DNA of 64,000 nucleotides from the NCBI RefSeq assembly GCF_000817785.2, contig NZ_JTCM02000003.1, forward strand, positions 62,001 through 126,000, written 5' to 3'. Under the pieces are notes generated by a model that saw only the letters and a list, made by a program, of their open reading frames with translations, searched no databases and was not told where the DNA came from. The position numbers were made by a program, and so were the translations under genes. This DNA is from Hassallia byssoidea VB512170 (GTDB taxonomy: Bacteria > Cyanobacteriota > Cyanobacteriia > Cyanobacteriales > Nostocaceae). Positions 1 through 64,000 of the stretch are shown one piece after another; position 1 is the first letter of the stretch, and each line of letters starts with the position of its first letter.

Positions 1-1882
1 CTTCTAAAAGTTCATAAGCTTTTTTGACTTCATTTGGTAAAACTTTATGTTCACCTTTTGCTAATATTTGTTGCGCTCTTCTTTCTTGACGGACAATATC
101 ATCAGGGTCAATCGGAATTTTTTGAGTTTGTGCAATTAAATCCAAAGTATTTTGAATTAATGTCAGGTTTCGCAAACCTAAGAAATCCATTTTTAACAAA
201 CCCATAGATTCCAAGTCTTCCATGAAATACTGGGTAATCACAGAACCGTCATTATTCTTTTGTAGCGGCACAATTTCATCGAGAGGATCGGCAGAAATTA
301 CCACCCCTGCAGCATGAACACCAAAGGTTTTGTTAGTTCCTTCAATTCGCATCGCCATATCAACCCAATGACGAACGTGTGGTTCATTATCATATTTTGC
401 TTTAAACTCTGGTTCTGGGGTTTTCTCAGAAATCATTACCTTGAGTTTTGTAGGTTTACCCCGCACCACAGGAATTAATTTCGCCATTTTGTCTGATTCG
501 CCATAAGGAATATTCAACACTCTGGCGACATCTTTCAAGACAGCTTTAGAAGTTAATCGATTAAAGGTGATAATTTGGGCTACTCTTTCTGTACCGTATT
601 TTTCAGTTACGTATTCAATAACTTTATCGCGTTGATCAATACAGAAATCTGTATCAATATCCGGCATTGATTTACGTTCTGGGTTCAAAAATCGCTCGAA
701 TAATAAACCGTGATGTACGGGGTCAATATTAGTAATTCGCATTGCATAAGCAACCAAAGAACCTGCGGCTGAACCTCGACCAGGACCGACGGGAATCTTA
801 TTATCTCTAGCAAATTTGATGTAGTCCCACACGACTAAAAAGTATGTGGAAAAACCCATCTTTTGCAGCATTTTTAGTTCATACTCTAATCTTTCTTTGT
901 ATTCTGGATCAACTTCGCTACGCGATTTGCGATTTAATCTTTCTAAAAGTCCTTGCCAAGCAACTTCTTCAACGTATGTGTCGGCAGTGTGACCAGATGG
1001 TATGGGATAATTGGGAATGCGAGGCTCACCCATAATATTGTGGTAAGGCTCGACTTTATCTGCAACTTCTTCGGTAGTGTTTATAGCTTCGGCAATGACA
1101 TCATCTGGCAAATGGTCGCGAAATAGCTGACTCATTTCTTCAGCAGATTTCAGATATTCTGTGCCGCTATAACGCATCCGATTATCTTCACTAATCAGCT
1201 TGCCAGTTTGAATACATAGTAAAGCGTCGTGTGCTTCTACGTCGAAACATGAAATATAATGGGAATCATTGGTGGCTATAAATTTAATTCCTAGTTCCTT
1301 GGCAATTCTGATAATTTCAACGTTAACAATTCTGTCTTCTTGGGAACCGTGGTCTTGAATTTCTAAATAAAAATCATCGCCAAATACTTCTTTATACCAT
1401 TGAGCGACTTTACGTGCAGCATCGGGTCGATTGCTGAGAATTGCTTGGGGTATTTCTCCACCCAAACAAGCACTAGTAACTATCAAACCTTCATGGTATT
1501 CTTTAAGTAAGTCTTTGTTAATGCAAGGACGAGAAAATATACCTTTGCCTTGTACACCTTTGAGGTGAGAAATAGTTGTTAATTTAACTAAATTTTTGTA
1601 ACCTTTTGTATTTTTCGCTAAAACAACTTGATGATAACGGGGACGGCGTTCTTGTTTTTCGATATCGCCGTTAATGATATACATTTCGTTGCCAATAATT
1701 GGCTTAATATTTCGACTGCGGCAAATTTTGATTAGTTCGATCGCACCATACATCACACCATGATCCGTGAGGGCGATCGCTTTCATACCGAGTGCAAGTG
1801 CTTGATCGATCAACTCCGGTAACTGACTGGCGCCATCAAGCAAACTGTAATCACTGTGAATGTGCAAAGGGACAAAAGACAT
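1..1882 (-). CDS. dnaE: DNA polymerase III alpha subunit, N-terminal part (cut by window edge)
   Basis: Catalytic subunit of the replicative DNA polymerase. The reading frame starts at ATG (1882-1880) and stays open to the window edge, giving about 627 codons. The first residues ([14 protein letters not shown]) and LTDHGVMYG are typical of the PHP domain, which fills roughly the first 270 residues. The polymerase active-site motif PDIDTDF, with two metal-binding aspartates, lies near residue 407 (about 643-663). [11 protein letters not shown] and [14 protein letters not shown] follow as in other bacterial DnaE proteins. No clear Shine-Dalgarno precedes the ATG. In many cyanobacteria dnaE is split by a trans-splicing intein near residue 770; that point lies outside the window, so whether this gene is split cannot be seen. 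Confidence 0.96.
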
Positions 1883-2128
1883 ATACGTTACCCAACACCG
1901 ACAAACAACACAAGCGTTTTCTATTAAACTACAGTAACGAAGCTTTCATACACACTGACAAAGAAAATATGCTTATGTTAAGGCGATCGCACTTGCCCTC
2001 ATCCAAGCCACCTTCATCGCAAATGCACGCCTGTTATTTTATTGTGGACAAGGAGTAGGGCAAAAACGGCAGTGCAGTCAGATAACTTTACATCAGTCAC
2101 CCCGATGAAGACGCACCCGTTATATTTT

Positions 2129-3193
2129 TTAAGTAAGTAATTCAGCATTTTGGCGTTGCTTGTTGTCATTAATAATATTGATTCGCAAAGCCATGCCTTT
2201 CATGTATGTACTAATGTACGAGAGCAAAGCATAAATAAAGACAGCAATGCCGAGCATCTCTAGAAACTCTTCAATCGTCGTTATTATGACATAAATTATG
2301 TTTTGCTGTCCGTGTAATTCTGCATAGTACCCACCAACTAATTCTGTGCCAATTGCACCAAATACGAAGATTGTCCCAGCAATCAGAAATAGATAACGTG
2401 TCTTTGCGGGAAGAGCAGCGAGAAAACTTAAAAACGCTAACAGGCAAATCAGTACCAAGATAGCACCAGGTATAACCCAAGCGAAATAAAGAAAGCCACT
2501 GGTATTAAGTGTTTTTCGCAACGGATCGATCAGCCTTTCATGAAGGCTCATGAATTCGTCGCCGGAAAGATACAGAAAGATAATTGATAAGGCTGTCCAG
2601 TGGCGGACAAAAAGTTCACCAGCTACTTTCTTGGCATGGGCGATTATCAACAAAAGAACAGAACAAAATAGTAAAGCAGACGCAGAGTACACCGCAGGAA
2701 TATTTTGTTCAAAGTCAATGTAGAATATTGCTGCTAAGAAACCTCTCAACGGGAACTCAGGCAGAAAGTACACGCTGAACTGTCCGGCAAGACTGACGAG
2801 GCAAAGACTGAGTATCACCAAAAACAAAACTCGCAACGTGTTTTTGGGAGAGAGATTGATCGCGAACTTACGCAACGATACAGTTAAAGGCTGTGCTGAA
2901 TCAGAGCCTCCCCATTCTGCATGGCTAATTTGCTCTATGGAATTTTTATTTTGATCAAGCTGTTTTTTATTCGCTGTTAGTTGTTCTGGTAAAACTATCT
3001 TTTCCAGAAAATACTCAATAGTTTGCAGTTCAATCCAGCCATGTTTTGTAAGAATTTCTTGCAAATGTCTGCCAGACAAATTTTGTTCTTTAAGTGCCGT
3101 TTCTAATTGAGATGGCGTTATCAAGCCTGCTTCAATTAAAGACTCTCCCAAGTACTTTTGCTTACGCTTACTTATTTCCAAATTTGTCATCAT
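2129..3193 (-). CDS. Six-helix membrane protein with a soluble N-terminal helical domain
   Basis: Function not recognised. 354 residues. Residues about 10-75 form a soluble segment (YLGESLIEAGLITPSQLETAL) reminiscent of the small N-terminal domains seen in cyanobacterial GspE/PilB-type proteins, which often bind nucleotides. Residues about 110-335 contain six hydrophobic segments. Acidic and histidine residues sit in or next to the membrane segments (SGDEFMSLHERL; ITTIEEFLEML), which is unusual for a purely structural protein and could suggest metal binding or catalysis. That is inference. Two consecutive ATG codons are possible starts. It lies alone between dnaE and the divergent symporter gene. 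Confidence 0.75.
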   Translation of the reverse strand: MMTNLEISKRKQKYLGESLIEAGLITPSQLETALKEQNLSGRHLQEILTKHGWIELQTIEYFLEKIVLPEQLTANKKQLDQNKNSIEQISHAEWGGSDSAQPLTVSLRKFAINLSPKNTLRVLFLVILSLCLVSLAGQFSVYFLPEFPLRGFLAAIFYIDFEQNIPAVYSASALLFCSVLLLIIAHAKKVAGELFVRHWTALSIIFLYLSGDEFMSLHERLIDPLRKTLNTSGFLYFAWVIPGAILVLICLLAFLSFLAALPAKTRYLFLIAGTIFVFGAIGTELVGGYYAELHGQQNIIYVIITTIEEFLEMLGIAVFIYALLSYISTYMKGMALRINIINDNKQRQNAELLT

Positions 3194-3535
3194 TATTGCA
3201 ATACCCGCCTTTTTTAAGGGGTTTGTGATATTAAATAACTAATTGCTACAGTGAAATTACTGGTATAAATGCTATTGTGACACGGTTAGAATTTAAATTA
3301 AGTAAAGTTTAGCTTAGGATTAAGTAAGATTATGTAAAGATTAAATAAAAGCGATCGCATCTGCTTGGTGTAAGCAAAAATACTCGTAGTTTGCGTACAA
3401 TCCGCAAAAATTTTTGATAAATTTATGTAACTCACAACAATGCTGTTGTAGTTGGAATGACTACAGATTGTACAAAGAGTGAAATCTCTTGAGTCGTGTT
3501 TCAATATATGCAATTCCTCAGTCTGACAAAACGCA
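3194..3535. other. Divergent intergenic region
   Basis: About 340 AT-rich bases between two divergent genes, so it should hold promoters for both. One HIP1 site lies near 3350. I see no repeat, RNA gene or confident promoter box. Confidence 0.5.
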
Positions 3536-4825
3536 ATGAACGAAACAGAAAGCATTAAGCCTGACACTAAACTCCGTCCTTGGTGGCAGCGTATCCCTCT
3601 CACATTGCAAATTATCATCGCCTTAGTGCTGGCAGTCTGCTTAGGAATTGCTTTAGGTGCGGGCAACCCCAACGCAGCCAACAAAGACTTAATCAACAAC
3701 TTGGCAATTCCGGCTGAATTGGTGCTCAAAGCACTCCGCGCTTTAGCTACACCGCTGATTCTCGTAGCAGTGTTGCATACCTTCATGACTACGAATATTC
3801 CCGGAAGAGCAGGACGCAAATTAACTGTATTACTTTTAACTAATACAACCGTAGCAATACTGGTTGGGCTTTTAGTGGCAAACGTCTTGCGTCCCGGTAC
3901 TTGGGGGCGTTTGGCGGCTCCAGAAAATACACAAGCAGCCAGTCAAAGTATTGACCCTTGGGGATTACTCAAAGACGCTGTACCGGAAGCCGTCCTCAAG
4001 CCGTTGGTTGATAATAACGTTATACAACTGATTGTAATTGCTTTGAGCTTTGGTATCGTTTTGCGGGCAATAAAATCAGAGCAAATCGCTGAAGGAAAAA
4101 GAGGATACCAACCGATTGAGGATTTAGTCGGGACTTTGTTTGAGGCAGTGATTCGCATCCTCAACTGGGTGATTGCCCTAGTACCTCTGGCAGTATTTGG
4201 AATTGTGGCTAAAACTGTTGCTCTGCAAGGCTTCGCGCCATTTAAATCACTGTTTGCCTTCATCGTAGCGGTGCTGGTAGCGCTGGCATTACAAGCTTGT
4301 TACTACCTCACTAGAGTCAAATTTGGTTCTTGGGTGAACCCGTTGAAGTTTTTAGCTGGCGGTGCTGATGCCTTTTTGACAGCTTTTTCCACTTCTTCCT
4401 CAACGGTAACAATGCCTATCACCTTTGAGATTTTACAGACAAAAATCGGCTTGCGAGAATCTTCTGCTTCTTTAGGGGCGCTGGTTGGGGCAAACTTTAA
4501 TAATGATGGTACTGCCCTTTATGAGGCGATGTCTGCGTTGTATATTTCCCAAGTGATTGGGCAACATTTGAATTTAGGACAGCAGTTAATTGTCATCCTC
4601 ACGTCGATTTTTGCATCGGTGGGGGCAGCGGGTATTCCGAATGCGGGATTGGTAACGATGACTTTGGTGTTTACTTCTGTTGGTTTACCGACTCAGTATA
4701 TCGCTTTGTTGGTGACGGTAGACTGGTTTTTGGATCGCTGCCGCACTGCGATTAATGTCATGGGAGATATGACTGTTAGTGCTTTGCTTGACGGCAAAAA
4801 ACCTCGTTCTATCGACGAAACTTAG
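3536..4825 (+). CDS. Dicarboxylate/amino acid:cation symporter (DAACS, SLC1-like)
   Basis: Secondary transporter of the glutamate/C4-dicarboxylate family in the cytoplasmic membrane. 429 residues, the usual family length. Hydrophobic segments run from about residue 20 to 415. The serine-rich re-entrant hairpin motif STSSSTVTMP is at 285-294. The substrate/sodium motif NNDGTALYE is at 322-330, where the family usually reads NMDGT, so Met is replaced by Asn. The second re-entrant hairpin (GAAGIPNAGLV) and the late helix with DRCRTAINVMGD are present; the family's substrate-binding Asp and Arg lie in that helix. Substrate cannot be fixed from sequence: dicarboxylate, glutamate or neutral amino acids are all possible. 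Confidence 0.9.
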   Translation: MNETESIKPDTKLRPWWQRIPLTLQIIIALVLAVCLGIALGAGNPNAANKDLINNLAIPAELVLKALRALATPLILVAVLHTFMTTNIPGRAGRKLTVLLLTNTTVAILVGLLVANVLRPGTWGRLAAPENTQAASQSIDPWGLLKDAVPEAVLKPLVDNNVIQLIVIALSFGIVLRAIKSEQIAEGKRGYQPIEDLVGTLFEAVIRILNWVIALVPLAVFGIVAKTVALQGFAPFKSLFAFIVAVLVALALQACYYLTRVKFGSWVNPLKFLAGGADAFLTAFSTSSSTVTMPITFEILQTKIGLRESSASLGALVGANFNNDGTALYEAMSALYISQVIGQHLNLGQQLIVILTSIFASVGAAGIPNAGLVTMTLVFTSVGLPTQYIALLVTVDWFLDRCRTAINVMGDMTVSALLDGKKPRSIDET

Positions 4826-4876
4826 ACGATTTTGGATTTTGCGGAAAGTCACCATGCCACATGCGTGACTGTCAGC

Positions 4877-4901
4877 AGAGACGTTCCGTCGGAACGTCTC
4901 T
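4877..4901. repeat. Dispersed hairpin, agacgttcc family (copy 1)
   Basis: Perfect 11-bp arms AGAGACGTTCC around a 3-base loop. Related hairpins occur at 43343-43371 and 63253-63282. Confidence 0.7.
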
Positions 4902-5310
4902 ACGAGAAATTACGGTTTCAATACTAATATTCAGCAATGCCAAAATCTCAAATCTAAAATTGGCAAGTGGCTATTTAATGCTGTTGCGGTCCTTTAGCAT
5001 CACATTGTTTAGCCCAACACCTTTTAAGAAGTTCTATTCGCCAGATGTTGGCAAAGCGATGAGGATTTAATACCAACTTATTATCATGGCTAAATAGGGG
5101 CTGGTTGAGATACTGCCAGAGGGGAAATTTAATCTTGCTGTGTTCTGGGGTCATGGGTAAGGCAAAATATTATAAAAGCGTTGTGGTAGTAGTTGGCATT
5201 TACTATAAAAGATGCTGACTACTGAAGTTCTAGTCAAACATTACACATTATATATTCAATTGTCTTTGTGGCAATTGCGGAATTTTATCACACCGATTCA
5301 AGTATTTTAT

Positions 5311-5351
5311 AGTTTCTGGCTGAGAAGATATATAAAATTGATGGCAGTATA
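5311..5351. repeat. 41-bp diverged direct repeat, copy A
   Basis: Matches 5707-5747 at 35 of 41 positions. Both copies begin AGTTTCTGGCTG and end ATGGCAGTATA. Origin unknown. Confidence 0.6.
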
Positions 5352-5547
5352 CTGAATAAAGAAGGTATAATATTGACTTTATTTAAGATGCGAGCAAAAG
5401 CAGCGCTGATTGTATTGATATCGTCGGGGCAAAGCATTATTGTGGTTTTCAATTGGGTGGAATACATCAAAGAATTTAGGAATTACAGACAAACATATAC
5501 AAATACTGACAAGCATATAGTTCATCCGGATAAGAGTCGATACAATA

Positions 5548-5580
5548 AACCGCTTTGGCTAAACAATAGCCAAGGCGGTT
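5548..5580. other. Strong stem-loop
   Basis: 14-bp stem (AACCGCTTTGGCTA with its complement, one G-U pair) and a 5-base loop. No T-run follows on either strand, so terminator activity is uncertain. Confidence 0.45.
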
Positions 5581-5623
5581 ATAATTAGCGATCGCCAATT
5601 AATCGTTTGTGAGAATTCGTGTT

Positions 5624-5701
5624 ACAATCAGCGCTGACTAGTAATGATTGCCTTTCTTTGCGATGGTGAACCGCAGTCACCGCATCAAGTTTGAGTAATT
5701 T
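5624..5701 (-). pseudogene. Fragment of a flavodiiron (flv1-like) 3' end
   Basis: About 78 bases on the minus strand align closely with the last codons and 3' flank of the flavodiiron gene ending at 13472. It encodes LLKLDAVTAVHHRK, against LLKPDAVTAVHHRK in the intact gene. A 4-base block replaces the following serine codon and shifts the frame, although the original Asn-His-Tyr-stop bases are still legible. The match continues past the stop codon (caatcagcgc in both), so a piece of DNA with flank was duplicated. No other part of a flavodiiron gene is visible nearby. Confidence 0.75.
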
Positions 5702-5706
5702 GCGTA

Positions 5707-5747
5707 AGTTTCTGGCTGGTAGTATCTATAAAAATGATGGCAGTATA
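5707..5747. repeat. 41-bp diverged direct repeat, copy B
   Basis: Second copy of the repeat at 5311-5351. It directly follows the flavodiiron fragment. Confidence 0.6.
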
Positions 5748-5777
5748 ATGCGGCGCACCCGTGTTGCGCGGGAGTGG

Positions 5778-5918
5778 CTAATCCTTGACCGCAACACTTT
5801 TTGCAAGGTAATGGGATGACACTAAGGAATATTGGGTAAGTTTATTAATAATTTGAGCCATTCGGGGGTTGGGGATTTCAAGGCGCATTAAGTCTTGTTC
5901 AGGTGATTTGTACTGCAT
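5778..5918 (-). CDS. Possible 46-aa reading frame or gene remnant
   Basis: Opens with ATG at 5918 and ends at TAG 5778. The product begins MQYKSPEQDLMRLEIPNPRM and has an ordinary, non-repetitive composition, unlike the neighbouring frames. A purine-rich GGAAG abuts the ATG too closely to be a good ribosome site. Not recognised; it may be the start of a decayed gene, given the surrounding debris. Confidence 0.25.
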   Translation of the reverse strand: MQYKSPEQDLMRLEIPNPRMAQIINKLTQYSLVSSHYLAKSVAVKD

Positions 5919-6017
5919 CTTCCTTTAAAGATATAGCTTTTATTTAAAAGATAAATTACGCCTGATGCGAATTAGGATGCACAGGCAACAAAGGTAAGAA
6001 GATAAAAATTACCAGTA

Positions 6018-6123
6018 ATATCAAGTCCGGTTGATTACTTATTATTGCCATGTCTGTTGTCAAATGTCAAAGCTCAAATCCCTCCCTCTCTCTTAATGAT
6101 CAGTCTTTAACCGGACACGATAT
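6018..6123. mobile_element. Candidate 106-bp miniature element with inverted ends
   Basis: Left end ATATCAAGTCCGGTTGA and the reverse complement of the right end ATATCGTGTCCGGTTAA agree at 14 of 17 positions. The same end sequence recurs at 63225-63245 and, in shorter form, at both ends of 43317-43401. No coding capacity. Confidence 0.45.
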
Positions 6124-6209
6124 AATTCACTGCCACTTCCTCATAGTTATGAGCTAGCACCAGTGACCAAGTGCGCGATTGCGTGCACCTGGTCACCGCA
6201 ACTCTTGTA

Positions 6210-9200
6210 TTAAACCGATAAGCTTGTTACCCAACGCTTGACTGCTTCCCGTCCTTGCGGAATTTGGAAATACTCGAAGTGATCGCAATCTAATACTTCA
6301 ATTGTCAGCTTTGGGTAGGCTTCGCCCCTGACACCGCGCATACTAGATAACCCGACAGCAATATCGTTTTGCTCCCCAAATAAGTTGTCAAGAGTTCGAT
6401 CTAGCACCTTCTGCGCGAGTCGGTTGAGACGGTTGCGTTCTGCCTCGCTCAACCGATTCTCTCCTGCCAGCACCAAGTATGGAACATTTGACGGCTCTTT
6501 GAGGGCATTAAGCTTATCCAGGATAGTAGAGTTGACTTTCAGGTCGATAGAGCCAACACCTTCCTGGTAAAGCTGCTCTAACAACCAGTTGAACGCCCCC
6601 AACGGTGGAATAACCGAAGCTTGATTGACAACTACCGTGAGCAGATAGACCATTCCCCGACCAAGCGTGGCGAGTGTCGAGCCATTGTTGGGAGGACCTG
6701 CCATTACCAACTTATCAACAAATTCGTGACCGCCTGAAAGCTCGATCGTGCAGCGAGAAACCAGGCAGCCCATACTGTGGGCGTAGACGTGAACGGTAAT
6801 CTGGTCGTCAGGACCGAAGCCACATTGCTGCTGTAAGGCTAGAGCTAGTTTAGCGCCATTCTCTTCGACGCTCGTACCAAACGTCTCGTAGTCCCAAGTT
6901 AGTAGATGCTTGTAAGGGAAAACCTCATCGCGCAGAAAAGGAGCAAAGGTTTCGACCATCTGTCTAGTGTCTGCGGTGAATCCGTGGACAAAAAGAGCTA
7001 CCGTATCACCTGGTTGGAACTGGTTTCGCTGAATATCGCGGTACTCAACCTTCTTGCCATCAACCAGTTCTGCACGCCGCAGACCTATCTGTGGGGTGTA
7101 GCGACCCATCTTTTTATAAACAAAGAGCTGGATGGTGCTCCCGATGTCGCGCTTAGTAGGTAAACCCTGAGCGTCAGTAGAAACTACAGTTGGCGGTAGG
7201 GTCACTACATCCACCGCGTTCTTCTCCTTAGCGGCATAGCCGACTGGCAGGTAGTCTTCGCCATCAAAGGCTATGGGCAAAAGGTCTGCTACTTGCTCGT
7301 TGGCAACGGTTGGCAATTCCAAGCGTAGCGGGTTCTCCCGTGTGATACTCTGGCGCGATGTCTCGTCCACATCAAAGGAGATGACAAGCGCTGAAGAGCC
7401 AAAACTGCTATCAATACTACGTGTTCCCGAACGTCCAATAGGTTGAAAAAGGTCTGGGAATCGGTCAAGACCAGGTGGTAGCTTTAAACTGGGGTTCCCA
7501 GATATACTCCGAGTGGCTTGACTCCAAGTGGTTACAGTAACTTGACCCTGAAAACCTTCAGGCTTAATTAGTGTGAGTTCATCGTTCAAGCTAATAGTTT
7601 CGGCTGGGGTATTCAGCGTTCTTGTTTGGAAACCACGCACGACAGTAACAGAAAGAGAGGTTGTTGCCCAGTCTTCTAGGTCTTCTGTTTCAGCAGAGCC
7701 AGCGAAGCGCTTGCCAGAAAGAACACAATCTAAGAGTCGCTCTAAAGGAGAAGAAGAAGCTGCTCTCGTTCTTTGAGGGGGTTGAACGTTTAGCTTTTTC
7801 TGCTCCAACCCCTTGAAATCAGTGGGGTTAGTTGTAACAATAACTTTCAAATAATCCCGGCAGGAATCCCATCCTCCAGGCAAGGTGAAGTTTAACCGCT
7901 CTTTCCGGTTGTCGAGACCGATGATAAGCTTGCCACCATTCCGTTCAATGGGATCTTTTTGACCCAATTGTGGATACTGAAGTTTGATACTGTAATCAGG
8001 ATTCAGAAGCAAAAGGTGAGCATAAATGGGTTTCGACGATTCGTTAATCACCTCTAGAACGTACCGATTAGAGTCTTTGTCTTCCTGATCTAAGGTAAGG
8101 GTGATTTCCCCACCTGTGCCAACAGCGCCTGTGGGAAGTTCTTGCGTCTGAGAATCATCAGCACCCTTTACATCATAACGAAGTAGGCGGAGTTTTACCT
8201 TGCCTACTAGCTCCGATTCCGGCTCTTTATTATCAAGGCTCTGGAGAGTGCGGTAGCGAACAATACTTTCTAAGGAATGAAGTACGGCTATCTCATCACC
8301 GCCCCCATCTTTGATGTCTTCTGGAACGACTAGCTGTTCACGCGTGGAGTTGTAGATGTTCAACTTCCCATCAACAGCCTTAACTCGCAAATCAGCTACT
8401 TGATCGCAATTTTCTAGCACCTTCAAGTAAGGTGAACCGCTACCCAAATTTGCATCAAGGATTGCTTGACGCAAACGTGCGATCGCCTTCTGGTTTTCTT
8501 CCCCTGGATCTGCTTCTAGAGCAAGTGTCTGGTGCAGCCCAGCATAAACTTGTTTGGTGATCAGACCACGGGCGAAAATGGGAATAGAGACAATATTAGC
8601 ACCCTCCTTGATGCTTGCAAGGGCTGTGGTTGCTGAAACTGAGGTAACTTCGACTGTAGCCAGAGGCGCGGGCAAATCCTTCTTAGTACGCACTTCGGGT
8701 GGATAGAGAGCCAGTTCAGTGCCCTTATGCAACCCATGTATCAAACCAGCATCCAGAGTAACTTCATTTTCCTCTACCTTCTGCACGGTAATGAAGGGGT
8801 CTCGCTCGACCCGCACTCCTCCAAAGACCTCTCGGTTGCGATCGCCCTCACACTGGGGCATCTGTGAAGGATATTGTGTATTCACCTTAGCTGCTACCTG
8901 CTCGTAGAGGTCTGCATATGTGGTCTTTGGGGTCATTTGGCGCAGAGCTTGCAAGGTGAAGTAGGTCAGCGCACCATGCCATACTCTGTTCCCTTCATCA
9001 GGGCTGAAATATTCGTTCGATAATTCGTGGTCGCGACAACCTGCGAGGAGGACGTGGGTGATACCTTCGGTTGCCCAGCCACTCGCACCCGTCCCTCGAC
9101 GGGGTGCGCCTTCTAGGATGCCAGTATCCAAGTCAGGTGGTGGGATGCGATTGTCGGGTTCAACATTGCGGGTTTGAGCCAGATTTGGATCGCGAGTCCC

Positions 9201-9668
9201 CGAACCGGAATGGCAACAGTCGAGAATTACAGTAATATTATTACCCTTGCGCTCTGCAAGTTGATCCAGCAAAGCAGCAAGGGTCTTATCAGGGATATCA
9301 AAAACCTCTGGAGTTCTACTGTCATGGGGAACGAGAGTTTCGTTTTGTCCGTCAGGCTCTTTCCGGTTCACCATTTGAGAACCATGACCACTGTAATGAA
9401 AGAAAATTTGGCTTCCTGGCTGAATGTCTGGATTGTCGATGAAAAATTCCTTAAAGGTTTGAAGGATATTAGTGCGAGTCGCCTCTTGGTTAGTCAAGAC
9501 ACGGATCTGATTTTCGGGAACACCCAGTTGATTTATGAGGTAAATCCGCATTGCCTTAACATCATTGACGCAGCCATTAAGGTTTTGAATATGCAGGTAT
9601 TCATCAATGCCAATTAGCAGCGCCCATAGGGAAGAACCATTGGTGACATGAAGTTGTTGTGCAGTCAT
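6210..9668 (-). CDS. Metacaspase-like (C14) protease fused to an alpha/beta hydrolase
   Basis: 1152 residues. Residues about 12-290 form a caspase-fold domain: SLWALLIGIDEY opens it, the catalytic His is H95 in YSGHGS and the catalytic Cys C152 in DCCHSG, as in metacaspases and orthocaspases. A central region (about 300-860) is a beta-rich linker of the kind found in cyanobacterial caspase proteins. Residues about 890-1152 are an alpha/beta hydrolase: oxyanion-type LFVHGFTADTR, nucleophile S965 in AHSMG, probable Asp D1102 (QNDIAV) and His H1130 (DCDHFEYF). No signal peptide, so probably cytoplasmic. A GGAG sits 7 bases before the ATG. It lies 98 bp downstream of a CHAT-TPR gene on the same strand, probably one operon. 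A plausible reading is a protease whose activity frees a lipase or esterase, but no substrate is visible. Confidence 0.9.
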   Translation of the reverse strand: MTAQQLHVTNGSSLWALLIGIDEYLHIQNLNGCVNDVKAMRIYLINQLGVPENQIRVLTNQEATRTNILQTFKEFFIDNPDIQPGSQIFFHYSGHGSQMVNRKEPDGQNETLVPHDSRTPEVFDIPDKTLAALLDQLAERKGNNITVILDCCHSGSGTRDPNLAQTRNVEPDNRIPPPDLDTGILEGAPRRGTGASGWATEGITHVLLAGCRDHELSNEYFSPDEGNRVWHGALTYFTLQALRQMTPKTTYADLYEQVAAKVNTQYPSQMPQCEGDRNREVFGGVRVERDPFITVQKVEENEVTLDAGLIHGLHKGTELALYPPEVRTKKDLPAPLATVEVTSVSATTALASIKEGANIVSIPIFARGLITKQVYAGLHQTLALEADPGEENQKAIARLRQAILDANLGSGSPYLKVLENCDQVADLRVKAVDGKLNIYNSTREQLVVPEDIKDGGGDEIAVLHSLESIVRYRTLQSLDNKEPESELVGKVKLRLLRYDVKGADDSQTQELPTGAVGTGGEITLTLDQEDKDSNRYVLEVINESSKPIYAHLLLLNPDYSIKLQYPQLGQKDPIERNGGKLIIGLDNRKERLNFTLPGGWDSCRDYLKVIVTTNPTDFKGLEQKKLNVQPPQRTRAASSSPLERLLDCVLSGKRFAGSAETEDLEDWATTSLSVTVVRGFQTRTLNTPAETISLNDELTLIKPEGFQGQVTVTTWSQATRSISGNPSLKLPPGLDRFPDLFQPIGRSGTRSIDSSFGSSALVISFDVDETSRQSITRENPLRLELPTVANEQVADLLPIAFDGEDYLPVGYAAKEKNAVDVVTLPPTVVSTDAQGLPTKRDIGSTIQLFVYKKMGRYTPQIGLRRAELVDGKKVEYRDIQRNQFQPGDTVALFVHGFTADTRQMVETFAPFLRDEVFPYKHLLTWDYETFGTSVEENGAKLALALQQQCGFGPDDQITVHVYAHSMGCLVSRCTIELSGGHEFVDKLVMAGPPNNGSTLATLGRGMVYLLTVVVNQASVIPPLGAFNWLLEQLYQEGVGSIDLKVNSTILDKLNALKEPSNVPYLVLAGENRLSEAERNRLNRLAQKVLDRTLDNLFGEQNDIAVGLSSMRGVRGEAYPKLTIEVLDCDHFEYFQIPQGREAVKRWVTSLSV

Positions 9669-9766
9669 AATTTATCTCCTGAAATTCGCAAGTATTTTCC
9701 GCTGATTTAAGTTCTTGAGTTTGACCAATCTACTTCCCAAAGGAAATGGGTGAGAGCGTGTGCAAC

Positions 9767-12652
9767 TTATGCAGCTTTTTGAAAGATAGATTGCGATGCT
9801 TCGCCAATGAGTGTAAAAGCAGCCCAATTCAGTGGGTTGGGATGTTTTTCCTTAATCGTTAGCATCGCTTGGCGCAGGGCTTGGGCTTTGTTATCGCCTC
9901 GTTGTAGATTTTGATAAAACTCAACCATGAAGGAGGCAGTGGGAGCATCTGGAACTGACCACAGTGATGCAATCACACTTGGAACGCCTCTAGAAATAAA
10001 AGAGCGAGATAAGCCGATAACACCATCCCCGGTTAATCGTCCCTGTCCAGTGTTACAAGCACTCAGAACAACTAACTCAGCTTTTAGCATCTTTAAATTC
10101 ATGATTTCTGTAGCTGTAAGCCAACCATCATCTGTTCCTGACGGCGCTAAAGCGATCGCTCCTGGCACATTTAATTCATCAGCGTCATTGAGTAACCCGT
10201 GAGTTGCTAGATGAATAATCCCTGCTGTTGGCATCCGCTCGATAATAGCAACCTTAGTTGCTTCATCGCCTATAAATGCTTCGGTATTTAATAGGGGAGC
10301 GATTTGTCTGGCTTCTCTTTCTGCACCCGGAAGAGGAATCAACTGATGAGATTTAAAAAGCGGCATAATTGGATTACCTACCACCAATACATCCTGAAAC
10401 CCCACCTCTTGAACTCGTTGCTGGTGTCGGCGAGTTCGTTCTAGAACTTGGATGGAAGGAGCGGTGAGGATGGTGTGTTGTTGAATTAAATATTTACCTG
10501 AAGTATCTTGGAGAGCTGGGAAGGGAACAAGAAATAGGCTATTTTGGGGGATAAAAATGACCCGCTCATCTGCATCTTTTGGCAAAAGGTCAGCGATAGG
10601 TTCGATCAGGATTTGATAAAGTTGCTGTAATTGTTTGTTGTTTCCTTGAACAATTTCGTTATCACTATCCTTCCCATCTGAGTCAACAAAGCGCGTTCCC
10701 CTAACACCAATACATTGACGGGCGATCGCAACCAGATCTTCCAGAGATTTATTAAATTCCTGCAATAAAGGTTTGAGGTCAACTAGGCGAAAGGCAATTT
10801 CTCCAGTCGGTTTGATAACCCAAATTAATAAAGTTCTAGACCACAAAATAGAATATTCAACCAGTGTGCTATTTTGCTCTTTAGCAATTTGTTGAATCTG
10901 CTGGAGAGTGGGAGAAGTGATTTCTCTTTTTTCAGCTAATTGCCCCTCTAAGTCCTTGCTCAATAACTCTACGAGCGCCCTAGCTCGACCGCGTTCAGCA
11001 ATTTCCAAAGCAGCCAAGGGTTTCTCCTGGTCAATGAGGGCAGCTTGCAGTAGCTGGTAAGTTTTGGCTTGCTGCTCAAAGATTGATACTTTAAAGTCAT
11101 CACGGTCTTCCAATTTCCCCCGTACAGATTCCCAGAGCTTAATTCCCTCGCGCAGGTTGCGTTCTGCTTCCTCAATTTGACCTAAGTAGAGGAGAGCAAC
11201 TCCTATATCAGTTAGAGTACTCGCTTCCCCAGAATAGTTTCTAACTTCCCTCATGATTCCCAAACTCTGCTTGAACTCATTCAGAGCTTCGGTATATTTG
11301 CCTTGTGCAAGATAAATGCCTCCCCCAAAGCCAATAGAACCTCCTTTACCAATCTGATCCCCTAGTCTCTCCTTAAGTGTCAAACTCCTTTCGTTGTACT
11401 CCCACGCCCGATCTAAATTTCCTTGGTAATAGTAAATTTCAGCTAAAGCTTGTCGAGCATTGGCTTGCCCCTGTTCTTCACCTGTATTCTGAGCAATGTT
11501 CAAACTTTCTTGATAATTTTTTTCCGCTTCAGCTAAGTACCCTTTAACCGTGTAATAACTTCCCAGACCTTGCAGACTACGTACCTGCAACCAGCAAGCA
11601 TAATTACTATCTATTATTGTCTTGGCGATCGCCAAACTCTGCGAGTAGTAATTTTTCGCTTTCTCTTTCTGCAAGTGACCCAAGCCATCGTAACTCCTTC
11701 CCAGATCAAATAAAGCTTTAGCCTCTAAAAGGCGATTATTTAAATTTTTGGCAATGGTCAAAAGTTTATTGTTGCACTCTATTGCCTTGGCATAATTGCT
11801 CGTGTAGTTGTAGGAATCTTGCAAATGCTCTAGAGCATCCAGCTCTCCTTGGAGATTACCTGTTTCTTGGAAGATGACTTTAGCTTGCTCATAACGCCTA
11901 ATTGCCTCAGGAAAATTCCTCCCCTGTCCTGGAGCCCAATAATGAGCTTTTCCTATACAGGTTAGAGCAACTGCCTCTCCGTGACGATAGCCTATCTCAA
12001 GAGCAATTCCTAAACTCCTTGTGCAGATATCTATAGCTTTGCCTAAGTCCCAGCTATAGGGAGGATTATGAGATTGTCCTAAAGTATTGAGAATATCTAC
12101 AAGTAGTTTCTTACCAGCTTCGCCATCTATCTGTTCGGCGATCGCCAAACTCTGCTCGTAGTGATTTCTTGCTTTGTCTAAATTTCTTAAGCCTTGATAA
12201 TCAATTCCCAAATCGAATAGAGTTTCAGCCTCCAAAGAGCGATTTTTAAAGCTTTGCGCGATAACCAAAAGCCGCTTGCTTGACTCTATCGCCTTGGCAT
12301 ACTCATTTGTGTAACGGTAAAACAAACGTATATAGTACAGAAGCATCATTTCTATTTGCTGATAGCTTCTTTCCTGGCAGATTGTCAAAAGCTGCTCGTA
12401 GCAATTTATCGCCTTAGAAAACTCCTGACTTTCAAAGTTAGCATTTCTCAGGGTAACTAACAGATTAAAGACGACAATCTTTATTAAGCGATCGGAGGCT
12501 TCTGTGTAATTTCTTATTGCCAGATTTGTTGCATAATCTAGCATTGTTTGTACCAACCTAGCATCTATCAAGTTTTGGTTGGCTTGCAAAATAGCTGGTT
12601 CTTCACCATTAGCACAGTTTAGCAGCGCTTCAATCAGTTCTTCGTTGTCCAT
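9767..12652 (-). CDS. TPR repeat protein with C-terminal CHAT (caspase-like) protease domain
   Basis: 961 residues from the ATG at 12652, chosen because GGAG lies 10 bases upstream; an open frame reaches 12736 but lacks a ribosome site. Residues about 40-560 are tetratricopeptide repeats (for example EAETLFDLGIDYQGLRNLDK). The CHAT domain fills about 640-961, with the catalytic pair H818 in LATHGLLN and C866 in LSACNTGQGR. CHAT domains belong to the caspase/separase clan; some cleave gasdermins or CRISPR-associated targets. The TPRs probably sense or bind a partner. It is the first gene of a likely operon with the metacaspase-hydrolase. Confidence 0.92.
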   Translation of the reverse strand: MDNEELIEALLNCANGEEPAILQANQNLIDARLVQTMLDYATNLAIRNYTEASDRLIKIVVFNLLVTLRNANFESQEFSKAINCYEQLLTICQERSYQQIEMMLLYYIRLFYRYTNEYAKAIESSKRLLVIAQSFKNRSLEAETLFDLGIDYQGLRNLDKARNHYEQSLAIAEQIDGEAGKKLLVDILNTLGQSHNPPYSWDLGKAIDICTRSLGIALEIGYRHGEAVALTCIGKAHYWAPGQGRNFPEAIRRYEQAKVIFQETGNLQGELDALEHLQDSYNYTSNYAKAIECNNKLLTIAKNLNNRLLEAKALFDLGRSYDGLGHLQKEKAKNYYSQSLAIAKTIIDSNYACWLQVRSLQGLGSYYTVKGYLAEAEKNYQESLNIAQNTGEEQGQANARQALAEIYYYQGNLDRAWEYNERSLTLKERLGDQIGKGGSIGFGGGIYLAQGKYTEALNEFKQSLGIMREVRNYSGEASTLTDIGVALLYLGQIEEAERNLREGIKLWESVRGKLEDRDDFKVSIFEQQAKTYQLLQAALIDQEKPLAALEIAERGRARALVELLSKDLEGQLAEKREITSPTLQQIQQIAKEQNSTLVEYSILWSRTLLIWVIKPTGEIAFRLVDLKPLLQEFNKSLEDLVAIARQCIGVRGTRFVDSDGKDSDNEIVQGNNKQLQQLYQILIEPIADLLPKDADERVIFIPQNSLFLVPFPALQDTSGKYLIQQHTILTAPSIQVLERTRRHQQRVQEVGFQDVLVVGNPIMPLFKSHQLIPLPGAEREARQIAPLLNTEAFIGDEATKVAIIERMPTAGIIHLATHGLLNDADELNVPGAIALAPSGTDDGWLTATEIMNLKMLKAELVVLSACNTGQGRLTGDGVIGLSRSFISRGVPSVIASLWSVPDAPTASFMVEFYQNLQRGDNKAQALRQAMLTIKEKHPNPLNWAAFTLIGEASQSIFQKAA

Positions 12653-13471
12653 TGTTTTATTGCTCCTTAGTGTTGTAAACTCAGTTAATATTCCCTCTTG
12701 CATAAATACCAAAATGCCAGGTGGGACGGGTTGCAATTATCTGCTAAAATCCAACTTTCACTTGTGGAAAAAAACAGGTAGAATGAAACTGCTTCTTCAG
12801 GTCATCTATAACGTCAATGTAAATACCTCCTAGTTTTTTGATTATTTTTTGTGCAATCTGTACACACCTACAAATGCAAAAATGGTAATTTCGGAAAACA
12901 TGTTATTTGAAAAGTAAATATAATTAATTGGCGTTTAGACTAGTTACCGATGCAAAACTCCAAACCTTTACGGCAATTGATGTACATCAAATATAAGCGC
13001 ACCCACCCAAAACTTGAGTAGGGTTTTCATAGTACCTTTGAACTAAAAATGCCCCCAGAGCAATCAAGGATGCGATCTAGGGGAGAGTTGGGATTTTATC
13101 GTTAGGTTGGCTGGGGAATTCTCGCTCAGAATTTAACTATTATTAGTCGAAAAACTCTCAACAAAAAAATATCACCTTTTTGTTTGAACTTTTTACTATC
13201 AACTAAAAATGAATTTAATCAAATATTAGACTATCAAAAATAGCGAGTAAAATAGTTAAACCTAAATTTTTTATAGTGATATAGTTTACACATACAACTA
13301 TTGATTATTAACAAAGTTTTATATCTGATTTGTTCAACAGTTTCGCACCGGTAACTAGTCTAAACACCAAAAATTAATATGAAACGAAGTAATGGATAGC
13401 AATTTTGGGACAGGAGTAGGGATAAGGGCAAAACCTTTGCCCTTTCTCCCAATAAGTGCAATCAGCGCATC
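12653..13471. other. Intergenic region upstream of the CHAT gene and downstream of flv1
   Basis: About 820 bases without a gene. The first 270 should contain the promoter of the CHAT/metacaspase unit. The middle is the inverted-repeat-bounded element at 12930-13368. A 9-bp hairpin (13424-13444, arm AAGGGCAAA) lies just past the flv1 stop; it lacks a T-run. Confidence 0.55.
12930..13368. mobile_element. Candidate MITE with 30-bp terminal inverted repeats
   Basis: The two 30-bp ends (12930-12959 and 13339-13368) are inverted copies with 27 of 30 matches. They share GTTTAGACTAGTTACCG. The 439-bp interior is AT-rich and has no open frame of note. Flanks are AT-rich with ATTAAT-like sequence on both sides, but no clean target duplication can be fixed. 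The structure fits a non-autonomous DNA transposon; the transposase family is unknown. Confidence 0.6.
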
Positions 13472-15184
13472 CTAATAATGATTGCCCGATTTGCGATGGT
13501 GAACCGCAGTTACAGCATCCGGTTTGAGTAATTTTCCGTTGTCAACGGTGGCATACACAACCCAGTGATCGCCACATTCCATGCGTTGGTTGACAGAACA
13601 CTCAAGATATGCTGAAGCATCGGTGAGGACTAAACAGCCATTTTCGGCAATTTCTGTAGAAAAGCCGGAAAAGCGCTCTTCACCTGGGGCAAAAGATTTG
13701 CGGAAGTGCTTGACAAAATCTTGTTGATTGCCTTCGGCTAAGATGTTTAGGGCAAACTTACCCCCAGAATACATCAAAGATTCGATCGCTCGGTCTTTGG
13801 CAATACCAACGGTGATTCCCGGTGGGTTGAAGGTGGCTTGCGAAACCCAAGCACCTAACATCGCTGTGGAGACTTCTCCTTGCTTTGCCGTCAGGACGCA
13901 CAGCGAACCGACAATTCGACCTACAGCTTGTTCCACAGGAGTTACAGCTTGTTGGGGCAAACGCAATTTTTTCGCCTTTTTCAAAGTTTGGGCAAAGTCT
14001 GTACCGGTTTCTTCACACTGCTTGAGAATGACATCTGAGGGTTTGAACTTGACGCGCATCGTTTCAAATCCAAACCGATATCCAGCATCGCGAAGTTTCC
14101 CTTCTATTAAATCAAATGCTTCGCCACTCCAGCCATAGGAACCAAAGACACCGGCGAGTTTGCTGTTGTCACCAACGCCGAGGACAAGACCTAAAGCTGT
14201 TTGTACTGGGGTGGGTGCGTGTCCACCAAGAGTAGGAGAACCGATGATAAAACCATCTGCCTTTTCCACAGCAGCGCGAATTTCATCAGGTTCGGCAAAT
14301 TCGCAGTTGATTGATTCTACCGCGACACCACCTTTAGTTAATCCGAGAGCGATCGCTTGCGCTAAAGTTGCTGTATTGCCATAAGCTGAAGCATACAATA
14401 AAGCAACTGTTATCTCGCGACTCGTTTGTGAATGACTCCATTCTTCATAAGAATTGATCAGTTCGACAACACCGTAACGCACCAAAGGTCCGTGACCGGT
14501 GGCTATCATTCTCACTTGCAGTTCTGATAGTTTCTCCAAAACTGCTTGTACGTGAGTTGCATGAGGCGCCATCAAACAGTCATAATAATACCGCTGATCT
14601 TCTTTTAAAGCTTCGCGGTTTTCATCAAAAACTTGCTCCCCACAGATATGAGTTGCAAATAACTTATCTGTGTAGAGAATTTGCGTTTGTTGGTCGTAGG
14701 TACAAAGACCGGCGGGCCATCTTGGACTAGGTGTCGGAACAAATTTTAAAACATGACCCTTACCTAAATCTAAAGTTTCTTTCCCCCGCATGACGATGAT
14801 TTTTAAATCTCGGTCTGGGAAAGTAGTACGCAAATCTCCCGCTGCTGGTAACGAACAGACAAAAGTAATTTGCGGTGCAACTTCTAACAGCGCTTTGAAA
14901 GTGGCGATACGGTTAGGACTAAAGTGACCTAAAATTACATAATCCAGCTTTTTAAAGTCGAGAGAATGCCGCAATCCTTCCAGAAAAATGTCAGTGAAGG
15001 TTTCTGCTGGTGGGTCAACAAGTGCAATTTTATCACCTTCGATTAAATAGCAATTGGAAGTTGTACCTCTTTCCAATGCATATTCAATTTCAAACCGCAG
15101 ACGCGACCAGCTACGCGCTCTCATTACTGTAGTGTTTGTGGCGATCGGTAAAACTTGAACGTCACGGGGTTTGGAATCGCTCAT
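13472..15184 (-). CDS. flv1: Flavodiiron protein Flv1-type (diflavin flavoprotein)
   Basis: 570 residues in three domains: metallo-beta-lactamase-like (about 1-260), flavodoxin-like (about 265-405) and flavin reductase (about 425-570), the extra domain of photosynthetic flavodiirons. The iron-ligand motif is degenerate: where Flv3 has HTEPDH this protein has H87-FSPNR, so Glu, Asp and the second His are replaced by Ser89, Asn91 and Arg92; HWPD is replaced by RWPA. That pattern marks Flv1-type subunits. With Flv3 it reduces oxygen to water with photosynthetic electrons, protecting photosystem I, or nitrogenase in heterocysts. No Shine-Dalgarno is evident. Adjacency to flv3 resembles the heterocyst Flv1B/Flv3B arrangement of Anabaena, but vegetative versus heterocyst type cannot be settled here. 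Confidence 0.9.
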   Translation of the reverse strand: MSDSKPRDVQVLPIATNTTVMRARSWSRLRFEIEYALERGTTSNCYLIEGDKIALVDPPAETFTDIFLEGLRHSLDFKKLDYVILGHFSPNRIATFKALLEVAPQITFVCSLPAAGDLRTTFPDRDLKIIVMRGKETLDLGKGHVLKFVPTPSPRWPAGLCTYDQQTQILYTDKLFATHICGEQVFDENREALKEDQRYYYDCLMAPHATHVQAVLEKLSELQVRMIATGHGPLVRYGVVELINSYEEWSHSQTSREITVALLYASAYGNTATLAQAIALGLTKGGVAVESINCEFAEPDEIRAAVEKADGFIIGSPTLGGHAPTPVQTALGLVLGVGDNSKLAGVFGSYGWSGEAFDLIEGKLRDAGYRFGFETMRVKFKPSDVILKQCEETGTDFAQTLKKAKKLRLPQQAVTPVEQAVGRIVGSLCVLTAKQGEVSTAMLGAWVSQATFNPPGITVGIAKDRAIESLMYSGGKFALNILAEGNQQDFVKHFRKSFAPGEERFSGFSTEIAENGCLVLTDASAYLECSVNQRMECGDHWVVYATVDNGKLLKPDAVTAVHHRKSGNHY

Positions 15185-15217
15185 AGGTGTGGAGTGAAGG
15201 GTGAGATAGCTTTTGAG

Positions 15218-15334
15218 TGATGGGGGGAGGGGGAGAGGGGGGGAGGGGGAGATGGGGGGATGGGGAGAGGGGGGGAGGGGGAGATGGGGGGATGGGGAGA
15301 TGGGGGGATGGGGAGATGGGGGGATGGGGGAATA
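15218..15334. repeat. G-rich polypurine tract between flv3 and flv1
   Basis: About 115 bases of G and A with few T, built from GGGGAGATGGGG-like units on the plus strand. It is followed by a pyrimidine stretch of CTCCTTGT units (15339-15430). Both flavodiiron genes are transcribed through it on the minus strand, so the spacer RNA is C-rich first. It could form unusual DNA structure. Confidence 0.7.
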
Positions 15335-15455
15335 AATTTCTCCTTGTCTCCTTGTCTTCTTGTCTCCCTTGTCCCCCTTGTCCCCCTTGTCTCCTTGTCT
15401 CCTTGTCTCCTTGTCCCCTTGTCTCCCCAGTCCCCCAGTCCCCAGTCCCTAGTTC

Positions 15456-17174
15456 CTAGTAGTAATTACCTACTTTGCGGTGGCGAACTGCGGTGAGTCC
15501 TTCGGGTTTGGAAACGCGACCGTTTTCGACGGTGCAGTAAAGAATCCAGTGGTCGCTGCATTCCATGCTGCTGACAACTTCACATTCCATGTATGCTAAA
15601 GCATCGGTGAGAATGGGGGAACCGTTTTTCGCGCTTTGGGTTTTCACGCCGGCAAAGCGATCGGCACCAGGAGGTAGACGCTTGAGGAAGTGCTTTTTCA
15701 GGTCTTGATAATTTCCTTCTTCTAAGGCATTGAGGACGAAGCGATCGCCTATTTGCAATAATGATTCCATTGCTCTATCTTTGGCAACGGCGATTGTAAA
15801 TCCTAATGGTTGCAAACTCGCTTGTGCTACCCAAGATGCCAACATTGCACTGCTGACATCACCTTTTTTGGCGGTGAGAATATACAATCCGCTGCTAATG
15901 CGTCCCAGCGCTTTTTCCATGTTGACATCAAGAGATTTAATCTGCTTGATGTTGCGTTCCCGCATCAACAATTGTCCCAAATCTGTACCGGCTTCTTCAC
16001 ACAATTGGTAAGTAGCTGCGGTGGGTTCACCTTTAATCCGAATTGCGGGAAAGGCTTCTTTGACACTCAAATCGATGAATTTTCTCCGGAGGGTGTCAAT
16101 TGGTTCGTCATCCCCACCGTAAGATTCAAAGAGTCCGACTTTTTGCTTGTTGTTGGCGACAACTAAAAGCGAATTAATCGCCGCTTGAGCTGCAACGGCT
16201 GCGGTTGGCGGCATTCCGATAATTATACCAGATGCTCTACCTGCCAGTTCTTGAATTTCTTGGATTTCCGCACTGGATAAGTCCATCATTTCGACGGCTA
16301 CCCCAGTTTTTTGGACTCCTTCATTAATCGACATGGCGAGGCGATCGCTATAGCCGTAGTCTGAGACGTAAAATAAAGCTACGGTTGTTTGCGCTTCTGC
16401 TTGGATTTGGCTCCAGCTTTGGTAGCGTTCTGTGAGAAAATCAAGGTTGTGGTGGAGTAAGGGTCCGTGACCGTTGGCGATGATGTTGATTTTTCCTAGT
16501 TCGCTCATTCTCTTCATTGCATTCAGCAAAGAGCGGGCGTTGGGACCCATCAAGCAATCGTAGTAAAATCGAAAGTCAGCTTCTATTGCTTCTAAATCTT
16601 CGTCAAAGGTACGCTCGTCGCAAAAGTGCATCCCAAAAGCATCACAGGTGAAGAGAGTTTGGGTTTTGCGATCGTAGCTGAATATTGTATCGGGCCAGTG
16701 CAAGTTAGGCGCACTCACGAATTCTATGACGTGTCCGTTGCCTAAGTCAACGCGATCGCCACTTTTAACAATTCGCTTGGAAAAAGGATCGTGTACCAAG
16801 CCTTCAAGAAATTGTAGGGCAATTTTTGAACCTAAAACGGTTGCTCTGGGCGCTAATTGCAAAACTTCTTCCACCAAGCCGCTGTGGTCTGGCTCTGTGT
16901 GGCTGATTATGATATAATCAATTGCCTTGGGGTTGATTAAACCTTTGAGCGTGTCTAAATACAGCTTTTCAAACTTCCGGTGGGAAGTATCAACTAATGC
17001 GGTTTGCTGACCGCGAATTAGATATGAGTTGTAAGTTGTACCGTTTTGCAAACCGAATTCGATGTCGAAGCGATCGCGGTCCCAATCAAGAGAACGAATC
17101 GCTGTTGTATTCGGGGCAATTTCTACAGTTTGTATAGTTAGCCGTTTTTGAGCATTTTCGGCGATCGCTACCAT
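15456..17174 (-). CDS. flv3: Flavodiiron protein Flv3-type (diflavin flavoprotein)
   Basis: 572 residues with the same three domains as the neighbouring Flv1. The diiron ligands are intact: H92, E94, D96 and H97 in SHTEPDHSG, then HWPDTIFSY, CDAFGMHF and NGHGPLLHH. The sequence FDIEFGLQNGTTYNS is typical of Flv3. It is expected to be the catalytic partner in an Flv1/Flv3 hetero-oligomer reducing oxygen to water in the stroma-like cytoplasm. The ATG at 17174 is preceded 7 bases upstream by GGAG. It lies upstream of flv1 with a 271-bp low-complexity spacer, so cotranscription is possible but not certain. Confidence 0.92.
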   Translation of the reverse strand: MVAIAENAQKRLTIQTVEIAPNTTAIRSLDWDRDRFDIEFGLQNGTTYNSYLIRGQQTALVDTSHRKFEKLYLDTLKGLINPKAIDYIIISHTEPDHSGLVEEVLQLAPRATVLGSKIALQFLEGLVHDPFSKRIVKSGDRVDLGNGHVIEFVSAPNLHWPDTIFSYDRKTQTLFTCDAFGMHFCDERTFDEDLEAIEADFRFYYDCLMGPNARSLLNAMKRMSELGKINIIANGHGPLLHHNLDFLTERYQSWSQIQAEAQTTVALFYVSDYGYSDRLAMSINEGVQKTGVAVEMMDLSSAEIQEIQELAGRASGIIIGMPPTAAVAAQAAINSLLVVANNKQKVGLFESYGGDDEPIDTLRRKFIDLSVKEAFPAIRIKGEPTAATYQLCEEAGTDLGQLLMRERNIKQIKSLDVNMEKALGRISSGLYILTAKKGDVSSAMLASWVAQASLQPLGFTIAVAKDRAMESLLQIGDRFVLNALEEGNYQDLKKHFLKRLPPGADRFAGVKTQSAKNGSPILTDALAYMECEVVSSMECSDHWILYCTVENGRVSKPEGLTAVRHRKVGNYY

Positions 17175-17597
17175 TATTCGTCTCCGAACGCAAATATCAG
17201 TATTTTTCTCTCTTTTTATTTTGCATGTAAATTTTTTTTAAAGTTGTAATAAAAAGCATAAATTATGTAATTGCAAAAGTAGCAAATATTGCTCTTTTTC
17301 AGCAGACTTTTTTACGATAATATTTTCATAACAAAAAGCAGAAACTAATCAAGCCAATTTGTATCTAATGTGCACGCTTATCTTCCATGTTTATCAACTG
17401 AAACATTGTATTATAAGGCATAGATAATAAAACTTATTTTGTAATTTAAGCTTCAAAAGTTAATAAATTGGGTAATGGGTAATGGGTAATGGGTAATCGG
17501 TAATCGGTAATGGGTAAAACGCACATCACTATTCCCAATTCCCAATTACCAATTCCCAATTCCCAATTACCAATTCCCAATTCCCAATTTTCAATTT
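17175..17597. other. flv3 upstream region with heptanucleotide repeats
   Basis: AT-rich sequence next to flv3 should carry its promoter; I could not find a confident NtcA or other operator. Two STRR blocks fill the distal half: GGGTAAT units at 17470-17518 and CCCAATT/ACCAATT units at 17531-17600, the second roughly the complement of the first. Confidence 0.6.
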
Positions 17598-17600
17598 TCA
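17470..17600. repeat. STRR: opposed GGGTAAT and CCCAATT heptamer blocks
   Basis: Seven copies of a GGGTAAT-like heptamer are followed by about nine CCAATTN-type heptamers. The blocks can pair as an imperfect long hairpin just beyond the stop of the small membrane-protein gene. Confidence 0.75.
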
Positions 17601-18041
17601 AAGAAAACGGATAGTTAAATGATGTGAAAATGCCGTCTGCACGATCGCACCCAAGGCTAAACCTGCTAAAGAAAAGATACTCGTCAGAAAAAAAGTTTGC
17701 CGTTCTCCCAAACCCGACCCTTGAAGGTCTATTCTTAATAATATGTTCGCGCAGATGATTAACAAGGTATCAAGAAATACTTTAAACCAAGCGATCATCA
17801 CAAAGAACAAGAAAGCAGCTAAAACCGAAAAGGCGAAAGTTCTAGTATCCGATCTAAAGAAAATAATAGAATAATCTGCAATCTTCAACCAGGGAGTTGT
17901 CAAGGCTGATAGCAAAAACAAGATAGCTGTGACTACTGTCAACCAAACATACCAAGGTGAATGTGCTTGCGATATCAACCAGCCCAAGCTACCGTAGGCA
18001 AGAACCACTAACGTCAGGGAAACCCAAAGAAAACTTTTCAT
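17598..18041 (-). CDS. Small four-helix membrane protein, unknown function
   Basis: 147 residues from ATG at 18041 ([14 protein letters not shown]). The open frame extends upstream only to a TTG at 18092 with no ribosome site, so the ATG is preferred. Four hydrophobic segments cover almost all of it (about 5-25, 30-50, 68-100 and 118-138). No motif is recognised. It is convergent with nothing close and stands between repeats and the divergent cruF gene. Confidence 0.6.
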
Positions 18042-18469
18042 ACATTGACATCGGTTGATTTCCCAATACCATATCAACTCATTATTCCACAACTATCTGC
18101 TCTGCTGCAAGCAAAGCTTTTGGGCTACTTGACAATTGGCTCATTTTATGAATGAAACATTAGCTGCGATCGAACGGCGTAGTCGATGTCTAAACGGATT
18201 TATCTGTCTTGAGGTGGGGTTTAAAACTCCTGAATTCTGACTTTAGAAAGATTGAATTCTTTGTTGATAAATTTTTACTTGAATGATTTAAACTATATGT
18301 TTAACATCTTGTGTATTTTCCCTTCAATCAATAGGATCGTATGCTCTGCCAAAGAAAAACAAACAAGTTTACAGACAATTAGCCCTCAAATTAGTTAAAT
18401 ATGTTCTTAAACATTTGTAAACTGTTAGCAGCGAAGTAGCCGCGTGTCACGTCTTGTTAGGGAATTATC
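18042..18469. other. Divergent region upstream of cruF
   Basis: About 430 AT-rich bases likely holding the cruF promoter. A 30-codon frame (18148-18240) has no ribosome site and no resemblance, so it is not called. AGGGA lies 7 bases before the cruF ATG. Confidence 0.5.
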
Positions 18470-19375
18470 ATGAGACAACTTGTTATTGTTGAGCGCGTAT
18501 GCCTCATCGGTCATATTTTATCCAAGGTTTTTGGACTGCTTGGTATACTACTGGTCATACCTAATGCCGAAGTAATTTTGAATTTAGGCACTGTTGGAGA
18601 GACTGCGATGCAGTCGAGTATGGCTAACGGCGGTGTAGTTGATATTATATTAGGTACGGTAGCTGTCAGTATTTTCGCTTATAGAGTTTTGGGATTGCGA
18701 AATTGGTTAGCATTCATGCTGCCATCAGTGTTTATCTCTGTAGGAAGTGAACTGCTGGGAACTAGCACAGGATTTCCATTTGGTGATTATAGCTACTTAA
18801 GTGGGTTGGGCTATAAAATTGCCGGGTTAGTACCGTTTACAATTCCTATATCCTGGTTTTATGTTGGTCTTTCGGCGTACTTAATCGCCAGAGCCGGTTT
18901 GCAAGTAGCCGAAAAACCAAGTATAGTGCGTCACATTGCTGCTATAGCGGTGGGTGCTTTGTTATTCACCTGCTGGGACTTCGCTTTAGAGCCAGGTATG
19001 AGTCAAACCGCTTTTCCGTTTTGGTATTGGGAAAAACCAGGAGCTTTCTTTGGGACACCTTACCAAAACTATGCAGGTTGGTTTGGTACAAGTGCTTTAT
19101 TTATGACTGTAACAGCACTATTGTGGAGAAATGCGTCGATAAAATTAGAGCGATCGCAACTCAACGTTCCTTTAATCGTTTATATCAGCAATTTTGTCTT
19201 CGCCGCTGGACTCAGCTTAGGATCTGGGTTTGCGATTCCAGTTTTGCTCGGCTTCTTCGGTGGTGTAGTTCCAGCTGTGTCTCTATGGTGGAGAACTGCA
19301 AATACATCCTCGCAAACAGCTGTTGAAGCAAACACAGAAATGCAAGTCGCTCCAGTCAAAGTTGCTTTGAAGTAG
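18470..19375 (+). CDS. cruF: Carotenoid hydratase CruF
   Basis: 301-residue membrane protein of the carotenoid biosynthesis (DUF422/CruF) family, which hydrates the 1',2' double bond of gamma-carotene derivatives toward myxol. About eight hydrophobic segments. The motif STGFPFGDYSYLSGLGYKI and the following VPFTIPISWFYVGL are family hallmarks, as is the TCWDFALEPGM segment. An AGGGA element precedes the ATG. The next gene on the same strand is a CruG-type glycosyltransferase, the enzyme that glycosylates the 2'-hydroxyl formed later in the pathway, which supports the call. The two are separated by 241 bp of repeats. Confidence 0.92.
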   Translation: MRQLVIVERVCLIGHILSKVFGLLGILLVIPNAEVILNLGTVGETAMQSSMANGGVVDIILGTVAVSIFAYRVLGLRNWLAFMLPSVFISVGSELLGTSTGFPFGDYSYLSGLGYKIAGLVPFTIPISWFYVGLSAYLIARAGLQVAEKPSIVRHIAAIAVGALLFTCWDFALEPGMSQTAFPFWYWEKPGAFFGTPYQNYAGWFGTSALFMTVTALLWRNASIKLERSQLNVPLIVYISNFVFAAGLSLGSGFAIPVLLGFFGGVVPAVSLWWRTANTSSQTAVEANTEMQVAPVKVALK

Positions 19376-19616
19376 AAACAAGGGGAGTGGGGGAAGCGTG
19401 GTGTGGGGGAAGCGTGGTGTGGGGAGACAAGGGAGACAAGGGGAGGACACTTCCGTGCGGGGGTGGAGGAGTAAGGAACGTGTCCGTGGACAAGGGAGAC
19501 AAGGGGACAAGCAGAATAACTCCTAACTCCTAACTCCTAACTCTTAACTCCTCCCCATTCCCCATTCCCCACTCCCCATTCCCCACTCCCCATTCCCCAT
19601 TACCCATTCCCCAATT
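19376..19616. repeat. Low-complexity repeats between cruF and cruG
   Basis: Contains GGGGAAGCGTGGTGT units (from 19388), GACAAGGG units, TCCTAAC heptamers (19519-19550) and CCCCATT/CCCCACT heptamers (19551-19613). The repeats run right up to the cruG start codon. Confidence 0.75.
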
Positions 19617-20798
19617 TTGAATTATTTAACGCTATTTTTGCTACTTATCCAAGTACCGGCAACAGCGATTTTGCTCTCGCGTCTGCTCAAAGGACCCGGA
19701 CGCCATCCTCCTATTAAACCCCAACAACCGACACCAGAGCTTTTAGGTAGTGTCAGCGTTGTCGTCCCCACCTTAAATGAAGCTCTTCGCATTAGCCCTT
19801 TGTTGGAATGTTTAAGCCGGCAAAGCTACGAACTTCGGGAAATTATTGTTGTAGACAGTAAGTCCCAAGATGGCACTCCCGACTTGGTAAAATTGGCACA
19901 GCAGCAAGACCCTCGTTTTCGCCTGATGACGGATGATCCTTTACCTCCTGGTTGGGTGGGGCGTCCTTGGGCGTTGCATAATGGCTTTTTGCATAGTTCA
20001 GAGGCGAGTGAGTGGTTTTTAGGGATGGATGCTGATACTCAGCCCGATCCCGGTTTGATTGCTGGTTTGGTGAAGACAGCAGAAGCTGAAAAATATGACT
20101 TGGTTTCGCTGTCGCCTCAGTTCATCCTGAAATATCCAGGGGAATGCTGGTTACAGCCGGCTTTATTGATGACTTTGCTTTACCGATTTGATCCGGCTGG
20201 TGTGAATACCAAGCAGCCAGAACGGGTGATGGCGAATGGACAATGCTTTTTGTGTCGTCGCCGAGTTTTAGCGGCTGTGGATGGCTATAGCAGTGCTGGA
20301 GGTTCTTTTTGTGATGATGTTACTTTAGCTCGTAATATCGCCGCTCAAGGCTTTAAGGTGGGCTTTCTGGATGGTGCGAAGGTGCTAAAGGTGCGGATGT
20401 ATGAGGGAGCGCTGGAGACGTGGAAGGAATGGGGGCGAAGTCTTGATTTGAAAGATGCATCTTCCCGCGCTCAGTTGTGGGGGGATTTATGGCTACTTTT
20501 TGCAGTTCAGGGTTTACCTATTTTTGTCGTCCTCAGTTACCTCTTTCTTTCCCCATCTTTCCCCCTCTCCCACTCCCCTACTCCCCCCGTGGTCCTACTG
20601 GGTTTGAATGTATTTCTGCTGGTGATTCGCTTTGCTTTGTTGTTGGCGATCGCACCTTCTTACGATCGCACTCGTGCTAATGGTGGCTGGTTATTCTGGC
20701 TTTCTCCTTTAGCCGATCCCATAGCAGTGTTGCGAATTTTCTTATCTGCATTTCGCACTCCCCGCGAGTGGCGGGGAAGGAAGTACAATGCTGAGTGA
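19617..20798 (+). CDS. cruG: Carotenoid 2'-O-glycosyltransferase CruG (GT2 fold)
   Basis: 393 residues. An N-terminal hydrophobic segment (LTLFLLLIQVPATAILL) precedes a GT2 domain: SVVVPTLNEALRI, the VVDSKSQDGT nucleotide-binding segment, GMDADTQPDPGL with the metal-binding DxD, and a later CDDVTLA. C-terminal membrane segments follow (about 295-315, 325-345). CruG adds the sugar of myxol glycosides. The only start in frame near the conserved N terminus is TTG at 19617, with no ribosome site because repeats abut it. Residues about 310-323 (SPSFPLSHSPTPP) are encoded by spacer-like CT-rich repeat DNA, an apparent in-frame insertion between membrane helices. Confidence 0.88.
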   Translation: MNYLTLFLLLIQVPATAILLSRLLKGPGRHPPIKPQQPTPELLGSVSVVVPTLNEALRISPLLECLSRQSYELREIIVVDSKSQDGTPDLVKLAQQQDPRFRLMTDDPLPPGWVGRPWALHNGFLHSSEASEWFLGMDADTQPDPGLIAGLVKTAEAEKYDLVSLSPQFILKYPGECWLQPALLMTLLYRFDPAGVNTKQPERVMANGQCFLCRRRVLAAVDGYSSAGGSFCDDVTLARNIAAQGFKVGFLDGAKVLKVRMYEGALETWKEWGRSLDLKDASSRAQLWGDLWLLFAVQGLPIFVVLSYLFLSPSFPLSHSPTPPVVLLGLNVFLLVIRFALLLAIAPSYDRTRANGGWLFWLSPLADPIAVLRIFLSAFRTPREWRGRKYNAE

Positions 20799-20802
20799 AG
20801 AG

Positions 20803-20838
20803 AAAAGGGGACAAGGGGACAAGGGGACAAGGGGACAA
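20803..20838. repeat. GGGGACAA tandem octamer (4 copies)
   Basis: Short tandem repeat just after cruG; the same unit recurs at 60290-60340. A pyrimidine-rich block follows to 20910. Confidence 0.75.
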
Positions 20839-20882
20839 TTCTTTCTCCCCATCCCCCCTCTCCCCTCTCCCCCTCTCCCTCA

Positions 20883-21791
20883 TCACCCCATCCCCCCCTC
20901 ATCTTCACTTTCCACGCGATCGCCTCTTTCCAATTCCCAGAGAATTTGATTACCTTCTCGTCGTACTCGTGAAACGATCCAGTTGCGCCAACGCCATTGG
21001 TCTCCTCGACTGGTGACAGCGCTGGCGTGAACATCCATTAAATCTGCTAGTTCGGAACTGGTGATTAAGTAGCCTTTTGTGGCTATTTCGTCAGCGATGT
21101 GCAGAGTTTCAACTAAGTTGCGGAGATGCGCCACCCTCATCTCTGGTGGTTTTTCTTCGATTGTTGTCGATGTAGATGGCTCCATAATTGTTGTATCTGT
21201 TGCAATACTGATTTCTTGTTTTCTTTTGTTAATTATTGTCGAGTTTGTATCACAATCAGATACTTTTGCTACATTTATCTCGCTTGTTTGCGTTAAGGAT
21301 TGGTGAGCATGAGTGTAAGCCAGTTGTTTGAGGGATGGGGTTTTACCACTGGCGTAGGCACGAGCAATTACATCGCACCGTTCGTTACCTATGTTACCAG
21401 AGTGACCCCGGACGTGTTCCCATTTTACTTTGCGACTGTTGAGTTGATCCAATTGTTCCAAAAGGTCTTGATTTTGGACGGGGTTCCCATCGGCTTTTTT
21501 CCAGCCTTTCTTTTTCCAGCTTTTCACCCACTTGGTAACGCAGTTGATTAAATATTCGCTGTCGGTATAAAGGGGGACGGGTTCTTTTTGTCCAGATTCT
21601 TCTAGGAATTTGAGAGCGGCGATCGCTGCTTGCATTTCCATTTTATTATTGGTGGTATGCGGAGAGCGATCGCCCATTTCATAAATTGAGCCATCGGTAA
21701 AATAGACGACTACACCCCAACCACCAGGACCTGGGTTGCCGGTGCAAGCGCCATCAGTATATATACTTTGAATTGTGCGTTGAATTGACAT
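20883..21791 (-). CDS. rnhA: Ribonuclease HI with C-terminal winged-helix-like extension
   Basis: 302 residues, about twice the usual 150-160. Residues 1-155 are type 1 RNase H, which cuts RNA in RNA:DNA hybrids: catalytic D13 (YTDGA), E52 (KMEMQAA), D77 (YTDSEY), D140 (ERCDVIA) and H130 in RGHSG. Residues about 160-215 are a low-complexity linker. Residues about 216-295 (LRNLVETLHIADEIATKGYL, then SSELADLMDVHASAV and WRWRNWIVSRV) look like a small DNA-binding helical domain; this extension is seen in other cyanobacterial RNases H as far as I recall. No Shine-Dalgarno is seen before the ATG. Confidence 0.93.
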   Translation of the reverse strand: MSIQRTIQSIYTDGACTGNPGPGGWGVVVYFTDGSIYEMGDRSPHTTNNKMEMQAAIAALKFLEESGQKEPVPLYTDSEYLINCVTKWVKSWKKKGWKKADGNPVQNQDLLEQLDQLNSRKVKWEHVRGHSGNIGNERCDVIARAYASGKTPSLKQLAYTHAHQSLTQTSEINVAKVSDCDTNSTIINKRKQEISIATDTTIMEPSTSTTIEEKPPEMRVAHLRNLVETLHIADEIATKGYLITSSELADLMDVHASAVTSRGDQWRWRNWIVSRVRREGNQILWELERGDRVESEDEGGMG

Positions 21792-21843
21792 AATTATAAT
21801 ATCGAACCGCAGAGGCGCAGAGGGCGCAGAGTAAGAGAGGAAT

Positions 21844-23223
21844 TTAGCGACGAAAGATGCGAAGCAATATATACGTTACCACGGCAAAAATGAACCCTAT
21901 GCCTAAACTCAAGATAAAGATTTCGGTTTGGTAAGCTAGAGGGTTTTTATCTTTGGGTATTTCGGCTAGGATGACGGCAGATCCTATTTGGCTGGTTGCT
22001 AGTCCCACACCTGCGATGCCGATGAATTCTTCTAGGTGGCGATCGCTTTTTGCTTGGTATATGTCAATCGTACCTTGAATTGTACTAATTAAGTTTTGCA
22101 GCAGGGTCAAGCCTGGACTTAGGTTAATATAATCTGTCTCTACTTGTTGGAGATATTTTTCACCGCTAAATTCGCTAAATTCTTGCATAAATTGTTGCTG
22201 ATTGTTGCTATTTTCTCTGGAAATTTTCTCTAATCGCTTTTTGTAATTGTTCAGATTTACTTTTATTGTGCGTCCTTGGTCATCAAGGTAATTTAAATCT
22301 ATTGCATAGTGCGATAAAATTGTCAATGTGTCAGTTAGGGTTTTTTGTAATTCTTGAAGATTGAGTTTACCTGCGTTTATTTGTTGTCCTAATTCACTGA
22401 TTTTTTTTACTATTTGTTGGACTGCGTGAAAATCTTTCTTAAGTTTGCTTTTCAATTTGCGGCTTTGGTGGTAAGCCCAAATAATTTTATGGCGGTAGCA
22501 AAATAGACGGTTTAAATCGAAATATACATTGGCGATGCTTTTGGTAATATCGTCAAGCGATCGCTGTGGTGGAAATAAACATATTAATATATGAAAGCTA
22601 TCTTGAAAGCTTTTTTCATCAACCCAATCATTAGGCTGTTCCCACATTTCAAATGCTGTTGCACCTAAAAAAGTACCCTGGTTTTTCAAGTTGATTTTAC
22701 TTTGAGAATTGGGGTTTATTTGCAGATAGCATTGTTGAGCGATCGCTTTAATTTCTTTATCGTTATAAATTTCTGACAACTGTCCCCAAACAAACCAAGT
22801 TTTACCGAGTTTTCCTTGCTGATGTATGCGGGATTCTATATTTTTTTTAATATCTTGCAAACGGCTGATAGGTTTGGCGTTATTATCATTAATAACAGAG
22901 CAATCGATTTGTAAGGCATAGGTATCACTCAGTTGCAGTGCGCGGTAGTAGCCTTCTAAGTCTGAGTCAAATTTTTCAAGTTTTTCTGGTACGAATAACT
23001 CGACATAATCGGCTTCAGCTTTTTCCAGAGAAGCGAGTTTTTTGAGAAAATCCTGTTCTTGAGAATTAAGTTGTTGGTAATCTTTATTTAATTCTGGTTT
23101 GATTTTTCGCCAAAAGTGATGACGATTTTGGTTAATTTGCTCGTCTGTTTGTCCTAACCCTTGTTGCAAATCGTAGACGAATAAATCAACAGTTGGATAA
23201 ATGAGATTATACTGTTGATTCAT
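21844..23223 (-). CDS. Coiled, mainly helical protein with C-terminal two-helix membrane hairpin
   Basis: 459 residues from the ATG at 23223, which overlaps the stop of the previous gene as ATGA; a longer frame starts at 23262. I do not recognise a family. The N-terminal part (about 1-230) is mixed and hydrophilic. Residues about 235-400 are strongly helical and coiled-coil-like (SRKLKSKLKKDFHAVQQIVK). Two hydrophobic segments close the protein: about 412-432 (GIAGVGLATSQIGSAVILAE) and about 435-456 (IFILSLGIGFIFAVVTYILL), ending in a basic tail. This layout recalls CorA-type channels but the GMN signature is absent. As the last gene of an overlapping operon behind a CHAT protease it could be the membrane effector; that is inference. 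Confidence 0.8.
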   Translation of the reverse strand: MNQQYNLIYPTVDLFVYDLQQGLGQTDEQINQNRHHFWRKIKPELNKDYQQLNSQEQDFLKKLASLEKAEADYVELFVPEKLEKFDSDLEGYYRALQLSDTYALQIDCSVINDNNAKPISRLQDIKKNIESRIHQQGKLGKTWFVWGQLSEIYNDKEIKAIAQQCYLQINPNSQSKINLKNQGTFLGATAFEMWEQPNDWVDEKSFQDSFHILICLFPPQRSLDDITKSIANVYFDLNRLFCYRHKIIWAYHQSRKLKSKLKKDFHAVQQIVKKISELGQQINAGKLNLQELQKTLTDTLTILSHYAIDLNYLDDQGRTIKVNLNNYKKRLEKISRENSNNQQQFMQEFSEFSGEKYLQQVETDYINLSPGLTLLQNLISTIQGTIDIYQAKSDRHLEEFIGIAGVGLATSQIGSAVILAEIPKDKNPLAYQTEIFILSLGIGFIFAVVTYILLRIFRR

Positions 23224-23642
23224 GGCATAGGCATTTGTAAAGAACGAATAATTATTGCCCAAATATCTTTCGCTTTACTTACAGAGTCAGCAGCTTTGAA
23301 AATGGGTTTAGAGATTTCAGTTAACTTTTCGTCTTCGAGTTGTTCGTCAATGGCAACAAGAATATTGTTGATTTCTGTGCTTTGCTGTTCCGCAGCATGA
23401 TTAATTTTAGCTGGTAATGGTCCTCGACTCCGGATTTTGCTATTTGCGTTTAAAGATTCGTGAATTTGTTCGTAGTAAGTTGCAAGCGGCGGATAATTCA
23501 TCGCAATATCATACAGTTTGTCAATATCCGCCGGAATGTTAATATTATTTACCTGCGCTTGCACATCATCTGGCAAAGGTGCGTCAAGCTGGTAAAGTGC
23601 CAAAAGAAAAGCTTTGAGTTCCGAGGCTTCTAAAGGTTGCAT
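23220..23642 (-). CDS. Small helical protein of the CHAT operon, unknown function
   Basis: 140 residues, no recognised family, no membrane segment or signal. Residues about 5-65 (SELKAFLLALYQLDAPLPDD) have the look of a small helical adaptor domain, possibly of the effector-associated kind, followed by a charged region and a C-terminal amphipathic helix. The ATG overlaps the end of the CHAT gene by 13 bases, and its stop overlaps the next ATG by four (ATGA), so all three should be translated together. It may link protease and membrane protein, inhibit one of them, or be the cleaved substrate. None of these can be told from sequence. Confidence 0.75.
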   Translation of the reverse strand: MQPLEASELKAFLLALYQLDAPLPDDVQAQVNNINIPADIDKLYDIAMNYPPLATYYEQIHESLNANSKIRSRGPLPAKINHAAEQQSTEINNILVAIDEQLEDEKLTEISKPIFKAADSVSKAKDIWAIIIRSLQMPMP

Positions 23643-26560
23643 GATAAATTCCCAGTAATTGTAAAAGCTGCCCAGAAATAAGGGTGATTATAAGGTTTAT
23701 TATTTGGTTCGGTTGTATTCTTAATATTGTTTAAATGGCGTGACAAAAAACGGTAAACTATGCCTTCATCTTCCGGAAGTTGGGCGATTTGAGCTGCATA
23801 CCATTCTGCAAGTTTGGCGTTTGTGACATTTCGCAACCATTGAGTAGCTTTAGCCAAAGCTACAATCTCTGATTTTTCTTGTTGCAGCAGGTGGTAAAAT
23901 TGAATCATCACCAAAGCGCTGGCGGCTGATTCTACAGTCCACAGCGTACTGACGACATGCGCCACACCGCAACTCATAAAGCCACTGACAAGCCCGACAT
24001 ATTCGGTGGTGATGGTATGATTACCTGCGATCGCGCTTTCGCAAGCTGCAAGACTAACGAGTTTGTAACTTCTCAAATCAAAGTTGCAAATATCGGTAAG
24101 AGTCAGTTTATCTTCACCCGCTAAAGCCAAGTGAGATAAAGCCGGATTGTGAAAATTGTATTCCCCATGTCCTGTAAAGTGAAAAATACTGTGTTTTTCC
24201 GGCAAAGCAGTTATTAGTGCTTCTTTTGTCGCTTGGTTAGAGGAAAAGCGAGTGGGTTTGAAGAACATCCGGTTTATCGCTTCCGATTCAATTTGGGCAA
24301 ATTGCAGCGAGGGATAACCTTTGCTGTTGGGATGTTCGATGCTAAGAAGGGGAGTGGGGAATGGGGAGTTGGGAGTGGGGAAATTCTTCTTGTCTCCTTG
24401 TCTTTGTATCCCCGTGTCATCTTTGTGTGTCTGCTGTAAGGTTATGCCAATTTGAGCGCTGGGTAGATAGGTGATGGTGAAGCGATCAAGAAACAGCGCA
24501 TGGAGAGGAAAGCGGTGTAAGTCGCGGTGAGGAACTAGGATGAGATTTTGGATTGATTGGTTGTTAATTGCCGTCAAAATAGCGGAGATATCAAGAATAT
24601 CACCCAATTGGCGAAGCATTTCGGGCAAGTTGTCGCGCCATGTTCTTTCTTCTTCGCCCTGCTTATCTTTGCCTTTGCGATAATCGGCATATTGTTCATT
24701 CCACTCTTTCACCCAGTCTTCAAACTCGCGCAAGCGTTGCGTTTGGCTGAGAAACTGGGTTTCTCCTAAGATGATGGGTGATGGTGCGTTGTGTTTGAGG
24801 ATGAAAGTGTGTAGGGCGTAAGGGCTAATATGCCAGTAAACAACAGCAGTTGTAGAATTGAGCAACTGTTGCATATCTGAGTCGCTGGGGGAGGAAATTT
24901 CATCACTCCACGCAGACAAAAGCCAACTTAAACAAGCATTTTTACCCTGTTCTGCTAATTCAACTGCTTGCACCAGATTCCCAGACTGCACCGCTAAATC
25001 AACAGTCAACTGTTGAAAGCCTGCAAACTTGAAAGTTAGTTGTTTTTTACTTTCATTAGAACGATTTGCTTCACTCAGCAAGCGGCGTAACAAATCTGTA
25101 CCGCGTCGCTGAAGTTCTTCCGCTTTGGCGGTTTCTCCCAAATTCAACAGAACACGAATCAAGTCTCGCAAAACCTCTAGATGCAACTGGGGAAAATCTG
25201 CTTCTGTAAGAGTTTTCAGCGCCTGATTGTAGCTTCTAACAGCTTTGTACCAATAAACGCGGGGGTAAGAATCTCCTAGCCCTCGGAAGTAGTGAGCATT
25301 ACCTATATATTGATGCAACTTACCCCAACCTTCTGGGTGCGTGTCTTGCTGGCAATACTTCAAACCTTCCTCATAGCTTGCTAATTCTCCCTCATAGCCG
25401 CGCTGATTGAGGCTTGGATTTGTCTGTACTATGCCAATTAACAAACTCGGTAGCTGATTATAACTAACTGATTTTTCTGCCGCAATGCCCCGGTTTAACC
25501 AAGCTTCGTAGAAGTCAGGTTCAATTTTTATGGCTTTGTCGAACGATGCGATCGCATCTTCATACCGTTGCAAGTGATCGCATAGCACAGCACCCCGGTT
25601 ATTCCAAGCTGAGTCGTAGTCAGGTTTAATTTCTATAGCTTTGTCGAATGATGCGATCGCCTCTTCAAATCGTCCTAAGTCACCCAGCGTAACACCCCGG
25701 TTAATCCAAGCTGAGTCGTAGTCAGGTTTAATTTCTATAGCTTTCTCGTAGGATGCGATCGCTTCTTCATATCGCCCTAAGTCATACAGCGCCACACCCC
25801 GATAGCACCAAGCTAAGTCATCATCAGGTTTAATTTCTATCGCTTTGTCGTAGGATGCGATCGCTTCTTCATATCGCCGTAAGTTAAACAGCGCATTACC
25901 CCGGTTATACCAAGCTAAGTCATTATCAGGTTTGATTAAGAGTGCTTTGTCATATGATGCGATCGCATCACTATGTCGCCCTAAGTCATCCAGCGCCACG
26001 CCCCGGATTAACCAAGCTGAGTCGTCGTCAGGTTTGATTTCTATAGCTTTGTCATATGATGCGATCGCACCTGCAAAATCACCAGCCATAAGTTGCTCAA
26101 AGCCTCGTTTGAACAATGCTTTTACCTCTCCCTCCTCTCCCTCCTCCGCGTCCTCTGCGCCTCTGCGGTTCGTTTCTCCCCCCCTCAACAACCGCATCCC
26201 AATATCACGCGCCACCTCTCCCACATCCCCAACATCCAACTCACCCAACTGCACCATCCGCGCTGCTAACTCCGCATTCAGTGCATTTGACACTAACAAT
26301 CTTTCACCAAAACCCCGCAACCACTCCACCAAACCAGCCTGAGCGATTTTGTTTGCATCCAAAAAGCCTCTTACCCGTCGCCGACTCCAGCCGTCATTCA
26401 CCCCAGCCAAAAGTTCGAGAAACAACGATTCATACTCTGCATCTGTCGGCTGTTTTCGTGGTTCTACGGGCGTGTGTTTCCCCAACGGTGGAGATGGAGA
26501 CTTGCTATTAAATAAGCGCACTAAAGATTTTTTGAGCCACCGCCAAAGCCGCTTGAGCAT
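23630..26560 (-). CDS. TPR protein with C-terminal CHAT protease domain, first gene of a three-gene operon
   Basis: 976 residues from ATG at 26560, which has AAGG 9 bases upstream; the frame also offers TTG at 26569. Residues about 40-125 form a helical module (ESLFLELLAGVNDGWSRRRV) common at the start of cyanobacterial TPR proteins. Residues about 145-380 are six nearly identical TPRs (AWLIRGVALDDLGRHSDAI type). The CHAT domain ends the protein with H798 in FTGHGEYNF and C840 in LAACESAIAG. Two stretches look like repeat DNA read in frame: NRRGAEDAEEGEEGE (about residue 130) and RQGDKKNFPTPNSPFP (about 720). It overlaps the next gene by 13 bases. Confidence 0.92.
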   Translation of the reverse strand: MLKRLWRWLKKSLVRLFNSKSPSPPLGKHTPVEPRKQPTDAEYESLFLELLAGVNDGWSRRRVRGFLDANKIAQAGLVEWLRGFGERLLVSNALNAELAARMVQLGELDVGDVGEVARDIGMRLLRGGETNRRGAEDAEEGEEGEVKALFKRGFEQLMAGDFAGAIASYDKAIEIKPDDDSAWLIRGVALDDLGRHSDAIASYDKALLIKPDNDLAWYNRGNALFNLRRYEEAIASYDKAIEIKPDDDLAWCYRGVALYDLGRYEEAIASYEKAIEIKPDYDSAWINRGVTLGDLGRFEEAIASFDKAIEIKPDYDSAWNNRGAVLCDHLQRYEDAIASFDKAIKIEPDFYEAWLNRGIAAEKSVSYNQLPSLLIGIVQTNPSLNQRGYEGELASYEEGLKYCQQDTHPEGWGKLHQYIGNAHYFRGLGDSYPRVYWYKAVRSYNQALKTLTEADFPQLHLEVLRDLIRVLLNLGETAKAEELQRRGTDLLRRLLSEANRSNESKKQLTFKFAGFQQLTVDLAVQSGNLVQAVELAEQGKNACLSWLLSAWSDEISSPSDSDMQQLLNSTTAVVYWHISPYALHTFILKHNAPSPIILGETQFLSQTQRLREFEDWVKEWNEQYADYRKGKDKQGEEERTWRDNLPEMLRQLGDILDISAILTAINNQSIQNLILVPHRDLHRFPLHALFLDRFTITYLPSAQIGITLQQTHKDDTGIQRQGDKKNFPTPNSPFPTPLLSIEHPNSKGYPSLQFAQIESEAINRMFFKPTRFSSNQATKEALITALPEKHSIFHFTGHGEYNFHNPALSHLALAGEDKLTLTDICNFDLRSYKLVSLAACESAIAGNHTITTEYVGLVSGFMSCGVAHVVSTLWTVESAASALVMIQFYHLLQQEKSEIVALAKATQWLRNVTNAKLAEWYAAQIAQLPEDEGIVYRFLSRHLNNIKNTTEPNNKPYNHPYFWAAFTITGNLSCNL

Positions 26561-26618
26561 TTGCCGCAACCTTGTATCGCTTTATTTCGTGTATTATAGC
26601 GATTTTACTGAAAGGCAA

Positions 26619-26637
26619 GCGCTGAAGCGCTTACTAC
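26619..26637. repeat. Copy of the gcgctgaagcgc dispersed repeat arm
   Basis: These 19 bases are the exact reverse complement of the left arm of the hairpin at 44082-44127. Confidence 0.6.
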
Positions 26638-26640
26638 TAA

Positions 26641-27084
26641 TTATTTTTTAATTGATATTACTTGTTCAATAAAATTTTGCCATATTTCATTAGGAATCCA
26701 AATTTTCTGCAAGTCCTTTTTGGCATCATTATCACTAATACCTTGACAAAGGTGGCGATAAAGATACATGAATGCTGAAACTCGCATATTTGCAGCGCAA
26801 TGCACAAAAACTTGTTTGTCGTTGTTCGCTTCCATGACGCTAAAAAACTCTGTCACATTCTCGATTGTTGGGTTTTCCCAAACAACGGGAATGTGGATAT
26901 ATTGCATATTTTGACTTTCGACAATTTGCTTTTCATCTTTCAAAGCGTTAGGAGATTCTGGTAATGCTAAATTGACAATAACTTGATATCCTGCCTTCTT
27001 TATTGCCGAAAACTGTTCAGAAGTCGGTTGTCCGGAAGTGGCAATTGTATCGGATATTTTGAGAAAGTTGTAGATGTTTTCCAT
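26641..27084 (-). CDS. Protein tyrosine/dual-specificity phosphatase-like protein with altered P-loop
   Basis: 147 residues from ATG at 27084 (MENIYNFLKISDTIATSGQP). A longer frame starts with GTG at 27120, but its first codons lie in a dispersed repeat (ACTCCTACGGAGT), so it is not preferred. Opening TSGQPT and VIVNLALPE are typical of the bacterial DUF442/dual-specificity phosphatase fold. The P-loop reads VHCAANMRVSAF: between Cys and Arg there are four residues, whereas active phosphatases have five. It may therefore be inactive or have another role. It follows the cupin gene by about 50 bp on the same strand. Confidence 0.75.
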   Translation of the reverse strand: MENIYNFLKISDTIATSGQPTSEQFSAIKKAGYQVIVNLALPESPNALKDEKQIVESQNMQYIHIPVVWENPTIENVTEFFSVMEANNDKQVFVHCAANMRVSAFMYLYRHLCQGISDNDAKKDLQKIWIPNEIWQNFIEQVISIKK

Positions 27085-27135
27085 GCGTTCACAAGGTGAC
27101 TCCGTAGGAGTATCGCCCACAATATTTATGCAAAA

Positions 27136-27594
27136 TTAATCATACAAAGTACCATCTTTGCGTGTAAACATCCAACCATCAGGAGTGGATTTCGCGATGA
27201 TGTCATCATCTGGATAGTTTCCGCGATCGCCTGGAGTTCTATCGCCAATTTCTAAATAAACTACCATCCCCTCCGATTTATTCACCAGATGGTGTCCATT
27301 TTCCTCACCAGCGGGGAAACCTGCCATCATACCCCGTTTTAATATTTGTTCTCCCTCGTTGGTAATTAACGTGATTTCACCCTCTATCACATAAATAAAC
27401 TCATCTTGTCGCGTATGCCAATGTCTCAACGCAGAACAGCTTCCTGGCGCAAGTGTAACTAAATTTACACCAAAGTTTTTCAAGCCAGCCGCATTACCTA
27501 ACGCTTGTTTGACTCTTCCTACCATCAAAGGCTTAAATTCATCAGGATAAATTGAAGTTGTGCGACTGGGTACATTTTCTGGGTTAATTATCAT
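27136..27594 (-). CDS. Cupin-domain protein
   Basis: 152 residues with one cupin barrel. The first motif contains the metal ligands HWHTRQDEFIYVIEGE and the second is FPAGEENGHHLVN. Substrate unknown; small cupins of this type can be sugar isomerases, dioxygenases or binding proteins. Its start overlaps the end of the GNAT gene by 11 bases, so the two are probably cotranslated. The C-terminal tail (DGWMFTRKDGTLYD) is common in this subfamily. Confidence 0.88.
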   Translation of the reverse strand: MIINPENVPSRTTSIYPDEFKPLMVGRVKQALGNAAGLKNFGVNLVTLAPGSCSALRHWHTRQDEFIYVIEGEITLITNEGEQILKRGMMAGFPAGEENGHHLVNKSEGMVVYLEIGDRTPGDRGNYPDDDIIAKSTPDGWMFTRKDGTLYD

Positions 27595-28024
27595 TGTTTT
27601 GATTTATTCTAAACATCAACTGCATTTTAACTAATTCAGATGTAAAGCCCCAACGCTGATAATATGGAATCATTTCTGGTAAACAGCAAAGAGCAATCCA
27701 CTCTATTGATTTTAACTGAGGATGATTGATAACTGCATCCATCAACTTCGAGCCAAGTTTCATGTTTCGATGAGTCGGTTTAATAATCACATCGAAAATA
27801 ATTGCTCGATAAACAAAGTCAGTAAGAACGCGAGTAAAACCAATTAAGTTTTCATTTTCATCAACTAACCCGATAATGATGTCTGATGCTGCAAGCATCC
27901 GCACTACGTCTTCAAGTGTACGTTGATTACTCCAGAATTCGTTTTTGTACAAATCCAGCAGTTCCGAAATTTGATTTTCAGTTAGTTGTGAAACAATTCG
28001 GTACGTCATAAGCCTTTTCTTCAT
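27584..28024 (-). CDS. GNAT-family N-acetyltransferase
   Basis: 146 residues. IIIGLVDENENLIGFTRVLTD and the acetyl-CoA loop region RNMKLGSKLMDAVI identify the GNAT fold; WALCC-like strand 5 and YYQRWGF close it. Substrate unknown. An alternative start (MTYRIVS) lies five codons downstream with AAGG close before it. First gene of the GNAT-cupin-phosphatase cluster, divergent from the DinB-like gene. Confidence 0.85.
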   Translation of the reverse strand: MKKRLMTYRIVSQLTENQISELLDLYKNEFWSNQRTLEDVVRMLAASDIIIGLVDENENLIGFTRVLTDFVYRAIIFDVIIKPTHRNMKLGSKLMDAVINHPQLKSIEWIALCCLPEMIPYYQRWGFTSELVKMQLMFRINQNNDN

Positions 28025-28099
28025 CAGCTAAAGAGCAAACTTATATAAATGCTGATTTTTTAGATAAAATCAAACTTAATTGTACACGCTCGGTAAATC

Positions 28100-28606
28100 A
28101 TGCGCGATCGCACTTACTACGAAACGATGGCAGAGTACAACTTTTGGATGAATCAAAAGCTTTATGCTATCTGTGCAGAAATTCCTGACGAAAAAAGAAG
28201 AGAAGATTTAGGTGCATTTTTCAAGTCGATACACGGAACTTTAAATCATCTGCTTTTTGGCGATCGCGCTTGGATGGGACGCTTCATCGAAAAACCTTTT
28301 ACAGCTAAAATTGGACAGGAATTATATATAGACTTTAATGAACTTCGCCAACAACGAGAACTTACCGATCGACAAATTATAGAATGGTCAAAAAGCCTTT
28401 CTGCTGAGTGGTTAAACCAACCATTCAAATACACCAGCGGTGTAGATGGAAAAACGCGAATTTTACCTGCTTGGGTTTTGGTGACGCATATGTTTAATCA
28501 TCAAACTCACCACCGAGGACAATTAACTACTCTTCTTAGCCAGCTAGGATACGATCCGGGTATTACTGATTTACCGTTTTTGCCATGTTTGAATGCAATT
28601 AATTAA
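28100..28606 (+). CDS. DinB-family protein
   Basis: 168 residues with the four-helix DinB/YfiT-like fold. The three expected metal-binding histidines are visible: one in LNHLLFGDRAW and two in the HQTHHRGQ motif. Family members act as metal-dependent thiol transferases or are uncharacterised; the E. coli DinB polymerase is unrelated. Transcribed away from the GNAT cluster with 75 bp between starts. Confidence 0.9.
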   Translation: MRDRTYYETMAEYNFWMNQKLYAICAEIPDEKRREDLGAFFKSIHGTLNHLLFGDRAWMGRFIEKPFTAKIGQELYIDFNELRQQRELTDRQIIEWSKSLSAEWLNQPFKYTSGVDGKTRILPAWVLVTHMFNHQTHHRGQLTTLLSQLGYDPGITDLPFLPCLNAIN

Positions 28607-28794
28607 GTATAAAAAGTTAACAATGCATACTGTTAAGTGTCGGAGCTGCGTCTTTTTGTCGTCTAGGTCGCAAAATATCTCTGTGATGTCCAAGCGAGAT
28701 TGTAGATGCACCATAACCTGTATCAAGCGATCGCCTACTTCTTGTATTTAAGCCTCAACCAGTCACCAAGAAAAGCATTTTTTGTTGGTTGGTG

Positions 28795-29151
28795 TTATGC
28801 TGATTTTGTTAAGGCACGTAGTAGTCTTTGTTTCGGGCGGTGTCGCGGTTCGCTCGTGAGGAAGCTAACAAGCTCGTACAGTTCCAAAACTTTAACCCCC
28901 TTGGCACTAATCTCGCCATAGTTTTCAATTACCCTTTGAACCCATAGATTAAAGTCATCCGGCGACCAGCCATCAAAATGGTTGGCAATGCATCCAATCA
29001 GGATGTCGTACCCTGCCTTTAGTGGAAATCCAGCAGCGGTTGCAGCAGCTTCGCAATCTTTGCGACAACTGGCGAGCGCTCGTTCAAAATCTAGAGTACT
29101 GATTTCCAGAGCGTTAATGGACATCGTGCCATTCAAAGTTTCAACAATCAT
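28795..29151 (-). CDS. Conserved-looking hypothetical protein
   Basis: 118 residues, soluble and mostly helical (FERALASCRKDCEAAATAAG; GWSPDDFNLWVQRVIENYGE). No family recognised and no neighbours that explain it. Codon use is ordinary for the window, which supports it being real. The ATG is the first available; no Shine-Dalgarno. Confidence 0.55.
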   Translation of the reverse strand: MIVETLNGTMSINALEISTLDFERALASCRKDCEAAATAAGFPLKAGYDILIGCIANHFDGWSPDDFNLWVQRVIENYGEISAKGVKVLELYELVSFLTSEPRHRPKQRLLRALTKSA

Positions 29152-29317
29152 TGTTATACGTTCCGTCTTAAAGTGTACTTAAGGGCGATGCAGGTATTGA
29201 TACGTAAGACCAGTAAAAAGCGATCGCTCTTTTAATGGGTATATTTTTCTATTTACCAGATAAGTGTCCCTTTCACCCTTTTCCACAACAAAATTCAACA
29301 GCAACGAGTGCCTCGCC

Positions 29318-29449
29318 GTAATTCATAATTCATAATTCATAATTCATAATTCATAATTATTACCTTATGCATTCAGGCGGTGGCTTGATTTCGGAAGAAA
29401 ATTGATTTGCTCTCTACCCTAAATTATGAATTATGAATTATGATTTAAT
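29318..29449. repeat. STRR: opposed AATTCAT and ATGAATT heptamer blocks
   Basis: Five AATTCAT units (29318-29358) and an inverted block near 29422-29446 (TTATGAATTATGAATTATG) flank about 60 bases. They lie just past the stop of the ABC exporter gene and could form a long hairpin. Confidence 0.7.
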
Positions 29450-31063
29450 AATTCTTTGGTCATATTCAACTTTGCCGTAATCTAACTTAATTACTCTATC
29501 TGCTAAATGAAAATAGTGGTCATCGTGGCTGATAACTAATACTGTTTTACCTTGTTGCTTGAGATTTAATAGTATTTCTTTATAAAATATATCCCGGAAA
29601 ACCGGGTCTTGGTCTGATGCCCATTCATCAAATAAATAAATCGAACGATTTTCTAAATATGCAGTTAATAAAGCCAGACGTTTACGCTGTCCTTGGGATA
29701 GTGCTGTAGTCGATAATTTACCATTTTCAATCTTTACTTTGTGACTTAATTGCAACTGTTGCAAATATTCCTGTGCCTGTTTATCAAAGTCAAGATTACT
29801 AATACCTAAAATGCGGTCAAATAAATAGAAATCTGAAAAAACTACAGAAAAATGCTGCCGATACCATTCGCGATTTTCATCGGTTATTACTTTACCATCT
29901 AGCCGAATTTGCCCTGATTCGGGGATGTACAATCCTGTAATCAGTTTCGCCAAGGTGGATTTACCGCTACCATTACCGCCTACAATAAACACTAGTTGAC
30001 CGGGATGAAAGGTCAAATCCAGCGGACCTAAAATAAAATTGCTGTCTTCTACTTCACCTGGGTAAGCATGGGTGACTTGTTGTAATTCTAATGTAGAAAA
30101 TATCCCCGTGTCTTTGTGTCCCCGTGTCCCCGTGTCTTCTTTTTGTGCGGCTAATGTTAAACCCATTCTTTCTATTTTTTGCAGTGCTACACTTGCTCTA
30201 GACAGTTGTTGAAGCTTGTCTAATATGCTTTGCATCGGTAGCATCAGGTAAGTGAAGGTAAGTATATATCCTGATAATACAGATGGTGCGATCGCTATTA
30301 ATTGCGGCAAACCAAATAGCAATAAGCCGATAAGAATAAAAAATAGCAGATTTGACCAGTTGCTACCAATTGAAAATGTTATCAGCGCTGTAGCATTATG
30401 ATCCCGCGATGTAGCTGCGCTTTTTTGCAATTCTTGAGAGAAAAAGTCTTGACGGCGGGCGGCGTGTAATTTGAGTTCTTTGATACCATCAACAATGGTG
30501 CTAAAATGTTTGAATAAGCGGTCTTGGTCAACTCTAGCTAAGGTGAGAAAATGTTGCGCTCTATTAATTAGTAGTTGAATAGTGCCCAACGCTACCATGA
30601 TAAAGCCGATTGTAAAGGCAAACACGCCGATGGAGAGCGAACCGAGGTAGAGCAAGCAACCGGCAATAATGGCAATGTCAACGCAAATAAAGGGAATTGC
30701 GTAAACTGTGGTGGATAGTGTGGCAACATCTTCGGTGAGGGTTGTCATTAATTGATTTGCACCGAGTTGTTCTAAATGTCGCAGGGGAGAAGACAAAACC
30801 CCTTGACTCAAGCGCAACCGCAAGCGATAAACAGCGTCTTGGGAAAGATTGATTAACAAAACTTGGCAGATGATGCTGTTGATGAGAACTACAAATGCTA
30901 GTGCTGCGAAGTACCACACTATGTTAGATGTAAAATTGCCACTGACAGCACTGTTAATTAGTGCAATCAGTCGGGCGGTGGTTCCACCACTGACTAAACC
31001 AGTTAAAATAGCGATCGCTACCTGCAACTTTGAAGCACGCAATAAAAGCCAAATTAAATTCAT
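29438..31063 (-). CDS. ABC exporter, fused permease-ATPase of the PvdE/SyrD cyclic-peptide type
   Basis: 541 residues from ATG at 31063; a TTG two codons earlier is also open. Residues 1-290 hold six membrane helices. The ATPase has Walker A GGNGSGKST (about residue 360), signature LSQGQRKR and Walker B YLFDEWASDQDP, then the switch His in VISHDDHYF. DEWASDQDP is characteristic of the PvdE/SyrD group that exports peptides or siderophore precursors. Between the two domains, KEDTGTRGHKDTG is encoded by spacer-like repeat DNA (about 30101-30140). A methyltransferase gene lies 19 bp upstream, so they probably form an operon. No NRPS or precursor peptide gene is visible. Confidence 0.9.
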   Translation of the reverse strand: MNLIWLLLRASKLQVAIAILTGLVSGGTTARLIALINSAVSGNFTSNIVWYFAALAFVVLINSIICQVLLINLSQDAVYRLRLRLSQGVLSSPLRHLEQLGANQLMTTLTEDVATLSTTVYAIPFICVDIAIIAGCLLYLGSLSIGVFAFTIGFIMVALGTIQLLINRAQHFLTLARVDQDRLFKHFSTIVDGIKELKLHAARRQDFFSQELQKSAATSRDHNATALITFSIGSNWSNLLFFILIGLLLFGLPQLIAIAPSVLSGYILTFTYLMLPMQSILDKLQQLSRASVALQKIERMGLTLAAQKEDTGTRGHKDTGIFSTLELQQVTHAYPGEVEDSNFILGPLDLTFHPGQLVFIVGGNGSGKSTLAKLITGLYIPESGQIRLDGKVITDENREWYRQHFSVVFSDFYLFDRILGISNLDFDKQAQEYLQQLQLSHKVKIENGKLSTTALSQGQRKRLALLTAYLENRSIYLFDEWASDQDPVFRDIFYKEILLNLKQQGKTVLVISHDDHYFHLADRVIKLDYGKVEYDQRIIKS

Positions 31064-31082
31064 CCACAATACCGCAATGCTG

Positions 31083-31718
31083 TTAGTTCGGTTTTAACCC
31101 AATCATCAGTGCAAGTTCTAACCACTTCCAGTAACAATCGACATCAGTAAAGCCGATTTCTCGCAACCAACGCAGTTGGGTTTCCACGTTTAAAAGTTTA
31201 TTTGATGGGTCGTCTTGTTCCAAAGTTATACCAATCGCTTTTAAAAAATATTCGTGCAATGCTGGTGTTGACGAAGAAACATGTTCTAAGTTGCAGAAAA
31301 TACCACCCGGTTCCAATATTTGAAATATTTCTGTGTAGAGAGAATGTTTGCGATCGTCTGTGAGGTGGTGAATGGCAAAGCTGGAAACTACTGCATCAAA
31401 TTTACCCAACTCTGGCAATGGTTCATCTAAGTTGTGAGCGATCGCTTTGGTCGTTGCATCGTTTGCAAAGCGGTTTTTTACAGCTTCCAGCATTGTGGGT
31501 GAAAAGTCAACCGCAACACCTTCAACTTGGGGACGGTCAATTTTCAAGAGTGCTAATAAGCGACCATCTCCAGTTCCCAAGTCGAGAATGCGCTTGACTG
31601 TTTTTGGGACTTGTTCTAGGAGTACTTTTTCCCCTTCGGTGCGATGAGGAATTTTATCTGCTTGTGCTAAATAGCCTAAAGCATGTTCAGCAGAAGTCCA
31701 GAGGTTGATTTGAGTCAT
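31083..31718 (-). CDS. Class I SAM-dependent methyltransferase
   Basis: 211 residues. Motif I is VKRILDLGTGDGRLLALL, followed by VAVDFSPTML and FDAVVSSFAIHHL, giving the SAM-binding Rossmann fold. Substrate unknown. It is 19 bp upstream of the exporter and reads into it, so it may modify the exported compound. Confidence 0.88.
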   Translation of the reverse strand: MTQINLWTSAEHALGYLAQADKIPHRTEGEKVLLEQVPKTVKRILDLGTGDGRLLALLKIDRPQVEGVAVDFSPTMLEAVKNRFANDATTKAIAHNLDEPLPELGKFDAVVSSFAIHHLTDDRKHSLYTEIFQILEPGGIFCNLEHVSSSTPALHEYFLKAIGITLEQDDPSNKLLNVETQLRWLREIGFTDVDCYWKWLELALMIGLKPN

Positions 31719-31792
31719 TTGTTAAAGAATATTTGTTTTCTCTAATTTTAAGAATTAGCAATAGGTGCGTTGAATCACGCACCCTACGTTTT

Positions 31793-32053
31793 TCAAGCAT
31801 GAAGGTTAGCTTGTTCTTGCAACCACGGATCTACAGGTTGTCCATCTTTGCGACGCAATTCAATTTCAATTACCATCACTTCTTTTGAACCAGGAGGAGC
31901 CGGTTTTTTATGGAAAATAATGTCATAATCTGCTGGATTGTGCTGACGCTCTTTCAACCAATCTTGCACTTTGGTGGTGGCAAAAAATGATTGCCCTTGC
32001 TCAAACATGCTAGTAATCTGCATCTGTAGAGAGAAAGGATTTAATCTACCCAT
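31793..32053 (-). CDS. Small conserved hypothetical protein
   Basis: 86 residues, soluble, unrecognised. GGAG lies 6 bases before the ATG, one of the clearest ribosome sites in the window, which argues that it is expressed. Charged segments (WLKERQHNPADYDIIFHKKP; EIELRRKDGQPVDPW) and no Cys. Confidence 0.7.
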   Translation of the reverse strand: MGRLNPFSLQMQITSMFEQGQSFFATTKVQDWLKERQHNPADYDIIFHKKPAPPGSKEVMVIEIELRRKDGQPVDPWLQEQANLHA

Positions 32054-32097
32054 TGTCTACTCCTTTAGAAATTTTTTCAATACAAGCCCAAATGCTA

Positions 32098-32106
32098 TGC
32101 TATAAT
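32098..32106 (+). promoter_or_regulatory. Extended -10 promoter
   Basis: TGCTATAAT is a perfect extended -10 element. No good -35 is seen, as is usual for this class. Transcription would begin near 32113 and run toward the hairpin at 32246-32268. Confidence 0.55.
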
Positions 32107-32112
32107 ACTTCT

Positions 32113-32270
32113 TGTACGGCAGGGAGTGCCGGAACTCACGCTTGAGGAGCTAGTTGCAAGACTAGGATAACACTGAAAACATCATGTGTGCCCAAGAAAC
32201 CTAAACCCTTGTGGTTGAGGTACTTCACAATTTTTATGATCCAAGAGGGCAGGCATTTTGTCTGCCCTTA
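32113..32270 (+). ncRNA. Possible small RNA or leader upstream of the DUF4870 gene
   Basis: About 160 nt bounded by the extended -10 at 32098-32106 and a stable hairpin at its 3' end. Local GC is higher than in the flanks, and internal pairing is possible (GGCAGGGAGTGCC near 32118). No known RNA family was recognised and no good reading frame starts within it. It could be an independent RNA or the 5' leader of the gene at 32471. Confidence 0.35.
32246..32268 (+). terminator. Hairpin, possible terminator
   Basis: 10-bp stem (AGGGCAGGCA, one G-U pair) with a 3-base loop. It is followed by TAAAAATTT, so only a weak U-tract. Confidence 0.45.
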
Positions 32271-32470
32271 AAAATTTCTAGATATTTTGAATCAGTTCTT
32301 CTACTGTGGGGGTTCGGTAAACCTCATAGTAGAGTCGATTAGTAGCGTTCAAACTTCATTTAGCTCAAGGAAAAGCCGGAAAACCTGCGCTTGTACGGTA
32401 AACAGCAATACTAAACTTATTAAATGCTCGTTACAATCAAAGCTAGAAAGCAACTTGAGGAGCGACCAGG

Positions 32471-32845
32471 ATGCAAGTTTCATACGACTCAGATAAACGT
32501 AAATTGCTATCATCTCTGTGTCATGGAGCGATTTTTTTTAGTACAGGATTATTATCGATTGGGGTTCCGATCGCCATTAACTTACTTTCTGACGATCCAG
32601 TTGTTAAAAGCAACGCCAAAGAATCAATTAATTTTCACTTCAATGTTTGGTTCTGGGCAACTTTAATTGGAATCCCGATTGCGATTATATCTTTTATCAC
32701 CTTTGGTATTGGCGGAATTTTATTCTTCCCTGTTGTTGCACTTGGTTTTGCAATACACTGGGGACTGACGATTATGGCATTATTGCACTGTTTAAGTCAG
32801 CCTGATGAACCGTTCCGTTATCCGTTTATTTTTCGAGTGTTTTAA
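32471..32845 (+). CDS. DUF4870-family small membrane protein
   Basis: 124 residues with three or four hydrophobic segments. The pattern AKESINFHFNVWFW followed by glycine-rich helices is characteristic of DUF4870 (Tic20-like) membrane proteins of unknown function. GAGG lies 10 bases before the ATG. A strong terminator follows at 32878-32903. Confidence 0.85.
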   Translation: MQVSYDSDKRKLLSSLCHGAIFFSTGLLSIGVPIAINLLSDDPVVKSNAKESINFHFNVWFWATLIGIPIAIISFITFGIGGILFFPVVALGFAIHWGLTIMALLHCLSQPDEPFRYPFIFRVF

Positions 32846-32877
32846 TCGCGCTGACAATAGATATAGTTTCTTTTTAG

Positions 32878-32903
32878 AAAAGGGATGTTTGGACATCCCT
32901 TTT
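32878..32903 (+). terminator. Rho-independent terminator of the DUF4870 gene
   Basis: 11-bp perfect stem (AAAAGGGATGT) with loop TTGG, then a T-run, 32 bases after the stop codon. Confidence 0.85.
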
Positions 32904-32932
32904 TTAATTTATTATGCGATCGCTCTTGGCTG

Positions 32933-32957
32933 CTTTGTTGGCAGTTGGTGCGATCGC
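32933..32957. repeat. 25-bp direct repeat left of higBA
   Basis: Matches 33798-33822 at 24 of 25 positions; the shared core is TTGGCAGTTGGTGCGATCGC. The two copies bracket the higBA pair. Confidence 0.6.
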
Positions 32958-33051
32958 GTTGACTGGAAAAACTTCGCAATTTGCTAATATTATAAAATAT
33001 ACCTCGACCAAGAGACATAACTTATGAGGCATCTTTCTATACTCAAAATAT

Positions 33052-33354
33052 ATGCACGTTATTTCTCGTTCCAGACTTGTCGAGTTCTGGGAAAAATATC
33101 CTAATGCACAAAACAGTTTGCGTTCATGGTATAAGCTAACAACTTTAGCTGAATGGCAAAACTTTGTTGATTTACGCCAAGTTTTTCCCTCAGCCGATCA
33201 AGTTAATAATCTTACAATTTTTAACATTGGCGGTAACAACTATCGACTCATTACGTTAGTAGATTACAATTATCAAAAAGTTTTTATCCGCCATGTTCTC
33301 ACCCACGCAGAATATGACAAAGAGGACTGGAAAAATGACCCTTGGTACACCTAA
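33052..33354 (+). CDS. higB: HigB-type toxin (RelE-fold mRNA interferase)
   Basis: 100 residues of the HigB family, ribosome-dependent or free mRNA endonucleases paired with HigA. The start MHVISRSRLVEFWEKYPNA, the central IFNIGGNNYRLI and the ending RHVLTHAEYDKEDW are typical. Toxin precedes antitoxin, as usual for higBA. It overlaps the antitoxin gene by 20 bases. An AT-rich -10-like TATTATAAA lies near 32990. Confidence 0.9.
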   Translation: MHVISRSRLVEFWEKYPNAQNSLRSWYKLTTLAEWQNFVDLRQVFPSADQVNNLTIFNIGGNNYRLITLVDYNYQKVFIRHVLTHAEYDKEDWKNDPWYT

Positions 33355-33739
33355 CACTTACATTGAATTACTGACAAATTTCCCTCCTCGTCCCATCACC
33401 GCTGAGTCAGAGTTGCTGGCTACGCAAAAAGTAATCGACTCATTGATTGATAAAAGTGAATTAACACCCGACGAACAAGACTATCTAAATGTTTTAGGTA
33501 CTCTAGTATATGAGTACGAAGAAAGACATAAACTCATACCTGATATTTATGGTGTCGAGTTACTTAAAGTACTGATAGATGAATTTAGTTTACGCCAAAA
33601 AGATTTAGTTTCTATCTTTAAAACCGAGTTTATCGTATCTGAAGTATTAAGCGGTCAACAAAATTTAACAGTCAAGCAGATTCAGGAGCTTGCAAACTTT
33701 TTTCACATTTCACCAGCAGCTTTTTTTGAGTCTAAATGA
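33335..33739 (+). CDS. higA: HigA-type antitoxin with helix-turn-helix
   Basis: 134 residues from ATG at 33335, which has GAGG 9 bases upstream; the open frame begins at 33293 but that would overlap higB further. N-terminal part ITAESELLATQKVIDSLIDK wraps the toxin in known pairs. C-terminal part (LRQKDLVSIFKTEFIVSEVL, then LTVKQIQELANFFHISPAAF) is an XRE-type helix-turn-helix that should autoregulate the operon. Confidence 0.9.
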   Translation: MTLGTPNTYIELLTNFPPRPITAESELLATQKVIDSLIDKSELTPDEQDYLNVLGTLVYEYEERHKLIPDIYGVELLKVLIDEFSLRQKDLVSIFKTEFIVSEVLSGQQNLTVKQIQELANFFHISPAAFFESK

Positions 33740-33750
33740 AAAACTTTGTA

Positions 33751-33788
33751 AGTGCGTAGACGCAACGCGACTTGTCGTAGACATCGCT
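33751..33788. repeat. 38-bp direct repeat, copy 1
   Basis: Identical over 38 bases to 34180-34217; includes GTAGACGCAACGCGACTTG. The copies bracket the orphan antitoxin gene. Confidence 0.8.
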
Positions 33789-33797
33789 CGCGTCCAT

Positions 33798-33822
33798 CTT
33801 TATTGGCAGTTGGTGCGATCGC
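33798..33822. repeat. 25-bp direct repeat right of higBA
   Basis: Partner of 32933-32957. Confidence 0.6.
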
Positions 33823-33915
33823 TTTAAAGAATTCTCCCCTTAAATAACGCTGACAGAGTATTTGAGGATTTCTGGATCTGGATAATTTTCATCTACCTTC
33901 AAATGCATTCAGAAT

Positions 33916-34128
33916 CTATAAGGGTAAGGGTGCATCAAAATCATCAGTAACCGTAAATTCTCCAGCACATAAACCAAACGGACGCATCTTTTTTTCGGTA
34001 CTTGTAATCGGTTTTAGTTCGGCAATAGGTTTGTCAGCTTGCACAATAATAAAGCTTTCACCTGCTTCAACTTGATTGAGGTATTGCAATGGTTTTTGTT
34101 GAAACTCCTCAACTGTGACTCTTTGCAT
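33916..34128 (-). CDS. Orphan Phd/YefM-type antitoxin with premature stop
   Basis: 70 residues. MQRVTVEEFQQKPLQYLNQV and ESFIIVQADKPIAELKP are typical of prevent-host-death antitoxins, whose N terminus binds the operator. The family commonly ends DAPLPE-x-ILNAFEGR. Here the frame stops after DAPLPL, but directly past the TAG the same frame reads ILNAFEGR then TGA. The end has thus been cut by eight codons through a stop mutation. No PIN/VapC toxin frame follows; the next 170 bases are closed. The locus looks like a decaying module. Confidence 0.8.
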   Translation of the reverse strand: MQRVTVEEFQQKPLQYLNQVEAGESFIIVQADKPIAELKPITSTEKKMRPFGLCAGEFTVTDDFDAPLPL

Positions 34129-34179
34129 GATTAGTACTTAAGCAATGTTCAAAGGTAATCTTTTACCTGACTTAATTGT

Positions 34180-34217
34180 AGTGCGTAGACGCAACGCGAC
34201 TTGTCGTAGACATCGCT
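34180..34217. repeat. 38-bp direct repeat, copy 2
   Basis: Identical to 33751-33788. Confidence 0.8.
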
Positions 34218-34299
34218 TCTCATGGATGTTGGGTTATGCTATCGCTTCACCTAACAATTTATAAGTTATTATTGGGTTTCCCTCGTTCTACTCAACCTA

Positions 34300-35097
34300 C
34301 TAACTTTCTTCTGAAAGACATTGACCGTGGTTAGCATAGACACTATAGCCATCAGCAAATTCAAGGGCTGGTTTACCATCAGCATGAAGTCTATTTTCCT
34401 CATCAAAAAATAATTTATAGGGACGATCGCAGGCAATACAAACCTTCTCATATCGAAATAAAAGACCACAATATTGAATTAGTTGTTGAAAAACATCCCA
34501 TTTATTTCTATCGTGATGAAGCTCAATAACTGAAATACAGAAATCAAACATGCACCCCCAAATTGCCCATTCCGCTGGTCTTGTGAGATGCCCTGTAAAG
34601 TATGAAAAATCACTAAATCCCAACTCAGGATTATGCTTTTCAAAGTCAGTGAGCAACTGCTGCTCAATACATCTCTCAATACCGTATGGAAAGTAGGAAA
34701 TTTGGTGATATTCCTGAGTTGAATAGTATGGAAATACGGGAAATTGTATTTGATTTCGCAACCTGATAAAAAGATGTTCATCAAGCTGTTGCTTTAACCC
34801 ACATTGAATATGATCCACTACTCTTTTAAGAAATTTAATATTTATATTGCGACCTAGGTCATGCCGAAAATTATCAATACGAGTAACGTCTTGAATCGCC
34901 ACAAAAGGATTACTATAGAACAAAATTTCAGGTTCTGGATAATTACTGATAAAATAGGCAGCCTTAATTACTTCAGTAACTTTATCACGATTAATTGGTT
35001 CTTTTGAGATAGCAATTGAGTGCCATTTTTCTCGATATATAGGGATCATTGCCTCTTGAACCGGGGCTAAATTTGTAACGATCTTGTGTCTTGACAT
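34300..35097 (-). CDS. DUF6745-like protein
   Basis: 265 residues, soluble. The C-terminal pattern ENRLHADGKPALEFADGYSV resembles the LH-x-x-GPA-x-x-x-x-DG ending of DUF6745 proteins, whose role is unknown. The N-terminal half (IPIYREKWHSIAISKEPINR) also fits the family opening. Three Cys lie close together (YCGLLFRYEKVCIACDRPYK) and could bind metal. It stands alone upstream of the orphan antitoxin. Confidence 0.65.
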   Translation of the reverse strand: MSRHKIVTNLAPVQEAMIPIYREKWHSIAISKEPINRDKVTEVIKAAYFISNYPEPEILFYSNPFVAIQDVTRIDNFRHDLGRNINIKFLKRVVDHIQCGLKQQLDEHLFIRLRNQIQFPVFPYYSTQEYHQISYFPYGIERCIEQQLLTDFEKHNPELGFSDFSYFTGHLTRPAEWAIWGCMFDFCISVIELHHDRNKWDVFQQLIQYCGLLFRYEKVCIACDRPYKLFFDEENRLHADGKPALEFADGYSVYANHGQCLSEES

Positions 35098-35247
35098 GTT
35101 CCAAAAAAAGTTAAAACAAGCGAGTACTGATAAAAAATATTGCTTCAGATGATGAATAAAAAATGGGTTAAGACAAAGCCGATAGCAGATGCCTAACCCA
35201 CAAGTAAATTTGCGAATTATTACCAGTAAAGAAAATAGTTTAGAACT

Positions 35248-37890
35248 TTAAGCTAAACCAGACTTCAACTCACTTTGCGCTTTATCCAACGCTTCTGGTA
35301 ACTTACTCGCATCACGTCCCCCAGCTTGCGCTAAATTCGGTCTTCCACCACCACCACCACCGCAAATCTTCGCAATAGCACCAATAAATTTACCGGCAAG
35401 AAGTCCTTTTTTATTGACTTCTGGACTAAAAGCTGCTATCAGGCTAACTTTCCCAGCTTCCGGAACCGAACCCAACACCACCGCACCCTTACCCAGTTTT
35501 TGCAACAAGCGTTCAGCTGCGGTTTGCAACGAAGCGGCATCAACGTCTTCCATTTGGGCGACGATAATTTTATAATCGCCTACAGATTCAGCTGTTTGTA
35601 GCAAGCTGTCAGATTTAGCGATCGCCAATTGTCCTTTCAATATCTCCAACTGCTTTTGAGTATTCTTCAACTCGTTTTGCAGTCCGGTGATTCTCTCTGG
35701 AACTTCTTCCGGTTTAACTTTAAAGCGATCGCTTAAATCCTTGACTACTTTATCGCGAACATTCAAATAATCCAGCACCGCTGAACCGGAAACCGCTTCA
35801 ATTCGCCTTACTCCCGAAGCTACACCAGCCTCAGAAATAATCTTAAAAACGCCAATCTCCGCAGTATTACTTACATGAGTTCCGCCGCACAGTTCCATCG
35901 ATACACCCGTAAAATCAATCACGCGCACTTCTTCGCCGTATTTTTCGCCGAACATGGCAACAGCACCCCTAGCTTTGGCTTCTGCTAAAGGTAATATTTC
36001 GACTTTCGCCGCATGTGCTTCGGCAATCCAAGTATTAACCTGTTCTTCGACTTGCTGAACTTCTTCCGGTGTCAGGGGACGCGGACAGTTAAAGTCAAAG
36101 CGCAATCTGTCGAAGGAAACCAAAGAACCAGCTTGAGATATGCCTTCATCGACTAACTTCTTCAAAGCCGCTTGCAGCAGATGTGTAGCAGTATGATTTG
36201 CTTGCAGACGACGCCGACAACCCGCGTCTATCTGTGCAGTCACAGAATCTCCTACTCGGATTGTACCGCGTTCGATGCGTCCGAAGTGAACAAAGAAATC
36301 AGATTCTTTTTTCACGTCTTCGACTCGAATGACGATACCATCACCGGAGATATAACCGCGATCGCCTATTTGTCCGCCTGACTCAGCATAAAATGGCGTT
36401 TTGTCAAGCACTATTTGCACGCTTGTCCCCGCGTCCGCTTCTTCTTGGGAAACTCCACCCACAAGTATGACTTCGACTTTTGCAGTTGCTGTCGGTTGGG
36501 TGTAACCCACAAAATCTGTCACATTAATATGTTCGGCTAGCTTGTCGAGAGAACCTTGTACAGTTAAATCGATGGTTTCGTGTGCATCTCTACCGCGTTC
36601 TTTTTGGATTTCCATTTCTGCCTCGAATCCAGCAACATCAACTGTAAGGCTGTTTTCCTCAGCAATTTCTTGCGTCAGTTCGAGGGGGAAACCGTAGGTA
36701 TCATACAAAGTAAAAGCACTTTCCCCGCTAATTTGGGTTTTGCCTTCTTCTTTCAGCTTGGCGATAATTTCCGCAAGCAGTTTTTCCCCTCTTTCCAAAG
36801 TTTTCAGGAAGTTGGATTCTTCGCGTTGCAATTCAGCTTTGATGGCGTCTTCGTCTTGGCGCACATTCGGGTAAGCTGATTCGGAAATGCTAATTGCAGT
36901 TTCCGCAACTTCTGTAGTAAATTCTCCAGAAATGCCAATTAAGCGTCCGTGACGCACCACGCGACGAATTAAGCGACGCAGCACATAACCGCGTCCCACG
37001 TTAGAAGCGCGGATTTCATCGGCTATCATGTGGACGACAGCACGAACGTGATCGCCTATTACTTTCAAAGAGACTTTGGTATTTTCATCGCTGGTTGTGT
37101 AATCAATACCAGCAATATCTGCTGCTGTTTTAATTATCGGGAAAATTAAATCGGTTTCGTAGTTGTTAGGAACACGTTGGAGGATTTGCGCCATCCTCTC
37201 TAAACCCATCCCGGTGTCGATGTTTTTATTGGCAAGTGGTGTTAAGTTGCCTTCTGCATCGCGGTTATATTGCATGAAGACGAGATTGTAAAACTCGATA
37301 AATCGGGTGTCGTCTTCTAAATCAATATTGTCGTCGCCGCGTTCTGGGTGAAAGTCGTAATATATTTCTGAGGAGGGACCACAAGGACCAGTAATACCAG
37401 ATGCCCAAAAGTTATCATCTGCACCCAGGCGCTTGATTCGCGCTTCGGTGACACCGATTTGATCGCGCCAGATAGCAAAGGCTTCGTCGTCTGATTCAAA
37501 AACGCTGACAACGAGGTTTTCTTTTGAGAAGTTAAAGACTTTGGTGGAAATTTCCCAACCCCAAGCGATCGCTTGTTCTTTGAAATAATCACCAAAGCTG
37601 AAATTACCCAGCATTTCAAAGAACGTTTGATGCCGATTCGTGCGTCCGACGTTTTCGATATCGTTGGTGCGGATGCATTTTTGGGAAGTTGTCGCACGTT
37701 TAAATTCTGGTGTGCGCTGTCCCAAGAATATCGGTTTAAATGGTAGCATCCCCGCGATCGTCAGCAGCACGGTGGGATCTTCTGGCACCAAAGACGCGCT
37801 TGGGAGAATCTGGTGTCCGCGTTGAGCGTAAAAGTCGAGAAAAAGAGTGCGAATTTCGCTACCGCTGAGGTACTGGAGATTTGAAGGCAT
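35248..37890 (-). CDS. alaS: Alanyl-tRNA synthetase
   Basis: 880 residues, full length. Class II catalytic core at the N terminus ([32 protein letters not shown]). The editing domain has the zinc/catalytic motif HTATH (about 566-570) and CGGTH (about 669-673). The C-Ala domain ends with a glycine-rich [15 protein letters not shown]. It charges tRNA-Ala and clears mischarged serine and glycine. Single gene, no T-box or ribosome site seen. Confidence 0.98.
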
Positions 37891-38192
37891 AACTGTTTAC
37901 AAAAGTTGAGGGACGCTTGGACGCTTAAAAGAAAAGATTTTTATTTCTCCTGGTGTGTGCATATGATAACTACTTTAGTCGTTTCCAACATTTCGCTATG
38001 AATAAGCGTATTTGCATAAGTATCTTTATATATTTTTGCATTTCGTTTCAATTTGTCGAAGCGCGATCGCCTGCGTCAGTGCCGTATTACGTAGTGGCAC
38101 AATCACCTAACTCTGGTAGGATGATCCTTTAAAATCTTTTTCATAAGATTAATCTTGAAAGAATAATCCAAGTCCAAGTACAGAGGTGACTC
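37891..38192. other. Region between alaS and the copper-chaperone-like gene
   Basis: About 300 bases holding two divergent promoters presumably. GAGGTG lies 4 bases before the next ATG. Nothing else identified. Confidence 0.4.
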
Positions 38193-38396
38193 ATGGCGTT
38201 GAAATTGAACGTTCCCAACATTGCCTGCGATGATTGTGCAGCAACGATTTCCGAATCTATCCACGTAATGGAACCTGATGCCAAAGTTGAGGTAGATGTC
38301 AAAGCCAAAACTGTCACCGTAGAATCCGCAGCTTCGGAAGAGTCTATCAAACAGGCGATTGTTGCGGCTGGTTATCACATAGAAGGTTATCAGTAA
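38193..38396 (+). CDS. Heavy-metal-associated domain protein, Atx1-like copper chaperone
   Basis: 67 residues, one HMA domain. The metal-binding pair is C12 and C15 in NIACDDC. Cyanobacterial Atx1 delivers copper to the P-type ATPases of the plasma and thylakoid membranes; this protein has the same length and layout, but no copper ATPase is nearby. The strong ribosome site GAGGTGAC precedes the ATG. Confidence 0.88.
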   Translation: MALKLNVPNIACDDCAATISESIHVMEPDAKVEVDVKAKTVTVESAASEESIKQAIVAAGYHIEGYQ

Positions 38397-39129
38397 TGGA
38401 ATATTAATTATTAATTAATATTTTTCCTCAGGACACTGATGAAGACAATTTTCGTCGCCATCATGTGTCCGCCTCGCAAATTACAAAACTCGCTTTTTTG
38501 GTAATTTCAACTTTTGATTTTGATTTATGTATATTTACCGATCAAGCAGCAATTTGTTAAGAAAAATGTGATTTAGTAAAGAAATCCGGAAAAAATAAAA
38601 CAGATAAATTTAGCTTTTACGTTTTTCGCGTTCATCGATTCCGTGCCTTAGTCTGAAGTCATATAAAGTTACTAATCTTTATAACATATCTCGGTTTTTA
38701 CGGAGTAATTACGCAGATTGCTACTTGGATGATTCATAAAAATAAGTTATGGAAATATTGGACTTAATGGGTATTTCTTATTTTAAAGTCTAAAGCTTTG
38801 ATTTTTGGTAATTATTTGGGAGGTTTAACACCAGTAACTGAGAGTAAGCCTCTACCCTAAGAAAGATTTTTCAGTGTTTTTACTGTTTAAAAAAAATAGG
38901 TGACAGCTGAAAGTAGGTATCATAAGTTTCAGTTCCTGCAATTGTCGCAATCAAAATATTAAGAGGTTATTAAAAGTTGGCAACTTCTTATATATCTAGT
39001 GTTAAGACAATCAAATATTCGGTAATATTCCCTTGCCAAAACAGAAATAGACTCAGTAATAAAAGCAAGTTTTAGCAAGTTGAATCAGGGTTATAGCGTT
39101 AAAATTGAATAAGGGCAAAAAGCAAAGCA
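38397..39129. other. Long gene-free region upstream of the diguanylate cyclase
   Basis: About 730 AT-rich bases. An AT palindrome (ATATTAATTATTAATTAATATT, 38401 onward) follows the HMA gene. No open frame, RNA gene or repeat was identified in the rest. Confidence 0.45.
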
Positions 39130-40143
39130 ATGAATATTTCTATTCTGGTCTTTGGAAGTGATAAATTTCTCGCTAGCCTTCCGGATCAGATCCGTGATGC
39201 AACCGCTTTTAGTGTAGAAGTTATCGCCAATTTGAATCAGGCGGTGTCGCGCATTCAAAATACGCCACCGGATATAATCTTAGTGCAGGCTAGCCTTAAT
39301 GCCAGCACGGAATTATGTTGTTGGCTGAAAGACCAGACAAAGCTATCGTGGATATACTGTATTCTCTTTGAAGATCGTCCTGAAATACTCTCTCAAAGAA
39401 ACTGGGAGTGGGATTTGGAGATGACTTCCACCGCGCTAAAGCAAGGTGCTGATGCTTATATTTGGCAAATTACCGAAGAAAAAAGAGACCAGAAATCAGC
39501 GTTGTCTGCTAATAATCGCTTAATATTAGCTCAATTAACGGTAGGTTTGCGAAAAGCGCAAAAATACCGAGATATGATGCAAGAAAATGATGTTTTGTCA
39601 GCGATCGCCTTAGCAGATTCACTGACACAAATGAATAATCGCCGTGCTTTAGAATGGGATTTACCCAGACAAATCCAAAAATCACGGAATCAGAATAATC
39701 CCTTAAGTTTGATTATTCTCGATGTAGATTTCTTCAAAAAAGTTAACGATACCTACGGACATTTAGTAGGCGATCGCCTTTTACAGTTACTATCTGCAAG
39801 ACTGCGGAATAATTTACGCTTTCAAGACACAGCCTTCCGCTACGGTGGTGAAGAATTCGTGATTATTCTCGCTAACACCACAGGTGAAGAAGCACTTTTA
39901 GTAGCGCGTCGTCTCAATCGCATAGTCAACCAAGAACCATTTAAAATTAACAATCAAGTGACTATCAACCTCACCATTAGCTTGGGTACAGCTTCTTTGC
40001 GAGACGAAGATGATGCCAATGGAATGAGTATGCTAGATCGTGCCGATAAATATCTTTTACAAGCCAAAGCCACAGGACGCAACCGTGTCATTAGTAGCAA
40101 CTACTTATCCCATATGTCACATCTTCAAGTTGTTTCCTCTTAA
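39130..40143 (+). CDS. Diguanylate cyclase with degenerate receiver-like domain
   Basis: 337 residues. Residues 1-135 resemble a receiver domain, but the phospho-acceptor position carries Gln53 (DIILVQASL) in place of Asp, so phosphorylation is unlikely. Residues about 165-325 are GGDEF: active site GGEEF at 239-243 and the inhibitory I-site RFQD at 230-233, exactly five residues before it. The protein should make cyclic di-GMP and be product-inhibited. No membrane segment. The signal sensed is unknown. Confidence 0.9.
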   Translation: MNISILVFGSDKFLASLPDQIRDATAFSVEVIANLNQAVSRIQNTPPDIILVQASLNASTELCCWLKDQTKLSWIYCILFEDRPEILSQRNWEWDLEMTSTALKQGADAYIWQITEEKRDQKSALSANNRLILAQLTVGLRKAQKYRDMMQENDVLSAIALADSLTQMNNRRALEWDLPRQIQKSRNQNNPLSLIILDVDFFKKVNDTYGHLVGDRLLQLLSARLRNNLRFQDTAFRYGGEEFVIILANTTGEEALLVARRLNRIVNQEPFKINNQVTINLTISLGTASLRDEDDANGMSMLDRADKYLLQAKATGRNRVISSNYLSHMSHLQVVSS

Positions 40144-40145
40144 AG

Positions 40146-40285
40146 TTAAGAGTCAATGGTCAAGAGTCAACGGTCAAGAGTCAAGAGTCAATGGTCAATA
40201 GTCAATGGTCAATAGTTAATGGTCAATAGTCAAGGTATCTTTGGACTATGGACTATGGACTTTTTGACTGTGGACTATGGACTAA
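40146..40285. repeat. STRR: GTCAATG/GTCAAGA heptamers with inverted tail
   Basis: About fourteen GTCAANN heptamers are followed by TTGGACTATGGACTATGGAC units that partly complement them. Located between the convergent ends of the cyclase and the M41-like genes; related to 58434-58620. Confidence 0.75.
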
Positions 40286-40970
40286 CTTCTAACTCGGCAT
40301 TCAGCGCGATCGCTTCTGAACACTCTTTCACCGAAGCGCGTTTTCGCATCGCATCCACCAAAGCTTGATAACTAGACCAATTTTCTTGTAGTAAGTTTTT
40401 CGCTTGCAGCAAGCAAAAGCGCTGTTTTTGATCGTAAGCTGATGCAGAAAAACCCAAAGAAGTCAATACACCTGCCAGCTTACTTTTATCATCAGATCCA
40501 CCCTCAGCATTATCAAACACTAAAGCTTCAGCCGCAATACCCGCCATCCAAACAGTACAATAGCGATCCAACATTTGGGCGGTGATTTTACCTTGTTCGA
40601 GTTGCGAAGCTAATTCAGCATCATCAAAAGCAACACCACCTTGTCCTGGTTGTCCTTGCTTCAAAGCTTCCCAAGCTGTCAGAGTATAGCCGCTGATGGG
40701 AATACCCAGCAAGTAAGCAGTCAAAAAGTGACCGGCTTCGTGGTGGACAATGCGATCGCGATGTTCCGGTGAAAAACCCGCAATCCAATCTAAAAGCAGA
40801 GAACCTCCCTTACCTTGCAAACTGAAAGAATCCAAAGTAGCGATTCCCAAAACAGCGAAAGTAGCGATCGCAGGTACAGCTGGTGACAAATTGACCAAAG
40901 GTCCCAGCAGCACCGATAAAGTCATCAAAAAGATAGATATTGCAACTAAATTTAAAGAAGTTTGGCTCAT
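40275..40970 (-). CDS. FtsH-like M41 zinc metalloprotease domain without AAA module
   Basis: 231 residues. Two N-terminal membrane segments (about 8-25 and 30-50) are followed by the zinc motif HHEAGH (H77, E78, H81). A probable third ligand Asp lies in GGSDDKSKL, where FtsH has it. The protein has no Walker motifs, so it is only the protease part of FtsH. Such proteins are widespread in cyanobacteria and plastids. It probably sits in a membrane with the active site toward the cytoplasm. AAGGA lies close before the ATG. Confidence 0.88.
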   Translation of the reverse strand: MSQTSLNLVAISIFLMTLSVLLGPLVNLSPAVPAIATFAVLGIATLDSFSLQGKGGSLLLDWIAGFSPEHRDRIVHHEAGHFLTAYLLGIPISGYTLTAWEALKQGQPGQGGVAFDDAELASQLEQGKITAQMLDRYCTVWMAGIAAEALVFDNAEGGSDDKSKLAGVLTSLGFSASAYDQKQRFCLLQAKNLLQENWSSYQALVDAMRKRASVKECSEAIALNAELEVSP

Positions 40971-41161
40971 TGTCCTTCTATTTATGAGTAAGCGCGTAAT
41001 CTTTCTTAATTATGATGCGATCGTTAAACTTTGACTAAGGCAGTTGACAAAACCAACAACCTTAGATTAATATTCTCTATATAATGGAAAATCGTGCGCC
41101 CATATATATTCATATTTAGAAACCGCCAAGCACAAATAAACCAGAATTCAGACTTTTGTAC

Positions 41162-41181
41162 AGACGCGATTAATCGCGTCT
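41162..41181. repeat. Perfect 20-bp palindrome
   Basis: Self-complementary sequence with half-site AGACGCGATT. It is followed by TCCTCCGC and CCCCACT units (41188-41239). A dispersed repeat type frequent in Nostocales. Confidence 0.65.
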
Positions 41182-41338
41182 CTACTGCGCTCCTCCGCTC
41201 CTCCGCTCCTCCCCACTCCCCACTCCCCACTCCCCACTCCTAAATTCTTTATTTAGTTGCCTACATATCTCTTAATATCTCTTTTTAATTCGATAATATT
41301 GGGGCTTACTTTGGACAAGATGTGTTCTCCAGCTTGTT

Positions 41339-43180
41339 ATGCAAATCTGCCAAAATCCCAATTGTTCAAATCCCTTCAATCCTGATGGCAATAGATATTG
41401 CATAAGTTGCGGACAAAGCAACTTTGACAAACTTCTCAGAAACCGCTACCGTGTATTGAGACTATTAGGTGAAGGTGGATTTAGTAGAACTTACGAAGCA
41501 GCAGACGCAGACAGATTAAATGCACCTTGCGTCATCAAACAATTTGTCCCACAAGTTCAGGGAACAGGACAACGTATTAAAGCCGCACAATTCTTTCAAG
41601 AAGAAGCTTTTCGCTTGTATGAACTCGGAGAAAATCACATCCAAATTCCCAGATTACTTGCATACTTTCAACAAGGTATTAGCTTGTATCTCGTGCAAGA
41701 ATTTATTATTGGGAAAACACTTTTAGCAGAAGTTCAGCAACAACTCTTTAACGAAGAACAAATTCGCCAAATTTTACTTGATTTATTACCAGTTTTGGAA
41801 TTTGTTCACTCGCGTAACGTCATTCATCGCGACATTAAACCAGAAAACATCATCCGTCGTGAAAGTGATGGAAGACTCGTATTAATTGACTTTGGTGGTG
41901 CGAAACAAGTAACACAAACCAGTTTAGTTAGACAAGCTACAGTAATTTATACAATAGGTTATGCACCAAACGAGCAAATGGCTGGATTTGCTTGTCACGC
42001 AAGCGATTTGTACTCATTAGGCGTCACATGCGTGCGACTTTTAACGCAATCATTACCGCTTCTAGACGATTATGGACAGATTCAAGATAATCTTTATGAT
42101 GCCATGAATGGGCAGTGGATGTGGCGATCGCGTTTGCAAGAAAAAGGCATCTTTATCAGCGAAGAATTTGGGCAAATTCTGGATAAATTGCTGAAACACT
42201 TAGCCAGTGAAAGATATCAATCAGCAGCAGAAGTTCTGAAAGATTTGAAGTCACCCCAAATCAACTTGAGAGAAAATACAGCACCAACAATATTAGCTAC
42301 TTCTCAACCGACATCACCACCACAAACGCAAATCATCTCATCATTGCCCACCTTATCAGAATTTCAATTTGAAGTCGTCACAGTAGATAAAAAAGGTAAA
42401 GAAATTAGCCGCAACCGTCAAAGTGCAAACTACTTAGTAGAAGACTTTGGTAAAGTCATCAAATTAGAAATGGTATCAATTCCCGGTGGAACTTTTATGA
42501 TGGGTTCCCCAGAATTTGAAGGAGATGCAGACGAACATCCACAACATCAAGTCACCGTTGCACCTTTTTTTATGGGAAAATATCCCGTAACTCAAGCACA
42601 ATGGAGAGCAGTAGCAGCATTACCCAAAGTCAAACAATCTTTGAATCCTCATCCATCCAAATTTAAAGGTATAAATAGACCAGTTGAAAATGTATCTTGG
42701 CACGAAGCGGTAGAATTTTGTTTTCGGCTAAGAGAACAAACCGGACGTAACTATCGTTTACCCAGCGAAGCTGAATGGGAGTATGCTTGTAGGGCAGGAA
42801 CAACTACACCCTACCACTTTGGCAAAACAGTCACCCCAGAATTAGCAAACTGCGGTGGTAGCGATTCCTACGCTTTGGATGCAAAAAGCAAATTCCGCAG
42901 AGAAACTACTGATGTCGGTAGTTTTCAACTTGCCAACGCCTTTGGATTGTACGACATGCACGGCTTAGTTTGGGAATGGTGTGCTGACCCCTGGCACAAA
43001 AATTATGAAGTAGCACCCACAGATGGCAGCGTTTGGGAACTTGGCGGAGATGAACATCGTCGGGTATTGCGCGGTGGTTCTTGGAGCTTTAGTCCGGAAC
43101 TTTGCCGCAGTGCCAGTCGCAGCTGGAATGAAGCAGTTGGCGGATTGAGAATATGTGGCTTTCGGGTTGTGTTTTCTTAG
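41339..43180 (+). CDS. Serine/threonine kinase fused to a formylglycine-generating-enzyme-like domain
   Basis: 613 residues. Residues 4-24 form a zinc-ribbon-like knuckle (C4, C9, C21, C24). A Hanks-type kinase spans about 35-300: LGEGGF glycine loop, VIKQF lysine, HRDIKPEN from residue 162, DFGGAKQ near 184. After a linker, about 375-613 is an FGE-sulfatase (SUMF1) domain with GGTFMMGSP, NVSWHEAVEF, RLPSEAEWEYACRAG and LRGGSW. No transmembrane segment. This fusion is known in cyanobacteria; the FGE-like part may act in substrate recognition and not as an oxidase. It has one terminator downstream. Confidence 0.93.
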   Translation: MQICQNPNCSNPFNPDGNRYCISCGQSNFDKLLRNRYRVLRLLGEGGFSRTYEAADADRLNAPCVIKQFVPQVQGTGQRIKAAQFFQEEAFRLYELGENHIQIPRLLAYFQQGISLYLVQEFIIGKTLLAEVQQQLFNEEQIRQILLDLLPVLEFVHSRNVIHRDIKPENIIRRESDGRLVLIDFGGAKQVTQTSLVRQATVIYTIGYAPNEQMAGFACHASDLYSLGVTCVRLLTQSLPLLDDYGQIQDNLYDAMNGQWMWRSRLQEKGIFISEEFGQILDKLLKHLASERYQSAAEVLKDLKSPQINLRENTAPTILATSQPTSPPQTQIISSLPTLSEFQFEVVTVDKKGKEISRNRQSANYLVEDFGKVIKLEMVSIPGGTFMMGSPEFEGDADEHPQHQVTVAPFFMGKYPVTQAQWRAVAALPKVKQSLNPHPSKFKGINRPVENVSWHEAVEFCFRLREQTGRNYRLPSEAEWEYACRAGTTTPYHFGKTVTPELANCGGSDSYALDAKSKFRRETTDVGSFQLANAFGLYDMHGLVWEWCADPWHKNYEVAPTDGSVWELGGDEHRRVLRGGSWSFSPELCRSASRSWNEAVGGLRICGFRVVFS

Positions 43181-43276
43181 TGCCGTTGAATTTGTATTGG
43201 GAAAGGTATTGACTGCGATTCAAAAATAGGTTATTATAATCTTGATAAGGAAGAACTATCATAAAATAATTGCGGA

Positions 43277-43306
43277 AAAACCGTCTATCATGCAATAGGC
43301 GGTTTT
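43277..43306 (+). terminator. Rho-independent terminator after the kinase gene
   Basis: 12-bp stem AAAACCGTCTAT with one G-U pair, 6-base loop, then TTTTGTTGT. It lies about 95 bases past the stop codon. Confidence 0.7.
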
Positions 43307-43316
43307 GTTGTGTAAA

Positions 43317-43401
43317 ATCATGTCCTTTAATCACATATATATGTAGAGACGTTCCGCCGGAACGTCTCTACGACACCTGTTAATAAAGATGGACATGATA
43401 T
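43317..43401. mobile_element. Candidate 85-bp element with ATCATGTCC ends
   Basis: Ends ATCATGTCC and GGACATGAT are perfect 9-bp inverted copies. Inside is the hairpin GTAGAGACGTTCC (arms 43343-43355 and 43359-43371). The left half resembles 63225-63282 over about 55 bases. Confidence 0.5.
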
Positions 43402-43465
43402 AAAATCCCGAATCGTTTCTTTGTTTAGCGTCGAATAAAACCAAAACTGCAAACAGGAAAATTTC

Positions 43466-44077
43466 ATGAAGCGGTTATTCAGGTTTTTCAAACCAAGCAA
43501 AAACCAACCATTGCTGAATCTGGTTATTATTGGGTTTCTTTCGGTTTTGTTTTTAGCAAATTTGATATTTAAAATATTTAGTTTTGTATTTCCTTCGTTC
43601 AACGCGATCGCTGTAGCGTTATTCTTGTTGATTCCGTTTTTACTTATAGTTAATGGGTTTTTCTTTCGCAGATGGTGGCTAAAACTGATAAATTTTTGGA
43701 TATTTTTATTACCAAGTTTGCTTTCTGTGTGGATTTTCAATAACGCTACTATAATCTTTTTGTTAATTGGTATTTATCAGCCAGAGCAAGAAATTAAATT
43801 TAAATCTTATAATATTGTCGTTTATAAAAGTCCTGTATGGTTAGATACAGATGCAGAGCGGGGATTTGTCTTGAAACAAGAAAAGATTATCTTTCCCGGA
43901 ATTAAGTTAGCAAAACCAATTTATGAGAATAAAAATCATTACTTAGATAAGATAGAAAATTATCAATTAATCGGTCGAGATAAAGTAATTTTAGATTTTG
44001 TTTATTATGATGTGGGTAAAAAAAGAAAGCGTAAGGAGTCGAAAGAATTTCAAGTAAAAGATTTTCTTTATTTTTAA
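43466..44077 (+). CDS. Hypothetical membrane protein
   Basis: 203 residues, unrecognised. Three or four hydrophobic helices in residues 18-105, then a soluble basic C-terminal domain of about 95 residues (SYNIVVYKSPVWLDTDAERG). AGGA lies 7 bases before the ATG. The codon use is more AT-rich than the neighbours. It ends against a strong hairpin shared with the convergent DUF1517 gene. Confidence 0.65.
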   Translation: MKRLFRFFKPSKNQPLLNLVIIGFLSVLFLANLIFKIFSFVFPSFNAIAVALFLLIPFLLIVNGFFFRRWWLKLINFWIFLLPSLLSVWIFNNATIIFLLIGIYQPEQEIKFKSYNIVVYKSPVWLDTDAERGFVLKQEKIIFPGIKLAKPIYENKNHYLDKIENYQLIGRDKVILDFVYYDVGKKRKRKESKEFQVKDFLYF

Positions 44078-44081
44078 TTTC

Positions 44082-44127
44082 GTAGTAAGCGCTTCAGCGC
44101 TTTATTTAGCGTTGAAGCGCTTATTAC
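44082..44127. terminator. Bidirectional hairpin between convergent genes
   Basis: 19-bp stem with two wobble positions around an 8-base loop; left arm GTAGTAAGCGCTTCAGCGC. It sits 5 bases from one stop codon and 3 from the other. The same arm recurs at 26619-26637, so it is also a dispersed repeat. Confidence 0.65.
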
Positions 44128-44130
44128 GGT

Positions 44131-45126
44131 TTAAACCAATTTCAAATCGGCGTACTCTGCCAATAAATCATCAGAGGTGAGAGTGTCACCTTCAGCTTGC
44201 GGAGTCCAGAGAACTTCAATCGCCAGAAGTTTATCGCTGGGGATACTACCAATTTGGCGCAAAGCTTGACGCAAGTCGTCAACGTTGTTGACTGCTGGAA
44301 TTTCAAACTTACCTAATGTTGCCGCTAGTAGGGTGACAATGATATATTCTCCAGGACCTTGGGTAATTAGGTCGGTTGGGTTGTCAACATCAGCACCAGG
44401 TAAAGCATTCTTAGGAGTGGCTTCTTTTAGCTGGTTGTTAACGTTAGAAAGAGTTTCTTCGGTAAATTTGCTGCGTTCTGCTAGTGCCAAACGGTTAAAC
44501 TGAGCTTCGGCTGAATTTAAACGCGCTTGCTGTGTACCACCACCTGCATATACCCAGTATTCTGGATGGCGTAGCAAAGCGAGGCTGGCTTCTTGCAAAA
44601 TTTCCGCTCTACCCTCTGGAGAGTTGGTGTCAGCTGTTTCGGCAATTCGGTTGAGTTCGGGTTGCAAGTCACGAGCTTGTGCTAACATACCTACTTGCAG
44701 ACGAGTCACAGAAACATTAGAATTGCTGCTGTAACCTGTATCTTCTGCGGTTTCGCCACTGGTAGCGCGACGGAAAGCTTGTACCGTGAAGTTAGCGATC
44801 GCCAAGAAGATTAAGATGGTAAACAAACCACCAAATCCTCCCCCAATACCAAAGAAGGGAAACAAGAAAGGAAACCCAAATCCACCACCAGGATAGTATC
44901 CTCCTCCGTAGCCACCTCCGTAGCCACCGCCGTATCCCCCTCCGTATCCACCGGGAGGTGCATAGGTACGGCTAGAAGGCGCTCTGAAGGAACCACCGCC
45001 AATTCTACCACCACTGCGGGCGGCTAATGCTTGATCTGCGTGACTCAGTGCCAAAGTAAACACTAAGCTGAGGACAAACAAAGTTTTTAATAGCGGTTTG
45101 ATGGCTTGTTGTAGTTGTTTACGCAT
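44131..45126 (-). CDS. DUF1517-family membrane protein with signal peptide
   Basis: 331 residues. A signal peptide (LFVLSLVFTLALSHADQALA) is cleaved probably after ALA near residue 35. A glycine/tyrosine-rich stretch (five GGGY units) follows, then one membrane helix (about 98-115) and a soluble domain (about 140-331) typical of DUF1517, a family restricted to cyanobacteria and plastids with unknown role. The endings ADLKLV and NNVDDLRQALRQIGSIP fit the family. Confidence 0.88.
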   Translation of the reverse strand: MRKQLQQAIKPLLKTLFVLSLVFTLALSHADQALAARSGGRIGGGSFRAPSSRTYAPPGGYGGGYGGGYGGGYGGGYYPGGGFGFPFLFPFFGIGGGFGGLFTILIFLAIANFTVQAFRRATSGETAEDTGYSSNSNVSVTRLQVGMLAQARDLQPELNRIAETADTNSPEGRAEILQEASLALLRHPEYWVYAGGGTQQARLNSAEAQFNRLALAERSKFTEETLSNVNNQLKEATPKNALPGADVDNPTDLITQGPGEYIIVTLLAATLGKFEIPAVNNVDDLRQALRQIGSIPSDKLLAIEVLWTPQAEGDTLTSDDLLAEYADLKLV

Positions 45127-46068
45127 AACACAGTCACTTGAAAACGTTATTACTTATGATTTCTCCTAGTACTGGTAGGAGTAAGTGTATAGATGACACT
45201 CCTAACAGAACCGAGCTTTCGTTTTTGATATTTACTAGCTCTGTGTAAGATTCATCTATCGCTATACCTTTAATTTACCGCTGATTATTCTCGGCGTGCC
45301 GCACTCGCAGGGGGGATTTCTGGAGTAGATAACCGTACAACTAATTATCCCCACCAGAAGAGTGCGATCGCCTACCAATCAGAAAAACTTATCACCGCAC
45401 CCAGCTGGGATAACTTTGTCAAACTTCAGTTTAGGATTGCAATTTTTTTTAAGGTTATCAAAATAATCTTCTATGGATGGTTGTAGATATTTTTGGTTAT
45501 CATCGACTGTATAGGACTAGTGAACACTTTCGCTTTTATGCCGCTTTGTGTATTGCGGTAAAGTCGCGATCGCCTTTTTAACTTTAATTAAACGACACCT
45601 ACTCCACACACACCACGCTTGGGGCGCATTTAAATGTTCTTCACTATCGCCACGATTCAAAGCATTATCGGCATTTTGGCATCACATTATGGCTGTATTT
45701 AGGATAAACTATTTCTAGGAGATAGACTTAGCAATCTCTAGACTCTTATTATGCTCCGGTCGTTTTTTTCTAATTGCTACTTAATAATTATTGTTAATTT
45801 TTTGTACCAAATATAAATAAAAATAATTTTGATTCAAAAATAATTAAATTATTTTTGAGGATACTCAGCAAAATAGAGCGCAAACTATGATTTGTGAAAT
45901 TAATTGTCTGACATCATCTCATTGATTACAAACGAGAAAAAATACTGATTATTAAAGGTTGCCGACTAAAAAATTAGTGATAAAAACTGCACTAATAACA
46001 TCTACTAAAAGTACATACTTATCTTCAGTCCGCAGAATGAATAATTAAGAAGTTTAGACGAAGTTTTC
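45127..46068. other. Long gene-free region
   Basis: About 940 bases. A short hairpin (CTCCTA/TAGGAG near 45164-45181) lies just upstream of the DUF1517 gene. Two HIP1 sites occur. I see no frame, RNA or repeat worth calling in the remainder, which should carry promoters for both divergent genes. Confidence 0.45.
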
Positions 46069-47286
46069 ATGGAACAAATATCACAAATTGATGCAAAAAT
46101 CCAAGACAAAACAGCCTCTCCTGACATCTTAGTAATATCGCGCACCTTCTTGCCGAACCAGGGTGGAATAGGAGAATATATCTATAATCGCTGTCTGCAA
46201 GACCCAGAAAGGGTAATTGTTTTAGCAAGTAGTTGCTCTGGAGACAAAGCATTCGATCGCGATCAACAGTTTCCCGTGTATCGCTGGTCAAATCCGAGAT
46301 TTTGGCGTAGTGGTTTTGTTGAGAATAATATAAAGCATATTCTCAATCTGGTCTGGTCATTTGTGTTAGCCGTGCAACTTTATTTTCGCTATCGTTACCG
46401 CTACATAGAGTGGGGTCACGGCTACAACTTTCTGGCGGTGTTAGTATTAAGCTATTTATTACCTATTCGTTTTTTTATCTACTTACATGGCAATGATATT
46501 GTTCATGTTTTACGCAATCCCTTGTGGCGTATTCTATTCGCATTAACACTGATACGATCTGAAGGAATTGTTTGTAAAAGTTCGTTTATAAAAGATTACC
46601 TAAAAGCTAATTTCCGATTTAATACTCCTACCCACATTATTAATCCTATCCTCAGACCGGAAAAATTTGCCGTCGCAACCAGCGTTGATAGTCTTGATAA
46701 TTTACGTGTTCGCGTCCGTGAAGCGTACAATATTCCGGAAACATCTGTAGTTATTCTCTCGGTAGGACAACTTGAGAAGTGTAAAGGGTTCGACAAAGTG
46801 ATTGAAAACTTAACACTACTGCTGACTCAGGGGATAGATGTTCACTATATACTTTGTGGGCAAGGTGCTTGTGAATTAGAACTGAAATCTTTAGCACGTC
46901 GCTTGCGAGTAGATAAACGGGTACACTTTGCCGGATATGTAAGCGATCGCGAATTAGCCGGCTACTATGCAGCTTGTGATTTATTTGCTATGCTGACTTT
47001 GTTTGACACTAAATCAGCTAGTATAGAGGGTTTTGATGCAGTTTACTTAGAAGCGGGTTACTTCGGTAAGCCTGTAATTGCTTCTTGTTTAGGCGGTGTC
47101 ATAGATGCAATTCGCCATGAAGAAAATGGCATCCTAGTTAATCCGAATTCTGGCTGTGAAATTTTTCAAGCTTTCAGTCGCTTGTGTAAAGACCAGCAGC
47201 TACGTGAAAAACTAGGTCGCATCGGAAAAGAACTAGCCAAACGCAAAACCCTTCACCGCACGCTTTACGCTTCAAGAGTTAGTTGA
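46069..47286 (+). CDS. GT4-family glycosyltransferase
   Basis: 405 residues, GT-B fold. N-terminal acceptor domain begins ILVISRTFLPNQGGIGEYIY. The donor-binding half has VILSVGQLEKCKGFDKVI, VHFAGYVSDRELAGYYAACD and the EX7E-type segment EGFDAVYLEAGYFGKPVIAS. It probably transfers a sugar to a polysaccharide, lipid or secondary metabolite; no related genes lie nearby to narrow this. The last residues run into a tandem repeat block, so the C terminus may be slightly altered. Confidence 0.9.
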   Translation: MEQISQIDAKIQDKTASPDILVISRTFLPNQGGIGEYIYNRCLQDPERVIVLASSCSGDKAFDRDQQFPVYRWSNPRFWRSGFVENNIKHILNLVWSFVLAVQLYFRYRYRYIEWGHGYNFLAVLVLSYLLPIRFFIYLHGNDIVHVLRNPLWRILFALTLIRSEGIVCKSSFIKDYLKANFRFNTPTHIINPILRPEKFAVATSVDSLDNLRVRVREAYNIPETSVVILSVGQLEKCKGFDKVIENLTLLLTQGIDVHYILCGQGACELELKSLARRLRVDKRVHFAGYVSDRELAGYYAACDLFAMLTLFDTKSASIEGFDAVYLEAGYFGKPVIASCLGGVIDAIRHEENGILVNPNSGCEIFQAFSRLCKDQQLREKLGRIGKELAKRKTLHRTLYASRVS

Positions 47287-47484
47287 TAGTTGATAGTCGA
47301 TAGTCGATAGTTGATAGTTGATAGTTGATAGTTGATAGTCGATAGTTGATAGTTGATAGTTGATAGTTGACTCTTGAAGAGAAAGAAAGGGGTTAATGGT
47401 AAAAATTATTACCAATTACCAATTACCAATTACCAATTACCAATTACCAATTACCAATTACCAATTACCAATTACCAATTACCA
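47281..47484. repeat. STRR: AGTTGAT block then CCAATTA block
   Basis: About twelve heptamers of the TTGATAG type (47281-47371) followed by ten CCAATTA heptamers (47411-47484). The second unit recurs at 60358-60404. Confidence 0.85.
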
Positions 47485-47496
47485 TTGACTCCTGAC

Positions 47497-47709
47497 TCAT
47501 CCACCCCCGACAATCGTGACTACTTCAAGGCGATCGCCTTGCTGTATTTTTGTGTCAGACCAAAACTGACGGTGTAAAATTTCCCCGTTATACTCCACCG
47601 CTATTAAACGGAGATTAAAACCATTATCTTGGAGTATATCGGGTAAAGGTGTTTGGGATGAGCAAGTACGAGTTTCCCCGTTTATAGAAAGCGTAATTTG
47701 GTCAGACAT
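47497..47709 (-). CDS. thiS: Sulfur carrier protein ThiS
   Basis: 70 residues with the ubiquitin-like fold and C-terminal diglycine (VVTIVGGG). The terminal Gly is thiocarboxylated and donates sulfur to the thiazole ring of thiamine. It starts 15 bp after the thiE stop, so the two form an operon. Confidence 0.92.
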   Translation of the reverse strand: MSDQITLSINGETRTCSSQTPLPDILQDNGFNLRLIAVEYNGEILHRQFWSDTKIQQGDRLEVVTIVGGG

Positions 47710-47724
47710 AAGCTTGGAATTATT

Positions 47725-48780
47725 TTACGCATTTGCTTTAACGCGATAAAGTTGAGAGAGGAAATATTGTGTGACTAAAGTAGGTTGTTCGGCTTCCATA
47801 AGCGATCGCACTACCGCTACACGTTGGGCACCTGCGTCAATCACCTCGTTGATATTATTTGGGTCGATTCCCCCAATCGCAAACCAAGGTATCGGACAAT
47901 TTTTCGCCGCATAACTCACATATTCTACGCCAGTTGCTGCTTTACCCACTTTCGTGGGAGTTTCATAAACTGGTCCAACACCAATATAATCTGCTCCATC
48001 GGCAATCGCCCCTTGCATTTCTTTTGAATTTGTGGTAGAACGACCTATCAAGCGCTGCGGTCCGAGTAATTGACGAGCAATGGCGATCGGCATATCTTGC
48101 TGTCCGAGATGTACCCCATCTGCATCTACTGCCAAAGCCAAATCTACTCGGTCATTCATGATGAAAAGAGCGCCATAGCTGTGACATAGCTGCCGCAACT
48201 TCATAGCTTGTTCTAGACGCACAGTATCATCAGCGGTTTTATCGCGGTACTGTAAAAGCGTTAATCCACCTTTAAGGGCAGCTTCAACGGTTGACAATAA
48301 ATTTTCGCTTTGGGAGGTGACAAGATAAAGACGCGATCGCAACAGCAATTGATGGCGCTGATAACCTAATAAAGTACTTTCCAGGGTATAAACCCGATAG
48401 CGCATCTGCTTAAAAGCTTTCCCCATATTCGGATGAGTAAGCTTGCCGTATTCTTCCAGCACCCGCATTGCTTCTTGTACGCGACCGAAGTTAGCTTGCA
48501 ATAACGATTTGATATTGGCGCGTTGTTCTTCCTGAGGATGACTTAACTCAGTACCAGCATCGCCTAGTGTATCCCGTGCCGCCCGCATTTGAGGCGTATG
48601 CCAATTAGCTATCTCTTGTCGTAAATGCTTACATTCAAGAGCTAATTGGGCATTATTTAAGCCAAAGCGACACCATTCTTCGATTATTCGCAAGCCTTCA
48701 CGAGCGCGATCTAAATTTGCGTCTAAAATGCGGTAAATAACATGCTGTATCTGCTCTGTTTGGCTGTATGGCTCGACCAT
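47725..48780 (-). CDS. thiE: Thiamine phosphate synthase with cyanobacterial N-terminal domain
   Basis: 351 residues from ATG at 48780 (MVEPYSQTEQIQHVIYRILD), which agrees with the usual start of Nostoc ThiE; the open frame reaches 48828. Residues about 10-145 are the extra helical domain (ANLDRAREGLRIIEEWCRFG) found in cyanobacterial enzymes. Residues about 155-345 are the TIM barrel that joins HMP-pyrophosphate and thiazole phosphate: LLQYRDK, FIMNDRVDLALAVDADGVHLG and YIGVGPVYETPTK carry the phosphate- and magnesium-binding residues. Followed by thiS. Confidence 0.94.
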   Translation of the reverse strand: MVEPYSQTEQIQHVIYRILDANLDRAREGLRIIEEWCRFGLNNAQLALECKHLRQEIANWHTPQMRAARDTLGDAGTELSHPQEEQRANIKSLLQANFGRVQEAMRVLEEYGKLTHPNMGKAFKQMRYRVYTLESTLLGYQRHQLLLRSRLYLVTSQSENLLSTVEAALKGGLTLLQYRDKTADDTVRLEQAMKLRQLCHSYGALFIMNDRVDLALAVDADGVHLGQQDMPIAIARQLLGPQRLIGRSTTNSKEMQGAIADGADYIGVGPVYETPTKVGKAATGVEYVSYAAKNCPIPWFAIGGIDPNNINEVIDAGAQRVAVVRSLMEAEQPTLVTQYFLSQLYRVKANA

Positions 48781-48973
48781 TACAACAACCCCATTAGTGC
48801 TTTCATCGTCACAGCCAGCCTCTTTCATATTTGCAATCTTTTTCGCATCGAAGTTGGTTATTTATTAGGGATTACGGATTGGGAATAGAAAACGCGGTAA
48901 TAGGTAATGGGCACGCTCGATTGGGGGCAATGGGAAAGGGGAATAAAAAGAAGTTTCAGAATTTCACTTGGAC

Positions 48974-49016
48974 GATGCCCGATGCCCGATGCCCGATGCC
49001 CGATGCCCGATGCCCC
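48974..49016. repeat. GATGCCC tandem heptamer (6 copies)
   Basis: Perfect STRR between thiE and the beta-helix gene. Confidence 0.85.
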
Positions 49017-49135
49017 AGTCCTTCATAACTTTGTATTAAAAGTAGCCAATAGGTCAATATCTGGGTAATATTATCGACATACTAGCCGTTGTCTGAGTAT
49101 AAAAAATTAATCTTGGTTGTAAGGAGTGCTCTAAA

Positions 49136-50920
49136 TTGATTTCCCCCCTAGTGTTTTCTAACTATCGTAAAGCAGATATGCTGCCATCCAAGGCGATCGC
49201 TTTTGATGTCAAACCAGGTTCTTGCTTGAAATTAGCAATACTTTTGGTTGTTCGTTCCTCTACTTTTTGTTTTACCCTTGGCGTAGGTGTGGTAACTACA
49301 GCATTGTTGGGTATTGCCGACACCGCCATAGCTCAAAGAGAAGCACCAAATCAGATGCCTATGGGTGAAAAAACAATGTCTCAGGTTAATGTGCTGTTTG
49401 TCAACCCAAGTGTCGGAAATGACAAACTAGGCAATGGTGGTGAACGTACCCCCTTAAAAACAATTACCCAAGCGCTGCAACTAGCCAAACCCAATACTGT
49501 AATTATGCTCTCTAAAGGTACCTACAGCACCCAAACCGGAGAGATATTTCCTTTAATTCTTAAAAGAGGAGTGTCAATTCAAGGAGAGAGGCACAACCTA
49601 GGACGCGATCTGGAAATTCAGGGGGGTGGTGATTACCTCAGTCGCAGCTTTGGCGGACAAAATGCCACAATTGTCGGAGCAAACCAAGCCCGATTAACTG
49701 GGGTGACTGTGACGAACCCCAATCGCCGTGGTTACGGCTTGTGGATTGAATCGAGCAACCCTGTAATCGTCGAAAATACTTTTACGGGTAACACACAAGA
49801 TGGCATTTCTGTCAATGGAAGCAGTGCGCCCATTATCAGCAAAAATTACTTTTATCGCAATGGAGCGAATGGAATCACCATTGATGGTAATTCGAGTCCG
49901 CAAGTGCGAGAAAATGTTTTTGAACAAACGGGTTTTGGGATTAATATTGCCAAAAATGCCACGCCAATGATAGTAGGCAATCAAATTAAGGACAACAGAG
50001 CGGGAATTGTTGTGCAGGCTAATGCTCGCCCAATTTTACGGAATAATGTAATTGAGGGCAGTAAAGAAGATGGGTTAGTAGCGATCGCACAGGCTTTGCC
50101 AGATTTAGGTAATGCATCCGAACCCGGTGGTAATCAGTTTCGCAATAATGCTCGTTATGACATTAACGCGCTTGCCGCAAAACAAGTAATTACAGCGGCT
50201 GGAAATAATTTGGTCAGCGATCGCATCGCCGGTAAGATAGATATGCAAGGTGCAAGTGCCATCGCTTCATTACCCAACAATTCAGCACCTCTAACTTCAG
50301 TAAATCGAGAAATCACCTTCAATGCACCCGGAGTATCCGAAACTCCTAAATTAAAACCGTCATCACCGAGAAACAATATTCCTTCGACGGGATTGAATCC
50401 GCAACTACTGCCACTACAAAGCGCCAATTCTCCGCTTTCCGTGGCTTCTACAAATCAACAGCAACCTATCTCTAAACTTGCCAGCTTCCCTACTCCTAGC
50501 AGCTTACCAGGGTATCGGGAATCAGTTAGAGCGCCATCTCCAATCGCTACTAACGCAGTGGCGCCACAGTTGAATTATGTGCGAGTCGATTCCAACACAA
50601 TTGAGTTTAACGCACCGCAAACGACATCCCCACCATTAGAAGCGATAGCACCTGAAAACTCAACAACAATGTATCGCGGTCAATCGCCTTTGTCTATGGG
50701 CGTTAGCCAAACCGGTTTGCGTTATCGGGTAATGGTGGAAATAGCAAACCAAAGCGACCAAGAAAGAGTGCGATTTATTGCACCGGGTGCTTTCGCTACG
50801 GTTTGGCAAGGTAGAGGAGTCATGCAAGCAGGAGTTTTTAGCAGTCGCTATAATGCCAACGAAATGCTGAAACTTCTCAACAGAAACGGTTTGAGAGGAA
50901 TGATTTCGCCGACAAATTAA
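49136..50920 (+). CDS. Secreted DUF1565 beta-helix protein with SPOR-like C terminus
   Basis: 594 residues. The start is TTG at 49136, supported by AAGGAG nine bases upstream. A long signal region ends near ADTAIAQ (about residue 67). Residues about 85-365 are a right-handed parallel beta-helix of DUF1565 type, opening FVNPSVGNDK and showing repeated NxF/GI turns (PVIVENTFTGNTQDGI). A proline/serine-rich linker follows. The final 75 residues (RYRVMVEIANQ to AGVFSSRYNANEMLKLLNRN) resemble a SPOR-type fold. Probably periplasmic or cell-surface. A paralogue with SLH domains lies at 54338. Confidence 0.85.
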   Translation: MISPLVFSNYRKADMLPSKAIAFDVKPGSCLKLAILLVVRSSTFCFTLGVGVVTTALLGIADTAIAQREAPNQMPMGEKTMSQVNVLFVNPSVGNDKLGNGGERTPLKTITQALQLAKPNTVIMLSKGTYSTQTGEIFPLILKRGVSIQGERHNLGRDLEIQGGGDYLSRSFGGQNATIVGANQARLTGVTVTNPNRRGYGLWIESSNPVIVENTFTGNTQDGISVNGSSAPIISKNYFYRNGANGITIDGNSSPQVRENVFEQTGFGINIAKNATPMIVGNQIKDNRAGIVVQANARPILRNNVIEGSKEDGLVAIAQALPDLGNASEPGGNQFRNNARYDINALAAKQVITAAGNNLVSDRIAGKIDMQGASAIASLPNNSAPLTSVNREITFNAPGVSETPKLKPSSPRNNIPSTGLNPQLLPLQSANSPLSVASTNQQQPISKLASFPTPSSLPGYRESVRAPSPIATNAVAPQLNYVRVDSNTIEFNAPQTTSPPLEAIAPENSTTMYRGQSPLSMGVSQTGLRYRVMVEIANQSDQERVRFIAPGAFATVWQGRGVMQAGVFSSRYNANEMLKLLNRNGLRGMISPTN

Positions 50921-51016
50921 GTTTGTATTATTGTTTGGGCGATCGCTCCGCCAACAAAAGGGGCGATCGCCATGTTTCTATCGATGATTCTTAATTATGA
51001 GATAACAAGGTTGGTT

Positions 51017-51045
51017 CAGGCGATCGCCCTTTTTCTATATTCTGC
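51017..51045. repeat. 29-bp direct repeat left of the DUF433/DUF5615 pair
   Basis: Matches 51762-51790 at 26 of 29 positions (core CAGGCGATCGCC, TATATTCTGC). A shared TGATTCTTAAT lies further upstream of each copy. Confidence 0.6.
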
Positions 51046-51099
51046 TCTCACTAGCGTCTATGTCCTAAAATTGAAAAAACTGATAGCTGTGCGGCAAAT

Positions 51100-51324
51100 A
51101 TGGACAGGATATCAATTAACTCTCAAATCCACTTCGGTAAGCCTTGCATAGCAGGTACGCGCATCACTGTGCAAAGCATTCTTGAACTGCTCAATGAAGG
51201 GCTTTCTTTTAAAGAAATTATTCAAGATTACTATCCCAATCTTCAAGTTGAGGACATCCAAGCTTGTTTACAGTATGCCATTGCACTAGTGGCGGCTGAA
51301 GACATTCATTTGGCATCAGCTTAA
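51100..51324 (+). CDS. DUF433 antitoxin
   Basis: 74 residues. KPCIAGTRITVQSILELLNE and YPNLQVEDIQACLQYA are hallmark DUF433 segments, a small winged-helix fold that acts as antitoxin and autorepressor. Three bases separate its stop from the GTG start of the partner gene. Confidence 0.9.
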   Translation: MDRISINSQIHFGKPCIAGTRITVQSILELLNEGLSFKEIIQDYYPNLQVEDIQACLQYAIALVAAEDIHLASA

Positions 51325-51327
51325 TGC

Positions 51328-51696
51328 GTGAAACTTCTTCTTGACCAAGATGTGTATGCTGTGACTGCAAAGTTTTTGATAGATGCTGGACACGATGTAG
51401 TTCTTGTAGGGATGATTGGTTTAGAGCAAGCTAGTGATGAAGAAATACTCAGATTAGCGCAGTCAGAAAATAGAGTTCTTATCACGCGAGACAGAGACTA
51501 CGGAAATCTTGTTTTTGTGAAAGCAATGGGAACTGGTGTTATTTATCTTCGAGTTCTACCTAAGACTGTGAAAGCTGTTCACAACGAACTAGCACGAGTT
51601 CTACAAATTTATTCTGAAACAGAACTTATAGGAGGGTTTTTGGTTGTGGAACCGGATGGACATCGGTTTAGAAAACTACCTTCAAACGAAAGTTAA
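51328..51696 (+). CDS. DUF5615 PIN-like toxin
   Basis: 122 residues from a GTG start (VKLLLDQDVY). The acidic residues of the PIN-like nuclease site are visible: D6 and D8 region in LLLDQDV, E and D in DEEILRLA, and TRDRDYG. Partners of DUF433 are presumed ribonucleases. Translation is likely coupled to the antitoxin. Confidence 0.9.
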   Translation: MKLLLDQDVYAVTAKFLIDAGHDVVLVGMIGLEQASDEEILRLAQSENRVLITRDRDYGNLVFVKAMGTGVIYLRVLPKTVKAVHNELARVLQIYSETELIGGFLVVEPDGHRFRKLPSNES

Positions 51697-51761
51697 ATCA
51701 GCCTGATTTTAGAGAGGAAACGATCGCTCTTTTTTTCGTGATTCTTAATCAAGTTGAGAAA

Positions 51762-51790
51762 CAGGCGATCGCCTCTTTTTTATATTCTGC
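51762..51790. repeat. 29-bp direct repeat right of the DUF433/DUF5615 pair
   Basis: Partner of 51017-51045; a T-run inside it may help end transcription of the toxin gene or the convergent caspase gene. Confidence 0.6.
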
Positions 51791-51796
51791 GAACCC

Positions 51797-53140
51797 TCAC
51801 TTAGTCTGAGGTCGTAGTCTTTCTAGTTCAGCCCGTTGTCTTTCTAGTTCAGCCCGTTGTAGTCTTTCTAGTTCAGCCCTTTGAGCGGGAGTTAAAACAG
51901 CTTCCATTTGTTGTCGCAATCGTACGAAGATTTGCTGCAATTGAGTGACCTGTTGTGGAGTAAACTTTATAGCAGCAATAGCTTCATAACTAGACTTACC
52001 AGCTGACAGCGCTGCTTTGATTTGTGCGTTTTGCTCTTTTGTCAGCACTTGCTCAATTTGCTTACGGACGTTAGCACGAATTTGCTCAATTTGAGTTTTT
52101 TGTTGTTGTGTAAGTGAAATGCTTGGTACAAGTAAAGTAGGGGAAATTGTTGGACTTCCTATCTCAGCAGCTGTTCGGATTCTAGCAATAGTTTCCCTTA
52201 AGTTTTCATTTGGACGTGTAATTCCTAAGAAAAAGTTGTCATTTGCTATTGGTACAGGTGAAGTAGGGGAAATTGTCGGTTTTGCTATTGGGGTGGGAGG
52301 GGGAGTATTAGTAGCAATAGAAACTGGATTGAAAGAAAATTCGCCAATTAACGAAGAAGACTCCCAAGGTCTTTGCTTCTTATTTGTTTCTTCAAATACA
52401 CCTTGCCGAACTTTTTTAAATAATTGTTCTATAGTAATATTTGGAATTTTAATATATTTTAATAAATAAGAAGTAAAAGTACCATTTTTACTTTCTCCAT
52501 CAGATGCAACTCCTCCTGGTGCAGTAGCAAAAGCAATATAAAAACCTGACGCTGTTTGTATAGGAGCTAAACCTCCTGCGGCAGTGCTTCTCTTCCATCT
52601 TCTGCTAAATGGATTATTACGACAAGCATCTAAAATAATGATATTGGCATCTGTTTTTGAGTCTTCCATTATATTTTGTACTTTCCCAACTGGAAGAGCT
52701 TCATAACCAACATCTTTCTCTGTAATCAGTTTGGCATCTGTCGGAACTAAATAGTTTTCTCCATCGACTTGAAGTCCATGCCCTGCATAGTAAAACATTC
52801 CGACACTACCTTGAGCTAATTTAGAATTAAATTTCTCTAATGCAATCTCCATTTGTTTTTTATCAGCATCTAAAACTTTGATTACATCAAAACCAAGCTC
52901 TCCCAAAACTTTACTCATATCTTCAGCATCATTTCTCGGATTATTTAATTCCATTCCTGGTAAATAATGACTGTTACCAATAACTAATGCCACACGTTTT
53001 TGGCTGGCAACAGCTAGTAATTTTTGAGCAGGAGGGAGAATTTGAGATTGCGCTTGGTTAGTTGGTACAAAGAATATATAAAAGGTTAATGGTGTTAGTA
53101 TAATAGCGCCGATGGGTAAAAGCGATTTATAAGAAAACAT
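51797..53140 (-). CDS. Exported caspase-family (C14) protein with LTXXQ-like helical tail
   Basis: 447 residues. An N-terminal hydrophobic segment (about 8-26) acts as signal peptide or anchor. Residues about 48-275 form the caspase domain: ALVIGNSHY, catalytic H121 in YYAGHGLQ and C173 in LDACRNNPF. After a proline-rich linker, residues about 345-445 are helical with repeated LT-x-x-Q elements (LTQQQKTQIEQIRANV; FTPQQVTQLQQIF; LTPAQRAELE), like the Spy/CpxP-type periplasmic helpers. The final tail is a RAELERLQ repeat. Location is probably periplasmic. Confidence 0.9.
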   Translation of the reverse strand: MFSYKSLLPIGAIILTPLTFYIFFVPTNQAQSQILPPAQKLLAVASQKRVALVIGNSHYLPGMELNNPRNDAEDMSKVLGELGFDVIKVLDADKKQMEIALEKFNSKLAQGSVGMFYYAGHGLQVDGENYLVPTDAKLITEKDVGYEALPVGKVQNIMEDSKTDANIIILDACRNNPFSRRWKRSTAAGGLAPIQTASGFYIAFATAPGGVASDGESKNGTFTSYLLKYIKIPNITIEQLFKKVRQGVFEETNKKQRPWESSSLIGEFSFNPVSIATNTPPPTPIAKPTISPTSPVPIANDNFFLGITRPNENLRETIARIRTAAEIGSPTISPTLLVPSISLTQQQKTQIEQIRANVRKQIEQVLTKEQNAQIKAALSAGKSSYEAIAAIKFTPQQVTQLQQIFVRLRQQMEAVLTPAQRAELERLQRAELERQRAELERLRPQTK

Positions 53141-53385
53141 AGAGTAACTGTGTATAAATCGTAAATTAATTTAAATGAGCTAGATAACAAGTATTTTAGT
53201 ATGCTATCCGCTTGTTTAACTAATGAAACACCAGAATAGGGTCTCTGTCTGTTTCTACATAGACATGATACTTGAGGGCATCAAAAAACTAATCGACGCA
53301 CTTCGGGGCAACCTTAAGAGGATTAAAGGCTATTCTAGAATTAGTTTTTTAATTGATAAGATATAAAGACTTTCTTTAAATATTT

Positions 53386-54297
53386 TCAACCCTCCGTTTC
53401 TTGTTGGTTGTAACGGTGTAGCGGCTTTTCACTCCTGATTGCTTTGAGTTTTGATGTGAACAACTCAGAGCGATCGCTTTTTTCTGGGGTGAATTGTCCA
53501 ATTGGTGGATGATTGGCAGCAGGTAAACACAATGTCTGTTGGTTCAAAGAAGATGTTTGGCTTGAAGCATAAGATGCCTGATGCCCAAGCGAATATTTAG
53601 ACACTCCTGTTGTGGAAGATGGCAAAAGGTTCTTATCTTTTGTACTTCCGAATGTTTGTTCTTGTAATAACTTTTCTTCACCGATCGCTTGTATAGACTT
53701 ATTGTTGCGTTTATACCCATTATTGACGCTTGCAGCAGTCGCTGAATTGTCAGTTAGAGAATTTGCGGTTGGTGGTAATTTAGGAGTATTTTCTTTAGTC
53801 TCAGATATAAACGGTGAAGTTAGGGAAGTTAAGCTTTCCGGAAATTTGCTGCAAATCAAACGTTCAAATTCCATGTTGAAATGAAAAATCGCCTGCCCGC
53901 GTCGCTGCCAAAATGTTAAGATTTGCTGAACTGAAAACGCTTTATAACGACCTTGATACAGTGCTTCAATCACTGCTAAGTGTAGCCAATTAACTGGGTA
54001 CTGACTTTGCCAACGGTTAACTAACTCACTGGCATTGTACCCACTGAGGTCAAAACTATAGTGAATTAATAAAGCGGCTGCCAAGTCGAGCCACTCGTGT
54101 GCTGGGGTTTGGGAGTCACCCTTCATATACTCCCCCTCAAAGGGTTGAGCGCTGTGCCGCCCGGTTGAGTGATGTGGTGTGGCAGAGGTGTCCAGGGTTG
54201 GTGTGAGCATCTGGCTATCAGCTTCTGGCAAGAGGTATAAAGTTTCAACCCATGCATATAGCCTCGAAGTGCTTTTAGCTACAGGGTAAGTTAACAA
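53386..54297 (-). CDS. Conserved cyanobacterial hypothetical protein
   Basis: 303 residues. The only start upstream of the conserved part is TTG at 54297, three codons after a stop; it may be the real start, or one of the later ATGs may be. Residues about 68-155 (HEWLDLAAALLIHYSFDLSG; WLHLAVIEALYQGRYKAFSV; FNMEFERLICSKFP) form a helical domain I have seen only in cyanobacterial proteins. The C-terminal half is Ser/Thr/Asn-rich and probably disordered. Role unknown. Confidence 0.65.
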   Translation of the reverse strand: MLTYPVAKSTSRLYAWVETLYLLPEADSQMLTPTLDTSATPHHSTGRHSAQPFEGEYMKGDSQTPAHEWLDLAAALLIHYSFDLSGYNASELVNRWQSQYPVNWLHLAVIEALYQGRYKAFSVQQILTFWQRRGQAIFHFNMEFERLICSKFPESLTSLTSPFISETKENTPKLPPTANSLTDNSATAASVNNGYKRNNKSIQAIGEEKLLQEQTFGSTKDKNLLPSSTTGVSKYSLGHQASYASSQTSSLNQQTLCLPAANHPPIGQFTPEKSDRSELFTSKLKAIRSEKPLHRYNQQETEG

Positions 54298-54337
54298 GTG
54301 CTTTTAAGTTTGTAGGAAGTGTTTTTTATTCTACTTG

Positions 54338-55804
54338 TCAACTGCTTTCATTTGAAACGATATACGGTGATTTTATCGGAGAATATTTTTTGATAGCGAC
54401 TAATGCTTGGTAAACCATTGCTGCTACTTCGGCGCGTGTGGCAAAGCGAGAAGGCTCGATTTGCTTGGGGTTTGGGTAATTAACTACGATTTTTTGTTGT
54501 GTGGCAGTTGCAACTGCTGTACGGGCATAATCAAGAATGGTATTACGGTCACTGTAGCAGAGTAAGGCATCTTTATCAGCCGGTGGCAGCTTCAGTCCGT
54601 TAACTAGAGAGACAATCACTTGTAGTCGCTGGACATTTTGATGCGGACCGAAAGTGCGATCGCTTTTTCCACCAACAAAACCACCCATAGCCGCGATTTG
54701 AATCGCATTATAAGCCCAAAAATCCTTGGGTACGTCAATAAAATCCGGTGCTGGGCGTCTGGGTACGGGATTAAATGCTGCCGCTACTAAAGCTGCATAA
54801 TCGGCGCGAGTCATCGGCTTATCTGGGGCAAAAGTCCCATCACTCAAGCTGTTAATCAAATTCTTGCTTGCCAATGCTTCGACAAAATCCGCTGCCCAAT
54901 GTCCAGCCAAATCGGAAATAAGAGCGATAAACTCGACTGATCCCTTCACCTGTGCCGGATTCAACTGATTACCTACTAATACTAGTTTTTGTGAGGTGGC
55001 ATTATTTAAATCAAATTGACCGTTATCGCGAAAAATATTTTCGCCATTGTCTTGTTTATTACCGAAATTTGGATTTGCATTACCGTTGACTAACACTCCA
55101 CCTTGGGTATTATTGGCAATTAGATTCTGACGCAGCACCGGTTGCGCTTGTCGAGAAAGAGCGATCGCTGTCCGATTTTCTATGAGTTTGTTCTTTACAA
55201 GCATTGGGGCAGCAGAATCACTAATCGCGATGCCAATAACATTTTTCTGAAAAATATTCCGCAGCACTTCCCCTTTGCTATTACCAGCCATCACCAAGCC
55301 ACTGACAGCGTTTTTCACAAACACATTATCTAGAATTGCTGGTTTGGCACTCCCCGTCACAAACAAAGCTTCCCGACCGCATTTGGCAAAAGTATTATTA
55401 ACCAAAGAGGGTGCCGTCGATTCAATCCAAACACCAGTGCCTTTTGCGCTTAAATTCGCCACAGTCACACCCATGACAGTAGCCTCACCTAGCAATAGCA
55501 GCGTGATATTTTGCCATCCAAAGCTTTGGCTTTGATATGCACCACTCCCCTCAATTACAATTCCTCGACCTTTAGTGCCTTCGTTACCCACCACCAGCAC
55601 CCCATCGGGGATCAATAGCGGAAACACCTCTCCAGTCAGAGAATTGTAGTTTCCCGGAGCCAGTTGAATAATTGTAGATTTTGTGCTTACTTTTAAAGCA
55701 CGGCTAATGGTTTTAAACGGACTGAACTTGGAGTCACCTGGATTTTTATCATTCCCAGTTGCAGGATTAACGTAAAGTGTTTTAACAACAGTCGAGTTCA
55801 CCAT
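54338..55804 (-). CDS. DUF1565 beta-helix protein with SLH domains
   Basis: 488 residues. Residues about 8-290 form a DUF1565 parallel beta-helix (LYVNPATGNDKNPGDSKFSP), clearly related to the protein at 49136. Residues about 295-480 hold SLH-type repeats (LAGHWAADFVEALASKNLIN, then FIDVPKDFWAYNAIQIAAMG), which attach proteins to peptidoglycan-linked polymers. No signal peptide is evident at the annotated ATG, which is odd for an SLH protein; the true start may lie elsewhere or export may be non-classical. Confidence 0.85.
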   Translation of the reverse strand: MVNSTVVKTLYVNPATGNDKNPGDSKFSPFKTISRALKVSTKSTIIQLAPGNYNSLTGEVFPLLIPDGVLVVGNEGTKGRGIVIEGSGAYQSQSFGWQNITLLLLGEATVMGVTVANLSAKGTGVWIESTAPSLVNNTFAKCGREALFVTGSAKPAILDNVFVKNAVSGLVMAGNSKGEVLRNIFQKNVIGIAISDSAAPMLVKNKLIENRTAIALSRQAQPVLRQNLIANNTQGGVLVNGNANPNFGNKQDNGENIFRDNGQFDLNNATSQKLVLVGNQLNPAQVKGSVEFIALISDLAGHWAADFVEALASKNLINSLSDGTFAPDKPMTRADYAALVAAAFNPVPRRPAPDFIDVPKDFWAYNAIQIAAMGGFVGGKSDRTFGPHQNVQRLQVIVSLVNGLKLPPADKDALLCYSDRNTILDYARTAVATATQQKIVVNYPNPKQIEPSRFATRAEVAAMVYQALVAIKKYSPIKSPYIVSNESS

Positions 55805-55958
55805 ATAGTTATACCGTTTCGCTTTAAGGTTGATACAAATAGACCGCAGGGGGCAGGGGGCAGAAAGCAGGGGAAAAGAGAATGATTTGTATCATACTTG
55901 AGCGTGAAATGGTGTTAGTAGTCAAGGGTCAAAAGTCAACAGTCAACAGTTAAGCTTG

Positions 55959-56315
55959 AAGTTTCGTGTTCTGAACTCGGAGTTTCATGTTCTGAACTCG
56001 AAGTTTCGTGTTCAGAACTCGAAGTTTCGTGTTCGGAACTCGGAGTTTCATGTTCTGAACTCGAAGTTTCATGTTCTGAACTCGAAGTTTCATGTTCGGA
56101 ACTCGGAGTTTCATGTTCTGAACTCGAAGTTTCGTGTTCTGAACTCGAAGTTTCATGTTCGGAACTCGGAGTTTCATGTTCTGAACTCGAAGTTTCGTGT
56201 TCAGAACTCGGAGTTTCATGTTCTGAACTCGAAGTTTCATGTTCAGAACTCGGAGTTTCATGTTCTGAACTCGAAGTTTCACGTTCTGAACTCGAAGTTT
56301 CATGTTCGGAACTCG
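55959..56315. repeat. 17-copy tandem array of a 21-bp palindrome-bearing unit
   Basis: Seventeen consecutive units of exactly 21 bp with no gaps. Each has AGTTTC, the palindrome GTTCNGAAC and ACTCG. Variation is confined to three positions: A/G at position 1, A/G at position 8 (T/C once nearby), and T/A/G at the palindrome centre. An eighteenth unit breaks off after AAGTTTGGTG. Changes fall at amino-acid-altering positions in the open frames of both strands, so coding does not explain the conservation. Confidence 0.95.
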
Positions 56316-56326
56316 AAGTTTGGTGC

Positions 56327-56456
56327 TACTCCCTTCCCGCTACAAAATTACCTATCTTCTTTTTCTTCCTCCTTCTCCTTCGGAGACGCTACGCGAACGC
56401 GTCCTTCGCGTCTTTGCGGTTCGTTAAATAGGTATTCTTCAAGCGGGAAGGGAGTA
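56327..56456. mobile_element. Candidate 130-bp mini-element next to the 21-bp array
   Basis: The 29-bp ends are inverted copies: 15 bp perfect (TACTCCCTTCCCGCT), seven unpaired, seven perfect (TACCTAT). The interior has the dispersed sequence CGGAGACGCTACGCG with a nested inverted GCGTCCTTCGCG. It begins right where the 21-bp array breaks off. Confidence 0.6.
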
Positions 56457-56612
56457 ATAAAGCTCAAATTCTCCTTTCATCCCCCACTTCCCCACTCCCC
56501 ACTCCCCACTCCCCCACTCCCCCACCTCCCAATCTCTGTAAATTCGTTGCATTTTGAAAATATTGAATTAATATCTTTTAATGTCCAATTCAGCAATCAG
56601 GCGATTTTAACG

Positions 56613-57620
56613 ATGATTGAAGTTGATGGTCTGAGTAAAATATACGGCTCAACGACAGCAATAAGTAATGTTAGTTTTAACGTAGAACAAGGGGAGATTT
56701 TAGGGTTCTTGGGACCCAATGGTGCTGGTAAAACTACAACCATGCGAATTTTAGCTGGTTATTTACCCGCGACGAGTGGGACAGTGAGAATTGCTGGCTA
56801 CGATGTCCATGAAAATTCTCTCTTAGTACGGCAACGAATTGGCTATTTACCGGAAACACCACCGTTATATCCAGAAATGACGGTTGAAGGCTTTTTGTAT
56901 TTTGTGACGCGGATTAAAGGAGTACCGGCAGGCGATCGCACTACCAAGGTTAGAGCAGCAATCGAACGCTGTAACTTAGAAGATAAGCGTAATGTAATTA
57001 TTCGCAAACTTTCTAAGGGATATCGTCAAAGAGTTGGCATTGCTCAGGCGATCGTTCACGATCCACCAGCTATCATTCTAGATGAACCTACTGTTGGTCT
57101 CGATCCCCGGCAAATCATTGATGTGCGGAATTTAATTAAAAGTCTCGCAGGTACTCACACCATTATTCTCTCTACGCACATTTTGCCAGAAGTGAGCATG
57201 ACCTGTAACCGCGTAGCCATCATTAATCGCGGGAAAGTAGTAGCAACTAATACCCCAGAAAATCTGATGACGCAGTTGACAGGTGGTTCTGGATATGAAT
57301 TGGAAATTGCTGGAGAACCTGCCTTAGCCAAACAGGTATTGCAAAACTTAGCTGGTGTAAGTTTGGTAGAATCAATGCCGAGCGGAATGCACGGTCATAC
57401 CCCAATTGCGGATAATCGAGGTTATTTGCGGGTAATATCGCAACCAGGCAGCGAACCAGGACATGAAATTGTCATGGCACTGGTGCGTGCGGGATTCGGT
57501 TTATATGAAATGCGACGTGTTAGCGCTACTTTAGAAGATGTGTTCTTGCAACTGACTACAGAAGAAAGAAATTTGCCATCTGAGGTAGAGGATGAAGCCA
57601 AAGAAGGAGAAGCAGCGTAA
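56613..57620 (+). CDS. ABC-2 type transporter ATP-binding protein
   Basis: 335 residues from ATG at 56613 (MIEVDGLSKIYGSTTAISNV). Walker A GPNGAGKTT, signature LSKGYRQRVG, Walker B AIILDEPTVGLDP and the switch His in LSTHILPE are all present. The C-terminal extension ends in an acidic tail. The stop is immediately followed by the permease ATG. With GldG- and DUF4340-type partners this resembles the GldA of Bacteroidetes gliding systems, but in cyanobacteria the role is unknown. Confidence 0.92.
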   Translation: MIEVDGLSKIYGSTTAISNVSFNVEQGEILGFLGPNGAGKTTTMRILAGYLPATSGTVRIAGYDVHENSLLVRQRIGYLPETPPLYPEMTVEGFLYFVTRIKGVPAGDRTTKVRAAIERCNLEDKRNVIIRKLSKGYRQRVGIAQAIVHDPPAIILDEPTVGLDPRQIIDVRNLIKSLAGTHTIILSTHILPEVSMTCNRVAIINRGKVVATNTPENLMTQLTGGSGYELEIAGEPALAKQVLQNLAGVSLVESMPSGMHGHTPIADNRGYLRVISQPGSEPGHEIVMALVRAGFGLYEMRRVSATLEDVFLQLTTEERNLPSEVEDEAKEGEAA

Positions 57621-58433
57621 ATGGGTGTAGTGCTGAGTAATATTATTGCCATTTATCGCCGCGAGTTACAAAGTTATTTTGTATCGCCTTTAGCTTATGC
57701 GATCGCCAGTATTTTTTGGCTGTTGTCTGGATTGTTCTTAATCTTGATTTTGCTAGGACCCGAAGGTATCTTACCAACAGTTGCCGCCTTAGATTTACAA
57801 GGGCAACAAATCGGGGTGCCAGTACCACCAATTGATGTACCCTACGAATTTGTCAGGGCATTTTTAGATCGTATGGGGTGGCTGTTGCTGTTCGTGCTGC
57901 CAATTCTTTCAATGGGACTCTATGCCGAAGAACGCAAACGCGGCACTTTGGAACTTTTAGCGACATCACCAATAACTAATTGGGCAGTAGCTGTAGGTAA
58001 GTTATTGGGGGTGTTGACATTTTTTACAACAATGGTAGCACCACTACTGGTGTTTGAAGCGATCGCCTTAAGTGGATCGACTCCACCAATTTCGCCAACA
58101 ATTCCATTATTAGGTCATCTAGCATTAATCTTACTAGCAGCGGCAATATTATCTATAGGGATGTTTATTTCCTCTTTAACAGACAGCACAATTCTATCTG
58201 CCGTCCTCACATTCGCAGTGATTTTATTGCTGTTGTTTGTAGATTTAATCGCCAAAAATATTGGCGGTTTCGCGGGAGAAGCTTTAAGTCATCTCTCCTT
58301 ACTCAAACATTACAACACCCTAGTACAAGGAATCTTCGACACCAGCAGCTTGATATTATTTGCTAGTTACATTATCTTAGGCATCTTCCTCACAGCACAA
58401 TCAATTGATGCATTGCGATTTCAGCGTCAATAG
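57621..58433 (+). CDS. ABC-2 type permease (GldF-like)
   Basis: 270 residues, six hydrophobic segments. The motif YAEERKRGTLELLATSPITNWAV is the conserved cytoplasmic loop of ABC-2 permeases. The ATG follows the ATPase stop with no gap, and AAGGAG lies 11 bases upstream inside the previous gene. Substrate unknown. Confidence 0.9.
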   Translation: MGVVLSNIIAIYRRELQSYFVSPLAYAIASIFWLLSGLFLILILLGPEGILPTVAALDLQGQQIGVPVPPIDVPYEFVRAFLDRMGWLLLFVLPILSMGLYAEERKRGTLELLATSPITNWAVAVGKLLGVLTFFTTMVAPLLVFEAIALSGSTPPISPTIPLLGHLALILLAAAILSIGMFISSLTDSTILSAVLTFAVILLLLFVDLIAKNIGGFAGEALSHLSLLKHYNTLVQGIFDTSSLILFASYIILGIFLTAQSIDALRFQRQ

Positions 58434-58620
58434 TCAATAGTCAAAAGTCCAGAGTCAAGAGTCAAAAGTCAAAAAGTCCATAGTCTAAAGTCCACAGTCA
58501 AAAAGTCCATAGTCCAAAGATACCTTGACCATTGACCATTGACCGTTAACCATTGACCATTGACCATTGACCATTGACCATTGACCATTGACCATTGACT
58601 TTTGACTTTTGACCCTTGAC
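58434..58620. repeat. STRR inside the ABC operon: GTCAANA then CCATTGA heptamers
   Basis: A block of AGTCAAAAGTC-type units is followed by nine or ten CCATTGA units, largely complementary to the first. The transcript could fold into a long hairpin between permease and GldG genes. Confidence 0.8.
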
Positions 58621-58628
58621 TAATAATT

Positions 58629-60287
58629 ATGAAAAACATCGCAAAACGAAGACTTTGGAAATATCTATTTTGGTTCGGTCCATTTTTACTTGTTGCCGGC
58701 TTAACAGCGGGGTTAGTATCGCAAAAGTGGGGAGTGATTCCATTAGCATTTTTGATTCCGGGAATTGTCATCATCGGCTTTTGGTTAATCTGGCAAACTC
58801 AACGAACTAACTGGTGGGGACGTCGATCTACCCAAGCTGGTACAAATGCTTTAGTTGCGACTCTTGCAGTATTGGCGATTTTGGGTTTAATTAATTTCAT
58901 AGGCACTCGCTACCACCTGCGGACAGATTTAACTGATACTCAGTTATTTACCCTTGCGCCACAATCACGAGAATTGGTACAGTCTTTACAAAAGCCTGCA
59001 AAAGTATGGGTGTTTGATGTGAATCGAAATCCCCAAGATTTGGAATTACTGGAAAATTATCGTAGGCTTAGTTCCAAATTTAAGTTTGAATTTGTCGATC
59101 CACAAGCAAGACCAGGATTAGCAGATAAATTTGGCGTCAAAGATTATGGAGAAGTTTATCTAGAATCTGAAAATAAACGACAGTTAGTGCAGATGGTGAA
59201 TCAAAATGAACGTCTGTCAGAAATTCGCTTAACTAATCGCTTACAACAAATTACCAGCACCACCACAGCTAAAGTTTACTTGCTTCAAGGTCACGGAGAA
59301 CGTCAACTTGCAGCCGGTGAAGGTGCAATTTCCCAAGCAGTTCAAGCATTAAGTGACAAAAATTTCACCACATCAGCGCTAAATTTAGCAGAAAAGTCAG
59401 CAGTTCCTGATGATGCAGCTGTCGTAATCGTCGCAGGTGCGAAAAAAGCTTTGTTTGACAATGAAGTAAAAGCTTTGCAAACCTATCTCAATCGAGGTGG
59501 TAACTTGCTATTGGCGATCGATCCAAATACTGACCCCAAACTTAATAGTTTACTACAACAGTGGGGTGTGCGCCTTGATAATCGTTTAGCAGTCGATGTT
59601 TCTAACAACGTGGGGATTGGTCCTGCGGTTGCTTTAGTGACAGAATACGGACAACATCCAATTACTAAAGATTTCGGTAATGGCATTTCGCTTTATCCGC
59701 TTGCCCGTCCTTTAGAAGTTACCCCAGTCCCAGGTGTCGAGTCTACCACATTGATAGTAACCAAACCTTACCCCAGCAGTTGGGCAGAAAGCGACTTGCA
59801 AAGCGAAAATTTGCAGTTTAATCAAGGAAGCGATCGCAAAGGTCCATTAACTTTAGGTGTAGCATTAAAACGCAAACTATCAGCCAAACCTCAACCTCAA
59901 CCTACCCCCACTCCCAACCCTTCACCATTACCATCACCAACCACTCAAAGTAAAGCTTCCCCCTCTCCCACTCCCCCACTCCCCCCCTCCCCCACTACGG
60001 AACTCTCCCCAACTTCCACCGAATCACGCTTAGTAGTGTTAGGAAATTCCGATTTCGCTACCGATGGTTTGTTTCAACAACAGTTAAACGGAGACGTGTT
60101 CCTCAACTCAGTTACTTGGTTGAGTCAGCAAGATCAGCAACCTCTTTCAATTCGTCCCAAAGAAGTCAAAAACCGTCGCATTAACATTACAGGGACGCAG
60201 GCAAATCTTTTAGCATTATCATCTCTGGTAATATTACCCCTGATTGGGTTAGCAGGAGCAGCTGTTCTCTGGTGGAAGCGACGATAA
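58629..60287 (+). CDS. GldG-family protein (ABC-associated, periplasmic)
   Basis: 552 residues. Three membrane helices at the N terminus (about 13-32, 36-55, 72-92) and one at the C terminus (about 527-547). The soluble part begins with RYHLRTDLTDTQLFTLAPQS, the typical GldG/ABC_transp_aux opening, and contains VYLLQGHGERQL and GGNLLLAIDPNTDPKL. A proline/serine-rich stretch of about 40 residues near 420-460 (PTPNPSPLPSPTT) is encoded by spacer-like repeat DNA (59890-60010). It should work with the preceding transporter. Confidence 0.9.
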   Translation: MKNIAKRRLWKYLFWFGPFLLVAGLTAGLVSQKWGVIPLAFLIPGIVIIGFWLIWQTQRTNWWGRRSTQAGTNALVATLAVLAILGLINFIGTRYHLRTDLTDTQLFTLAPQSRELVQSLQKPAKVWVFDVNRNPQDLELLENYRRLSSKFKFEFVDPQARPGLADKFGVKDYGEVYLESENKRQLVQMVNQNERLSEIRLTNRLQQITSTTTAKVYLLQGHGERQLAAGEGAISQAVQALSDKNFTTSALNLAEKSAVPDDAAVVIVAGAKKALFDNEVKALQTYLNRGGNLLLAIDPNTDPKLNSLLQQWGVRLDNRLAVDVSNNVGIGPAVALVTEYGQHPITKDFGNGISLYPLARPLEVTPVPGVESTTLIVTKPYPSSWAESDLQSENLQFNQGSDRKGPLTLGVALKRKLSAKPQPQPTPTPNPSPLPSPTTQSKASPSPTPPLPPSPTTELSPTSTESRLVVLGNSDFATDGLFQQQLNGDVFLNSVTWLSQQDQQPLSIRPKEVKNRRINITGTQANLLALSSLVILPLIGLAGAAVLWWKRR

Positions 60288-60289
60288 GG

Positions 60290-60404
60290 AGATGGGGAGA
60301 CAGGGGGACAAGGGGACAAGGGGACAAGGGGAAAGGGAAAAGGGGAAAAAACTATTACCCAATTACCAATTACCAATTACCAATTACCAATTACCAATTA
60401 CCAA
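60290..60404. repeat. GGGGACAA octamers then CCAATTA heptamers
   Basis: Repeats fill the gap between GldG and DUF4340 genes; the CCAATTA units (60358-60404) match those at 47411. Confidence 0.8.
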
Positions 60405-60414
60405 TGACTATCAC

Positions 60415-61035
60415 ATGAAATTGCCACGAACAACTTTAATTTTGATATTGCTTGCGCTGGGTTTGGGTACTTTTGTTTATTTTTATGAAATTAAAGGTGC
60501 ATCTGTGCGAGAGGAAGTAAAGGAGAAAAAACAGCAAATTTTCTCTTTTGCAGCAGATGATGTGCAGTCTTTGACGGTAAAGACGGAAAATGTGACTTTA
60601 AATCTGGAACGTAATAATAATGCTGGCGATACAAAATGGTTGATAAAATCTCCTACAGTTAGTCCAGCAAACGATCCGATTGTTTCTTATTTGATGGATT
60701 TGCTGGTGAAGGGTAAGAGCGATCGCATTTTATCAATTCCAGCTAACCAGCTTGCAGATTTTGGTTTAAATCCACCCCAAGCAACTATCAATATAAACCT
60801 GAAAAATCAGAAAACTCATCAATTAACTTTAGGTAAACCTGATTTTAACCGCCGTTTTTTGTATGCTCAAGCTGACCCCACTCCTCAACCAGATGGTAAT
60901 ATTAATGTGCTATTGGTATCCACTGATTTTGAAAATGCAGTCAAGCGGGAGCTTTCAGAGTGGCAACAACCTGGAGATAATAATATCAAAAATTTGCCTA
61001 GCCCCGTTCAACCCAATCCAGCAAAGACCAAATAA
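60415..61035 (+). CDS. DUF4340-domain protein
   Basis: 206 residues from ATG at 60415 (MKLPRTTLILILLALGLGTF). The frame is open from 60292 but that part is tandem repeat. One N-terminal membrane anchor, then a DUF4340 domain (FSFAADDVQSLTVKTENVTL; LADFGLNPPQATININLKNQ). DUF4340 proteins are regularly encoded with GldG-type ABC systems and probably sit in the periplasm. Last gene of the operon. Confidence 0.88.
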   Translation: MKLPRTTLILILLALGLGTFVYFYEIKGASVREEVKEKKQQIFSFAADDVQSLTVKTENVTLNLERNNNAGDTKWLIKSPTVSPANDPIVSYLMDLLVKGKSDRILSIPANQLADFGLNPPQATININLKNQKTHQLTLGKPDFNRRFLYAQADPTPQPDGNINVLLVSTDFENAVKRELSEWQQPGDNNIKNLPSPVQPNPAKTK

Positions 61036-61179
61036 ATGAAAAAGAGGGGGAAAGGGAAACCCCATAAATTGCAGGAGCTTTCTTTCAGTAACTGTCTATT
61101 AATCAAATAGACAAGAGTTAAATAAAAAATAAATGTTAAAATTCCGCCTTGCAGGAGTTAATAACTTTGATGTCAATCA

Positions 61180-61485
61180 TCAATCATCATAAAGTTTGCT
61201 GTTTGACTGATTAATTAGTAAATCAATAACTTCTTTGTGTTTTTTATGAAACTTTAATAGTTCCAAATAAGCAAATGGCACTACTACTATCCATAAAATA
61301 CTAGCTATTACCAAAATTACACCAGAAAATAAGCGCTGCTCTAAATTCATTTGTTCATCTTGTAAAAAAAAATGCAGCCATTCTGCAAAGAAACAGTAAG
61401 CCATCACCAGGTAAAGAATAATTGCCAAATAAATAAGAAGTGTTTGCAGCATATTGCTTCCATAAGTTACTAGTAAATGAACCAT
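61180..61485 (-). CDS. Small two-helix membrane protein
   Basis: 101 residues from ATG at 61485; a TTG at 61521 would add 12 residues. Two hydrophobic segments (about 13-35 and 53-76) flank a short charged loop (DEQMNLEQRLFSG), and the C terminus is basic. Not recognised. Confidence 0.55.
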   Translation of the reverse strand: MVHLLVTYGSNMLQTLLIYLAIILYLVMAYCFFAEWLHFFLQDEQMNLEQRLFSGVILVIASILWIVVVPFAYLELLKFHKKHKEVIDLLINQSNSKLYDD

Positions 61486-62324
61486 TTGTATCGGAGTTTC
61501 GTTTTTCTCAGGTGGCAGCAATTACCTAATTAGTGGGTAATAACCATTTTTTGTTTTATTTTATACTAAAAATTATAAATAAATTTGATTGTATGCCTAA
61601 ACCCTTACTTGATTTGTGGAACAGAATTTAAGCATAAACCAGTTTTCTTTATATATTTAGAATGGGTGTAAACACCATCAAATTATGCAGTTTTGCAATA
61701 TAAATGGAAAAAATTGCCAGTATTCTGGTCAGTTCAACCAAGAAGACTGAGTATAGTGTCGCTAATGCACGTAAGTGTCTATTTGTAAAGTGCGTAAGTC
61801 CTAAAATCACCACGATTTTTTGCTCGCAATATTAAATTATATTTTATACCAATTGAAATCATGTCGAATTTTTATCCTCTTTGTTCCTGTGTACACTGAT
61901 GTATATAGGTGAAAAGTTTCTCAAAGAAAAAGTTAAATAATTGGTAACTAAAGATACCAATTATCATTGATGATGCCAATCTTCATACTGTACATTTTTA
62001 CGGTTTCCGGCTTGCACGTTCAAGTGAAAAGGCACAGTACGAGGTAAAGAAAGCACACCATAATAGTATTTTTCTCTAGAATTTTCTCCGAAAAAAGAGT
62101 TATTATTTACCCACAGATTACCTTGGCTGAAGTTTATTTAAGTAATATTTTTTTAAACTCAAATAAAAATTAAATTAAATAAACATAATTTAATTGTTTT
62201 CCGACAATGCTTTAAATCAGATTAAAATGAATTCGCCCACGGAAAAGCTGTATAAAATTACTTTACTTATGGTAATTTTACTTAAAGGTTATCTGTGTTC
62301 CGAAGCTAGTCTCTCTATATTATT
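61486..62324. other. Long gene-free region upstream of purU
   Basis: About 840 AT-rich bases between divergent genes. No open frame, hairpin or repeat stands out. It probably holds the purU promoter. Confidence 0.45.
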
Positions 62325-63179
62325 ATGACAAGTCCGACAGCAACATTGTTAATTTCCTGCCCTGATCGACGGGGACTTGTAGCGAAAATTGCCAACTTCA
62401 TCTATGCTAATGGTGGGAATATCATCCACGCAGACCAGCATACAGACTTTGCGGCTGGTTTATTTCTCACCCGGATTGAATGGCAGTTGGATGGATTTAA
62501 TTTGCCGCGAGAATTTATTGCACCAGCATTTAAGGCGATCGCCCAACCTTTAAGCGCAAAGTGGGAACTGCATTTTTCTGATACTATCCCGCGCATTGCC
62601 ATTTGGGTAAGCAAGCAAGACCATTGTCTATTTGACTTGATTTGGCGACAACGTGCCAAAGAGCTGACATCGGAAATTCCGCTAATTATCAGCAACCATC
62701 CCGATCTAAAGGTGGTGGCAGAAAAATTTAATATCGATTATCACCACATTCCCATTACTAAAGATAACAAATCAGAACAGGAAGCTAAACAACTAGAATT
62801 ACTACACCAATATAAAATTGATTTGGTTGTATTGGCTAAATATATGCAAGTTGTCAGTGCAGATTTTCTTGCTAAATTTCCCCAAACTATTAATATTCAC
62901 CACTCATTTTTACCAGCTTTTGTTGGCGCAAATCCGTATCATAGAGCTTTTGAACGTGGTGTAAAAATTATTGGTGCAACGGCTCATTATGCTACTCCTG
63001 ATTTAGATGCTGGTCCAATTATTGAGCAGGATGTGGTCCGAGTAAGTCACCGCGATGAAGTTGAAGATTTAATTAGAAAAGGTAAGGATTTGGAGCGAGT
63101 TGTATTAGCAAGGGCAGTGCGTTTACACTTACAAAATCGCGTTTTGGTGTATGGAAATCGGACTGTAGTTTTTGAGTGA
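62325..63179 (+). CDS. purU: Formyltetrahydrofolate deformylase
   Basis: 284 residues. N-terminal ACT domain (ATLLISCPDRRGLVAKIANF), then the formyltransferase-like catalytic domain. The catalytic Asn-His-Asp set is visible in NIHHSFLPAFVGANPYH and ATAHYATPDLDAGPIIEQD. It hydrolyses 10-formyl-THF to formate and THF, balancing one-carbon pools and supplying formate for purine synthesis. Stand-alone gene. Confidence 0.95.
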   Translation: MTSPTATLLISCPDRRGLVAKIANFIYANGGNIIHADQHTDFAAGLFLTRIEWQLDGFNLPREFIAPAFKAIAQPLSAKWELHFSDTIPRIAIWVSKQDHCLFDLIWRQRAKELTSEIPLIISNHPDLKVVAEKFNIDYHHIPITKDNKSEQEAKQLELLHQYKIDLVVLAKYMQVVSADFLAKFPQTINIHHSFLPAFVGANPYHRAFERGVKIIGATAHYATPDLDAGPIIEQDVVRVSHRDEVEDLIRKGKDLERVVLARAVRLHLQNRVLVYGNRTVVFE

Positions 63180-63224
63180 TTTGCCAGACAATGCCCACCC
63201 GACAATTTAGAGTTTTCAGGCATC

Positions 63225-63282
63225 ATATCATGTCCGGTTAATCACACACATTGTAGAGACGTTCAGTCCGGAACGTCTCTAC
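63225..63282. repeat. Dispersed element: ATATCATGTCCGGTTAATCAC plus agacgttc hairpin
   Basis: The left sequence matches element ends at 6018-6123 and 43317. The hairpin has 12-bp arms GTAGAGACGTTC with a 6-base loop. No matching right end is seen. Confidence 0.55.
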
Positions 63283-63301
63283 GAACGTCATGCTTTATTT
63301 A

Positions 63302-63859
63302 TCACCTTTCGACAATCTCGCCTCTCAGACTCTCGGCAAATGCCAGCACTTCGTTTTTCGCTTTTGTTTTCACCCCGTTTTTATCAAGGGCTTGCGCTAT
63401 ATCATTGACAAAAGCATTAAATTCTTCGTTTGTCAGACCTCCACCAATTCCACTATGGGAAAGCTTCATAGGGCGTCCTGTATAAACACAGGGACCACCT
63501 GCCGCTTGGCAGAATTGAGCTTTCAGCAACTCACCTAGCCGCTGTTTTGAGTTGGTGCTCAAGCCAATAAAGTATTTACCAATCAGAGGGTCATTGAATA
63601 CGTATTGTGCGGTATCGTCAATGACGGCTGAGATCCCGTCGTATTCTCCCAGCCTTTTATAGAGAGACCTTCCTCCTGAACGTCCTGAATCTAAATCATA
63701 TTGGGCAATAATTACTGGAGTTGCTGATAGTTGTGCTGTTGGCGTTGTGGTCGTGGAAACAGCCAAACTAGGGGTTAATCTGAAAATAGTCAGTACCATG
63801 ACACTGATACAAACCAATGTCAACGCGAAAGCCTTTGTAAACAGGCTTTGTATTTTCAT
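63302..63859 (-). CDS. Exported group I truncated-haemoglobin-like protein
   Basis: 185 residues. A signal peptide or anchor (about 8-33) precedes a low-complexity Thr-rich linker. Residues about 64-182 are a truncated globin: SLYKRLGEYDGISAVIDD, then the proximal His H135 in MKLSHSGIGGGLTNEEFNAF. The position that is usually the distal Tyr (B10) appears to be Ala84, from alignment by eye. Two Cys (117, 124) could form a disulfide, fitting an exported protein. It may bind oxygen, NO or peroxide outside the cytoplasm. Confidence 0.85.
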   Translation of the reverse strand: MKIQSLFTKAFALTLVCISVMVLTIFRLTPSLAVSTTTTPTAQLSATPVIIAQYDLDSGRSGGRSLYKRLGEYDGISAVIDDTAQYVFNDPLIGKYFIGLSTNSKQRLGELLKAQFCQAAGGPCVYTGRPMKLSHSGIGGGLTNEEFNAFVNDIAQALDKNGVKTKAKNEVLAFAESLRGEIVER

Positions 63860-64000
63860 CGTGAAAATTCCTCTTTTAAGTTTCGTCCGGCATAAGTATT
63901 GTTACCTTTACGCATGTAATACTGACAGTGTAATTATTTAAACTTTAATGAGTTTAAATTAAACCATTAATTCAGTGCAATTACTAGACTTAATAAATAG

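Follow-up and report, generated by a model that had tools for sequence, protein, structure and literature searches.

The window, the 64,000-nucleotide stretch of DNA analysed here, carries two caspase-clan protease genes in tandem on the minus strand. The first encodes a TPR-CHAT protease of 961 aa (9767..12652), reading from an ATG at 12652 to a stop that ends at 9767; a 989-aa version from a TTG at 12736 was set aside, as the ATG at 12652 has AAGGAG 10 nt upstream. The second encodes a 1152-aa fusion of a caspase and an alpha/beta-hydrolase (6210..9668), with its ATG at 9668, a stop ending at 6210 and the ribosome site AGGAG (9676–9680) 7 nt upstream of the start. This site lies in the 98-bp gap between the genes (9669..9766), where no terminator-like site was detected on the minus strand. 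In a look for a gasdermin gene next to the protease, no minus-strand ORF of at least 80 aa was found in 4826–6209, 9669–9766 or 12737–13471. On the 5′ side of the pair are two tandem paralogous genes with beta-lactamase-like ODP, flavodoxin and flavin-reductase domains, which we take to be of the flavodiiron type, and on its 3′ side is an SDF symporter gene on the opposite strand. The genome as a whole returned 53 CHAT and 17 C14 matches. The closest named relative found is from the cyanobacterium Plectonema radiosum NIES-515 (90 % identical).

Pfam assigned TPRs and a CHAT domain (E value 1e-72; 9800..10633) to the first protein, with both residues of the His-Cys dyad expected of a CHAT protease in place (H818, 10199–10201; C866, 10055–10057). 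In the second protein, a Peptidase_C14 caspase domain (residues 15–277, 8838..9626, E value 3e-25) retains the His-Cys dyad of the p20 subunit (H95, 9384–9386; C152, 9213–9215), and the solved structures that it matches are metacaspases. It is followed by a middle region (residues 301–690, 7599..8768) that is common to relatives of approximately 700 aa without a hydrolase; a stretch of it may be DUF4384-like, for which hhalign gave a probability of 14 %. The Arg840 codon (7149..7151), a candidate caspase cleavage site, marks the start of the alpha/beta-hydrolase module (residues 841–1152, 6213..7148), which includes a Pfam DUF7379 match (residues 892–1019, E value 9e-12, 45.8 bits against a cut-off of 33) and a putative catalytic triad of S965 (6774–6776), D1102 (6363–6365) and H1130 (6279–6281). 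Pfam detected no STAND domain in either protein. ORFs and Pfam matches therefore agree with the preliminary description, which had reported two caspase-clan proteases 98 bp apart, the second fused to a hydrolase with this triad, each with intact catalytic residues and a good ribosome site.

Of 192 genomes of the window's family, 7, the window included, contain close relatives of the CHAT protein (at least 65 % identity, the next ones having 52 % or less). In all seven, the directly following gene encodes a caspase, at a spacing of −61 to 192 bp. Five of these paired caspases (window, G070, G111, G012 and G022) belong to the window's subfamily, and the hydrolase is present in the first three. 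Those of G012 and G022 stop near residue 680, and tblastn revealed no hydrolase remnants behind them; in G012, similarity continues past the stop (approximately residue 676) to residue 709, so that the protein ends there through truncation of a longer version. The remaining two partners are a hydrolase-less caspase distantly related within the same middle-region family (G119) and a caspase-DUF4384 protein (G004).

Flanking genes within 6 kb are common to the window (G000) and G070, which are of the same genus; the other common flanks comprise one gene in G111 and G119 and one weak match (25 %) between G070 and G022. As the flanks mostly differ among the seven loci, the pair has been retained in changing surroundings. 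Among more distant CHAT relatives (41–49 % identity), a caspase gene adjoins CHAT in the same direction, at no more than 600 bp, in 5 of the 19 compared, from 22 listed. Since a caspase follows CHAT in 7/7 loci and a hydrolase is attached in 3/7, the protease pair looks like a conserved unit and the hydrolase like an optional, exchangeable payload. The refuting condition of the preliminary description, a lack of conservation of the pair, hence does not apply; its suggestion that the cascade ends in a hydrolase does not hold for the four of seven paired caspases that are without one.

The caspase-middle-hydrolase architecture is common among genomes of the window's family and is also encoded in Mycobacterium, a Caldilineaceae MAG and another Chloroflexi MAG, whose contig breaks off within the gene; Rhizobium, Deinococcus and Anabaena have it on plasmids. 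A relative at an E value of 1e-55 or better was found in at least 8 of 386 genomes of the phylum, the window's included and all from the window's order, a count that is too low because the phylum-wide draw scored two candidates per genome only. To describe the neighbours of these genes, we used 74 fusions, which are a non-random set of mostly top-ranked hits from one family of genomes, with the listed full-length hits partly included and duplicates L091–L093 removed. Genes around the loci were mechanical ORFs, and partner domains were labelled with small HMMs built for this analysis.

A co-directional second caspase-clan gene lies within 600 bp of 38 of the 74 caspase-hydrolase genes; 36 are without one, 8 of which, including that of Deinococcus, have such a gene within 2500 bp. 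The background in the same regions was 26 of 523 non-caspase genes with a caspase-clan neighbour within 600 bp, query genes not being taken as neighbours. For caspases of the window's own genome, the raw count was 2/12 paired, both being pieces of one split gene, and the comparison of 38/74 with 1/11 returned a Fisher p of 0.0095, with relatedness ignored. When the fusions were clustered at 70 % identity, 13 of 26 clusters held at least one paired member. Hydrolase-less caspase relatives are paired equally often (10/20), indicating that the pairing is not about the hydrolase; two of these 20 controls, L104 and L116, have short hydrolase pieces directly 3′ and may be decayed fusions.

The partners are varied. 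Downstream of the fusion, they comprise caspase-nSTAND1-WD40 (20), caspase-nSTAND1 (6), short CHAT (6) and CHAT (3) proteins, and upstream CHAT (3) and short CHAT (2) proteins, with partners on both sides of two genes (L066 and L132). Pfam confirmed nSTAND1 and C14 domains in all four scanned of the 26 nSTAND1 partners, CHAT in L031, L095 and L101, and CHAT in five of seven short-CHAT partners scanned (L062 left out). The other two, at L063 and L064, returned VMAP-C alone and no CHAT; at these loci, the caspase-hydrolase gene is followed by genes for a VMAP-C and an AAA protein and then by another large gene, and no vWA match was found in either by Pfam. On an Anabaena sp. 90 plasmid, the hydrolase fusion precedes a gene for a TPR-CHAT protein 44 % identical to that of the window, in reversed gene order. 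The Mycobacterium fusion is partnered by a different CHAT protein, the mechanical ORFs of the two overlapping by 49 bp, while in Rhizobium the CHAT gene is part of a divergent gene pair and was counted as unpaired. Judging from their domains, the partners look like sensors, 26 of them being caspase-nSTAND1 proteins (WD40 present or absent) and the others CHAT or short CHAT.

In a tree of 97 caspase-middle proteins, built quickly and with long-branch warnings, the partner label (with ‘none’ included as a label) changes at least 23 times, against a mean of 41.6 changes when labels were shuffled, none of 200 shuffles going as low as 23, so that inheritance and exchange of partners have both played a part. 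The CHAT label accounts for at least seven changes across well-supported branches. A supported clade of six unites the window's subfamily with the Mycobacterium protein, and CHAT accompanies every member.

Alignment of 73 fusions revealed near-invariant active sites. This alignment omitted L096 (cut by a contig end), had the window's own copy (L076) replaced by P0001 and included L058 as the last 1400 aa of a 3057-aa ORF, which is the source of the single C152 miss. The caspase dyad is retained in 73/73 (H95) and 72/73 (C152) sequences and the triad in 70 (S965), 73 (D1102) and 72 (H1130), S965 being lost in L058, L134 and L141 and H1130 in L039; the HG of the presumed oxyanion strand is present in 72 and 71 of 73. 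The proteases beside this caspase family nearly always retain their dyads as well, in line with the earlier proposal, with His and Cys intact in 26/26 nSTAND1 caspase partners, the dyad intact in 10/10 CHAT proteins compared, and His in 8/8 and Cys in 7/8 short-CHAT partners.

Among the window, G070 and G111, dN/dS was 0.22–0.29 for the hydrolase, 0.34–0.41 for the caspase, 0.30–0.41 for CHAT and 0.43–0.51 for the TPR array. By this measure, the hydrolase is under purifying selection, and the fastest change, in the TPR array, might fit a sensing part. Taken together, the conservation of the triad (70–73 of 73), the near-invariance of the dyad and the low dN/dS of the hydrolase indicate features beyond chance.

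As to what the hydrolase may act on, family profiles point towards lipids. At an E value of 0.01, 28 family hydrolase domains returned DUF7379 (28), PGAP1 (23), LCAT (23) and DUF676 (17), along with a palmitoyl-thioesterase profile (24), all of these matches other than DUF7379 being weak; the window's own domain returned DUF7379 and Abhydrolase_6 only, unlike most of its relatives. The family profile matched mostly lipases in the PDB (best E value 4e-5), including lipase A, triacylglycerol lipases and the phospholipase PlaB. AlphaFold models, for which window and related-locus sequences alone served as input, were too uncertain for triad geometry or domain contacts, both for the full-length protein (9 sequences, mean pLDDT 49) and for the hydrolase on its own (5 sequences, mean pLDDT 50). 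With the latter, the top Foldseek hits were monoglyceride lipases, with one match at an E value of 0.001 or lower and low TM-scores, a result consistent with an alpha/beta-hydrolase fold. The conserved triad and lipase-like profiles agree with the proposed lipase- or esterase-like character of the domain, so far as sequence can tell.

Hydropathy predicts a membrane anchor at the C-terminus of 19 of 72 fusions, the window's protein not being among them; an adjacent protease partner accompanies 3 of the anchored fusions, versus 34 of the 53 anchorless ones. This suggests a putative membrane-lipid substrate and a module that is used in two ways. In cyanobacteria, galactolipids are the main membrane lipids.

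The pair looks like a bacterial self-destruct switch. We consider the chances evenly balanced that it is a two-protease signalling module for anti-phage defence or cell death with a lipase-like executioner. In such a module, the TPR array of the TPR-CHAT protein would bind a trigger or a partner, switching on the CHAT protease, which would in turn activate the adjoining caspase by cutting or by co-assembly. The active caspase would then cut cellular proteins and the fused DUF7379 lipase-like serine hydrolase would attack the ester bonds of membrane lipids, and the infected or damaged cell would die or stop growing. In general terms, a sensor protease would act as the initiator, and a caspase in which no sensor domain is recognised, with or without a lipase-like payload, as the executioner. 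We infer the order of action, proteolytic activation, the lipid substrate and the defence or death outcome, the first two because of the architecture and of precedents (protease-gated nucleases, Canu). Weighing against this reading are the equally frequent pairing of hydrolase-less relatives, the 36 fusions with no protease gene next to them, the active-site residues lost in a few members and in one short-CHAT partner, and the narrow profile matches and missing anchor of the window's own protein.

Exchange was observed on both sides of this arrangement, with CHAT, caspase-nSTAND1-WD40 or VMAP on the sensor side and the hydrolase either present or absent as the payload. A more specific form, in which a CHAT initiator switches on an executioner caspase with a membrane-lipid hydrolase of its own and in which TPR-CHAT, caspase-STAND-WD40 and VMAP sensors are interchangeable, is put forward tentatively and is less likely than not. 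If true, a cascade ending in a lipase would give bacteria a counterpart to pyroptosis, with lipolysis, and not a gasdermin pore, breaching the membrane.

A different division of labour would make the hydrolase an accessory. The output of the CHAT-to-caspase step would then be proteolysis, and the hydrolase would tune the strength or location of the signal, for example, by binding membranes or by stripping acyl groups from proteins, an activity that the weak palmitoyl-thioesterase match in 24 of the 28 domains would suit. The hydrolase is missing from four of the seven caspases paired with close CHAT relatives, hydrolase-less family members find partners just as often, and triad residues are lost in some fusions; however, the retention of the triad in most sequences and the low dN/dS of the module suggest selection on catalysis, and we regard an accessory role as unlikely.

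The two-step cascade of the preliminary description, taken literally, has CHAT cutting the caspase and the caspase then cutting itself at Arg840, which would free a soluble lipase. Arg840 is an Arg in 71 of 73 sequences and a Lys in one, a short, length-variable linker precedes it and the hydrolase module starts behind it, and orthocaspases cleave after positively charged residues, as stated in the accessible text of PMC6426788. The residue initially seemed striking as a cleavage site, an impression undercut by Arg471, Arg654, Arg720 and Arg750 of the middle region, which are equally conserved, leaving it as a candidate site only. In addition, a cut at Arg840 would keep the hydrolase on the membrane in the 19 of 72 fusions with a predicted anchor behind it, arguing against release into the cytosol as a general design, and the models (mean pLDDT 49 and 50) are too poor to judge access to the site. 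Release of the hydrolase by a cut at Arg840 is thus possible but not favoured, and the literal cascade as a whole seems improbable to us; its protease pair, dyads and triad stand, while the fixed hydrolase output and the freeing of the hydrolase by the caspase are unsupported.

That the two genes are adjacent through shared mobility or chance and serve separate housekeeping roles such as stress proteolysis is the least credible reading, as, although the genome's 53 CHAT and 17 C14 matches allow adjacency to arise by chance and 36 of the 74 relatives are without an adjacent partner, all seven close CHAT relatives are paired in mostly different surroundings, the Mycobacterium ORFs overlap and the repeated changes of partner label on the tree suggest independent pairings.

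Returning to the two-protease signalling module, its nearest known counterparts are the VMAP and vWA-MoxR conflict systems. According to the accessible text of Kaur et al. 2020 (PMC7159879), an alpha/beta-hydrolase gene invariably adjoins VMAP systems that bear a caspase; effector release by proteolysis is proposed there and peptidase cascades are named as analogues. Like the pair, these systems combine a caspase-superfamily domain on the sensor-side component with an alpha/beta-hydrolase, there encoded next door, and the two are said there to work together; L063 and L064, with their VMAP-C and AAA genes, resemble this type. Unlike in those systems, the partner in the window is a TPR-CHAT protein. 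The VMAP-C, MoxR and vWA genes that define the ternary system were not seen next to the two proteases, whose neighbours are the flavodiiron-type paralogues and the SDF symporter gene. Fusion of the hydrolase to its own caspase is not stated in the accessible text of PMC7159879, from which the word CHAT is likewise absent, although CHAT may be counted there under the caspase superfamily. As Kaur et al. 2020 had already predicted conflict systems with a caspase and an alpha/beta-hydrolase, the pair is a variant thereof, as far as the accessible text goes; the kind is not new and the TPR-CHAT/fusion variant is.

Other systems share parts of the architecture. STAND-type caspase systems (nSTAND1, AP-ATPase) likewise tie caspases to STAND NTPases, and Kaur et al. 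2021 list an alpha/beta-hydrolase among effectors directed at membrane lipids; they are described via adaptor (EAD or Death-like) domains in the accessible text (PMC8195603), and the window pair is without STAND. In Canu, a protease encoded beside a pro-effector switches it on by cutting, as shown experimentally, but the effector is an MBL-type nuclease from a separate gene, according to the accessible text of PMC12799240, whereas here a lipase-like domain is fused to a second protease. The beta-lactamase-like ODP gene upstream of the pair also has flavodoxin and flavin-reductase domains, which sets it apart from the Canu effector, and it adjoins the pair in G000 and G070 only, of the seven loci. 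The TPR-CHAT architecture is reminiscent of Csx29 of Craspase, to which residues 672–916 have a weak match (E value 1e-4), the score of 21 bits staying far below the model cut-off of 300. The EACC1-associated caspase model NF047832 was similarly not reached (48 bits against 140).

The Peptidase_C14 domain with its HC dyad resembles those of orthocaspases and metacaspases; however, the accessory-domain table of a survey of 473 proteins includes no hydrolase in its accessible version, and the word hydrolase is absent from the main text available (PMC8283722). The accessible text of PMC3501461 notes one metacaspase with a GDSL lipase domain, which is a different lipase family, and cyanobacterial operons with multiple metacaspases. 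In the openly licensed literature, as far as titles and the beginnings of abstracts go, we found no description of a caspase-hydrolase fusion next to a TPR-CHAT gene and met no experiment on the predicted kind of system; the term DUF7379 was not found in the openly licensed literature searched.

Whether prokaryotes have initiator-to-executioner caspase cascades is an old question, and this family offers a putative executioner with both active sites intact that is recurrently paired with different sensor proteases. Two-gene test objects are available, including those of Plectonema radiosum NIES-515 and the Anabaena sp. 90 plasmid. Lipid hydrolysis would join the ways in which bacterial caspase-type proteases can kill their own cell, if the fused domain is a lipase.

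The two proteins of the pair matched PADLOC models (caspase, E value 6e-36; TPR, E value 6e-26). Nine of ten window neighbours gave no PADLOC match, so the locus does not resemble a dense defence island; the tenth is another TPR-CHAT protein. In viral contigs, the hydrolase part was found at 0 loci and the caspase part alone at 8, and one phage record also matches the caspase part only.

Genomes G111 and G119, which both harbour close relatives of the TPR-CHAT protease gene of the pair (9767-12652, minus strand), carry related CHAT genes, yet their caspases fall on far-apart branches of the tree, as if the caspase had been exchanged in place. The gene behind the pair, which has no Pfam match, is common to both genomes (G111, locus L072, 11824-13023; G119, locus L103, 8253-9446; 88 %). 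The sequences also give hints of recombination between the domains of the caspase-hydrolase fusion (6210-9668, minus strand), because its identity to its two closest orthologues, those of G070 (locus L071, from the same genus) and G111 (L072), varies from domain to domain (caspase, 94 and 89 %; hydrolase, 87 and 92 %, respectively).

A 77-bp direct repeat is present at 5625-5701 and 13459-13534 (copies 84 % identical, E value 1e-18). The repeat unit represents the 3′ end of the flavodiiron-type gene at 13472, and the second, decayed copy lies downstream of the caspase gene; hence, the pair is flanked by two copies. A similar copy was found in G070 (L071, 7507-7581). The repeat may be the mark of an insertion with duplication or the remnant of a third tandem gene.

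Two DUF7379 matches above the cut-off were returned for the Hassallia genome, both being caspase-hydrolase fusions. The second fusion (G000:C45, locus L075) is 1275 aa long with a predicted membrane anchor, and a caspase-nSTAND1 gene, incomplete at the contig end, follows 205 bp behind it. At two other fusion loci, a second alpha/beta-hydrolase gene (L042, 5013-6761; L078, 5084-6802), matching DUF1400 and more weakly PAF-acetylhydrolase, is positioned between the caspase-hydrolase gene and a caspase-nSTAND1-WD40 gene. Several fusions (L036, L044, L047, L084, L090 and others) have a co-directional gene of ~290-343 aa upstream; that of L047 encodes a periplasmic-binding protein, and Pfam scans of two examples (L036 and L044) returned no matches.

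The window encodes a second, more divergent TPR-CHAT protein (23630-26569, 979 aa; Pfam CHAT, E value 6.5e-40) with a weak PADLOC match to BovA (E value 2e-9), and none of the matches from the genome-wide C14 search lies near its gene. A further caspase-family protein (51797-53140, 447 aa; Pfam C14, E value 7e-42) possesses a hydrophobic segment at its N-terminus and the motifs YAGHG and DACRN.
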